Below, piece after piece: positions 1 to 33,289 of a stretch of DNA of 33,289 bases (position 1 is the first letter of the stretch; each line of letters starts with the position of its first letter). A model generated the notes under the pieces. It was not told where the DNA came from and searched no databases. It saw nothing but the letters and a program-made list of their open reading frames with translations. The stretch lies in the IMG/VR virus record IMGVR_UViG_3300047476_000359, positions 1 through 33,289 of that record. One strand, written 5' to 3'. The stretch comes from a virus. Position numbers and translations under genes: made by a program.

Positions 1-190
1 TCTTCTCATCGATTAAATAATTAATGTAGTTATAAATTTCTATTTCACGTTCGGTGCTGACTATCATGGTCGCTACCGTATCGGAATCTATTATCCCGTT
101 GCCATTAAAGAAGTCATCGTATAGTTTATTTAGTTCCCTATTGAGACACTCTAGTTTAGAGGATATCTTTATACTGGCTTCATCATTCAT
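1..190 (-). CDS. Hypothetical protein, N-terminal part (cut by window edge)
   Basis: An open frame starts at the ATG complementary to 188-190 and runs off the window after 63 codons, so only the N-terminus (MNDEASIKISSKLECLNREL...) is seen. It is charged and predicted helical. Its ATG overlaps the TGA of the preceding gene (ATGA), which is translational coupling inside the minus-strand operon. I do not recognise the family. The reading frame is supported by the overlap and by the absence of stops. Confidence 0.7.
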   Translation of the reverse strand, partial: MNDEASIKISSKLECLNRELNKLYDDFFNGNGIIDSDTVATMIVSTEREIEIYNYINYLIDEK

Positions 191-483
191 CTGTATATTA
201 TTGCTTGGTCTTCGTTGATGTCTTCGTCGTGTATCTCTAGTCGTCTATTGTCTTGGTCTGGTAGTTTTAGGTAGAATACCCACGACTCAGTTACCTTTCT
301 CGCTCGTGTCGGGAAGTTCTTGTAGTCCAGCGTTGGGCGTTTAAATACTACCCGATCCTCGTATACCTTGTACACAAACTCTTGGCTGAACCAGTCGTTA
401 CGTACATGTACGTTGAAGTAGTCTTGCTTCTGTGCGCTGTTAGGGTATAACCTAACCTCGTTGCTTCTTATAAAGTCTCTCAT
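187..483 (-). CDS. Hypothetical small protein, 98 aa
   Basis: 98 aa, rich in charged and aromatic residues (MRDFIRSNEVRLYPNS...), no signal peptide or membrane helix. It overlaps the upstream gene by 4 nt and the downstream gene by ATGA, so it belongs to the tightly packed minus-strand operon. Family not recognised. The early position suggests a host-takeover or accessory role, but that is inference. Confidence 0.75.
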   Translation of the reverse strand: MRDFIRSNEVRLYPNSAQKQDYFNVHVRNDWFSQEFVYKVYEDRVVFKRPTLDYKNFPTRARKVTESWVFYLKLPDQDNRRLEIHDEDINEDQAIIYR

Positions 484-692
484 GCCTTACTTGTTTTTAT
501 AAAGCCAATTTCTAGTCCGATCTGAACACTATCGTCGTCCAGCGCGTCTTGTAGGTCTTGTCTTGTCACTATCTGTGATTCACTCTCATCATCGTAAAGG
601 GCAAAGATTGTTTTGCCGTCGTGAAAGTTTTCTATTGCATCGTGATATCCTAGTATCTGCCATGCAAATCCGTCTTGTGTTATTTTTTCCAT
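480..692 (-). CDS. Hypothetical acidic small protein, 70 aa
   Basis: 70 aa, acidic (MEKITQDGFAWQILGYHDAI...), with a short DDESESQIVTRQDLQDALDDD stretch around residues 33-53 that looks like an exposed acidic segment. The stop overlaps the start of the next gene by 4 nt. No known domain recognised. Phages often use small acidic early proteins as inhibitors or DNA mimics, but nothing here shows that. Confidence 0.75.
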   Translation of the reverse strand: MEKITQDGFAWQILGYHDAIENFHDGKTIFALYDDESESQIVTRQDLQDALDDDSVQIGLEIGFIKTSKA

Positions 693-695
693 GTC

Positions 696-773
696 TTATT
701 TATTTACTACTACTACCATCATGGTAAAGAATACTGCCCATAGCAGTATCACGTAGGCTATTTGTTTTTTCAT
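696..773 (-). CDS. Membrane microprotein, 25 aa
   Basis: A 25-codon frame (MKKQIAYVILLWAVFFTMMV...) made of a Lys-Lys N-terminus and a single hydrophobic helix over residues 5-23. It fills the gap between its two neighbours with only 3-5 nt on either side, which supports that it is translated. Likely a one-helix inner-membrane peptide. Function unknown. Three similar one-helix or short membrane proteins occur further along this operon. Confidence 0.55.
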   Translation of the reverse strand: MKKQIAYVILLWAVFFTMMVVVVNK

Positions 774-778
774 TTGAT

Positions 779-1021
779 TTAGTTATTAGGTACGCAACAA
801 TTGGACGGACATACGACAGCGCATTGTGGCGTGTCGTGGAAGCCTACACACTCGGTGCACTTCTTTGCCACGATGTAGTACACATCGTCAGATAACGGCG
901 CTTGTTTTACGTCGTCGTTCTTGTACGTCCATTGCGTACTTGGTTCGTATATTGCGTTGTTGGGACACTCCCACTCGCATAGTCCACAATTAATGCAACT
1001 ATCCGTTATTTTTAGGCTCAT
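779..1021 (-). CDS. 2[4Fe-4S] ferredoxin, Bacteroidota type
   Basis: 80 aa electron carrier with two cysteine clusters. Residues 9-20 read CINCGLCEWECP (CxxCxxCxxxCP), and residues 55-71 hold CTECVGFHDTPQC..VCP, the CxxC-x8-CxxxCP arrangement of the Alvin/YfhL-type dicluster ferredoxins. The spacer YEPSTQWTYKNDD between them and the SDDVYYIVAKKCTEC stretch match the chromosomal Bacteroidota ferredoxin, which normally runs on for about 30 more residues. The phage copy stops just after the second cluster (CCVPNN). All eight ligands for two clusters are present, so it should be functional. It would donate electrons to a cytoplasmic reductase; the partner is not visible in the window. An auxiliary metabolic gene probably taken from a host. 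Confidence 0.93.
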   Translation of the reverse strand: MSLKITDSCINCGLCEWECPNNAIYEPSTQWTYKNDDVKQAPLSDDVYYIVAKKCTECVGFHDTPQCAVVCPSNCCVPNN

Positions 1022-1211
1022 ATTTTTGTCGTTCGATTAATAGCGCGTCTGCTAATTCATAAGATAGATGCGCAGATTTTATTAATGATATTTTACTACT
1101 TATCAGTCCAGTGATTATCTGACCAGCGAAGTAGTCGCGTAGTGTCATGCCTGGATTGAACTTGTCTTCTGAATGCTTTAATGGAAAAGCGGCTATGTTT
1201 TTAGTTTTCAT
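999..1211 (-). CDS. Conserved phage protein with GMTLRDYFAGQ motif
   Basis: 70 aa. The centre reads NPGMTLRDYFAGQIITGLIS, followed by SYELADALLIERQK. This GMTLRDYFA...A..LADAML.ER pattern is one I know as a widespread small phage/prophage protein of unknown function. Predicted two-helix, soluble. The last 23 nt overlap the start of the ferredoxin gene in another frame, so the two are probably translationally coupled. Confidence 0.8.
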   Translation of the reverse strand: MKTKNIAAFPLKHSEDKFNPGMTLRDYFAGQIITGLISSKISLIKSAHLSYELADALLIERQKYEPKNNG

Positions 1212-1584
1212 TGTTATAATATTTTATGAATTCGATTACTGCGTTGTATGTTGCTTCTATTTTTGTATCTGCGTCGGTCTCAACAATTGTGTCGTCTGTA
1301 TTTTTATCTATAATCTCTACAAAAGATTGTTCTATATTGATATTGTACTTTGCACATCTATTGTTGTCTTCAAAACTCTCGATCTTATCAACTACCTTCA
1401 TCAACCAATTCCAATCTAAGTGAAATAGTAGGTAATCTTCTGCGTGCCAGTCTCCGTTTATATAATAGTATGTCTGTCCCCATACGTATTTGTTTTCTTC
1501 TAGTCTAGCTATTCCTTTGTTTATTTGTTTTTTAGGATATCCCATAAACTCAGCGATTAGTTTGTTGTTGTCTATTGTGCGCAT
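1201..1584 (-). CDS. Conserved hypothetical phage protein, 127 aa
   Basis: About 127 aa from the ATG at 1584 (MRTIDNNKLIAEFMGYP...); three further upstream codons are open, but this ATG overlaps the end of the preceding gene and fits the coupling seen in the operon. Recognisable pieces are NNKLIAEFMGYP at the start, DWNWLMKVVDKIE in the middle and KIEATYNAVIEFIKYYN at the end, a combination seen in many Bacteroidota phage proteins of unknown function. Soluble, mixed alpha/beta. Downstream stop overlaps the next start. Confidence 0.8.
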   Translation of the reverse strand: MRTIDNNKLIAEFMGYPKKQINKGIARLEENKYVWGQTYYYINGDWHAEDYLLFHLDWNWLMKVVDKIESFEDNNRCAKYNINIEQSFVEIIDKNTDDTIVETDADTKIEATYNAVIEFIKYYNNEN

Positions 1585-1844
1585 AGTTCCCAAGTGTTAA
1601 GTTGTTTTACATTTTGTCGCGTTAGCCCCAGTTCCTTTACGATAAACTTAGCTAGTTTTTTGTTGCCTATTGTACCCTCGTCTATTACGTTAGTGCCTAT
1701 GTAACTAGCCACGTACGATGGTGGTGTGTTTAGTACTCTATTACAAAACTTTACGTCTTGTCCTAGAAAGAATTGTTTTCTGTTGTACTCTAGTGTCCAG
1801 TTGCGACCAAATCCGTAGTCTCCTTGTGTGATAATTACTTTCAT
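1572..1844 (-). CDS. Hypothetical protein, 90 aa, first gene after the tRNA-like element
   Basis: 90 aa (MKVIITQGDYGFGRNWTLEY...), no membrane segment; family not recognised. Its ATG lies 24 nt after the 3' end of the tRNA-like element at 1869-1959, with the leader ...TTTAAATTAATTAATACA before the ATG and no Shine-Dalgarno site. If the tRNA-like RNA is cut out by host RNase P/Z, this gene would start a new message with a leader of almost the same length as those left by the hammerhead ribozymes at 2914 and 3818. It overlaps the next gene. Confidence 0.75.
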   Translation of the reverse strand: MKVIITQGDYGFGRNWTLEYNRKQFFLGQDVKFCNRVLNTPPSYVASYIGTNVIDEGTIGNKKLAKFIVKELGLTRQNVKQLNTWELCAQ

Positions 1845-1868
1845 TGTATTAATTAATTTAAAGTTAGT

Positions 1869-1959
1869 GAAGAGGACGGGACTCGAACCCGTATAGTGGA
1901 AGAATTACAGAATCATTATCTGTGTCATCTACTTGCTCTACCAATTGCGCCACCTCTTC
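1869..1959 (-). tRNA. tRNA-like gene with an elongated anticodon arm
   Basis: On the minus strand a 7-bp acceptor stem (GAAGAGG with CCTCTTC), a normal D arm (GCGCAATTGGTAGAGC) and a perfect T arm (ACGGG-TTCGAGT-CCCGT) are present. Between D arm and T arm there are about 42 nt instead of the usual 22. They fold as a longer arm: GTAGA/TCTTC with one mismatch at the base, then ACAGA/TCTGT closing a 7-nt loop TAATGAT. Read as an anticodon loop this gives ATG (His codons), but position 33 is A, not the near-invariant U. The 3' end continues ACTA, so CCA is not encoded. It is either a tRNA with an unusual insert or a tRNA-like processing signal between two genes; amino-acid identity is uncertain. 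Confidence 0.7.
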
Positions 1960-1964
1960 TTTAG

Positions 1965-2168
1965 CTACAGTATCTCGTAGCTTGTTATTACAAATTCCAA
2001 TGCTGATTCGCTTGGATTCTTCATTGCTTCTTCTATATCTTTTTCGCTTAGTCCGTAATAGAAAATGTCGTCATCGTTGTCTTCGTCATCGTACTCGCTA
2101 ACTAATGCGTCTATAATATCAGTACGGTCGTCCTTCCAATATCCGTTTATTCTAAAATATTTACTCAT
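1965..2168 (-). CDS. Conserved phage protein, acidic, 67 aa
   Basis: 67 aa starting MSKYFRINGYWKDD, followed by a run of Asp/Glu (residues 26-36) and IFYYGLSEKDIEEAMKN. The N-terminal MSKYFR.NGYWKDD and the YGLSE.DI motif recur in Bacteroidota phage proteins of unknown function. Soluble. Ends 5 nt before the tRNA-like element, so the two must share a transcript. Confidence 0.75.
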   Translation of the reverse strand: MSKYFRINGYWKDDRTDIIDALVSEYDDEDNDDDIFYYGLSEKDIEEAMKNPSESALEFVITSYEIL

Positions 2169-2191
2169 TGCTTAGTCTTTTAATTGTTATA

Positions 2192-2356
2192 TCATTTTGT
2201 TGACGTCAACGAAATGGTCTGAATAAAATCGTCCCAGTCGTTTATGCTTTCTATTTCGTGATAGGGTATCATATACTTTTCGTTACCTACGTAGTAGTTA
2301 TATTTTGCAAATCCTAGAGATAAGAGCTGGTTTAATCTATTGTCAAATTTACTCAT
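2192..2356 (-). CDS. Hypothetical protein, 54 aa
   Basis: 54 codons from the ATG at 2356 (MSKFDNRLNQLLSLGFAKYN...) to TGA at 2192. The ATGAGTAA start overlaps the stop of the upstream gene by 8 nt, as elsewhere in the operon. It has an amphipathic N-terminal helix and an aromatic centre (KYNYYV, KYMIPYHEIE). Family not recognised. Confidence 0.65.
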   Translation of the reverse strand: MSKFDNRLNQLLSLGFAKYNYYVGNEKYMIPYHEIESINDWDDFIQTISLTSTK

Positions 2357-2570
2357 TGCTTAGTCTTTCAATTGTTAGGTTGGTGCTTGTTATTATTTTC
2401 TTTAACGTGTCCTCGTGCTTCTCTTGGAACCAATCAGGCATGTCTACGATTACAAAGTGCTTGTTGACTATCGTGTGCTCGAATGAATTCGGTACGAAGA
2501 ATGGCTGACCACCATTATCGATAGTCAGCGCCTTGTTGCTTAGTTGTCTTGGGTATAGTTGTAGTGTCAT
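2349..2570 (-). CDS. Hypothetical protein, 73 aa
   Basis: 73 aa (MTLQLYPRQLSNKALTIDNG...), no membrane segment, no recognised domain. Its ATG overlaps the TGA of the preceding gene and its stop overlaps the next start, so translation is probably coupled with both neighbours. Function unknown. Confidence 0.7.
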   Translation of the reverse strand: MTLQLYPRQLSNKALTIDNGGQPFFVPNSFEHTIVNKHFVIVDMPDWFQEKHEDTLKKIITSTNLTIERLSNE

Positions 2571-2893
2571 TATCGTATAAAGTATTGGTTATCAAACTTG
2601 TATCTCTGTCCGTTGTAGTTCTGTGAGTACACTAGTAGGTCGAATTGGTCTGTACTAACCGCGATGCAGTTCTGTGTTAGTATCGTAGCTAACTCTTCAA
2701 TCTTTTTAATAAAGTGACTCGTTCTAGCGTAAGGACTTTCGATATGTGCTACTATTGTCGGCTCGTGCTCGTCTTCGTATCGTCCAATGGCAAACTTGTA
2801 CGTGTCGACCGCGTAGTCTTCTCTTAATTTGTTGATGATCGCGTTTTGGCTTAGTGGGTTGTTGTTTAATCCGATGTTTAAAATTGCTTTCAT
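2570..2893 (-). CDS. Hypothetical protein, 107 aa, behind hammerhead ribozyme 1
   Basis: 107 aa (MKAILNIGLNNNPLSQNAII...). The first 60 residues look like a compact alpha/beta fold (beta strand, helix over NAIINKLREDY, strand VDTYKFAIGRYED). This is a frequent unknown in Bacteroidota phages. The gene begins 26 nt after the predicted cleavage site of the hammerhead at 2914-2968, so its message should start with a 5'-hydroxyl and a short leader TTTAACAATCTAAATTAATT ending just before the ATG. Confidence 0.75.
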   Translation of the reverse strand: MKAILNIGLNNNPLSQNAIINKLREDYAVDTYKFAIGRYEDEHEPTIVAHIESPYARTSHFIKKIEELATILTQNCIAVSTDQFDLLVYSQNYNGQRYKFDNQYFIR

Positions 2894-2913
2894 GATATTA
2901 ATTAATTTAGATT

Positions 2914-2968
2914 GTTAAAGACATCCCGATCAGGGATGTTTCGACCATTCAGGTCTCGTCAGTTTAAC
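2914..2968 (-). ncRNA. Hammerhead ribozyme 1 (stem I open, type I)
   Basis: On the minus strand all core parts are in order: stem I strand GTTAAA, core CTGACGA (the seventh core position is the variable one), stem II GACC-TGAAT-GGTC, core GAAA, stem III CATCCC-TGATC-GGGATG with the conserved A15.1-U16.1 pair, cleavage triplet GUC, and stem I return TTTAAC. All three stems pair perfectly. Predicted cleavage is between the bases at 2920 and 2919. It lies between the 25-codon gene ending at 2971 and the gene starting at 2893. Confidence 0.92.
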
Positions 2969-2970
2969 TC

Positions 2971-3048
2971 TTACCAGTGCTTATAGGTCACGTTCTTTGC
3001 GTTACCAAATAGCCAGTAGCTTATTTTGTCGTAGATTTTTTTCGCCAT
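2971..3048 (-). CDS. Hypothetical microprotein, 25 aa
   Basis: A 25-codon frame, MAKKIYDKISYWLFGNAKNV..., basic at both ends with an amphipathic centre. It overlaps the previous gene and its stop codon lies 2 nt before the stem I strand of hammerhead 1. Too short for a homology statement; translation is inferred from the packing of the operon. Confidence 0.45.
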   Translation of the reverse strand: MAKKIYDKISYWLFGNAKNVTYKHW

Positions 3049-3185
3049 AATGATTTACCTTTTTTAAGTATGTAATTTGATTGGTGCTTGGTTAGGTTGT
3101 GGTGATTAGCCCAGTTAACTGAGCTAAGCCAATTGTTTACGTAGTCTAAATATAGACGCTCGATGTCGTTATTAGTTAACTGCAT
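3021..3185 (-). CDS. Hypothetical protein, 54 aa
   Basis: 54 codons (MQLTNNDIERLYLDYVNNWL...) with a helical, aromatic N-terminal half and a strongly basic end (KKGKSLWRKKSTTK). It overlaps both neighbours by a few codons. Phage small proteins of the form NDIE.LY.DYVNNW.......A.......A occur in other Bacteroidota phages, so I think the frame is real. Function unknown. Confidence 0.6.
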   Translation of the reverse strand: MQLTNNDIERLYLDYVNNWLSSVNWANHHNLTKHQSNYILKKGKSLWRKKSTTK

Positions 3186-3267
3186 AAGCTAATAAATTAA
3201 AGATTACTATTACTAATACGATTGTTACTTGTAGGTATAGTTCACCTTGTTTTTGTGATTTTGTCAT
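3172..3267 (-). CDS. Membrane microprotein, 31 aa
   Basis: 31 codons (MTKSQKQGELYLQVTIVLVI...): a polar N-terminus followed by one hydrophobic helix at residues 13-29. The start is preceded by the leader TTTAATTAATAACATC, the same A/T motif found before other genes of this operon. Likely a one-helix membrane peptide of unknown role. Confidence 0.5.
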   Translation of the reverse strand: MTKSQKQGELYLQVTIVLVIVIFNLLAYAVN

Positions 3268-3286
3268 GATGTTATTAATTAAATAT

Positions 3287-3400
3287 TTAGTGTTTATTTT
3301 TAAAATTTCTAATTATAGTATCTATTAAGCAAATTATAGTTATTGCTAAAAATAGATAACTAAACCCATTTAATATATTGATTAATTCTTTATCTGTCAT
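3287..3400 (-). CDS. Small membrane protein, 37 aa
   Basis: 37 codons (MTDKELINILNGFSYLFLAI...) with one hydrophobic segment at residues 13-31 and a basic tail (RNFKNKH). Positive-inside rule suggests the C-terminus is cytoplasmic. Located between the 47-aa acidic gene and the 31-aa membrane microprotein with short gaps. Function unknown. Confidence 0.5.
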   Translation of the reverse strand: MTDKELINILNGFSYLFLAITIICLIDTIIRNFKNKH

Positions 3401-3404
3401 AATT

Positions 3405-3548
3405 TTAATTATTAAAATCTGTTACTTCTATTGTGTGTTCATGCTCTGTGTAGTTAATAAAATACTCTATATCTTCCTCATTTATAATCTCATCTTTAAA
3501 TTCCCCAATCAATAGCATTAAATCTTTTAATGATAACTCTACTCTCAT
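3405..3548 (-). CDS. Hypothetical acidic protein, 47 aa
   Basis: 47 codons (MRVELSLKDLMLLIGEFKDE...), acidic, no membrane segment. ATG preceded by AAAAATTAATATT on the sense strand. The stop is 5 nt before the next start. No family recognised. Confidence 0.55.
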   Translation of the reverse strand: MRVELSLKDLMLLIGEFKDEIINEEDIEYFINYTEHEHTIEVTDFNN

Positions 3549-3552
3549 AATA

Positions 3553-3801
3553 TTAATTTTTAAAATCCTCCCAACTTAAACACATTCTATCTGATAAATG
3601 TTTTTCAAATTCTTGTTGTGTTATTAGAGAAGATAAGATTGCTAATTTGTTTTCGTACTCCCGATTTTTTTGTTGTAATTTTTCTACCTTATCTTTATTT
3701 TTGCTCCAATTATCGCCATAACAAGGTAGTTTATCAATTGCTTTGTAAATCTTACTTTGAGCATCTAAAATTCTATTGTATTTTCTAGTGGCTGCTTTCA
3801 T
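3553..3801 (-). CDS. Hypothetical coiled-coil protein, 82 aa, behind hammerhead ribozyme 2
   Basis: 82 aa, strongly helical and lysine-rich (MKAATRKYNRILDAQSKIYK...). Residues 37-60 (DKVEKLQQKNREYENKLAIL) form heptad-like repeats, so a dimeric coiled coil is likely. The ATG sits 22 nt after the predicted cleavage site of hammerhead 2, with the leader TTAATTAATTAAA-like A/T sequence just before it. Function unknown. Confidence 0.7.
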   Translation of the reverse strand: MKAATRKYNRILDAQSKIYKAIDKLPCYGDNWSKNKDKVEKLQQKNREYENKLAILSSLITQQEFEKHLSDRMCLSWEDFKN

Positions 3802-3817
3802 TTTAATTAATTAAATT

Positions 3818-3868
3818 GGTTAAGACGGGCAGTGCCCGTTTCGATCATTTAGATCTCATCAGTTAACC
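3818..3868 (-). ncRNA. Hammerhead ribozyme 2 (stem I open, type I)
   Basis: Minus strand: stem I GGTTAA, core CTGATGA, stem II GATC-TAAAT-GATC, core GAAA, stem III CGGGC-ACT-GCCCG with A15.1-U16.1, cleavage triplet GUC, stem I return TTAACC. Every helix pairs without mismatch and every core base fits the hammerhead consensus. Predicted cleavage is between 3824 and 3823. The core CTGATGA contains the TGA stop codon of the upstream gene. Confidence 0.94.
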
Positions 3869-4077
3869 TTATACTTTATAATTCCATTCCATTCAGGATG
3901 TTTAAATAGTTCAGGACAGAAATAACAATCAAATCCTTCATCTTCTAATTTATCAATAAAAGAATCATAAAGACTATCGTCTAATTTATAAACCGTTCCT
4001 TTATCATAAATCACAACTTCATTGTTGTCTTCTAATGACGTGTTCCAATCTCCATTTACATAAATTTCTACTAACAT
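3859..4077 (-). CDS. Hypothetical protein, 72 aa, first gene of the minus-strand operon
   Basis: 72 aa from the ATG at 4077 (MLVEIYVNGDWNTSLEDNNE...). The longer frame begins inside hammerhead 3 and is not likely to be used. Acidic, with FDCYFCPELF holding two cysteines. Its final codons GTT AAC TGA form the 5' stem I strand and part of the catalytic core of hammerhead 2, so coding and ribozyme sequence overlap. No family recognised. Confidence 0.7.
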   Translation of the reverse strand: MLVEIYVNGDWNTSLEDNNEVVIYDKGTVYKLDDSLYDSFIDKLEDEGFDCYFCPELFKHPEWNGIIKYKVN

Positions 4078-4090
4078 AATAATTAAGTTT

Positions 4091-4146
4091 AAACGTTTCG
4101 TCGTTCTGCGACTCATCAGTATGGATACCACATCCATATACGTTTT
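4091..4146 (-). ncRNA. Hammerhead ribozyme 3 (stem III open, type III)
   Basis: Minus strand in a different permutation: stem III strand AAACG, cleavage triplet GUA, stem I hairpin TATGGAT-GTGGT-ATCCATA (7 bp), core CTGATGA, stem II GTCG-CAGAA-CGAC, core GAAA, stem III return CGTTT. Predicted cleavage is between 4139 and 4138. Unlike the other two, the cut leaves the ribozyme on the downstream RNA, whose start codon at 4077 is 13 nt after stem III. Confidence 0.9.
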
Positions 4147-4148
4147 AT

Positions 4149-4629
4149 TTTCCTAGAACCGATATTCACATACCGCGTCCCGCTCGATAAGGTTTTTAAA
4201 CCCTCTTGCACACACATACTACCTATTCGGGTTCGTGGTATGGTTGCGGGACTCTACACCCAGACTGCCATACACAGCCATTCAATTCATTTGAACACCG
4301 CAAACATATGGCGACAATTTCAATGTACCAAATAAAAATTAAAAAAAGTTTTGTTTTTAGTGCATTTTTATCATATTCGCAATGATTTGATATCTTTGAT
4401 GAGAATAATGCAATGAATTGGACCTGATATTGAGGATTATTCAATGAATCTGAACGAAGTTTGGATATGTTGTTGATTATCAGTGTTTTACGGATTGTAT
4501 TTGCTTACTATCGGATTTGTGTGGGATGGGATTGGGCGGTGGCTATTTCAAGTCTCTATGTATCTGGACGTATAAACCAATTCACGCAATACATTTCCAT
4601 GACGCGGGAAGTCCCGTAAACACTAGGAT
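4149..4629. other. Non-coding control region of divergent operons, left part
   Basis: No credible gene is seen here. The one longer frame (4223-4444, minus) has no initiation context and odd composition. The stretch contains the minus-strand promoter candidate at 4301-4308 and a short hairpin CGGGA-AG-TCCCG at 4605-4616 with no partner sequences around it. The leader RNA of the minus operon would run from about 4295 to the hammerhead at 4146, roughly 150 nt, and is rich in small inverted repeats. Confidence 0.6.
4301..4308 (-). promoter_or_regulatory. Candidate -7 promoter box of the minus-strand operon
   Basis: Minus strand TATGTTTG fits the Bacteroidota sigma-ABfr -7 consensus TAnnTTTG. 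A TTG (TTTGG) occurs about 19-24 nt further upstream and may be the -33 element. It is the only good match on this strand between hammerhead 3 and the divergent plus-strand gene. Start site inferred near 4295. Confidence 0.45.
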
Positions 4630-4723
4630 TATGTCGACTTTTTAAAAAATATGACAACTTTATGTCGACTTTTTTGAGCTAACTTATTGATAATTAACGT
4701 TTTATGACGTTATGTCGATTTTT
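4630..4723. repeat. Three iterons TATGTCGAyTTTTT
   Basis: The unit TATGTCGACTTTTT occurs at 4630-4643 and 4661-4674, and TATGTCGATTTTT at 4711-4723. All are in the same orientation, with an ATATGACAA and a TTATGACG between them that share the ATGAC half. Followed by a 60-nt A/T-only stretch (4736-4768). Direct repeats next to an A/T tract resemble an origin or a regulator-binding site. Confidence 0.7.
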
Positions 4724-4795
4724 ACTATCCAAAATGCATTTAAAAAAAAATAATAATATATATAAAAACGTATAGAGCCTATATAGGATAAAAAA

Positions 4796-4925
4796 CGTCA
4801 TAGCGTCATATTTCGTAAACTTTCCTTTACTGGCTTGGTCTAGCGCCATGACAATTTTTTAAATTCTTGTCATTTGGCGTCATATTTCGTCATAGTTTGT
4901 CATGGATTAGCTGTTTAATCGTCAT
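4796..4925. repeat. GTCAT motif array with 10-bp phasing
   Basis: GTCAT starts at 4797, 4805, 4869, 4879, 4889, 4899 and 4921; the four from 4869 to 4899 are exactly 10 bp apart, one helical turn. The longer unit CGTCATATTTCGT appears twice (4804-4816, 4878-4890), and an inverted copy ATGAC is at 4848-4852. The array ends just before the promoter at 4940. Confidence 0.75.
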
Positions 4926-4939
4926 ACAGACATATATTG

Positions 4940-4947
4940 TATCTTTG
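4940..4947 (+). promoter_or_regulatory. TAnnTTTG promoter box for the gene at 4964
   Basis: TATCTTTG, a full match to the Bacteroidota -7 box, 16 nt before the ATG at 4964. It lies directly next to the phased GTCAT motifs, so a regulator bound there would touch RNA polymerase. Confidence 0.75.
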
Positions 4948-4963
4948 TATAAAAATAAATGAT

Positions 4964-5233
4964 ATGAAAAAATGTACAAAATGTAGTATTGAAAGCGAGA
5001 CTACAAATTTTAGGAAGGACAAAAGTAAGGTTGACGGATTGAGACCTATCTGTAAAACTTGTGATAAAGTTTATTTCAAGAGTTTTGGTATTGATAACAA
5101 AGAACGATTAAAACAATATAGAGACTCGCGCAAGGAATTAAAAAGAGAGTACGATAAACAATATAAGATTGACAACAAAGAACGTATCAACGAAAGAGAT
5201 AGATTATACCAGCAACGTAAACGATTGGAATAG
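4964..5233 (+). CDS. Zinc-ribbon protein, HNH-endonuclease N-terminal half
   Basis: 89 aa from ATG 4964 (MKKCTKCSIESETTNFRKDK...). An upstream in-frame ATG at 4937 overlaps the promoter box, so it is not used. Residues 4-7 and 30-33 give a CxxC...CxxC zinc ribbon (CTKC, CKTC) of the kind found at the N-terminus of many phage HNH proteins. The remainder is a highly basic helix with two DNKER repeats (IDNKERLKQY, IDNKERINER) and no HNH motif. It may be a truncated endonuclease or a small DNA-binding protein. First plus-strand gene of the divergent pair. Confidence 0.75.
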   Translation: MKKCTKCSIESETTNFRKDKSKVDGLRPICKTCDKVYFKSFGIDNKERLKQYRDSRKELKREYDKQYKIDNKERINERDRLYQQRKRLE

Positions 5234-5491
5234 TATAGATCTGATCATTCTATTGTGTAACAAATCGTGGACTATAGGTACGTGTACGTATGCGTATAGT
5301 AGTACGTGTACGCGCGTGATATAATAGACACTGACGTGGTGGCGTAGGGCAGTCCGAAAAAAGCCAAAAATTCTAGAGGAAGTCAATGAAATCAGTACCC
5401 CACCTTCGATTTTAAAGTCGTTTTCGTTTTGGCATCTCATCCGCAATATCTATATATAACCCAAACCCCCCGCATATCTAACATTTTTTAT
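5234..5491. other. Intergenic region with short direct repeat
   Basis: About 260 nt without a gene. GTACGTGTACG occurs twice, at 5278-5288 and 5302-5312, in a purine-pyrimidine alternating stretch. Downstream it becomes A/T-rich and then carries the promoter box at 5492. No terminator hairpin with a T run was found after the gene ending at 5233. Confidence 0.5.
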
Positions 5492-5499
5492 TAATTTTG
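5492..5499 (+). promoter_or_regulatory. TAnnTTTG box, 4 nt before an ATG
   Basis: TAATTTTG followed by CCCC and the ATG at 5504. Since transcription starts a few bases after this box in Bacteroidota, the message should begin at or next to the start codon. The same spacing recurs at 5712 and 6873. Confidence 0.65.
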
Positions 5500-5503
5500 C
5501 CCC

Positions 5504-5707
5504 ATGAGCAGATCAACAAAGAAACCGATAATAAAAGACAACCCCAAAGGCCGGCGGGCCTTTTACTGGAGAGCGACCCGTCGTGTAATCAACCAGGCTG
5601 TACGACAACACAAGGAGACGCTTCCACTTGAAAAGGAGATCGTTAATGATTATGATTACAGTGACTATAAATTTTTTTCAACCAGGTCTTGCGACACTCG
5701 GAAATAA
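5504..5707 (+). CDS. Conserved phage protein MSRSxKKPxIKD family, 67 aa
   Basis: 67 aa, basic: MSRSTKKPIIKDNPKGRRAF..., with YWRATRRVINQAVRQ in the middle and IVNDYDYSDYKF near the end. The whole pattern MSRS.KKP.IKD...YWR..RRV.NQAV...IVNDYDYSDY is a small protein family common in Bacteroidota phages and prophages, function unknown. Helical and Arg-rich, so nucleic-acid binding is plausible. Predicted leaderless from the promoter at 5492. Confidence 0.85.
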   Translation: MSRSTKKPIIKDNPKGRRAFYWRATRRVINQAVRQHKETLPLEKEIVNDYDYSDYKFFSTRSCDTRK

Positions 5708-5711
5708 TGTA

Positions 5712-5719
5712 TATATTTG
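5712..5719 (+). promoter_or_regulatory. TAnnTTTG box, 4 nt before an ATG
   Basis: TATATTTG, then TCAC, then the ATG at 5724. It lies directly after the stop codon of the preceding gene. Second case of a box-to-ATG gap of only 4 nt. Confidence 0.7.
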
Positions 5720-5723
5720 TCAC

Positions 5724-5945
5724 ATGAAAGAGGAGTACATTAAATTACGGACACAGAATGACATGCCAGTGAGTTGGTTTTATCATTACTTCACAAGTAA
5801 GTCAAAGGTGAAAATTCACTTCGATCATTTCCACATGTTCTTTATGAACGGAGACATCCACGAGATAATGAACTACCTAGATAAACAATTTGACTTGACC
5901 GTAGTCATCGGTAAAAACGGTAACGTTCTTAAGGTTGTAGAATAA
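5724..5945 (+). CDS. Hypothetical protein, 73 aa
   Basis: 73 aa from ATG 5724 (MKEEYIKLRTQNDMPVSWFY...). Upstream in-frame ATGs lie inside the previous gene and before the promoter, so the start is fixed by the promoter. Features: NDMPVSWFYHYF, a histidine-rich FDHFHMFFMNGD stretch and a C-terminal strand GKNGNVLKVVE. I have the impression of a recurrent Bacteroidota phage protein but cannot name a function. Soluble. Confidence 0.75.
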   Translation: MKEEYIKLRTQNDMPVSWFYHYFTSKSKVKIHFDHFHMFFMNGDIHEIMNYLDKQFDLTVVIGKNGNVLKVVE

Positions 5946-6108
5946 TTTACCAATGCTCGCTGTTAGGCTCGACAACATTGAAAAAAGGGTTAATAGTAAG
6001 GTCGGCAAACCAGTAACCCCGAAAGACACAGGTTGGTAATCACGTAGTTGTCCGACGGTTATGAGGCTTGTCTAGCGGTGCAAGCATAAAGAGGCAACGA
6101 ACCGCAAA

Positions 6109-6271
6109 TGACCGAGTGGCGGAACGTTAGTGATTTTGCTAACGATGGTTAGACGCTAAATGAGAGACGAAAGTGGTCGCTACAAAGTTAAGGGAACTTG
6201 AAGTAGACGCTGGAAAATTTAAAAAAGCATTGCCTTAACAGTGCATACAGGTTCGAATCCTGTCTCGGTCA
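6109..6271 (+). tRNA. tRNA-like domain with long internal insert
   Basis: TGACCGAG (6109-6116) pairs with CTCGGTCA (6264-6271), and between them lies a textbook T arm ACAGG-TTCGAAT-CCTGT (6247-6263). Before it GCATTG-CCTTAA-CAGTGC (6227-6244) forms a long variable arm as in Leu/Ser/Tyr tRNAs. After the acceptor come TG and GCGGAA, then a hairpin CGTTAG-TGATTTTG-CTAACG, then TGGTTAGACGC, which would complete a D arm. A further hairpin set CTAC-AAGTT/AACTT-GTAG stands where the anticodon arm should be. The total of 163 nt is far too long for a tRNA and no anticodon can be assigned. No CCA follows exactly (ACAG). Confidence 0.5.
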
Positions 6272-6429
6272 CAGCAGTTATCTGATCTAGCACTAGGACG
6301 ATAACTACCATCAGAGGAAGCTAGTCTCATGGATGGTCCTGTAGGTTGTGGTTAGTGTAAATCCACATAAAAAGACTCCTACCAAGTAGAATAGGTGTAT
6401 GGTCCGTTTCAGGCTAAGTTCTACTATTA

Positions 6430-6461
6430 AACATCGGTTAGCTCAGGCGCCGATGTTTTTT
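6430..6461 (+). terminator. Rho-independent terminator
   Basis: AACATCGG (6430-6437) pairs with CCGATGTT (6450-6457) over a 12-nt loop, followed by a T run to 6461. It closes the structured RNA just 13 nt before the next start codon. Confidence 0.85.
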
Positions 6462-6473
6462 AATAATAAATAT

Positions 6474-6710
6474 ATGGATGTACTAGAAAGATTGACTACA
6501 AGACTAAAAAAAATAGGAATAGAGATAGAACTTGCCGGTAACTATCCATGGATATACCTTGAAAAAGTAAATGGTAATAGAATTAAAGAAGAAGATTTTT
6601 ATTATGCAAACCATGGATTCACTATAGCGTTTTTACCATTTCAATTAGATGAAAAAATGGAAATTTTAGACATTAAAAAGACATTTTACATTATACGCAA
6701 GTACATATAA
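6474..6710 (+). CDS. Conserved phage protein, 78 aa (NYPWIYLxxVNG family)
   Basis: 78 aa from ATG 6474 (MDVLERLTTRLKKIGIEIEL...); the in-frame ATG at 6399 lies before the terminator and would encode unrelated sequence. The pattern L..RL...GI.IEL..NYPWIYL.KVNG......F...HGFTIAFLP......DI...F..IRKY is a small alpha/beta protein found in many Bacteroidota phages, function unknown. No promoter box is visible between the terminator and the ATG, so expression may rely on read-through. Confidence 0.85.
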   Translation: MDVLERLTTRLKKIGIEIELAGNYPWIYLEKVNGNRIKEEDFYYANHGFTIAFLPFQLDEKMEILDIKKTFYIIRKYI

Positions 6711-6744
6711 TAATGCCATATACCACACTTTTATATGCTATAAC

Positions 6745-6842
6745 GTATAATATGTTAGTTAATACCAACAAAAATGCCGTATAGTGTATAATATGTTTGT
6801 TAATACCGGCAATGTATTATATTCTAGACATTTCTAGACATT
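6745..6842. repeat. Direct repeats in intergenic region
   Basis: GTATAATATGTTAGTTAATACC at 6745-6766 recurs as GTATAATATGTTtGTTAATACC at 6786-6807 (one difference, 41 bp apart). TTCTAGACATT follows twice, at 6822-6832 and 6832-6842, a tandem 10-bp period. All lie in the 170-nt gap before the promoter at 6873 and look like operator or binding-site repeats. Confidence 0.7.
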
Positions 6843-6872
6843 TTGTGTGTAATAACAATCAAATATTTTTAT

Positions 6873-6880
6873 TACCTTTG
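6873..6880 (+). promoter_or_regulatory. TAnnTTTG box, 4 nt before an ATG
   Basis: TACCTTTG, then TACC, then ATG at 6885. Third case of the 4-nt gap, predicting a leaderless message. Confidence 0.7.
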
Positions 6881-6884
6881 TACC

Positions 6885-7025
6885 ATGACAGAAATAGAAC
6901 TTCAATTACGACACAATATCGGCCCAGCAATTGGATGGGGATACTACGCAAAGGACGAAGAGTTTGATTACGCTGAACTAATAATATATCTAACATTTAT
7001 AAGCTTACACATACGATGGGAATAA
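6885..7025 (+). CDS. Hypothetical protein, 46 aa
   Basis: 46 aa from the ATG at 6885 (MTEIELQLRHNIGPAIGWGY...), the start set by the promoter box. Central GPAIGWGYY and an amphipathic C-terminal half (DYAELIIYLTFISLHIRWE). I believe this short Q.R.NIGPAIGW.YY pattern recurs in related phages; function unknown. Confidence 0.6.
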   Translation: MTEIELQLRHNIGPAIGWGYYAKDEEFDYAELIIYLTFISLHIRWE

Positions 7026-7033
7026 ACAAGAAA

Positions 7034-7186
7034 ATGCCGAATCAAGAAATCGGTTTATACAGAATGGCTAAGGCTAAAAAGGCAATGGAAGAATCAAAAG
7101 ACATGATGGAGGACGTAATGGAGACTGCAATGGCTATGAAACTAGCTAAGACAATCAAGCCAATGTCATTCATGAAAAAGAAATAA
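7034..7186 (+). CDS. Met/Lys-rich small protein, 50 aa
   Basis: 50 codons (MPNQEIGLYRMAKAKKAMEE...), 11 methionines and many lysines, ending SFMKKK. Predicted one long helix with heptad-like spacing of Met and Ala. Follows the previous gene by 8 nt and precedes a strong terminator. Similar Met/Lys-rich microproteins occur at 10896 in this window. Function unknown. Confidence 0.6.
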   Translation: MPNQEIGLYRMAKAKKAMEESKDMMEDVMETAMAMKLAKTIKPMSFMKKK

Positions 7187-7222
7187 AGAACCATTCTTTG
7201 CATAAACTATTTTAGTTTACTC

Positions 7223-7250
7223 AAGCACCTTCACGGGTGCTTTTGTTTTT
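7223..7250 (+). terminator. Rho-independent terminator before groEL
   Basis: AAGCACC (7223-7229) pairs with GGTGCTT (7236-7242) and is followed by a T-rich tract ending at 7250. It separates the small-gene unit from the chaperonin operon. Confidence 0.85.
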
Positions 7251-7263
7251 AATAAATAATATG

Positions 7264-7271
7264 TATATTTG
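7264..7271 (+). promoter_or_regulatory. TAnnTTTG promoter of the chaperonin operon
   Basis: TATATTTG, 23 nt before the groEL ATG and 14 nt after the terminator. No CIRCE-type inverted repeat is seen, so heat-shock control like that of host groESL is not indicated. Confidence 0.75.
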
Positions 7272-7294
7272 TCGAGAATTAAATCTAATACATA

Positions 7295-8899
7295 ATGACA
7301 AACTTCGGATACAGTCCAAAAGTTCTAGACTTTGAACAAGAAGGACGAGAAAAACTAATCAATGGCATCACAACGATTGCCAAAGCGGTAAAGAGTACGC
7401 TAGGACCACGCGGAAAGACCGTACTAATCGAGTCGATCAACCATACACATGGAATCACCGTAACTAAAGATGGTGTAACAGTCGCTAAGTCAATCGACCT
7501 ACTAGACCCGGTAGAGAACTTAGCAGTAAAAATGATGAAGGAAGCGGCCGACCGCACCGCGACAAGCGCAGGTGACGGTACCACAACCGCTATTGTGTTA
7601 ACAGAAGCGCTAGTAAAGCACGGCCAGGACCTAATCACTGAGAACCTGAACACAACAGAAGTGATCAGACAGATCAACGACACCACAAAAAGCTTGATCA
7701 CTAGGCTAGAGAAACGATCTAAGAAGGTAACAGGGAAGACACTAAACAACGTAGCGTCAATTTCGGCCAATAACGACTCTGAGATTGGAAACTTAATCTC
7801 TGAAGCGTACGATAAGGTGGGTAAGTCAGGGATTGTTACCGTTGAGAACTCACAGACGGCCGAAACTTACTGCGAGTACACGAACGGAATCAAGATAAAC
7901 AGAGGATACACGTCACAACTATTCGTAAACGACCATAGAAAGGACGAGTGTATACTAGAGGACGTACATATTCTAGTTACGGATCAAGAGATTAACAATA
8001 TCCTATCGATCGAGAACGTACTAAGAGATGTGATCCAGACCGGTAAAAAACTATTGATCATTGGGCCTTGTAGTCAAAATGTGATTAATACGCTGGCAAT
8101 CAATGTGGTACAGAAGGGACTTAAGTTCTGTAATATCACACCGCCAGAGTTTGGCTACAAGCGCAATGAACTAATGAACGATATCGCCTTAGCAGTTGGA
8201 GCTAAGTACTTCTCAGAACAAACCGGAGACGACTTGAGCTTAATGACAATCGAGTCACTTGGTAGAGCCAAGAGGGTTATTGTTGGTAGGGAATCAGCAT
8301 CGATTATAAAGTCAGAGGCAACTACTGATGCAGTAGAGGAAAGAGTGACTCAGTTGTGGCAGGCACACGCGCTTAGCTCTAAAAAGAACGATCAAGACTT
8401 TATCAAGGAGCGTATCGCTAGCTTGACAGGAGGTATAGCTGTTATACATGTTGGAGGAAACTCAGACCTAGAGCAGAAGGAACGCAAGGATAGAGTTGAC
8501 GATGCGGTATGCGCGGTAAGATCAGCACTAGAGGAGGGTATACTTCCAGGTGGCGGAGTGGCGTTATTTAATGAGTCGTACGCGATAATTGCAGACGCAG
8601 ACGATATGATCGAAGACATCAGCGCTGAGAAGTATGCGGCAATGCACATCGTGGCAAGGGCTATTCAGGCACCGCTACTACAGATATTTGAAAATGCCGG
8701 ACTAGACGGATACGAGCTAATGGATGGATGTCAGGGATACACTGTTGGATTCGACATTAAGAACATGACAACAGGCGACATGTATAAGATGGGAGTAATC
8801 GACCCGTTAAAGGTAACAAAGAATGCACTTAAGAATGCTATATCAGTAGCAACAACAGTGCTTAGTACTAACGCAATTATAACAATGGCAAGAGCATGA
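7295..8899 (+). CDS. groEL: Chaperonin GroEL (phage-encoded, 534 aa)
   Basis: Group I chaperonin forming ATP-driven folding rings. Equatorial domain signatures are TLGPRG (residues 35-40), the phosphate-contacting TKDG with Asp59, and the nucleotide loop GDGTTTA (93-99). The second equatorial half has VDDAVCAVRSALEEG (401-415, with the hydrolysis Asp403) and GGG at 419-421. The apical domain (about 190-370) is the most divergent part, as expected if it serves phage substrates. The C-terminus ends ...TNAIITMARA and lacks the Gly-Gly-Met tail of cellular GroEL. All catalytic residues are kept, so it should be active. Codon use is visibly richer in G and C than the late genes. First gene of an operon with an unknown gene and groES; the stop overlaps the next start. 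Confidence 0.97.
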   Translation: MTNFGYSPKVLDFEQEGREKLINGITTIAKAVKSTLGPRGKTVLIESINHTHGITVTKDGVTVAKSIDLLDPVENLAVKMMKEAADRTATSAGDGTTTAIVLTEALVKHGQDLITENLNTTEVIRQINDTTKSLITRLEKRSKKVTGKTLNNVASISANNDSEIGNLISEAYDKVGKSGIVTVENSQTAETYCEYTNGIKINRGYTSQLFVNDHRKDECILEDVHILVTDQEINNILSIENVLRDVIQTGKKLLIIGPCSQNVINTLAINVVQKGLKFCNITPPEFGYKRNELMNDIALAVGAKYFSEQTGDDLSLMTIESLGRAKRVIVGRESASIIKSEATTDAVEERVTQLWQAHALSSKKNDQDFIKERIASLTGGIAVIHVGGNSDLEQKERKDRVDDAVCAVRSALEEGILPGGGVALFNESYAIIADADDMIEDISAEKYAAMHIVARAIQAPLLQIFENAGLDGYELMDGCQGYTVGFDIKNMTTGDMYKMGVIDPLKVTKNALKNAISVATTVLSTNAIITMARA

Positions 8900-9264
8900 T
8901 AGGAAATACAACAACATCAATGGGAGAATTTAACTGGCCAACTGCTAGTGATAACTCATCAATTTACGCTACAGGCAACGTTTTAAAATATAACTCATCA
9001 TCAAACATCGGAATGGGCGACACTGACCCATCATTTAAATTCACAGTAAACATACCAAACAAAATGAGATACACAAGAGCAGCGCTATTCAACGTAGTGA
9101 GAGATGAAAAAACAAATCAAATTATAGACGCTAATCTAGTAAAAGAATTCTGGGTTAAGGTAAAATCAGGAGTAACCTTTGATGTAGCAGCAGCACACGC
9201 AAACGGATTCGCTCCGGATCCTGACAAGGAAGTAATTAGAGAACTAGAATCAATACATTTTTAA
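8896..9264 (+). CDS. Unknown protein between groEL and groES, 122 aa
   Basis: 122 aa (MIGNTTTSMGEFNWPTASDN...). Starts by ATGA overlap with groEL and ends 1 nt before the groES start, so it is made together with both. The first 50 residues are Ser/Thr/Asn-rich and look disordered or beta; then come KFTVNIPNKMRYTRAALFNVV and FWVKVKSGVTFDV. No membrane segment or signal. Not recognised. Position suggests a chaperonin partner or a protein that needs it, but this is inference. Confidence 0.8.
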   Translation: MIGNTTTSMGEFNWPTASDNSSIYATGNVLKYNSSSNIGMGDTDPSFKFTVNIPNKMRYTRAALFNVVRDEKTNQIIDANLVKEFWVKVKSGVTFDVAAAHANGFAPDPDKEVIRELESIHF

Positions 9265-9265
9265 T

Positions 9266-9523
9266 ATGCAACCAATCAATAAATACATTCTAATAAACTC
9301 AATCGACGAGCAGATCCAGACAGAGTCTGGACTGCTTTTGTCAGGAAGTGACAACGAAAAGTTTCGCTACAAAAAAGGCCAGGTCGTACGACCTGGCACC
9401 AATGTAGATTGTGTAAAAGAAGGGGACTTTATCTATTACGATAAAGGAGCTGGATACACCATGATTATCAACGACAATCCCTACACAATTATTCTTGAGC
9501 GGGATGTTGTTGTTGTTGTTTAA
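9266..9523 (+). CDS. groES: Co-chaperonin GroES-like, 85 aa
   Basis: 85 aa single cpn10 domain, about ten residues shorter than E. coli GroES. The start MQPINKYILIN is the first strand; TESGLLLSG (residues 18-26) with the following SDNEKFR is the mobile-loop region including the GLLL counterpart of GroES GIVL; KKGQVVRPG and VKEGDFIYYDKGAG are the barrel strands; it ends with ILERDVVVVV, the usual C-terminal strand. It should cap the phage GroEL. The last 35 nt overlap, tail to tail, the 3' end of the minus-strand gene. Confidence 0.9.
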   Translation: MQPINKYILINSIDEQIQTESGLLLSGSDNEKFRYKKGQVVRPGTNVDCVKEGDFIYYDKGAGYTMIINDNPYTIILERDVVVVV

Positions 9524-10088
9524 GTTGTTTTTTATATTCTAGGTAGGGAGTTATTTCCTTCCTGCGCTTAATAACATGAGGCTGCTGCTGATATGCTTGT
9601 TCTTCAAGCTCGGCCAGCCTCTTTTTTTCTTTTCTTGTACGATTCATCTTACGAATTATCTTTTTGTCACGGTTCATTGCGTACCCATCGTTTCTTTTCT
9701 GAAACATCGGGTTGGCACTTGGACTCTCAGATATAGTTTGTTCGCCTTCAAGCTTCTTGTAGATAGCTTTTATTAGGTTTCTACCCTTTAATGATACCTC
9801 ATAAAGCGAAGCCTCGCCATTCATTCGCTCCCTCCACTTACTAATCCATCCATCTCGGTACAATCTGGCCCATCTTACGTTGTCCCATGACATCATTTTA
9901 TTGAACTCAACAAACTTTGATTTATTAAAAAGCCTCTCGCTGTGAAGGAACAGTAGCATTTCTAGGTCTGAGTAGCTAAGACCGTGTTTTTCTCTTGCCC
10001 ATATACGAACTATGCGCCAGTATTTTAAGTAATCTGACTTTGGTTCTACCCTTGTATAGGTTTTCTTAATAACCTTCTTGAATTCCAT
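9489..10088 (-). CDS. Winged-helix DNA-binding protein, 199 aa
   Basis: 199 aa. Residues 20-105 read like a MarR-type winged helix: YLKYWRIVRIWAREKHGLSY, DLEMLLFLHSE, a recognition-helix region FNKMMSWDNVRWARLYRDGW and a wing with SLYEVSLKGRNLIKAIYKKL. The rest (about 130-199) is a basic, Gln-rich tail (KKIIRKMNRTRKEKKRLAE, QQQP, KQQQQHPAQE). The only minus-strand gene in the right part of the window. It has its own promoter box and converges on groES with a 35-nt overlap. Probably a transcription regulator; I recall similar proteins in flavobacterial phages. Confidence 0.75.
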   Translation of the reverse strand: MEFKKVIKKTYTRVEPKSDYLKYWRIVRIWAREKHGLSYSDLEMLLFLHSERLFNKSKFVEFNKMMSWDNVRWARLYRDGWISKWRERMNGEASLYEVSLKGRNLIKAIYKKLEGEQTISESPSANPMFQKRNDGYAMNRDKKIIRKMNRTRKEKKRLAELEEQAYQQQPHVIKRRKEITPYLEYKKQLKQQQQHPAQE

Positions 10089-10103
10089 TTGAATTTAATT
10101 TAA

Positions 10104-10119
10104 TATCTTTGCAAAGATA
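10104..10119. promoter_or_regulatory. Perfect palindrome of two facing TAnnTTTG boxes
   Basis: TATCTTTGCAAAGATA is a perfect 16-bp inverted repeat; each half is a -7 box. The minus-strand half (10112-10119) lies 23 nt before the ATG at 10088. The plus-strand half points toward the HNH gene, which also has its own box at 10190. It could be a bidirectional promoter or a dyad operator. Confidence 0.65.
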
Positions 10120-10189
10120 ATTAAAGTATAATTATAAAATATATTACTAAATAATGTAAAACATTAAATACAATATAAAATAATATCTT

Positions 10190-10197
10190 TATCTTTG
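10190..10197 (+). promoter_or_regulatory. TAnnTTTG promoter of the HNH gene
   Basis: TATCTTTG 13 nt before the ATG at 10211, in a strongly A/T-rich stretch. Confidence 0.75.
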
Positions 10198-10210
10198 CAT
10201 AAAAAATAAA

Positions 10211-10768
10211 ATGAAAAGAGAAGATTTAACAAATAAAAAAATAGGTATTTTAACAGTTTTAAATTATAGTCATTCACATGTACAACCATCAGGTCAAAAA
10301 AGAGCAATATGGAATGTCATATGTGAGTGCGGAGTTAGTAAAAAGATGTCGGCTAACACATTAAGATCTGGTACAATATCTTGCGGATGTATATTTAATA
10401 GCAGAAGAAAAGAAGGATTTAATAAAATAGAACCTGGAGAAGCAAATTTTAATTATAAATATATATCTTGTAAGCATAGTGCTAAGACTAGAAAAATAGA
10501 ATTTAAATTATCAAAAGAAGAATATAGAAATATAATAATACAAGATTGCATATATTGTGGATCAAAAGGAGAGATGCATCACACAAAAAGAAGCAGTAAT
10601 GGTTTATTTGTATCAAATGGAGTTGATAGAGTAGATAGTAGTGTAGGATATTTTTTGAATAATTGCGTTCCTTGTTGTAAAAAATGTAACATAATGAAAA
10701 ATTCATTAAGTAAAGAAGAGTTTATTGATCACGTAAAAAAAATACATAATTTTAGTAAGAAATGTTAA
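10211..10768 (+). CDS. HNH endonuclease, probably free-standing homing type
   Basis: 185 aa. The N-terminal third has ECG..KKMSANTLRSG...CGC, a DNA-binding zinc segment found in phage endonucleases. The C-terminal part holds the HNH site: CIYCG (about 113-117), MHHTKR, NGVDRVDSSVGY and NCVPCCKKCN, which gives the zinc-binding cysteine pairs, the catalytic His and the N/D positions. Very A/T-rich compared with the neighbouring groEL genes, with its own promoter; its stop overlaps the start of the next small gene. These points suggest a mobile gene inserted ahead of the small-protein operon. Confidence 0.88.
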   Translation: MKREDLTNKKIGILTVLNYSHSHVQPSGQKRAIWNVICECGVSKKMSANTLRSGTISCGCIFNSRRKEGFNKIEPGEANFNYKYISCKHSAKTRKIEFKLSKEEYRNIIIQDCIYCGSKGEMHHTKRSSNGLFVSNGVDRVDSSVGYFLNNCVPCCKKCNIMKNSLSKEEFIDHVKKIHNFSKKC

Positions 10769-10893
10769 AATCTGGGAACAGCGCTAAAACCATAAGCGCA
10801 AACATAAGAACTGAAATGAAAAGTGGAAAATCTCAGGCTCAGAGTATTGCGATAGCATTATCAAAAGCTGGAAAATCTAAAAAAAAGAAATAG
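10762..10893 (+). CDS. Small basic phage protein, 43 aa (QAIAIALSxA motif)
   Basis: 43 codons (MLKSGNSAKTISANIRTEMK...), ending SKAGKSKKKK. The stretch QAQSIAIALSKAGK resembles the KQAIAIALSEAR motif of the small DUF6496-like phage proteins. Start ATG overlaps the stop of the HNH gene. Lysine-rich, so DNA or RNA contact is likely; function unknown. Confidence 0.7.
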   Translation: MLKSGNSAKTISANIRTEMKSGKSQAQSIAIALSKAGKSKKKK

Positions 10894-10895
10894 TT

Positions 10896-11012
10896 ATGAA
10901 AAAAATGATGATGGCTGCTAAGCCAAAAGCGAGTAAAATGGCTGCTAAACCAATGATGGCTAAAGCAGGAGCTAAGAAAGGCATGTCTTCTTGCGGTACT
11001 AAGAAAAAGTAA
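10896..11012 (+). CDS. Met/Lys/Ala-rich microprotein, 38 aa
   Basis: 38 codons (MKKMMMAAKPKASKMAAKPM...), ending SCGTKKK. Low complexity, built from M-A-A-K-P repeats. Preceded by TAGTT with the stop of the previous gene, the same junction as at 11144. Such KxMAAKP microproteins are frequent next to the 43-aa family above in Bacteroidota phages. Function unknown. Confidence 0.6.
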   Translation: MKKMMMAAKPKASKMAAKPMMAKAGAKKGMSSCGTKKK

Positions 11013-11014
11013 TC

Positions 11015-11146
11015 GTGTTAAAAAGAAAAGACGGGTCAATGTCTAAAATGGGACTTTGGGATAACATTAGAGCCAACGCTGGTAGCGGAAAAGCTCCGAC
11101 TAAAGAGATGTTAAAGCAGGAAAAGAAAATAAAAAAGAAGAAATAG
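11015..11146 (+). CDS. Conserved microprotein, LWDNIRANAGSGKxPTKEML family
   Basis: 43 codons if the GTG at 11015 is the start; ATGs at 11039 and 11048 are alternatives. The core GLWDNIRANAGSGKAPTKEM is a motif I know from many Bacteroidota phages, normally preceded by MSK.G, which favours GTG or 11039. Ends with a lysine run. Role unknown, often beside structural genes. Confidence 0.75.
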   Translation: MLKRKDGSMSKMGLWDNIRANAGSGKAPTKEMLKQEKKIKKKK

Positions 11147-11148
11147 TT

Positions 11149-11430
11149 ATGCCTGGTAAGACAGCTACATATTACAAAGAAAACCCTGAGGCTAGAAAGA
11201 AACGAAACGAGTATCAGAAGCAATACAACAAGAGCGATAAGCAGGTTGCTAAGCGAGTAGAACTTAATCGTGAAAACAGGAGAAGGGGAACTTACGGTAA
11301 CGGAGATGGAATGGATCTATCACATACCAAGAGGGGGTTTGTAATGAAGAGGGCTTCTGAGAATAGAGGAGACACTAATGACATGTCTGGAGATAAAAAA
11401 TCAAGAGGTAAGAATGAGCGTAAAAAGTAA
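11149..11430 (+). CDS. Conserved basic phage protein, 93 aa (MPGKxATYYKxNPEARKK)
   Basis: 93 aa, very basic: MPGKTATYYKENPEARKKRN, then RVELNRENRRRGTYGNGDGMDLSHTKRGFV. This GK.A.YY..NPE...KK....Y......R..LN...R..G.YG.GDG.D.SH family is widespread in tailed phages of marine and gut bacteria. It has no assigned function but travels with virion genes. Likely nucleic-acid associated. The end overlaps the next gene by 17 nt. Confidence 0.8.
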   Translation: MPGKTATYYKENPEARKKRNEYQKQYNKSDKQVAKRVELNRENRRRGTYGNGDGMDLSHTKRGFVMKRASENRGDTNDMSGDKKSRGKNERKK

Positions 11431-11698
11431 GATGAGATGTGGAGAGGTTAAACCATCCACTAGACCGGGTAAGAAGATAATGAAACTTTACTGCATGGAT
11501 GGTAAGGAAAAGTTAGTTCATGCCGGAGCTAAGGGATACGGAAATAACTACTCAGACACAGCAAGAAAATCATTCAAGGCTCGTCACAAGTGTTCTACAG
11601 CAGATCCTGGTACAGCTAGACATCTAGCATGTACTGAGTTATGGAAGGCTGGAGGCAGAAAGACATCTAATCCAAGCAATCGTAAAGGCAAATACTAA
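11414..11698 (+). CDS. Conserved phage protein, GAKGYGxNYSxxARKSFxARHxC family
   Basis: 94 aa from ATG 11414 (MSVKSKMRCGEVKPSTRPGK...), chosen over an upstream ATG at 11378 that lies deep inside the preceding gene. Core GAKGYGNNYSDTARKSFKAR followed by HKC and a second CTELW, a Cys/His-containing small domain seen in many phage and giant-virus proteins (DUF5872/DUF5754 type by memory). Possibly metal-binding. Ends in TAATG overlap with the next gene. Confidence 0.8.
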   Translation: MSVKSKMRCGEVKPSTRPGKKIMKLYCMDGKEKLVHAGAKGYGNNYSDTARKSFKARHKCSTADPGTARHLACTELWKAGGRKTSNPSNRKGKY

Positions 11699-11808
11699 TG
11701 AAGAAGATTATACAAAAGGCAGCTAAGTACGAATCAAAGAAGTCTCTTAACGGGGCTATGAAGTACCTTAAGGGCAATGTTGGTAAGGTAAAGACAACAA
11801 AGAAGTAG
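11698..11808 (+). CDS. Lysine-rich microprotein, 36 aa
   Basis: 36 codons (MKKIIQKAAKYESKKSLNGA...), 13 lysines, predicted helical. TAATG overlap with the upstream stop and 1 nt from the next ATG show tight coupling. Not recognised. Confidence 0.6.
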   Translation: MKKIIQKAAKYESKKSLNGAMKYLKGNVGKVKTTKK

Positions 11809-11809
11809 T

Positions 11810-11995
11810 ATGTTACTAGGAAACGCAATAGAATTAGTTACTGAAGCAACCGGAATTAAGAAGGTTGTAGAAACTATATCAGAAAAAACAGGAAAGGACT
11901 GTGGATGCGCTGCTAGAAAGGCAAAGCTAAACAATCCTGATTTACTAATAAACAAAATATTAAATAAAAATGGCATATCAAAAATTACAAACTGA
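11810..11995 (+). CDS. Conserved small phage protein, DCGCAARKAKLN motif
   Basis: 61 aa (MLLGNAIELVTEATGIKKVV...). After a helical N-terminus comes TGKDCGCAARKAKLN, in which the DCGCxxRK motif is conserved in many phage proteins that sit just before virion or lysis genes. The two close cysteines may bind metal. It overlaps the next gene by 26 nt. Function unknown. Confidence 0.75.
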   Translation: MLLGNAIELVTEATGIKKVVETISEKTGKDCGCAARKAKLNNPDLLINKILNKNGISKITN

Positions 11996-12230
11996 GAGAG
12001 GTTTACCGGTAGTTAAATCAGACACGCTAAACATTCCTTCGGTTAACGGATCTGAAGTTGCTGGAGCTTGCGTATTGTACACTGGCACTGGAGGAGTTAT
12101 TAGAGTTCTTACAGCCGGGGGAGATGACATTACTTTGGTTTCAGTACCAGCAGGTGTTGTTTTACCAATTCAAGTAATTCGTGTATTCGCAACAACTACA
12201 ACAGCAACAGGTATTATAGCACTTTGGTAA
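11970..12230 (+). CDS. Probable virion protein, spike-base-like, 86 aa
   Basis: 86 aa, all beta (MAYQKLQTERGLPVVKSDTL...). The end PAGVVLPIQVIRVFATTTTA then TGIIALW matches the well-known small phage protein described as spike base protein (RCAP_rcc01079-like), where P.G..LP..V.RV..TGTTATGI.ALW is constant. Expected in the virion at the tail or fibre base. Located between the microprotein run and the holins. Confidence 0.75.
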   Translation: MAYQKLQTERGLPVVKSDTLNIPSVNGSEVAGACVLYTGTGGVIRVLTAGGDDITLVSVPAGVVLPIQVIRVFATTTTATGIIALW

Positions 12231-12231
12231 T

Positions 12232-12429
12232 ATGAGCACAAGAGAAAAGGTAGACTTGTTCCTTAGTAAATGGGTTAGTAGAAAGCTAATGGTATTTGCC
12301 ATTGCATCTACTGCTTTATTTTCTGGAAGTATAGATAGCAGCGACTGGGTTATAGTAGCTACGTCTTACATTTCATTACAAGGAGTTACTGACATTGTTG
12401 AACGAATATATAAATCAAGAAATGTCTAA
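12232..12429 (+). CDS. Holin-like membrane protein, 65 aa
   Basis: 65 aa (MSTREKVDLFLSKWVSRKLM...). Basic N-terminal helix, then two hydrophobic stretches at about 19-34 and 40-52 and a positive tail (RIYKSRNV). Size, topology and its place directly before a peptidase gene fit a phage holin that makes the inner-membrane lesion. Overlaps the next gene by 8 nt. Confidence 0.7.
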   Translation: MSTREKVDLFLSKWVSRKLMVFAIASTALFSGSIDSSDWVIVATSYISLQGVTDIVERIYKSRNV

Positions 12430-12586
12430 TAACGATCTAAAAATAGGAGCTATAAACGCAATAACAATGGCAATAAGCTTTACAAATGTAGAGAGTATTT
12501 TAAAGATAATTCTATTAATAGTATCTATAGCGTATACTGCGCTAAAGACGTACGAAATAATTAAGAATAAAAAAAATATCGATTAA
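12422..12586 (+). CDS. Second holin-like membrane protein, 54 aa
   Basis: 54 aa from ATG 12422 (MSNNDLKIGAINAITMAISF...), set by the overlap with the upstream stop. One or two hydrophobic segments between residues 9 and 43, then a basic tail KTYEIIKNKKNID. Similar short proteins stand beside the endolysin in flavobacterial phages. It may be a holin partner or antiholin of the preceding protein. Confidence 0.6.
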   Translation: MSNNDLKIGAINAITMAISFTNVESILKIILLIVSIAYTALKTYEIIKNKKNID

Positions 12587-12587
12587 C

Positions 12588-13049
12588 ATGAAATTGTCGA
12601 AAAATTTATCATTAGCTGAGATGATCCGTAGCGAATCTGCAAAGAGAGCCGGAATAAACAACATGCCAACAAAGGAACACTTAGAAAGCATGAAGATCTT
12701 AGCTGAAAAAATATTTCAACCAATAAGAGATCACTTTAAAGTGCCTATACACATTTCGTCAGGATATAGAAGTAAGGCATTAAACGCTTCAATCAAAGGG
12801 GCTAGTAAAAACTCTCAACATGCTTTAGGTCAAGCACTCGATTTAGATATGGACGGGACCGAAATAACAAATAAACAGGTATTTGATTATATTAAAGATA
12901 ATTTAGAGTATGATCAGTTAATTTTTGAATTTGGTACGGATAGCAACCCAGCATGGGTACACGTATCATTTAACTCTAAAGGAAAACAAAGAAAGCAAAT
13001 ACTTAAAGCTACAAAGAAAAATGGCAAAACTGTTTACTCTACTTACTAG
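12588..13049 (+). CDS. Peptidase M15 endolysin, 153 aa
   Basis: Zinc D-Ala-D-Ala carboxypeptidase-type (M15_3) peptidoglycan hydrolase. Near the N-terminus LSLAEMIRSESAKRAGINN is the conserved entry segment; HISSGYRS (55-62) leads to SQHALGQALD (76-85), which supplies the zinc ligands His78 and Asp85; WVHVSF (123-128) gives the third ligand His125. No signal peptide, so it needs the holin to reach the cell wall. Catalytic residues are complete and the length is normal for this class. The last 29 nt overlap the spanin gene. Confidence 0.93.
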   Translation: MKLSKNLSLAEMIRSESAKRAGINNMPTKEHLESMKILAEKIFQPIRDHFKVPIHISSGYRSKALNASIKGASKNSQHALGQALDLDMDGTEITNKQVFDYIKDNLEYDQLIFEFGTDSNPAWVHVSFNSKGKQRKQILKATKKNGKTVYSTY

Positions 13050-13485
13050 TATACTACTAATAGTATCTTGCTCATCAAGAAAAGTTGCTATTGTAAAAGA
13101 AGATACTAAAATTACAACAGACAGTACAGCTATTGTAAAAACAGACTCTGTTTCTACAACTACAAACAATATTAAAATAGTCGAGAACGTATCTGAATTC
13201 GAAATAAAACCACTACACGATAGTTTACCTATTGTAATATACGGTACAAGTTATTATAACGCCGTTATCAAGTATAAAAAACAAAATAAAGTACTGATAG
13301 ATACCTCAAAAAAAATAGAGTCTAAAAAAGCCTTAAAAACGATAGTTAAAAAAAAGCAGGAATCTAAAAAAACAAAAGACAAGGTGGTTGATAAAAAAGC
13401 AAATTACTTTGTGTATTTATGGTTGCTGATTATCCCAATAGGTATAATTATATATAGAGAACTAAAGAAAAAAATATTCTTATAA
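13021..13485 (+). CDS. Probable unimolecular spanin (lipoprotein with C-terminal membrane helix)
   Basis: 154 aa from ATG 13021; the longer frame (from 12925) lies inside the endolysin. Residues 1-17 are a lipoprotein signal with lipobox LIVSC (Cys17). Residues 128-146 (YFVYLWLLIIPIGIIIY) form a membrane helix with a basic end. The section between is Lys/Ser/Thr-rich, predicted periplasmic. An outer-membrane lipid anchor plus an inner-membrane helix in one chain is the design of u-spanins such as T1 gp11, which fuse the two membranes in the last step of lysis. Its overlap with the endolysin gene supports this role. Confidence 0.75.
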   Translation: MAKLFTLLTSILLIVSCSSRKVAIVKEDTKITTDSTAIVKTDSVSTTTNNIKIVENVSEFEIKPLHDSLPIVIYGTSYYNAVIKYKKQNKVLIDTSKKIESKKALKTIVKKKQESKKTKDKVVDKKANYFVYLWLLIIPIGIIIYRELKKKIFL

Positions 13486-13619
13486 TGGCCAAGCAAACCG
13501 AATCAAACAAGAAGGAATTTAAGAAGATTAGCAGACCAGGTACACACTCTAAAGCCAAGACTTCTAAATTAAAATCAAGTAAGAATTACGTGAAGAAAAA
13601 TCGCGGACAAGGAAAATAA
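13485..13619 (+). CDS. Conserved small phage protein, KxxRPGxHSKxxxSKxKxSKNY family
   Basis: 44 codons (MAKQTESNKKEFKKISRPGT...), followed by HSKAKTSKLKSSKNYVKKNR and GQGK. This basic motif is one of the most common microproteins in Bacteroidota phages and always sits near virion genes. ATG overlaps the spanin stop (TAATG). Function unknown. Confidence 0.75.
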   Translation: MAKQTESNKKEFKKISRPGTHSKAKTSKLKSSKNYVKKNRGQGK

Positions 13620-13620
13620 T

Positions 13621-14334
13621 ATGACAAAGATAAGTACATATATTATAGATGAGAAGATCACCGCCCTTGACAAGTGGATTGGTTCTGATGCTAACATGCA
13701 GAATAGGACAAAAAACTTTACACCTAAAAAGCTAGCGGAATACTTCAATGAAAATCAAGTAATAAATATTGGGATTCCTCTTCAATATAAGTACTATACA
13801 CTAGAACCTTTAGAGCAAAGACCTAATGGAACGTTGACATTTGTACCTGAAATAGGACCGACTGTAGATTTTTCTACGGTAACTACTTTTATACTTAGCA
13901 AGTACACTATGAAGCAAAACATAGTGTCTGAATTTCTTGATTTTTTAGTAGGATCTAAAGTATTGCTATTTAAATCTAGCGATATAAACTCATTTGGATA
14001 TTATAAAATAACAAGCATAGAGCCTTATATTGTTGATCCTAATTTCTTCGTAGTAACTGTTGATTATGAGACGGGTAATGGAGAGTTAGAAGAGGACGAG
14101 GACTACATGATATCGTTAGTGAGTCTGGATGACCCTGCTGATAAAACATTTGTATTTACACAGGATACGCCTGCTAATCCTTGGATAATCAATCATAACC
14201 TTAATAAATTTCCATCCGCCACTATGGTCCTTTCTACCGGTCAGGTCGGAGTTGCAGATGTTAGGTATATAGACGAGAACAATTTAACAATAACTTTTTC
14301 TGGAGATGAATCTGGGAAAGCATACATGAACTAA
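13621..14334 (+). CDS. Fibre-associated protein with terminal beta module, 237 aa
   Basis: 237 aa. The N-terminus MTKISTYIIDEKITALDKWI...TKNFTPKKLAEYF is shared with the 87-aa protein at 20035 and is a known attachment segment of Bacteroidota phage fibre proteins (MTKI..Y..D..I...D...G.D......TKNFT). The C-terminal 50 residues (WIINHNLNKFPSATMVLSTG..ADVRYIDENNLTITFSGDESGKAYMN) form a beta module common at the ends of phage tail and spike proteins. First gene of the fibre block. Likely a tail appendage or adaptor. Confidence 0.75.
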   Translation: MTKISTYIIDEKITALDKWIGSDANMQNRTKNFTPKKLAEYFNENQVINIGIPLQYKYYTLEPLEQRPNGTLTFVPEIGPTVDFSTVTTFILSKYTMKQNIVSEFLDFLVGSKVLLFKSSDINSFGYYKITSIEPYIVDPNFFVVTVDYETGNGELEEDEDYMISLVSLDDPADKTFVFTQDTPANPWIINHNLNKFPSATMVLSTGQVGVADVRYIDENNLTITFSGDESGKAYMN

Positions 14335-14336
14335 CT

Positions 14337-15662
14337 ATGGCAATACAATTTTTAAATAACCTAAATATTAACGACAATCAGTTGTTAAATGCTAAGGTTC
14401 AGGTTGCTTCAACTGCACCTACAGCTGCAAAAGGTCAAATATATCTTGACAGCACAACAAACGTAAACACTTTAAAGTACCATGACGGGTCTCAGTGGAT
14501 AGGATTAAAACAAGTAAACCTTAACAATAGTACATTTGTTAGTTTAGTTGATTTAAGTGTACCTGGTAGCAATGTGATAAGTATAGAAGCTAGTTTTTCA
14601 GCAACTGGTACACCTAGTAGTACAACATTCTTAAGAGGAGATAATACATGGGGAACTCCTATTGGAGCCTTATATACTTTACCAGTAGCCGCTGGAGGAG
14701 CGAATTCTGCTGTAATTAGTTTGACAGAACAAACACTTACAACTCAGGTTGTGTCCAACGTTACTTTTAACGGAACAGCAAATGGTGTAAAAATAACTGA
14801 GTCTACTGGAAATAACGGATCTATAACTATAGGATTACAAGACAGTATTACATTAGCCGGTACATTAACAGTTCAAGGAACGGGACAATCTAGTTTTGCA
14901 GGTCAAGTTACAATTCCAGAAGTTCCAGTTGCAAATACAGATGCTGCTAGTAAGGCTTATGTTGATTTATCAACTACTGGAGCTTTAATATTTCAAGGCG
15001 GATATGATGCTGCAACAAATACACCTAACCTAGATTCTCCTCCAACTGGTACAATCAAGAAAGGCTTTATGTGGACCGTTACGATTGATGGAACTTTCTT
15101 TACTGAACAAGTTAGAGTAGGCGATTCATTAATAGCCAAATCAGATACGCCAACAACTTTAGCGGACTGGACAACAGTTCAGAGTAATATTGACTTGGCT
15201 ACACTTACAACTGTAGGTTTAGGTAATGTAAATGCAGGAGATGGTATTGGAGTTACTTACTCTAATGGTACCGCTACAGTTACAAATACAGACAAGGGAT
15301 CTTCTCAAAATATATTTAAGAACATTGCTGTAGCCGGACAATCTACGGTTGTAGCTGATAGTAATAACGATACCTTAACGTTAGTAGCGGGTAATGCAAT
15401 TGTAATTACAACAGATAATACAACGGATGAGATAACAATAGCATCAACATACACTCCACCTACTATATCTTATGCGGCAACTATTACAGGAACAGCCACG
15501 GTGATACACAGTCTAGGGACAACAGATGTAATAGTTCAACTATATGATGCTGTAACTTACGATACTGTATACGCAGATGTTACGAGATCTAATACAAATA
15601 GCGTTTTAATAACATTTGCTGCAACACCAACTAATCCAATTAGAGTATTGGTACAAAAATAA
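14337..15662 (+). CDS. Tail fibre protein, 441 aa
   Basis: 441 aa. Starts MAIQFLNNLNINDNQLLNAK, with KGQIYLDSTTNVNTLKYHDG typical of phage fibre N-termini, then Thr/Ser/Gly-rich beta sequence. Around residue 200 PEVPVANTDAASKAYVDLST is a fibre motif (VPVANTDAASKAYVD). The last 70 residues (ITGTATVIHSLGTTDVIVQL...) resemble the beta module that ends the preceding protein. No enzyme motif. Probably part of the receptor-binding apparatus. Confidence 0.8.
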   Translation: MAIQFLNNLNINDNQLLNAKVQVASTAPTAAKGQIYLDSTTNVNTLKYHDGSQWIGLKQVNLNNSTFVSLVDLSVPGSNVISIEASFSATGTPSSTTFLRGDNTWGTPIGALYTLPVAAGGANSAVISLTEQTLTTQVVSNVTFNGTANGVKITESTGNNGSITIGLQDSITLAGTLTVQGTGQSSFAGQVTIPEVPVANTDAASKAYVDLSTTGALIFQGGYDAATNTPNLDSPPTGTIKKGFMWTVTIDGTFFTEQVRVGDSLIAKSDTPTTLADWTTVQSNIDLATLTTVGLGNVNAGDGIGVTYSNGTATVTNTDKGSSQNIFKNIAVAGQSTVVADSNNDTLTLVAGNAIVITTDNTTDEITIASTYTPPTISYAATITGTATVIHSLGTTDVIVQLYDAVTYDTVYADVTRSNTNSVLITFAATPTNPIRVLVQK

Positions 15663-15672
15663 AATATAGTAT

Positions 15673-18120
15673 ATGAAATTTAAAAGTGATATAGAGGTAC
15701 AGGCTGGTCTTAAAGATTCGTCTGGAGCGGCAGGTACATCTGGTCAGGTGTTATCGTCAACTGCTTCAGGAGTTTCGTGGGTAAGTCAGTCGGGATTTGT
15801 TCCGTACACAGGTGCTACTGGAGACGTTAATTTAGGTATCCATCAATTGAAGGCAGATAGTTTAGCTGTATCTACTTCTAGTTTAGAAACTGTAGATGCA
15901 GGCGAAATAGTTTGGAATGCAATAGATGGAACGTTTGATATGGGATTGATAGCTGGAGTTACGCTGCAAGCCGGTCAAGAGATGCACATATATGGTAAAG
16001 CTACTGAAGTTATTTCAAACGGGCAAGCTGTTATGTTTGCAGGTGTTCAAGGCGATCATATCCTTATAGCTAAAGCAGATGCAGCAACTATAAACGCTAA
16101 TCCTGAATATTTTATAGGGGTTGCCACTAATGACTTTACTAATAATCAATTTGGCTATGTAACTATATTTGGTAATGTTAGAGGTTTAAATACTACAGCA
16201 TATACGTTAGGATCTGTTTTGTATTATGACTCAACAACAGCTACTGACGGGTTACTAACGGCAACAGAACCAACAGCACCTAACGCAAAAATAGAGGTTG
16301 CAGCAGTTGTTAGAGTTCATACCACACAGGGCATACTTTTGGTGAGACCCCATGTAATGCCTAAGTTAAACGATGTTCAAGATGTTTATGCGCCATCTCC
16401 ATCTAATAATAATGGTTTATGGTGGAACACTGCAAACTCTAGATACGAAAATAATTCAATATCAGGTATTTTAGGATATACTGCGGCAAACGACGCGAAT
16501 GTTGTTAAGTTAACCGGAGATCAAGGTATGTTAGGTATAAAATCTTTTAACCATATAAACGGATCTGTTGAAAACTTTACGACTAGATTAAACTACTTTT
16601 TTGACAATGGTATTATAAGAAGCGACGTTACGCCTTTAGAAACTATTAACAACCTTACATCTCAGTCTATATTTAAAGTTGATAAAGACGGAAATACTAC
16701 AGCCAATTCTTTTATAAAAATAGGAGGTAACTCTACGCAATATTTAAAAGCCGACGGGTCTGTATCAACTGCAATGAACTCTAGAATAGAGGTTAATTTT
16801 ACAGCTACTTCAGGGCAAACAACATTTACTACACCTTACGAGGTTGGTCAGATAGATGTTTACTACAATGGTTCTAAATTGAATCCTAGTGAGTTTACAG
16901 CGACAAACGGAACTACTGTAGTATTAGCTCAGGCAGCTACATTAAACGCTCAAATAAGCATAGTTAAATACGTTGCAGCGTTATCAACAACAGCAATAAG
17001 AAATGAGACTACATTTACAGCTACATCAGGTCAAACTACATTTAGTGTAAACTACACAGTTGGACAGTTAGATGTGTTCTATAATGGTTCTAAATTAAAC
17101 GTAAGTGAATTTACAGCAACTAATGGAACATCTGTTGTATTAGGATTTGCTTGTGTAGCAGGAGAAAGTGTAGTGTTTGTTAGTTACGTTAATCAAGTTA
17201 GTGGCGCTTCTGGTACTGCTAATAGAGTAGCTAAGTTTACTGGAGCTGCTACGTTGGGTGATAGTCAGATATTTGATAATGGAACAAATGTAGGCATAGG
17301 AACTACTAATGCAGGGTTTAAGTTAGATGTTAATGGAACTGGTAGGTTTACGCAAGGTGTAAATTTAGCTACTTCGTCAGGCAGCGTAGGTATAGGAACT
17401 ACAAGTCCATCCCGATTACTAGATGTAAATGGGTTGTCAATGTTCAACGGAGCTCAGATAAGAAGTACAGGTGATGGAACTACACTCGTTGGTTTCTTTG
17501 GAAACAGATCAGGCTGGACAGGTGGTACATTAAACAATGACTTAGTAATAGGAGCATATACAAGTAATATCTCATTTTTTACTAATAATAGTACTACAGA
17601 GAGTTTACGTATTTTATCAAACGGTACTTTAGCATTTAACGGAACCGCTGTTGAAAATAATGGAAACCTTGATAAATTAACAATAGGGTACCAAGGAACT
17701 TACGGATGGATACAAACATGGAATGCAACACCTTTATATCTAAATAGATTAGGAAATGCAGTTTTTGCAGGAACCCAAAGAATAGATAATAATTCTGACA
17801 AAAGAATAAAGGAAAACATACAGCCTATAGAAGGAGCCTTAGATACACTATTAGCGTTAAACGGTAAAAAGTTTAACATGCTAGACGAAGATAATATATT
17901 AAGATATGGATTTATAGCTCAAGAAGTACAACCTCACTTAAGTGATTTTGTAACTGAAAGTGATAGAAGATTTGAAAAAGGAGACTTAGTAGTAGAGAAC
18001 CTGATGACATTGGAGAGCTCAGGTACCGCTTGGGCAGCATTATTAGTAGAGGCTATTAAAGAACAACAAGCTCAAATCAAAGAATTACAAGACGAGATAA
18101 TTTCGTTAAAAAATAAATAA
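15673..18120 (+). CDS. Tail fibre with C-terminal Peptidase_S74 chaperone, 815 aa
   Basis: 815 aa. Residues about 374-440 and 446-510 are two copies of a module (FTATSGQTTF....GQ.DV.YNGSKLN.SEFTATNGT.VVL). Around 545-600 come LDVNGTGRF and VGIGTTSPSRLLDVNG repeats, usual in fibre shafts. From about residue 706 the Peptidase_S74 intramolecular chaperone begins: NSDKRIKENIQPI, with the Ser and Lys of the self-cleaving dyad, then RYGFIAQEVQPHLSDFV and WAALLVEAIKEQQAQIKELQ. This domain drives trimerisation and normally cuts itself off. Likely main receptor-binding fibre or tailspike. Confidence 0.92.
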   Translation: MKFKSDIEVQAGLKDSSGAAGTSGQVLSSTASGVSWVSQSGFVPYTGATGDVNLGIHQLKADSLAVSTSSLETVDAGEIVWNAIDGTFDMGLIAGVTLQAGQEMHIYGKATEVISNGQAVMFAGVQGDHILIAKADAATINANPEYFIGVATNDFTNNQFGYVTIFGNVRGLNTTAYTLGSVLYYDSTTATDGLLTATEPTAPNAKIEVAAVVRVHTTQGILLVRPHVMPKLNDVQDVYAPSPSNNNGLWWNTANSRYENNSISGILGYTAANDANVVKLTGDQGMLGIKSFNHINGSVENFTTRLNYFFDNGIIRSDVTPLETINNLTSQSIFKVDKDGNTTANSFIKIGGNSTQYLKADGSVSTAMNSRIEVNFTATSGQTTFTTPYEVGQIDVYYNGSKLNPSEFTATNGTTVVLAQAATLNAQISIVKYVAALSTTAIRNETTFTATSGQTTFSVNYTVGQLDVFYNGSKLNVSEFTATNGTSVVLGFACVAGESVVFVSYVNQVSGASGTANRVAKFTGAATLGDSQIFDNGTNVGIGTTNAGFKLDVNGTGRFTQGVNLATSSGSVGIGTTSPSRLLDVNGLSMFNGAQIRSTGDGTTLVGFFGNRSGWTGGTLNNDLVIGAYTSNISFFTNNSTTESLRILSNGTLAFNGTAVENNGNLDKLTIGYQGTYGWIQTWNATPLYLNRLGNAVFAGTQRIDNNSDKRIKENIQPIEGALDTLLALNGKKFNMLDEDNILRYGFIAQEVQPHLSDFVTESDRRFEKGDLVVENLMTLESSGTAWAALLVEAIKEQQAQIKELQDEIISLKNK

Positions 18121-18121
18121 T

Positions 18122-19123
18122 ATGGGATTAACTAAAGATTTAGGTGCATTACCAAGAGCGATAACGGTAGATAGTAATAATAGGGTCGGGGTTTCGGTAA
18201 ATAATCCTAGTGTTCAATTTAATGTTGGTCATGCTAGTCATGGAGTCGGAATAGCTTATTTAGGAGCTACATCACTTCCTTCTTCTTCTGGATTTTTTAC
18301 AGACAGCGGTGTTAATGGAGGTCAAGGATTCGGTTCTTTGCAAATAAAGTCAAGAACAGACTTTTCAGGTTATAGCATAAACTTTTTTACAGCCCTAACA
18401 GCTAATGTTCCAGTTGAAAGAATGAGGATTGCATCTAACGGTAATATAGGTATAGGTACGACAAATCCGATCTACAATGTAGATATAAACGGAGGAAGTT
18501 CTTCTACTTTTATAAGAGTAGCTAGAGATACTGGATACGCAATGCTTGGTGCTGGACTAGGATTTAGTGCAGTATATTCTAGAAATAGTTCTGACTTACC
18601 TAGAAATTTCATTATAGATGCTGCTAATGTAGGAATAGGAACTGAATCTCCTAATAGTTATTTAGCAGGAACAGTCGGACTTGTAAATTTTCATGCAACT
18701 TCCCCAGCATTAAGTCTTGGGAATAACAGTACATATTGGTTAAATTACCTAGCAGGAACTGAGTATAGATTTTTTAATCCTACAAATTCTGTTGTTCATA
18801 CAATATTTCTTAATGGAAATTATTCTTTTTTAGGAACAAATGTTTCTGATATAAGATTAAAAAAAGATATACAGGAACTAAATGTGAATTATACAGAAAA
18901 AGTAACTAGTTTAAAACCTAAAAGTTACTTTATGAAGGATAATAAAAATAGAAAGCACTATGGGTTTATTGCTCAAGAAGTATACGAAACTATACCAGAT
19001 TTAATTAGTGGTGATATTAACGGTGAAGAATATCTAGGTGTTGATTATAATGGAATTATAACGTTATTAGTTGGGTCTATTAAAGAATTAACTGCTAGAT
19101 TAGAAATTTTAGAAAACAAATAA
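18122..19123 (+). CDS. Second fibre protein with Peptidase_S74 domain, 333 aa
   Basis: 333 aa. N-terminus MGLTKDLGALPRAITVDSNN parallels that of the next gene. The shaft has IGIGTTNPIYNVDINGG and VGIGTESPNSYL motifs. The S74 chaperone starts near residue 240 with VSDIRLKKDIQEL, then KHYGFIAQEVYETIPDLI and a coiled-coil end. Dyad residues are present, so self-cleavage is expected. Smaller than the preceding S74 fibre and clearly related to it, probably by duplication or module exchange. Confidence 0.9.
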   Translation: MGLTKDLGALPRAITVDSNNRVGVSVNNPSVQFNVGHASHGVGIAYLGATSLPSSSGFFTDSGVNGGQGFGSLQIKSRTDFSGYSINFFTALTANVPVERMRIASNGNIGIGTTNPIYNVDINGGSSSTFIRVARDTGYAMLGAGLGFSAVYSRNSSDLPRNFIIDAANVGIGTESPNSYLAGTVGLVNFHATSPALSLGNNSTYWLNYLAGTEYRFFNPTNSVVHTIFLNGNYSFLGTNVSDIRLKKDIQELNVNYTEKVTSLKPKSYFMKDNKNRKHYGFIAQEVYETIPDLISGDINGEEYLGVDYNGIITLLVGSIKELTARLEILENK

Positions 19124-19124
19124 T

Positions 19125-19673
19125 ATGGGACTAAATAGAAATTTAGGGCAATTAACAGAGGTTATAACTGAGAGCGGTGGTAATATATTAATAGGAACTG
19201 GAACTAGCAGTGGTCAAAAATTGCGAGTTAATGGAGCTGGAAGATTTGACGGCAATGTTGGTATTGGTATAGTTCCTAATTATAGTTTAGATGTATATTC
19301 AGCAATAAGTCCAGCTACAATTGGATTAAAATCTAACGACTTATATAACTCTGTATTTAGAGATTATACAACAGTAACATCTTCATTTTTAGATATAGTA
19401 ACAGAAAGAACAGATGGAGGGTCATTTAATTTTTTATTAGTAATTACAAGCACATTGATTGCTTCGGCTGGTTTTAGGAGTTATTACACGTTATCGGTCA
19501 CAGGTAGGGGTACTTCTGGAAATACAACTATTTTATCATACACACCTATTCTTACACCTACAAGAACAGCGATAGTAGTTTCGTTTCCTTCAAATGGGGT
19601 TATAAGATTAACTTTATCAGGAGGTGAAAGTTGCCAAATTAAAGCAACTATAATGGGGCATGGAGCATTGTAA
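19125..19673 (+). CDS. Fibre-related protein lacking the S74 domain, 182 aa
   Basis: 182 aa. N-terminal MGLNRNLGQLTEVITESGGN and SGQKLRVNGAGRFDGNVGIG..NYSLDVYSA match the start and shaft of the gene before, but the C-terminal half is a different beta domain (FNFLLVITSTLIASAGFRSY..., RLTLSGGESCQIKATIMGHG). It may be a separate short fibre tip or an alternative receptor-binding head. Function beyond the virion role unknown. Confidence 0.75.
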   Translation: MGLNRNLGQLTEVITESGGNILIGTGTSSGQKLRVNGAGRFDGNVGIGIVPNYSLDVYSAISPATIGLKSNDLYNSVFRDYTTVTSSFLDIVTERTDGGSFNFLLVITSTLIASAGFRSYYTLSVTGRGTSGNTTILSYTPILTPTRTAIVVSFPSNGVIRLTLSGGESCQIKATIMGHGAL

Positions 19674-19711
19674 AAATGAAGATAAATAAATAAATACTTA
19701 AAAAACAAATA

Positions 19712-20032
19712 ATGAAAACAATTGAAGCAGTATCCATTTGGGATAACGGAACAACACAGACAGCAACTATTTTAAATGCTTATGCGGTAAATGTAACATT
19801 GAATACATCTGCAACTTTTTACTATTCTTTGATGTCTCAAACAGAATCAGGAATGATAGGTAATCAATTAGCTCAAGGTAACTTGACTATGACAGGAGAA
19901 GCGTACGCTGACTGGACAGTTGATAACTACGCATGGGATTATATCGCTGAACAACTTAACCTTGTTATCACCGGAGAGTATGTTCCGCCAACACCACCAG
20001 AACCTATTGTTGAAGAAGTAACTGAAGAATAA
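19712..20032 (+). CDS. Conserved phage protein near fibres, 106 aa
   Basis: 106 aa (MKTIEAVSIWDNGTTQTATI...). First 65 residues are beta-rich; then TGEAYADWTVDNYAWDYIAE is a conserved short helix motif (Y..W..DNYAWD.IAEQL.L.I.) I know from phage fibre-region proteins. The tail is Pro/Glu-rich. Preceded by an A-rich leader (ACTTAAAAAACAAATA). Possibly a fibre assembly or tip protein. Confidence 0.75.
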   Translation: MKTIEAVSIWDNGTTQTATILNAYAVNVTLNTSATFYYSLMSQTESGMIGNQLAQGNLTMTGEAYADWTVDNYAWDYIAEQLNLVITGEYVPPTPPEPIVEEVTEE

Positions 20033-20034
20033 TT

Positions 20035-20298
20035 ATGACAAAGATAAGCCAATACCCGGACGACAACGAAATAACAGTTGAAGATAAGTTAGTAGGAACC
20101 GACGCAGAGAATAGTTTAGAAACTAAGAACTTTACATTCGCTGATGTGATCAGCTTCCTGCAACAGAACTTACTTATAATGAATGCGCCTTCATTTACAA
20201 GTATACTAGAGTATGCTAATAACGCAGCAGCAGTTACAGCAGGGTTAGCAGTAGGTAAGGTTTACAGAACAGGAGATGTTTTGAAAATCGTACATTAA
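20035..20298 (+). CDS. Small fibre-type protein, 87 aa, paralogue of the start of the 13621 gene
   Basis: 87 aa: MTKISQYPDDNEITVEDKLV, GTDAENSLETKNFTFADVIS. The first 45 residues match the N-terminus of the 237-aa protein at 13621. The rest (TSILEYANNAAAVTAGLAVG then KVYRTGDVLKIVH) is a short capping motif that phage fibre proteins often carry at their C-terminus. No fibre body lies between the two, so it may be a mini-protein or a deletion remnant that stays in frame. Confidence 0.75.
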   Translation: MTKISQYPDDNEITVEDKLVGTDAENSLETKNFTFADVISFLQQNLLIMNAPSFTSILEYANNAAAVTAGLAVGKVYRTGDVLKIVH

Positions 20299-20309
20299 AA
20301 AATAATTTG

Positions 20310-20317
20310 TATATTTG
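20310..20317 (+). promoter_or_regulatory. TAnnTTTG promoter of the packaging genes
   Basis: TATATTTG, 19 nt before the ATG at 20337, with TTTG at 20306-20309 just upstream. First box after the long fibre operon; it likely drives the genes through terL. Confidence 0.7.
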
Positions 20318-20336
20318 CCAATAAATTCAAATCAAA

Positions 20337-20588
20337 ATGAAAAGATCAATCGAAGAAAAGGAATTAAAAAAACTACAAGAAATTGAGTCGTTCTTTAAAA
20401 GTGCAAACGAGGCGTTAGGTCAATTAACGACTGAGTATGAGTTCAAGAAGTCTGATGTTTTAAGACAAGTGAACGAAAAACTTATCAAACAGGACGAGCT
20501 TAAAAAAGAACTAGCTGAAACTTACGGAGAGAATATTACTATTGATATCAATACAGGAGAAATCTCTGAAGCTGAACCACAGGCGTAA
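20337..20588 (+). CDS. Coiled-coil protein, 83 aa
   Basis: 83 aa, nearly all helix (MKRSIEEKELKKLQEIESFF...), with heptad leucines through residue 65, then a short beta end ENITIDINTGEISE. This helix-plus-(I.ID..TGEI) layout is common in small phage proteins just upstream of the terminase genes. Perhaps an assembly factor. Stop overlaps the next start. Confidence 0.75.
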   Translation: MKRSIEEKELKKLQEIESFFKSANEALGQLTTEYEFKKSDVLRQVNEKLIKQDELKKELAETYGENITIDINTGEISEAEPQA

Positions 20589-20815
20589 TGTTCGATATTA
20601 GAAAAATAACAATAGGGGCTGACTACAAGAGTAATGGTATGCATTACATTGTAGGACAGCCTATATTGGATAAATCCTACACAATTCATCTAATGCGACT
20701 TGATGAGAATACGGGCGGTATTAAGATCTGGATAGAGAAGGATAACGAGATCTTTCTTTGGAAGGAGTTTAATTCTAATATGCCTATCTCTATAGAGTAT
20801 AACATAAACTTCTAA
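20588..20815 (+). CDS. Conserved phage protein, 75 aa
   Basis: 75 aa, beta-rich (MFDIRKITIGADYKSNGMHY...), with YIVGQPILDKSYTIHLM, IKIWIEKDNEIFLWKEFN and PISIEYNINF. I know this MF.I....IG.DYK..AM.Y.VGQ..... pattern from related phages, without function. Single-base overlaps with both neighbours. Confidence 0.75.
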   Translation: MFDIRKITIGADYKSNGMHYIVGQPILDKSYTIHLMRLDENTGGIKIWIEKDNEIFLWKEFNSNMPISIEYNINF

Positions 20816-21381
20816 TGAAATCCCCAAACATGTTCATCGTCAAACCACTCAATGGAAGACGATATGACAACATTAAAGAGATCGGAGGACTTGAATTAAT
20901 TACCAGCGTATCACAGGAAGACCACACAGTGTCTAACAGGTATGCAGAGGTAGTAGAAACCCCTATAAACTATTCAGGAGAGATATCAAAAGGAGATATA
21001 CTTCTAGTGCATCATAACGTATTCAAGTTATATTACGATATGCGTGGAAGAGAAAAGAGTGGCGCTAGTTATTTCAAGGACGATCTGTTCTTTGTTGACT
21101 ACGAGCAGTTCTTTCTTTATAAGCACAACGACAACTGGAAATCTCATTCCAAGTATTGCTTTATAAAACCTATAGAATCTAAAGACTCTATAATTAAAAA
21201 GAATTGTAAGGAGGAGCCTCTTATCGGAACTATAGCTTATATTAATGATGAGTTATTATCACTAGGGCTTAGTGTGGGGGATGAAATAGCATTTGAACCA
21301 GATAGTGAATATCCTTTTACTATAGACGGAGAAAAACTGTACAGGATGTTTACTAATAACATCACACTGAAATGGAATTAA
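20815..21381 (+). CDS. Tandem GroES-like (cpn10-fold) protein, 188 aa
   Basis: 188 aa that reads as two cpn10-like halves. Residues 5-105: MFIVKPLNG, GGLELITS (mobile-loop-like), NRYAEVVETP, GEISKGDILLVHH and the last strand DDLFFVDYEQFFLYK. Residues 115-188: CFIKPIES, LIGTIAYIN, LGLSVGDEIAFEPDSEYPF and DGEKLYRMFTNNI. These correspond to the GroES order of first strand, loop, GEVVAVG-like strand, VGDIVLF-like strand and C-terminal strand. It may cap a chaperonin as a pseudo-dimer subunit or be a virion assembly factor. Lies just before the terminase genes. The fold assignment is from motif order only. Confidence 0.6.
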   Translation: MKSPNMFIVKPLNGRRYDNIKEIGGLELITSVSQEDHTVSNRYAEVVETPINYSGEISKGDILLVHHNVFKLYYDMRGREKSGASYFKDDLFFVDYEQFFLYKHNDNWKSHSKYCFIKPIESKDSIIKKNCKEEPLIGTIAYINDELLSLGLSVGDEIAFEPDSEYPFTIDGEKLYRMFTNNITLKWN

Positions 21382-21653
21382 AAGAAATTAAACAGAGAAT
21401 TATCGATGCTGGATACAAGGCAGTTGAGGAACTTATAAAGGTCGCTGAAGATACTATTATAAGAGGTGGAGATGATGACTTATCATCTGATAAATTAAAG
21501 AACGCAGCAGCTACCAAGCGCTTAGCTATAGAAGACGCATTTAGTATTTTAAGTAGAATAGAATCTGAAAAAGAAAAACTAAACGAGGATCCTAAAGAAG
21601 TAGCTAAGCCAGAATCTAAAATACAAGGATTTGCAGAAAAACGATCAAAATAA
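21372..21653 (+). CDS. Conserved protein upstream of terL, candidate small terminase, 93 aa
   Basis: 93 aa, acidic and helical: MELKEIKQRIIDAGYKAVEE, DDLSSDKLKNAAATKRLAIE, then DAFSILSRIESEK and an end GFAEKRSK. This family (ADKLKNAAA.K..AI.DAF.IL.RI) regularly precedes the large terminase gene in Bacteroidota podoviruses. Its place suggests a small terminase subunit or terminase-linked factor; no helix-turn-helix is obvious. Overlaps terL by 23 nt. Confidence 0.7.
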   Translation: MELKEIKQRIIDAGYKAVEELIKVAEDTIIRGGDDDLSSDKLKNAAATKRLAIEDAFSILSRIESEKEKLNEDPKEVAKPESKIQGFAEKRSK

Positions 21654-23877
21654 CTTATATTCAGTTGTACGAAATCATATTCCAGCTAACACCTTGTCTA
21701 TTAAGAACAAGAAGGCTAGTTGGGAGTATGGCTATGATGAGAAGTATGACATGATCGTTATATCAAAGAACGGTACTATCGGTGATATCTATAACGTTAA
21801 TGGATTGTACATCGCGTTACCTGCAACTCCTGACAAGATTTACTCAAGAGACAAAAAGAAAGAGAATCAGTACTGGCAACCATTTGAGTATCCTAAGGAG
21901 CTTGATAAGATTAAGTCTATATTCCAGTGGCATAATACTCCAGGAGAGTTTAAAGCTAAATGGGTAGACTATATAGAACAAGAGTTCGATAGAAGAGAGA
22001 ACGGATTCTTTTTTATGAATAACGGTGTTGAGACGTACATGACTGGCTCTCATTACATGTACTGTCAGTGGACTAAGATTGACGTTGGACTTCCTGACTT
22101 CAGAGAAGCTAACAGGATATTCTTTATTTATTGGGAGGCGTGTAAGGCAGACCCTAGATGCTTTGGGATGGTATACCTTAAGATTAGACGTTCTGGGTTT
22201 TCATTTATGGCTTCGTCTGAGGCTGTAAATATAGGAACACTTGCTAAGGATGCTAGGATTGGTATTCAGTCCAAGACAGGAGGGGATGCTAAGACAATGT
22301 TTACCAACAAGGTAGTTCCTATTTCTAGTAACCTTCCGTTCTTCTTCAAGCCGATCATGGACGGTATGGATAAGCCTAAGACTGAACTAGCCTTTAGAGT
22401 CCCTGCATCTAAGATTACCAAGAAGAATATGTATGATGATTCTGAAACAGAGCTTGAAGGATTAGATACGTCTATTGACTGGAAGAACACAGCAGACAAC
22501 AGCTATGATGGGGAAAAGCTTATATACTTAGTTGAGGATGAATCAGGTAAGTTGGAGGCTCCTAATAATATATTGAACGGATGGCGAGTTAGAAAGACCT
22601 GTCTTCGTTTAGGTAGTAGAATTATCGGTAAGTGTATGATGGGATCTACTCCTAACGCACTTGCTAAGGGTGGTGCTAACTTTAAAAAACTATACGAGGA
22701 TTCAAACATAAAGACTCGTAACGAGAACGGACAGACCAAGTCAGGTATGTACTCCCTATACATTCCAATGGAATGGAACTTCGAGGGCTATATTGACAGA
22801 TACGGTATGCCTGTATTTAGAAAACCGGAAACTCCTATAACAGGGATTGATGGAAGACCTATAACTAACGGGGCTATTGATTACTGGGAGAACGAGGTTG
22901 CGTCTTTAAAGAATGACGCTGACGCTCTTAACGAGTTTTACAGACAGTTCTCAAGAACAGAGTCTCACGCATTTAGAGATGAAAGTAAGGCTTCATTGTT
23001 CAACCTTACAAAGATCTATCAACAGATAGACTATAACGACTCTTTAATTAGAGATCAAATACTAACTAGAGGATCGTTTCACTGGAAGAACGGAGAAAAG
23101 GATACTCAGGTGGTATGGACTCCAGATCCAAGAGGAAGATTCTTAGTATCGTGGATCCCTAACTCAGCAATGCAGAATCAAATAATTTATAAGAATGGAA
23201 ACAAATATCCTGCAAATGAGCATATTGGCGCTTTTGGCTGTGACCCTTATGACATATCCGGAACGGTCGGAGGAGGTGGATCGAATGGATCCCTACATGG
23301 ACTTACGAAATTTAACATGGATAACGCTCCTAGTAATCATTTTTTTCTTGAGTATATAGCTCGTCCACAGACAGCAGAGATATTTTTTGAAGAGGTGCTA
23401 ATGGCGTGTGTATTTTATGGCATGCCAATCCTTGTAGAGAATAATAAGCCAAGGCTATTGTATCACTTCAAGAACAGAGGATACAGAGGGTTTTCAATGA
23501 ACAGGCCAGATAAACATTTCACTAATCTTTCTAAAACAGAAAGAGAGCTAGGAGGAATACCTAACTCATCTGAAGATGTTAAGCAATCTCATGCCGCTGC
23601 TATTCAATCGTATATAGAAAAGTATGTAGGAATTGATACCGAAGGTACGTATAGAGACTCAGATGAAATGGGTGATATGTACTTCACAAGAACGATAGAG
23701 GAATGGGCTAAATTCGATATAAATAATAGAACGAAATTTGACGCTGCAATTAGTTCAGGGTTAGCTATTATGGCTAATCAGAAGAACATATATTTAGCGG
23801 CAAAGAAAGAGTCGAAAATAAGTGTTAATTTTGCAAAGTATAATAACTCAGGAACTAGAAGTGAACTTATTAGATAA
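21631..23877 (+). CDS. terL: Terminase large subunit, 748 aa
   Basis: DNA-packaging motor, ATPase plus nuclease. Start is TTG at 21631: the frame opens after a TAG at 21601 and contains no ATG before the conserved region. ATPase part: the A-motif region KIRRSGFSFMASSE (about 184-197) and Walker B with catalytic Glu in KLIYLVEDESG (about 295-305), followed by the coupling region GSTPN. Nuclease part: IGAFGCDPYD (about 531-540) supplies the first acidic residue and ILVENNKPRLLYHF a later one. Length and motif style fit crAss-like TerL. The stop overlaps the ATG of the inserted endonuclease (TAATG). Confidence 0.9.
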   Translation: MQKNDQNNLYSVVRNHIPANTLSIKNKKASWEYGYDEKYDMIVISKNGTIGDIYNVNGLYIALPATPDKIYSRDKKKENQYWQPFEYPKELDKIKSIFQWHNTPGEFKAKWVDYIEQEFDRRENGFFFMNNGVETYMTGSHYMYCQWTKIDVGLPDFREANRIFFIYWEACKADPRCFGMVYLKIRRSGFSFMASSEAVNIGTLAKDARIGIQSKTGGDAKTMFTNKVVPISSNLPFFFKPIMDGMDKPKTELAFRVPASKITKKNMYDDSETELEGLDTSIDWKNTADNSYDGEKLIYLVEDESGKLEAPNNILNGWRVRKTCLRLGSRIIGKCMMGSTPNALAKGGANFKKLYEDSNIKTRNENGQTKSGMYSLYIPMEWNFEGYIDRYGMPVFRKPETPITGIDGRPITNGAIDYWENEVASLKNDADALNEFYRQFSRTESHAFRDESKASLFNLTKIYQQIDYNDSLIRDQILTRGSFHWKNGEKDTQVVWTPDPRGRFLVSWIPNSAMQNQIIYKNGNKYPANEHIGAFGCDPYDISGTVGGGGSNGSLHGLTKFNMDNAPSNHFFLEYIARPQTAEIFFEEVLMACVFYGMPILVENNKPRLLYHFKNRGYRGFSMNRPDKHFTNLSKTERELGGIPNSSEDVKQSHAAAIQSYIEKYVGIDTEGTYRDSDEMGDMYFTRTIEEWAKFDINNRTKFDAAISSGLAIMANQKNIYLAAKKESKISVNFAKYNNSGTRSELIR

Positions 23878-24551
23878 TGGCGTACTTATACAGACATATT
23901 AGATTAGATAAAAACGTTCCGTTTTATATTGGTATAGGAATAGACAGTTCTTACTATAGAGCTAACTCTAAGAAGAGTAGGAATGATCATTGGAATAAAA
24001 TAGTAAATAAGACAGATTATGAAGTTGAAATATTATTCGAGCACGATGATTACGATTTCATAAAAGAAAAAGAAATTGAATTTATTGCTTTACACGGAAG
24101 AAGCGATTTAGGGTTAGGTACTTTATGTAATCTAACAAATGGAGGTGATGGATGTTTAGGTTTAGTTCATTCATATGAAGCTAAATTAAAAATGAGTATT
24201 CCTAACAAAGGTAAGATAATATCTGAGGAACAAAGAAGAAAAGTATCTGAGTTTCATAAAGGAAGAGTTCATAGTTTAGAATCTAGAAAAAAAATGTCCG
24301 AGGCTGTCATGGGTGAAAAGAATCACATGTACGGAAAAAAGATATCAGAAGAAACCAGACAAAAGAAAATAAAATCAGCTAAAAGAGGTTCTGAAAATGT
24401 AACTTCTAAATTAACTGAACAGGATGTTTTAAAGATAAGGGAAATATACTTAACTAAAAAATATAGTCATGTAAAGTTAGCTAAAATGTATAATATATCT
24501 AAAAGTAACGTATATTCCATATTAAAAAGAAATACTTGGAAACATATATAA
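23877..24551 (+). CDS. GIY-YIG/NUMOD3 homing endonuclease between terL and portal
   Basis: 224 aa. The N-terminal YLYRHIRLD...PFYIGIG is a GIY-YIG catalytic start, with EIEFIALHG and LCNLTNGGDG as later parts of that fold. Residues about 95-170 hold NUMOD3 DNA-binding repeats (SEEQRRKVSEFHKGR, SRKKMSEAVMGEKN, YGKKISEETRQKK). The C-terminal 48 residues are a helix-turn-helix (KYSHVKLAKMYNISKSNVYS). More A/T-rich than the genes on both sides, it fits exactly between two essential genes, as free-standing homing endonucleases do. Confidence 0.9.
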   Translation: MAYLYRHIRLDKNVPFYIGIGIDSSYYRANSKKSRNDHWNKIVNKTDYEVEILFEHDDYDFIKEKEIEFIALHGRSDLGLGTLCNLTNGGDGCLGLVHSYEAKLKMSIPNKGKIISEEQRRKVSEFHKGRVHSLESRKKMSEAVMGEKNHMYGKKISEETRQKKIKSAKRGSENVTSKLTEQDVLKIREIYLTKKYSHVKLAKMYNISKSNVYSILKRNTWKHI

Positions 24552-24556
24552 TATAA

Positions 24557-26992
24557 ATGAAAGAAGTAAAAATAAATATTCCTGCGACTGCTTTTCCTAA
24601 TCAATTCGCATCTGATAAAGAAAAAGAAAGTTTAGAATACGGACTGCAAATCTCAAGCGCAATTCAATACGAATGGTTCCGCAAGGACGGTAATAACTCA
24701 AGATTCTATGATCAGTGGGGAAACTTCCATAAATTAAGATTATACGCAAGGGGAGAACAGTCTATAGGAAAGTATAAGGATCAGATAGCTGTTGACGGTG
24801 ACTTATCTCATACTAACCTTGACTTTACCCCGGTACCTATTATACCAAAGTTTGTTGATATCGTTGTTAACGGTATGAATAATAGGTTATTTAAACCTAA
24901 GGCATACGCTCAGGATGCAATGTCAGCAGACAGAAGATCTAAGTATCAAGATATGATACAAGCAGATATGGTGTCTAAGGATCTTTTACTTCAAGTTAAA
25001 GACCAGTTTGGTGTTGACGCTTTTGATACTAATCCGGATGAACTTCCAGAGAACGATGAGGAACTATCATTATATATGCAGCTTAACTATAAGCCTGCAA
25101 TAGAGATAGCCGAAGAGGAGGCTATTAATACAGTACTTGAAGAAAACAGATATAACGAAACCAGAAAGAGAGTTGACTACGATATAGCTACCTTAGGGAT
25201 AGGGATGGCTAAGCACATGTTCCTTCCTGGTGACGGAGTTAGAGTAGAGTATGTTGACCCTGCAAATGTTGTGTACAGTTATACCGAGGATCCTTACTTT
25301 AGAGATTGTTTCTATTGGGGAGAAATAAAGACTGTGCCTATAACAGAGCTAGTTAAGATTGATCCTACACTTACTAATGATGACTTGAAAGAAATTTCAA
25401 AATACAGTCAGTCATGGTACGACTATTACAACTCAGCTCAGTTTTATAATAACAGCTTGTTCAGTAACGATACAGCTACGTTATTATATGTAAATTACAA
25501 GACTACAAAGAAAATCGTCTACAAGAAAAAGAACCTTGAAGACGGAAGTTATAAGATAATAGAAAAAGACGACACGTTTAATCCACCACAGGAGATGATG
25601 GATGAAGGTCGTTTTGAAAAGATTGAAAAGACTATCGACGTTTGGTATGACGGTGTAATGGTGATGGGTACTAACATCATGTTGAAATGGGAGTTATCCA
25701 AAAACATGGTAAGACCTAAGTCAGCTTCTCAACACGCAATACCTAACTACGTAGCAGTGGCTCCAAGAATGTATAAAGGAAACATCGAATCTCTTGTTAA
25801 GAGAATGATTCCATTTGCAGACTTAATACAAATGACTCACTTAAAGCTACAACAAGTAATATCTAAAGTAGTTCCTGATGGTGTGTTTATTGATGCCGAT
25901 GGATTGAACGAAGTTGATCTTGGTAACGGAGCAGCATACAATCCTGAAGACGCACTTAGATTATACTTCCAAACAGGTAGTGTCATTGGTAGAAGCTACA
26001 CAGGAGATGGTGAATTCAATAACGCTAGAGTTCCTATTCAAGAACTTAACTCAAATAGTGGTCAGTCTAAAATACAAAGTTTAGTTGGAAGTTACAACCA
26101 CTACTTAAGTATGATTAGAGATGTTACAGGGCTAAACGAAGCTAGAGACGGATCTAATCCAGATCCTAACTCTTTAGTTGGTGTTCAGAAACTAGCTGCT
26201 CTTAATTCAAATACAGCTACAAGACACATTCTTGAGTCTAGTTTATTTATAACCAAGTCATTAGCAGAAGCTATTTCTTACAGAGTTGCAGATATACTAG
26301 AATACTCTGACTTTAAAGAGGAGTTTATAAATCAGATCGGTAAGTACAATGTAGGTATATTGGATGAAATCAAGGACCTATATCTTTACGATTTCGGTAT
26401 ATTTATCGAAGTATCTCCGGATGAAGAAGAAAAGGCTCAGTTAGAACAGAACATAAATCTTGCTTTATCTAGAGACTCTATTTACTTAGAGGACGCTATT
26501 GATATTAGAGAAATGAGAAACCTTAAGTTAGCTAATCAATTACTTAAACTTAAGAGAAAGAAAAAAGAAGAGCAGATCCAAAAGAACGAGCAAGCCAAGC
26601 AACAAATGCAAGGTCAGATTCAGATGCAGTCACAACAGATGGCAGCTCAAACTGCAATGCAAAATATACAGGCTGAAACTCAATCTAAAATGCAGATCAA
26701 GCAAGCGGAGATTGCTTATGAGATAGAGAAGATGAAGAGCGAGGCTCAATTAAAGATGGAGCTTATGCAAATGGAATTCCAAATGCAGATGCAGCTTAAG
26801 GGAGCTGAATTCGAAACTGTTAAAACAAAGGAGCAGTTAAAAGAAGAAGCTAAGGATAAGCGTATAAGCTTGCAAAATACACAGCAGTCTAAATTAATTG
26901 ATCAACGTAAAAACAACCTTCCTCCTATGAATTTCGAATCTACAAATGATAGTTTGGATTCGTTCGATTTTGCTGAGTTTGAACCTAGATAA
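24557..26992 (+). CDS. Portal protein, 811 aa
   Basis: Forms the 12-subunit DNA channel at the capsid vertex. Evidence: place right after terL, length near 800 as in crAss-like phages, mostly helical body with the mixed core (YDIATLGIGMAKHMFLPGDG, PANVVYSYTEDPYFRD) typical for that portal group, and RDVTGLNEARDGSNPDP in the later third, a well-conserved phage portal motif. Residues about 670-790 are a long Gln/Met/Lys-rich coiled coil (barrel region). Ends FDFAEFEPR. No promoter box directly before it, so it depends on the upstream transcript. Confidence 0.88.
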   Translation: MKEVKINIPATAFPNQFASDKEKESLEYGLQISSAIQYEWFRKDGNNSRFYDQWGNFHKLRLYARGEQSIGKYKDQIAVDGDLSHTNLDFTPVPIIPKFVDIVVNGMNNRLFKPKAYAQDAMSADRRSKYQDMIQADMVSKDLLLQVKDQFGVDAFDTNPDELPENDEELSLYMQLNYKPAIEIAEEEAINTVLEENRYNETRKRVDYDIATLGIGMAKHMFLPGDGVRVEYVDPANVVYSYTEDPYFRDCFYWGEIKTVPITELVKIDPTLTNDDLKEISKYSQSWYDYYNSAQFYNNSLFSNDTATLLYVNYKTTKKIVYKKKNLEDGSYKIIEKDDTFNPPQEMMDEGRFEKIEKTIDVWYDGVMVMGTNIMLKWELSKNMVRPKSASQHAIPNYVAVAPRMYKGNIESLVKRMIPFADLIQMTHLKLQQVISKVVPDGVFIDADGLNEVDLGNGAAYNPEDALRLYFQTGSVIGRSYTGDGEFNNARVPIQELNSNSGQSKIQSLVGSYNHYLSMIRDVTGLNEARDGSNPDPNSLVGVQKLAALNSNTATRHILESSLFITKSLAEAISYRVADILEYSDFKEEFINQIGKYNVGILDEIKDLYLYDFGIFIEVSPDEEEKAQLEQNINLALSRDSIYLEDAIDIREMRNLKLANQLLKLKRKKKEEQIQKNEQAKQQMQGQIQMQSQQMAAQTAMQNIQAETQSKMQIKQAEIAYEIEKMKSEAQLKMELMQMEFQMQMQLKGAEFETVKTKEQLKEEAKDKRISLQNTQQSKLIDQRKNNLPPMNFESTNDSLDSFDFAEFEPR

Positions 26993-27000
26993 TAAAGCAT

Positions 27001-27008
27001 TATATTTG
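27001..27008 (+). promoter_or_regulatory. TAnnTTTG promoter private to the second GIY-YIG gene
   Basis: TATATTTG starts 9 nt after the portal stop codon and 16 nt before the ATG at 27024. Confidence 0.75.
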
Positions 27009-27023
27009 TACAAAATATAATTT

Positions 27024-27722
27024 ATGATAGGTATATATAAAATAACATCTCCTTCAGGTAAGGTATATGTCGGACAGAGTGTTAATATAGAAAATAGAAT
27101 TAAAAAATACGCAAGTTGTAGTTGTAAATTACAAGTAAGGTTATATAGTTCTATTAAAAAATACGGATGGGATAACCATGTTTTTGAAGTTATAGAAGAA
27201 TGCGATAAAGATCAATTAAACCAAAAGGAAAGATATTGGCAAGATAGATATGAATGTATAGGTAAAAAGGGATTGAATTGTCTTTTAACAAACTCTAACG
27301 ATTCAAGAAAAGTTATATCTGATGAAATGAAGGCCAGAATTTCTAATTCAGTAAAAGGATTTAAGCATACTGAAGAGGCTATACAAAAAATAAAGAAAGG
27401 ATTGATAGGTAGACCTGTATCAATACAGACAAGACTTAAAATATCAGAAAGTAATAAAGGAACTGTGTTTTCTAAAGAAAGAAGAGATAAAATATCAAAA
27501 GCTTTAACTGGAAGAAAATTATCTAAGGAGTGTTTATTAAAGAGAAGTAAAAGCATTTCTGGAGAAAAAAACTATAAAGCTAAAATAATTTTAAACACAC
27601 AAACCGGAATATACTATGGATGCATAGCTGATGCAGCTAAAGCTCACAACATGATTAGGTCTACCCTTAATAATTATTTAACAGGGCATAGACCTAATAA
27701 AACAAGCATGATTTATGCCTAG
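27024..27722 (+). CDS. GIY-YIG/NUMOD3/NUMOD1 homing endonuclease after portal
   Basis: 232 aa. MIGIYKITSPSGKVYVGQS is a perfect GIY...YVG start, with the catalytic Arg region RIKKY and Glu in NQKERYWQDRYE. NUMOD3 repeats follow (SDEMKARISNSVKGFKHTEE, TRLKISESNKGTVFSKERRD). The C-terminus (NTQTGIYYGCIADAAKAHNM..STLNNYLTG) is a NUMOD1-type DNA-binding helix-turn-helix. It has its own promoter and very low GC. Probably mobile between phages; the recognition site should lie in or near the portal or scaffold gene of relatives lacking it. Confidence 0.93.
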   Translation: MIGIYKITSPSGKVYVGQSVNIENRIKKYASCSCKLQVRLYSSIKKYGWDNHVFEVIEECDKDQLNQKERYWQDRYECIGKKGLNCLLTNSNDSRKVISDEMKARISNSVKGFKHTEEAIQKIKKGLIGRPVSIQTRLKISESNKGTVFSKERRDKISKALTGRKLSKECLLKRSKSISGEKNYKAKIILNTQTGIYYGCIADAAKAHNMIRSTLNNYLTGHRPNKTSMIYA

Positions 27723-27744
27723 ATAGTATAAAATTATAATTAAG

Positions 27745-27752
27745 TAACTTTG
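27745..27752 (+). promoter_or_regulatory. TAnnTTTG promoter ahead of scaffold and capsid genes
   Basis: TAACTTTG, 16 nt before the ATG at 27769. This should drive high expression of the scaffold-like gene and mcp up to the terminator at 30311. Confidence 0.75.
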
Positions 27753-27768
27753 CAAAAAATTAAATCAA

Positions 27769-28875
27769 ATGGAAAACACTTTCACTGTAAGGGACCTAGG
27801 TGTCGCCGAACAAAAATCAGTACAGGAAGTTGAACAAGAGTTATTGGCTAAGCATGAAGAGAGTATTGCAGAACCATCTCAAGTAGAAGTTCAACAAGAA
27901 CCTGAAGTAGAAGTAGAATTACCAGCTGAGCCGACAAGGGCAGAGCTAGAAGATAACGACGTTCTTTCATATATTAAAAACAGATACGGAAAGGAAGTAA
28001 ACTCTATTAATGATCTTATCGCGGAGAGAGAAGAGAAGAAAGAGGATTTACCAGAAGATGTAGCTGCGTATTTTAAATACAAAAAAGAAACAGGTAGAGG
28101 AATAGAAGATTTTGTTAAATTAAACAGGAACTTTGACGACATGAGTCCTGATGATTTATTAGTTGAGTACTATTCTCAAACAGAAGAGGACTTAGACAGA
28201 GATGATATTCAATATATGATCGAGGATAAGTTTTCATACGACGAGGAGTTTGATGACCCTAAGGACATCAAGAAAAAGGAAATAGCTAAGAAAAAAGAGC
28301 TTGCTAAAGCTAAAAAGTTTTTTGATGAGTACAAGGAAACATACAAGACGCCTCTTGAGTCAAAAGGTGGTCTAGTTTCTGAAGACGAAAAAGAAGCTTA
28401 TGAGGCTTACAAGAAATATGTTCAAGAATCCAGTAGTCAACAGGAGGAGAGTCTAAGAAAGTCTCAATACTTTCAAAAGAAAACTGAAGAACTTTTTTCT
28501 GATGAATTCAAAGGTTTTGATTTCAATGTAGGAGATAAGACAATTAAGTTTTTACCGGGAGATGTTACAGAGACAAAGAGAGCTCAGTCAGATGTGGTTA
28601 ATTTCATATCTAAGTATTTAGATTCTGACGGGTTAATTTCAGATCATGTTGGTTACCATCGTTCATTAGCCGCGGCAATGAATCCAGAAAAGATGGCCAA
28701 GTTCTTTTACGAACAAGGTAGAGCAGAGGCGTTATTAGATAACACTAAGAAAATTAAGAATATTGATATGGAGATGAGAAGCGCTCCGCAATCAATTGCT
28801 CAGTCTGGGTTTAAAGTAGTAGCTTCTGATAGCGATAGCGGAAGAGGACTAAGAATAAAAAGTAATAAAAAATAA
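27769..28875 (+). CDS. Acidic scaffold-like protein between portal and capsid, 368 aa
   Basis: 368 aa, rich in Glu, Asp and Lys. An extended acidic N-terminal part (VEQELLAKHEESIAEPSQVE) precedes helical coiled-coil segments (KDIKKKEIAKKKELAKAKKF, KKYVQESSSQQEESLRKSQY), and the end (ARAIKSNKK-like RGLRIKSNKK) is basic. Between portal and major capsid genes such a protein is normally the scaffold that shapes the procapsid. No protease motif seen. The C-terminal 60 residues (AAAMNPEKMAKFFYEQGRAE) are recurrent in this position in Bacteroidota phages. Confidence 0.75.
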   Translation: MENTFTVRDLGVAEQKSVQEVEQELLAKHEESIAEPSQVEVQQEPEVEVELPAEPTRAELEDNDVLSYIKNRYGKEVNSINDLIAEREEKKEDLPEDVAAYFKYKKETGRGIEDFVKLNRNFDDMSPDDLLVEYYSQTEEDLDRDDIQYMIEDKFSYDEEFDDPKDIKKKEIAKKKELAKAKKFFDEYKETYKTPLESKGGLVSEDEKEAYEAYKKYVQESSSQQEESLRKSQYFQKKTEELFSDEFKGFDFNVGDKTIKFLPGDVTETKRAQSDVVNFISKYLDSDGLISDHVGYHRSLAAAMNPEKMAKFFYEQGRAEALLDNTKKIKNIDMEMRSAPQSIAQSGFKVVASDSDSGRGLRIKSNKK

Positions 28876-28894
28876 CAAACAAAACTAAAACAAA

Positions 28895-30295
28895 ATGGCT
28901 GGATCAGTACAAGCAACCCCAGGGTTTGCATTACAACCTAGTGCTACAAGACAAACTTTAAGCACTAACTACATCACAAATTTTGACTTCTTGAATCAGT
29001 ATCTTCCTGATACTTATGAAAAAGAATTCGAGCGTTACGGAAATCGTTCTGTTGCATCTTTCTTAAGAGCAGTAGGAGCTGAAATGCCGTCTAACTCAGA
29101 CCTTATCAAATGGGCAGAGCAAGGTCGTCTTCACACTAAATACATCGACTGTGAGTCTGATGCTGCTGTTGGTGGAGATACTGCTACAATTACAGTAAAC
29201 GATTCTTTAACAGGATCAATCGCTTTCAAACCAGGGCAAACTGTTTTCTTATCAGATAACGCTTCTGCTGCTAACTCTAACAAAGCTATCATTACTTCAG
29301 TAGATTACGCTGCTGGTACTTTTGATGTTGCTTACTACGAGGCTGCTGGACAAACTTTTGCTGCTACTGCTGTAGTTACTGCATTTGTTTATGGTTCTGA
29401 ATTCAAAAAAGGAACTGAAGGTCAAACTGAATCTTTAGAGGCTCAAGACGATATCTTCGAAAACAGCCCAATCATCATCAAAGAGAAGTACGCTGTTTCT
29501 GGTTCTGACATGGCTCAAATCGGATGGGTTGAAGTAACTACTGAAAATGGAGCTACTGGATACTTATGGTACATTAAATCTGAGCACGAAACTCGTTTAC
29601 GTTTCGAAGATTACTTAGAGATGTCTATGATCGAAGCTGTACCTGCTGAGGCTAACTCAGGAGCTATTGCTAACACTGCTTTTGGTAACAAAGGTTCAGA
29701 AGGTTTATTCTACGCTGTAGGACAAAGAGGTAACGTATGGGCTGGTGGTAACCCAACTGCTTTAGCTGATTTCGACGCTATCATCCAACGTTTAGACAAG
29801 CAAGGTGCTATCGAAGAAAACGTATTGTTCTTGAACCGTCAGTTCTCTTTCGATATCGACGATATGTTGGCTGCTCAAAACTCTTACGGTGCTGGTGGTA
29901 CTTCTTACGGTTTGTTCGACAACGATAAAGAAATGGCATTGAACTTAGGATTTACAGGTTTCCGTAGAGGTTACGATTTCTACAAAACTGACTGGAAATA
30001 CTTGAACGACGCTACACTTAGAGGTGGAGTAGTTGGTGGAGCTATTAACGGTGTATTAGTTCCTGCTGGATCTACTACTGTTTACGATCAAGTTCTTGGT
30101 AAAAACGCTAAACGTCCATTCTTACACGTTCGTTATAGAGCTTCTGAGACTGAAGACAGACGTTACAAAACTTGGATTACTGGTTCTGCTGGTGGAGCAC
30201 AAACTTCTAGCTTAGATGCTATGGAAGTTCACTTCTTGTCAGAAAGAGCTTTATGTACTTTAGGTGCTAACAACTTCTTCTTGTTCGAGAACTAG
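28895..30295 (+). CDS. Major capsid protein, 466 aa
   Basis: 466 aa HK97-fold type shell protein by position and length; the sequence recalls crAss-like MCPs (NYITNFDFLNQYLPDTYEKE, FGNRSVASFLRAVGAEMPSN-like start, WITGSAGGAQTSSLDAMEVH near the end). Codon choice differs from all neighbours, with many GCT, GGT, CGT, TTC, AAC codons, as expected for the most abundant virion protein. The leader is A-rich (AACAAACAAAACTAAAACAAA) and lacks a Shine-Dalgarno site. A terminator follows at 30311. Confidence 0.9.
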   Translation: MAGSVQATPGFALQPSATRQTLSTNYITNFDFLNQYLPDTYEKEFERYGNRSVASFLRAVGAEMPSNSDLIKWAEQGRLHTKYIDCESDAAVGGDTATITVNDSLTGSIAFKPGQTVFLSDNASAANSNKAIITSVDYAAGTFDVAYYEAAGQTFAATAVVTAFVYGSEFKKGTEGQTESLEAQDDIFENSPIIIKEKYAVSGSDMAQIGWVEVTTENGATGYLWYIKSEHETRLRFEDYLEMSMIEAVPAEANSGAIANTAFGNKGSEGLFYAVGQRGNVWAGGNPTALADFDAIIQRLDKQGAIEENVLFLNRQFSFDIDDMLAAQNSYGAGGTSYGLFDNDKEMALNLGFTGFRRGYDFYKTDWKYLNDATLRGGVVGGAINGVLVPAGSTTVYDQVLGKNAKRPFLHVRYRASETEDRRYKTWITGSAGGAQTSSLDAMEVHFLSERALCTLGANNFFLFEN

Positions 30296-30310
30296 AAGAT
30301 AGTTATAATA

Positions 30311-30342
30311 AGAGAGGGGCTTAATTGTCCCTCTCTATTTTT
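30311..30342 (+). terminator. Rho-independent terminator after the capsid gene
   Basis: AGAGAGGGGC (30311-30320) pairs with GTCCCTCTCT (30327-30336) in a 10-bp stem with loop TTAATT, then ATTTTTT. Strong; it would uncouple capsid from downstream expression. Confidence 0.93.
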
Positions 30343-30362
30343 TAAAATTTAAATCTTATCAA

Positions 30363-31103
30363 ATGAAAAATCAAGTTATCCCTGTAGACAAGATCTACAT
30401 ACTAAAGAAAAAACAATCTCCGTTATCCTACATGTTGTCATCTAGAAATACTCATAGAGCACCATTGTTATACTTCGACGGACAATCAAACAGACCTTTA
30501 AGATATGCAGTAAACCAGAAAAGTCCTTTCGAAGACGAACAGGATGGTAATGCTATTTTAGAACCTATCGTATTTGTGGATGGTGCCTTAAAGGTTCCTA
30601 AAACCAATCCGGTACTACAAAAATTCTTAGAACTACACCCAGGCAATGGAAGCGTGTTCGAAGAGGTTAATACAGAAAAAGACGCTTCTTCTGATATTGA
30701 TAAATTAACAAGCGAGCTAGATGCTCAGATTGCTGCTAGAGATTTAGATATTGACTCATTAGAGGCTGTAGCTAGAGTTCTATTAGGATCTAAAATTGAA
30801 AAAATGTCTACTGCTGAATTAAAGAGAGACGTATTCGTATATGCTAGAAACTATCCTACATCATTCTTAGAAATGTTGAACGATCCAATGCTACAGTTAC
30901 GTAATACTTGCGCTAAATTCTTCGAGTATGACTTGTTGAAGTTAAAGAATAAGAATAGAGACATCTACTTTAACTTGCCTCAAAACAAGAAAAAATTATT
31001 GACAGTACCTTTCGGGGAAAATCATATTTACATATTAGCTTCTTACCTACAGACAGATGAGGGTATTGAAGTGTTGAGATTACTTGAGAATAAAATCGAG
31101 TAA
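30363..31103 (+). CDS. Probable head-completion or auxiliary virion protein, 246 aa
   Basis: 246 aa (MKNQVIPVDKIYILKKKQSP...). A beta N-terminal half (PLLYFDGQSNRPLRYAVNQK, PIVFVDGALKVPKTNPVLQK) and a helical C-terminal half (ARDLDIDSLEAVARVLLGSK, KFFEYDLLKLKNKNRDIYFN). The gene sits right after mcp, where crAss-like phages carry a conserved capsid-linked gene. Bounded by terminators on both sides; no clear TAnnTTTG box is seen before it, so it may be transcribed by read-through. Confidence 0.7.
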   Translation: MKNQVIPVDKIYILKKKQSPLSYMLSSRNTHRAPLLYFDGQSNRPLRYAVNQKSPFEDEQDGNAILEPIVFVDGALKVPKTNPVLQKFLELHPGNGSVFEEVNTEKDASSDIDKLTSELDAQIAARDLDIDSLEAVARVLLGSKIEKMSTAELKRDVFVYARNYPTSFLEMLNDPMLQLRNTCAKFFEYDLLKLKNKNRDIYFNLPQNKKKLLTVPFGENHIYILASYLQTDEGIEVLRLLENKIE

Positions 31104-31127
31104 ATTACTTTTCTTTTATGTTTAAAG

Positions 31128-31154
31128 GCGCTCTTTTACAGGGCGCTTTTTTTT
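31128..31154 (+). terminator. Rho-independent terminator
   Basis: GCGCTC (31128-31133) pairs with GGGCGC (31141-31146, one G-U pair) over loop TTTTACA, followed by eight T. Directly upstream of the promoter at 31157. Confidence 0.9.
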
Positions 31155-31156
31155 AT

Positions 31157-31164
31157 TATCTTTG
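31157..31164 (+). promoter_or_regulatory. TAnnTTTG promoter of the neck/tail genes
   Basis: TATCTTTG three nt after the terminator T run and 17 nt before the ATG at 31181. Confidence 0.8.
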
Positions 31165-31180
31165 TAAAAAGTTTTTAAAA

Positions 31181-31870
31181 ATGATAAACTCAGTAAGAAA
31201 CACTGTATTATCTGTTGCTAACAAGAATAATTTCGGCTATATTACGCCTGATGATTTTAACTTGTACGCTAAACAGGCGCAGTTGGATATATTCGAAGAC
31301 TACTTCTACCAATACAACACATGGATACTAAAGCAGAATGCTAGACAATCTGGAAGTGGATATGCAGATATTGTAAAGAATATAGAAGAAGTTATTGATG
31401 GCTTATCTTCAACAGCTAATCTAACTTATTCGTCACCGGTATTTAATTTACCGAATGACTTTTACTATTTAAATACGGTTAGATACGGATCAAAAGAAAT
31501 AGATAAGACATCTCACGATAAGATATTAAACCTTTTAGCTTCTAATTTGACAGCTCCTTCTGTATTATACCCTGCGTATGTTTTAGAAGGAAACAGCGTA
31601 ACGGTTTACCCGTCTTCAATAACCTCAAACGTAAGGACTCAGTACATTAGATTTCCTAAGGATCCTAAGTGGACTTACACGTCTTTATCAGGAGGAGAGC
31701 CGTTATTTAATCAATCAGCTCCTGACTATCAAGACTTTGAATTGCCGTTAACAGATGAGCCATTACTAGTAGCTAAAATACTTCAGTTCGCTGGCATATC
31801 TATTAGAGAAGGAGATGTTTTCTCTTTTGGATCAGGCGAAGAGGTTAAAAATCAACAAATTCAAGGATAA
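31181..31870 (+). CDS. Neck/ring protein (connector adaptor), 229 aa
   Basis: 229 aa from ATG 31181; an upstream in-frame ATG at 31118 lies before the terminator and is not used. The N-terminal helices MINSVRNTVLSVANKNNFGY, ITPDDFNLYAKQAQLDIFED and YNTWILKQNARQSGSGYADI are typical of phage connector-adaptor proteins. The centre FNLPNDFYYLNTVRYG and LYPAYVLEGNSVTVYPSSI form the beta part, and the end PLLVAKILQFAGISIREGDV is conserved. In crAss-like phages the first ring protein below the portal occupies this place. Exact ring number is inferred. Confidence 0.75.
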   Translation: MINSVRNTVLSVANKNNFGYITPDDFNLYAKQAQLDIFEDYFYQYNTWILKQNARQSGSGYADIVKNIEEVIDGLSSTANLTYSSPVFNLPNDFYYLNTVRYGSKEIDKTSHDKILNLLASNLTAPSVLYPAYVLEGNSVTVYPSSITSNVRTQYIRFPKDPKWTYTSLSGGEPLFNQSAPDYQDFELPLTDEPLLVAKILQFAGISIREGDVFSFGSGEEVKNQQIQG

Positions 31871-31872
31871 AC

Positions 31873-32790
31873 ATGGCATACTTAACTGGATATCAATATT
31901 ACGAGAACTCAGGTAACGTACCTGAAGGAGAGAATTGGGGATCGTACCAGTACATCTCACTAGACGATATTGTGAATAACTTTATGCTTATGTATGTTGG
32001 TAACGACAAGTTAATCAATAACGTACAAAGATATAACGTTTTATTTCATGCTAAACGAGGAATTCAAGAAATAAACTACGATGCATTAAAAGAAATAAAG
32101 GTACTAGAGATAAGTATCTGTGACGATCTTAAATTCATATTACCAAACGATTACGTAAATTACGTTAGAATATCATTATATAAAGATGGTGTATTACGAC
32201 CGCTTACTGAAAATATACAAACAAACTATAGCAACAGTTATTTACAGGATAATAATTGTAGAGTATTATTTGATCAAGATGGCAATGTACTTGAGGGTAC
32301 TTCTATATTAGATTACGACAGAGTAACTAATCAACAAAAAACAATGTATCCTGGAAGCGGATTATACGCTGGTAGAGAGGGTATTAATATAGATCAAAAC
32401 TGGTACTTCGATTACGCTATAGGAGCTAATTACGGATTAAATACTGAAACAGCAAACATAAATCCTACATATAGAATTGACAAGGCATCAGGGGTTATTA
32501 ATTTTGGATCAGGCATGGCCGGAGAGTTGTGTATCTTAGAATATATTTCCGATGGTATGCAGGACGGTGACGATACTAAGGTTAGTATCAACAAGTTGGC
32601 AGAGGAATTTATATACGCGTACATTAAGTATGCTATCTTAAATGCCAAGGTAGGAATTCAAGAATATGTAGTGAACAGAGCTAAGAAAGACAAAACAGCT
32701 CTTCTAAGAAACGCAAAAATAAGATTGAGTAATATTCATCCGGGAAGATTGTTGATGAATATGAGAGGTCGTGATAAATGGATTAAGTAA
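31873..32790 (+). CDS. Tail stabilisation/ring protein, 305 aa
   Basis: 305 aa (MAYLTGYQYYENSGNVPEGE...). Recognisable pieces: YISLDDIVNNFMLMYVGNDK, the conserved VLFHAKRGIQEINYDALKEI, LPNDYVNYVRISLYKDGVLR, and the end helices EFIYAYIKYAILNAKVGIQE. This combination marks the second ring or tail stabilisation protein of crAss-like phages (functionally like P22 gp4/gp10 neighbours). Starts 2 nt after the previous gene. Confidence 0.78.
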   Translation: MAYLTGYQYYENSGNVPEGENWGSYQYISLDDIVNNFMLMYVGNDKLINNVQRYNVLFHAKRGIQEINYDALKEIKVLEISICDDLKFILPNDYVNYVRISLYKDGVLRPLTENIQTNYSNSYLQDNNCRVLFDQDGNVLEGTSILDYDRVTNQQKTMYPGSGLYAGREGINIDQNWYFDYAIGANYGLNTETANINPTYRIDKASGVINFGSGMAGELCILEYISDGMQDGDDTKVSINKLAEEFIYAYIKYAILNAKVGIQEYVVNRAKKDKTALLRNAKIRLSNIHPGRLLMNMRGRDKWIK

Positions 32791-32795
32791 GATAT

Positions 32796-33289
32796 ATGGC
32801 AAACGCTGATGTAAATTTCATTGCCGGTAGAATGAATAAAGATTTTGACGAGCGTGTAATCCCTGCTGGGGAGTACATTGATGCGTTAAATATCAGAATA
32901 GGATCTACTGAAAATAATAGTATAGGTGCTGTAGAAAATACCAAGGGTAATGTCAAGCTTACTACACTAAAGTATAACGGGGTTGAACTTACTAACGCTA
33001 TTTGTATTGGTGCCTTTGAGGACGGAACAAATGAGACTATGTATTGGTTTGTTACATCTAGCACTGTTGATATGGTGGTGTCTTATAATACTAGTAAGAA
33101 AATACTAAACTACCACGTGCTTTCAGAGTCAGTTCTTAATTTTGATCCTAAATATTTAATCACAGGAGTCAACCTTATAGAAGATTTATTATTTTGGACT
33201 GATAATTTAAATCCTCCAAGAAAAATAAATGTTAAAAGAACTTATCCTGCTCCAATAGCAGGAGTAGATCAGATTGATGAGAGTGATAT
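32796..33289 (+). CDS. Large tail (muzzle-like) protein, N-terminal part, cut by window edge
   Basis: 164 codons remain open to the window end (MANADVNFIAGRMNKDFDER...). The start FIAGRMNKDFDERVIPAGEY then YIDALNIRIGSTENNSIGAV, and ITGVNLIEDLLFWTDNLNPP plus RKINV, are the recognisable beginning of the big tail-tube or muzzle protein of crAss-like phages, a beta-propeller-type relative of P22 gp10. Normally well over 800 aa, so most is outside. Co-transcribed with the two ring genes. Confidence 0.82.
   Translation, partial: MANADVNFIAGRMNKDFDERVIPAGEYIDALNIRIGSTENNSIGAVENTKGNVKLTTLKYNGVELTNAICIGAFEDGTNETMYWFVTSSTVDMVVSYNTSKKILNYHVLSESVLNFDPKYLITGVNLIEDLLFWTDNLNPPRKINVKRTYPAPIAGVDQIDESD

Follow-up and report, generated by a model that had tools for sequence, protein, structure and literature searches.

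The window analyzed here is the IMG/VR record IMGVR_UViG_3300047476_000359, positions 1-33,289 (33,289 nt). It comes from a phage of Flavobacteria-type bacteria whose early operon, located on the minus strand, carries hammerhead ribozymes and one tRNA-like RNA; a Megablast search against named phages gave no match. The operon holds one type III hammerhead, two type I hammerheads and one tRNA-like element, mostly about 20-26 bases upstream of a gene. This layout is retained in the IMG/VR relatives, with covarying helices and different genes. Listed in the direction of transcription, the features are:

4301..4331, minus strand: putative Bacteroidota-type promoter TTG-N20-TATGTTTG (TTGGTACATTGAAATTGTCGCCATATGTTTG), proposed from position and conservation
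4140..4294, minus strand: structured-looking leader RNA from the putative promoter to the type III ribozyme, whose cleavage would release it
4090..4146, minus strand: type III hammerhead at the operon 5′ end, predicted cut after 4139 (Rfam Hammerhead_3)
3859..4077, minus strand: 72-aa ORF, the first of the early operon; its UGA stop codon doubles as the UGA in the CUGA of the following ribozyme's core
3818..3868, minus strand: type I hammerhead, predicted cut after 3824 (GUC), 22 nt before ATG 3801 (descriptor, Rfam, fold)
3553..3801, minus strand: 82-aa ORF downstream of the first type I ribozyme
2914..2968, minus strand: type I hammerhead, predicted cut after 2920 (GUC), 26 nt before ATG 2893 (descriptor, Rfam, fold)
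2570..2893, minus strand: 107-aa ORF downstream of the second type I ribozyme (phrog_11722, unknown function)
1868..1959, minus strand: tRNA-like element with acceptor, D-like and T arms and no usable anticodon loop (Rfam tRNA, 39.8 bits; ARAGORN)
1845..1867, minus strand: leader CTAACTTTAAATTAATTAATACA between the tRNA-like element and ATG 1844
1572..1844, minus strand: 90-aa ORF downstream of the tRNA-like element, unknown function

Putative promoter, leader RNA and type III hammerhead

The putative promoter follows the generally known Bacteroidota-type consensus. Its sequence is identical in L002 and L003 and present as a variant in L004, and the TATGTTTG box is also found in L009, L146, L147, L150 and L152. 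Since the pattern has five further matches in the window's 66.6 kb (both strands), we base the assignment on position together with conservation. The leader RNA that follows belongs to at least three sequence families in the relatives. A GNRA hairpin and other helices covary, as judged by eye, across the window, L004, L150 and L156. An Rfam search of this leader returned no known RNA family, and its fold energy is not unusual (MFE z-score not significant).

The type III hammerhead, which the first-pass annotation does not name, has the core, the three helices, the opening at helix III and an NUH triplet at the cut. It scores 45.7 bits with Rfam Hammerhead_3 (E 6.6e-8), under the gathering threshold of 48.5. 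We collected 16 distinct homologues, in which helices I and II covary and the GAAA lies 15-18 nt before the ATG. The cultured Flavobacterium phages elemoB, elemoD and elemoE also bear a copy, and in the relatives and the elemo phages alike the type III ribozyme consistently precedes the first gene.

Type I hammerheads in the window and in viral contigs

Both type I copies of the window have the core CUGA(C/U)GAG...CGAAAC...GUC, that is the conserved CUGANGA...GAAA with an NUH triplet, and the MFE folds of all three ribozymes are three-way junctions. The copy at 3868-3818 reaches 25.4 bits with Rfam Hammerhead_1 (E 0.006; gathering 34) with a fold z of -3.7, and the copy at 2968-2914 reaches 28.1 bits (gathering 56.3) with a fold z of -2.7; both thus stay under the gathering score, which is an annotation threshold and not a structural criterion. 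The latter copy begins 2 nt past the stop of a 25-aa ORF (3048-2971). L025 carries a type I ribozyme at the junction equivalent to 3868-3818, and the 2968-2914 ribozyme is missing from the orthologous junction in L003-L008. The 107-aa ORF downstream of it shares 88-96% identity with its counterparts in seven IMG/VR relatives, 58% with that of one further relative and 35% with those of the elemo phages. At the gathering score Rfam annotated no hammerhead in 11 relatives or at further loci, one of them L127 with its five copies; the thresholds therefore miss ribozymes in the tested loci, and the number of phage hammerheads is probably underestimated.

In a pattern sample from viral contigs helix II was fully paired in 148 of 152 core matches, compared with 16% when the partners were shuffled, and helices I and III closed in 93% of the sampled core matches, compared with 8% with mismatched flanks. 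Because pairing so far exceeds these controls, the type I matches in viral contigs are not chance. The sampled matches have three helices with an open helix I, every helix pair varies among them, and the cleavage triplet is GUC in 113 of 137 and GUA in 13. The same pattern applied to bacterial genomes gave mostly chance matches (helix II fully paired in just 27 of 120).

For 169 type I ribozymes the distance from cut to ATG has a median of 25 nt (quartiles 22-33), and 76% of the cuts fall 15-40 nt before an ATG, compared with 16% of random same-strand points. The descriptor version behind these statistics accepted GAAC as the end of the core, so that many type III copies escaped it; the type I counts are little affected. 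The stop codon of the preceding gene usually abuts or overlaps the ribozyme. On one 5.8-kb contig (L206) there are nine ribozymes, eight at 20-24 nt and one at 34 nt before an ATG; some matches in the catalogue have no ATG nearby or one far off. Where a phage has Shine-Dalgarno sites, the median distance of the cut is 17.5 nt upstream of the site. A descriptor scan of the stretches examined from MW202828, phi38:1, Panino, phi46:3 and Gundel_1 found no hammerheads.

The tRNA-like element

The element has a 7-bp acceptor stem, a 5-bp T stem and a 7-nt T loop. We classed it as tRNA-like because an anticodon arm with a 7-nt loop and U33 is absent; ARAGORN likewise reports no proper anticodon for 1959-1868. 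All seven near relatives hold such an element at the same junction with conserved ends. In one of them the body is the same as in the window, and in the other six a different body has taken its place; the acceptor and T arms are kept, and the T stem has two compensatory pairs between the window and the relatives. These junctions represent one orthologous event, so that the independent cases are few. The total length in relatives is 72-171 nt, and the cloverleaf of L012 has a 7-bp arm with a 6-nt loop. In L157 a different gene is preceded, at 19 nt, by a second tRNA-like element, which the orthologous junction of L152 lacks. In the cultured Callevirus phages phi38:1 and Calle_1 two tRNA-Glu copies each lie 19-20 nt before early genes. 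From its acceptor/T-arm architecture the element is a candidate substrate of RNase P and RNase Z.

The distances to the downstream start codons reported in the first-pass annotation, 26 nt (2968-2914), 22 nt (3868-3818) and 24 nt (tRNA-like 3′ end), proved correct for the predicted cuts of the two ribozymes; the 3′ end of the tRNA-like element lies 23 nt before ATG 1844, or 24 nt when counted from the last acceptor pair. The same annotation spoke of three unrelated kinds of junction at these sites, but there are only two kinds, both ribozymes there being of type I. It also called the elements interchangeable. This is supported only insofar as they are present or absent at given junctions; a direct swap, with a hammerhead before a gene in one phage and a tRNA-like element before the same gene in another, was looked for among the phages compared and was not found. 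The elements themselves, their covariation, their positions and their gain and loss are established by sequence comparison.

The shared leader motif

The leaders behind the three elements had been described as ending in the same AAATTAATTAAT-type motif and as near-identical products of processing. The motif is indeed present, but it is not specific. The TTAATTAAT motif also precedes the gene at 3267, where no RNA element stands, and is found at the ribozyme-less orthologous junction of L004; the orthologues of gene 2893 in L003-L008 have leader motif and length without a ribozyme. Overlapping gene junctions mostly lack the motif, which accompanies independent translation starts, and independent starts without a ribozyme may also have about 20 nt after the preceding stop. 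As the TTAATTAAT leader occurs at junctions lacking RNA elements, it is rejected as a mark of processing and is probably a translation-start leader.

Proposed processing of the early transcript

The arrangement agrees with the earlier proposal that predicted RNA-encoded cutting sites, in hammerhead and tRNA-like versions, separate the genes of one early operon, a layout kept in related phages. We consider it quite likely that one long early RNA is cut at these sites into separately usable messages. The promoter near 4331 would give rise to one long early-operon RNA, and the type III hammerhead would, by cutting after 4139, split a leader RNA of roughly 150 nt from the first gene, whose mRNA would then carry a 5′-OH and, at its start, a helix of the ribozyme itself. 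At each type I hammerhead, which lies at or over the preceding stop codon, the cut would fall 20-26 nt before the next start; the upstream mRNA would keep the folded ribozyme as its 3′ end and the downstream mRNA would gain a short open leader, barely long enough for ribosome binding. The tRNA-like element may provide an equivalent cut via host RNase P and/or RNase Z, which would mainly read the acceptor/T-arm half, the half conserved in the element. As a likely outcome, translation would be uncoupled, the RNA ends would be defined and protected, and each gene or small gene group would have a stability of its own. We infer cleavage during infection, processing of the tRNA-like element and the benefit to the phage from the sequence arrangement.

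Ribosomes stopping inside a ribozyme could hinder its folding, which speaks against the mechanism, as do the catalogue matches without a nearby ATG, the small number of independent tRNA-like cases and the fact that compact packing can account for the short leader. With a probability that we put somewhat below even, the elements are active and 20-26 nt is simply the shortest workable ribosome-binding leader at compact translation junctions, cutting having no special leader-shaping role. The leader motif and length at junctions without RNA elements (the gene at 3267, the gene 2893 orthologues in L003-L008), the rarity of the motif at overlapping junctions and the median cut 17.5 nt before Shine-Dalgarno sites all fit with this; the conserved catalytic cores and helices and the ribozymes at so many junctions, as on L206, are left unexplained. 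Hammerhead cleavage produces a 5′-OH and a 2′,3′-cyclic phosphate. It is conceivable, if rather doubtful, that the main role is a folded 3′ end of the upstream mRNA with this cyclic phosphate, the downstream message being a by-product: after a type I cut the entire core would remain with the upstream RNA, at whose stop codon the ribozyme lies, but no annotated gene lies between the promoter and the operon-opening type III ribozyme, and the downstream spacing is narrow as well.

We regard it as unlikely that the chief task of the type III ribozyme and the tRNA-like element is to trim the structured leader RNAs that precede them at their 3′ ends. Leaders of roughly 108-211 nt precede the type III ribozyme in relatives, and in several relatives a noncoding stretch of up to about 290 nt (element included) lies before the tRNA-like gene; in the window, however, just a few nt separate the preceding ORF from the element, and the type I junctions have no such RNA. 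That the elements are selfish or relic without benefit to the phage is improbable given the strong covariation, the invariant core and the fixed register beside unrelated genes in many phages, even though elements are gained and lost at orthologous junctions. Very improbable indeed are circular mRNAs formed when RtcB joins the ends from two flanking ribozymes. The hammerhead end chemistry fits RtcB and the relative phi38:1 encodes it, but a search of 22 phage records with ribozymes, many being fragments, found no RtcB (a host enzyme could act), and Perreault et al. sought circular products without seeing any (PMC3088659).

Cutting of the early RNA into separate messages might, we propose tentatively and at less than even confidence, be an instance of a general cis-acting RNA punctuation in phages. 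Phages could then acquire or lose, as a cassette placed after a stop codon and ahead of the next start leader, any module that cuts about 20-26 nt before a start, be it a type I hammerhead, a tRNA-like element that does not decode or, as in Callevirus, an entire duplicated tRNA; the type III ribozyme would open the operon and release a leader noncoding RNA.

Relation to known systems

In mitochondrial tRNA punctuation a tRNA-shaped RNA excised between genes frees the next mRNA. The window differs in having one such junction, where the predicted cut is at a tRNA-like element that lacks a usable anticodon and is mixed with ribozymes. RNase P also cuts the phage M3 and C4 RNAs and polycistronic mRNAs, substrates which, like that of the proposed tRNA-like cut, are non-tRNA phage RNAs or mRNAs; unlike in the window, the accessible part of the review reports no case in which a phage start codon is preceded, at about 23 nt, by a conserved element resembling a tRNA (PMC11143913).

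The first-pass annotation knew of no phage operon organized in this way. This is wrong, since clustered prophage hammerheads that flank genes were described by Perreault et al. in 2011, who proposed that long phage RNAs are divided in this way into mRNAs the length of an operon or a gene, and who showed cleavage for some of them, in vitro and in a single instance in E. coli (PMC3088659). These clusters resemble the window in having several hammerheads flanking one or few phage genes; in contrast to the window, the available text gives no general cut-to-start register, no order of type III first and type I later and no tRNA-like junction; its one register case is the hammerhead of a halovirus, 13 nt ahead of the start of a helicase gene (PMC3088659). 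The fixed register, the division between type III and type I and the tRNA-like junction appear to be new.

Self-cleaving ribozymes and tRNAs are also combined in the Theta (HDV-like) ribozymes near phage tRNAs, in part in Bacteroidota phages; those are proposed to trim tRNA 3′ trailers, whereas the window has hammerheads and a non-decoding tRNA-like element before protein genes (PMC10879173). The ribozyme insulator RiboJ, which raises downstream gene expression, is a self-cleaving ribozyme upstream of a ribosome-binding site whose cleavage leaves a hairpin 5′ end, as that of the type III copy would; RiboJ is, however, synthetic, and the type I copies of the window would leave no hairpin on the downstream RNA (PMC6206723). 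In a 2017 review, what hammerheads do in prokaryotes still figured among the open questions (PMC6155905), and the fixed placement between stop codon and start leader in many phages makes this role a concrete, testable claim. Cultured relatives exist in the Flavobacterium elemo phages with their type III copies and in the Cellulophaga phages phi38:1/Calle with their tRNA-Glu junctions.

The early operon and its ribozymes

The window is a virus record of IMG/VR, 33,289 nt in length; its terminase, portal and GroEL match those of phage families. Since the terminase relatives are found in phages of Flavobacterium, Cellulophaga, Tenacibaculum and Maribacter, the host is very probably a member of the Flavobacteriia. 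The window contains an operon, whose early character we infer from its layout, with four RNA elements which all lie on the coding strand.

Features of the early operon (window positions)
about 4331 to 1, minus strand: early operon of small genes, function mostly unknown
161 nt before the type III cut, minus strand: putative promoter of the form TTG-N20-TATGTTTG, common to the window and three relatives
4294-4140, minus strand: leader RNA between promoter and type III ribozyme
4146-4090, minus strand: type III hammerhead, Rfam score below gathering
3868-3818, minus strand: type I hammerhead, Rfam score below gathering, predicted cut 22 nt before the start codon
2968-2914, minus strand: type I hammerhead, Rfam score below gathering, predicted cut 26 nt before the start codon
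1959-1868, minus strand: tRNA-like element, 3′ end 23 nt before the next start

Because all three hammerheads score below the Rfam gathering threshold, their pairing was tested separately. Viral contigs were scanned with a pattern in which only the core and loop II were fixed and pairing was not required. Among the matches listed there were 152 distinct type I cores, taken from all viral loci retrieved, near relatives included, and in 148 of these helix II is fully paired, compared with 16% for shuffled partners. A 6-bp helix I together with helix III is closed in 93% of the type I matches listed (8% with mismatched flanks), and several pair types occur at every pair position of these listed cores. 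In bacterial genomes, which served as contrast, helix II is fully paired in only 27 of 120 pattern matches. The type III form was found in 19 stretches; in 16 distinct type III copies the cut site is always GUA and helices I and II covary. At 4219-4310 of locus L134 another core stands immediately after a type I hammerhead; it could pair as type III and share its strand, so that the two may form an alternative-fold pair.

Position relative to genes

In other viral contigs, too, hammerheads commonly lie shortly before genes, and the spacings of 22 and 26 nt noted for the two hammerhead copies of the window agree with the predicted cuts. For 169 distinct type I ribozymes the median distance from cut to ATG, counting an ATG that opens at least 30 codons, is 25 nt (quartiles 22-33), and 76% of the cuts fall 15-40 nt before an ATG, compared with 16% of random points on the same strand. 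In this set the upstream ORF ends with a stop codon in one of a few registers, which abut or overlap the ribozyme in its 5′ part; in the window the first gene ends with the UGA of the CUGA core. Within the operons examined the type III copy occupies the first place; GAAA and ATG are 15-18 nt apart in its 16 distinct copies and 19 nt apart in the cultured elemo phages of Flavobacterium. The 5.8-kb contig L206 (JAAGZR010000219.1) carries nine type I copies within about 4 kb; eight of them lie 20-24 nt before a start and the ninth 34 nt. The contig is binned as Aliivibrio; its start leaders are A/T-rich, which points to a phage contig from another source.

Ribozymes are gained and lost at individual junctions. 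In the window a ribozyme precedes gene 2893, but the relatives L003-L008 have none directly before this gene; gene 3267 lacks one in the window and has one in four relatives. In c47281, one of these four, a longer ORF call masks it in the table, the ribozyme itself being listed among the detected copies.

The first-pass annotation had taken the nearly identical leaders as a sign of processing. This argument does not hold, as L004 keeps the AAATTAATTAATC leader before its gene 2893 orthologue without a ribozyme. In the near relatives nearly all starts with the TTAATTA motif are not overlapped by the preceding gene, with or without RNA elements, and overlapped starts almost always lack the motif. 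The shared leader is thus best read as a translation-start signal, and its likeness across junctions is no evidence of processing. Separately, a near-identical direct repeat of 31 nt (2159-2189 and 2347-2377) spans the start regions of two adjacent genes, both starting with MSK, and looks like a duplicated gene start.

tRNA-like junctions

The close spacing noted earlier between the 3′ end of the tRNA-like element and the next start was confirmed; the distance is 23 nt, or 24 nt when the count begins at the last acceptor pair. The element is found at the same junction and distance in seven of seven near relatives. These keep its first twelve nucleotides, the acceptor stem and the T arm, with two compensatory pairs in the T stem; the middle varies, with total lengths of 72-171 nt. 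Conserved ends and T arm around a variable middle are what one would expect if selection kept a processing signal and not decoding.

Locus L157 has a different tRNA-like element 19 nt before another gene, which is missing in L152. At this site L152 (upstream of position 197, minus strand) shows a terminator-like arrangement of a GC hairpin and eight T, and ahead of it a conserved RNA that resembles a pseudoknot. In cultured Callevirus phages two genes each have a copy of tRNA-Glu 19-20 nt before them; the two copies are identical in sequence and lie outside the tRNA cluster.

Junction tRNA-Glu copies in Cellulophaga phage phi38:1 (L287, NC_021796), conserved in Calle_1
28605-28676: first copy
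30575-30646: second copy

In Calle_1 annotated genes start inside these copies. Such tRNA and tRNA-like junctions, which amount to few independent cases, may be processed by RNase P or RNase Z.

A second tRNA-like element of the window (6110-6271, plus strand; GACCGAG...CTCGGTC, T arm ACAGGTTCGAATCCTGT) has no start codon nearby. It is 162 nt long, with a D-region hairpin counted in; the versions in relatives measure 84, 103 and 123 nt. In Maribacter phage Panino (L288, PP540027) the tmRNA annotated at 27557-27889 is doubtful, because it overlaps two annotated tRNAs.

Probable processing of the operon RNA

The claim that no such phage operon had been described was too strong, since Perreault et al. 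(PMC3088659) had earlier described clustered hammerheads that flank prophage genes, proposed that transcripts are processed to mRNAs of operon or gene length, and demonstrated cleavage in vitro and, in one case, in E. coli. In the open-access literature we found no description of the fixed register (on the stop of the preceding gene and about 25 nt ahead of the following start), of the order with type III first and type I later, or of the tRNA-like junction; as only open-access papers were searched, this is weak evidence.

We consider it most likely that cleavage divides the operon RNA into separate messages. After a type I cut the upstream RNA would carry the folded core at its 3′ end, and the downstream RNA would receive a short open leader. 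After a type III cut the first message would begin with the ribozyme helix, comparable to the 5′ hairpin left by the synthetic insulator RiboJ (PMC6206723). Rival explanations such as compact junctions, 3′-end protection or release of a noncoding RNA overlap with operon cutting and are not mutually exclusive with it. Candidate benefits of cutting would be stability, uncoupled translation or release of the leader RNA. The leader RNA before type III, for which no counterpart was found in Rfam, is modular, with at least three sequence families (window, L002, L003, L004, L146, L147, L150 and L156), and may have a pseudoknot and a GNRA hairpin.
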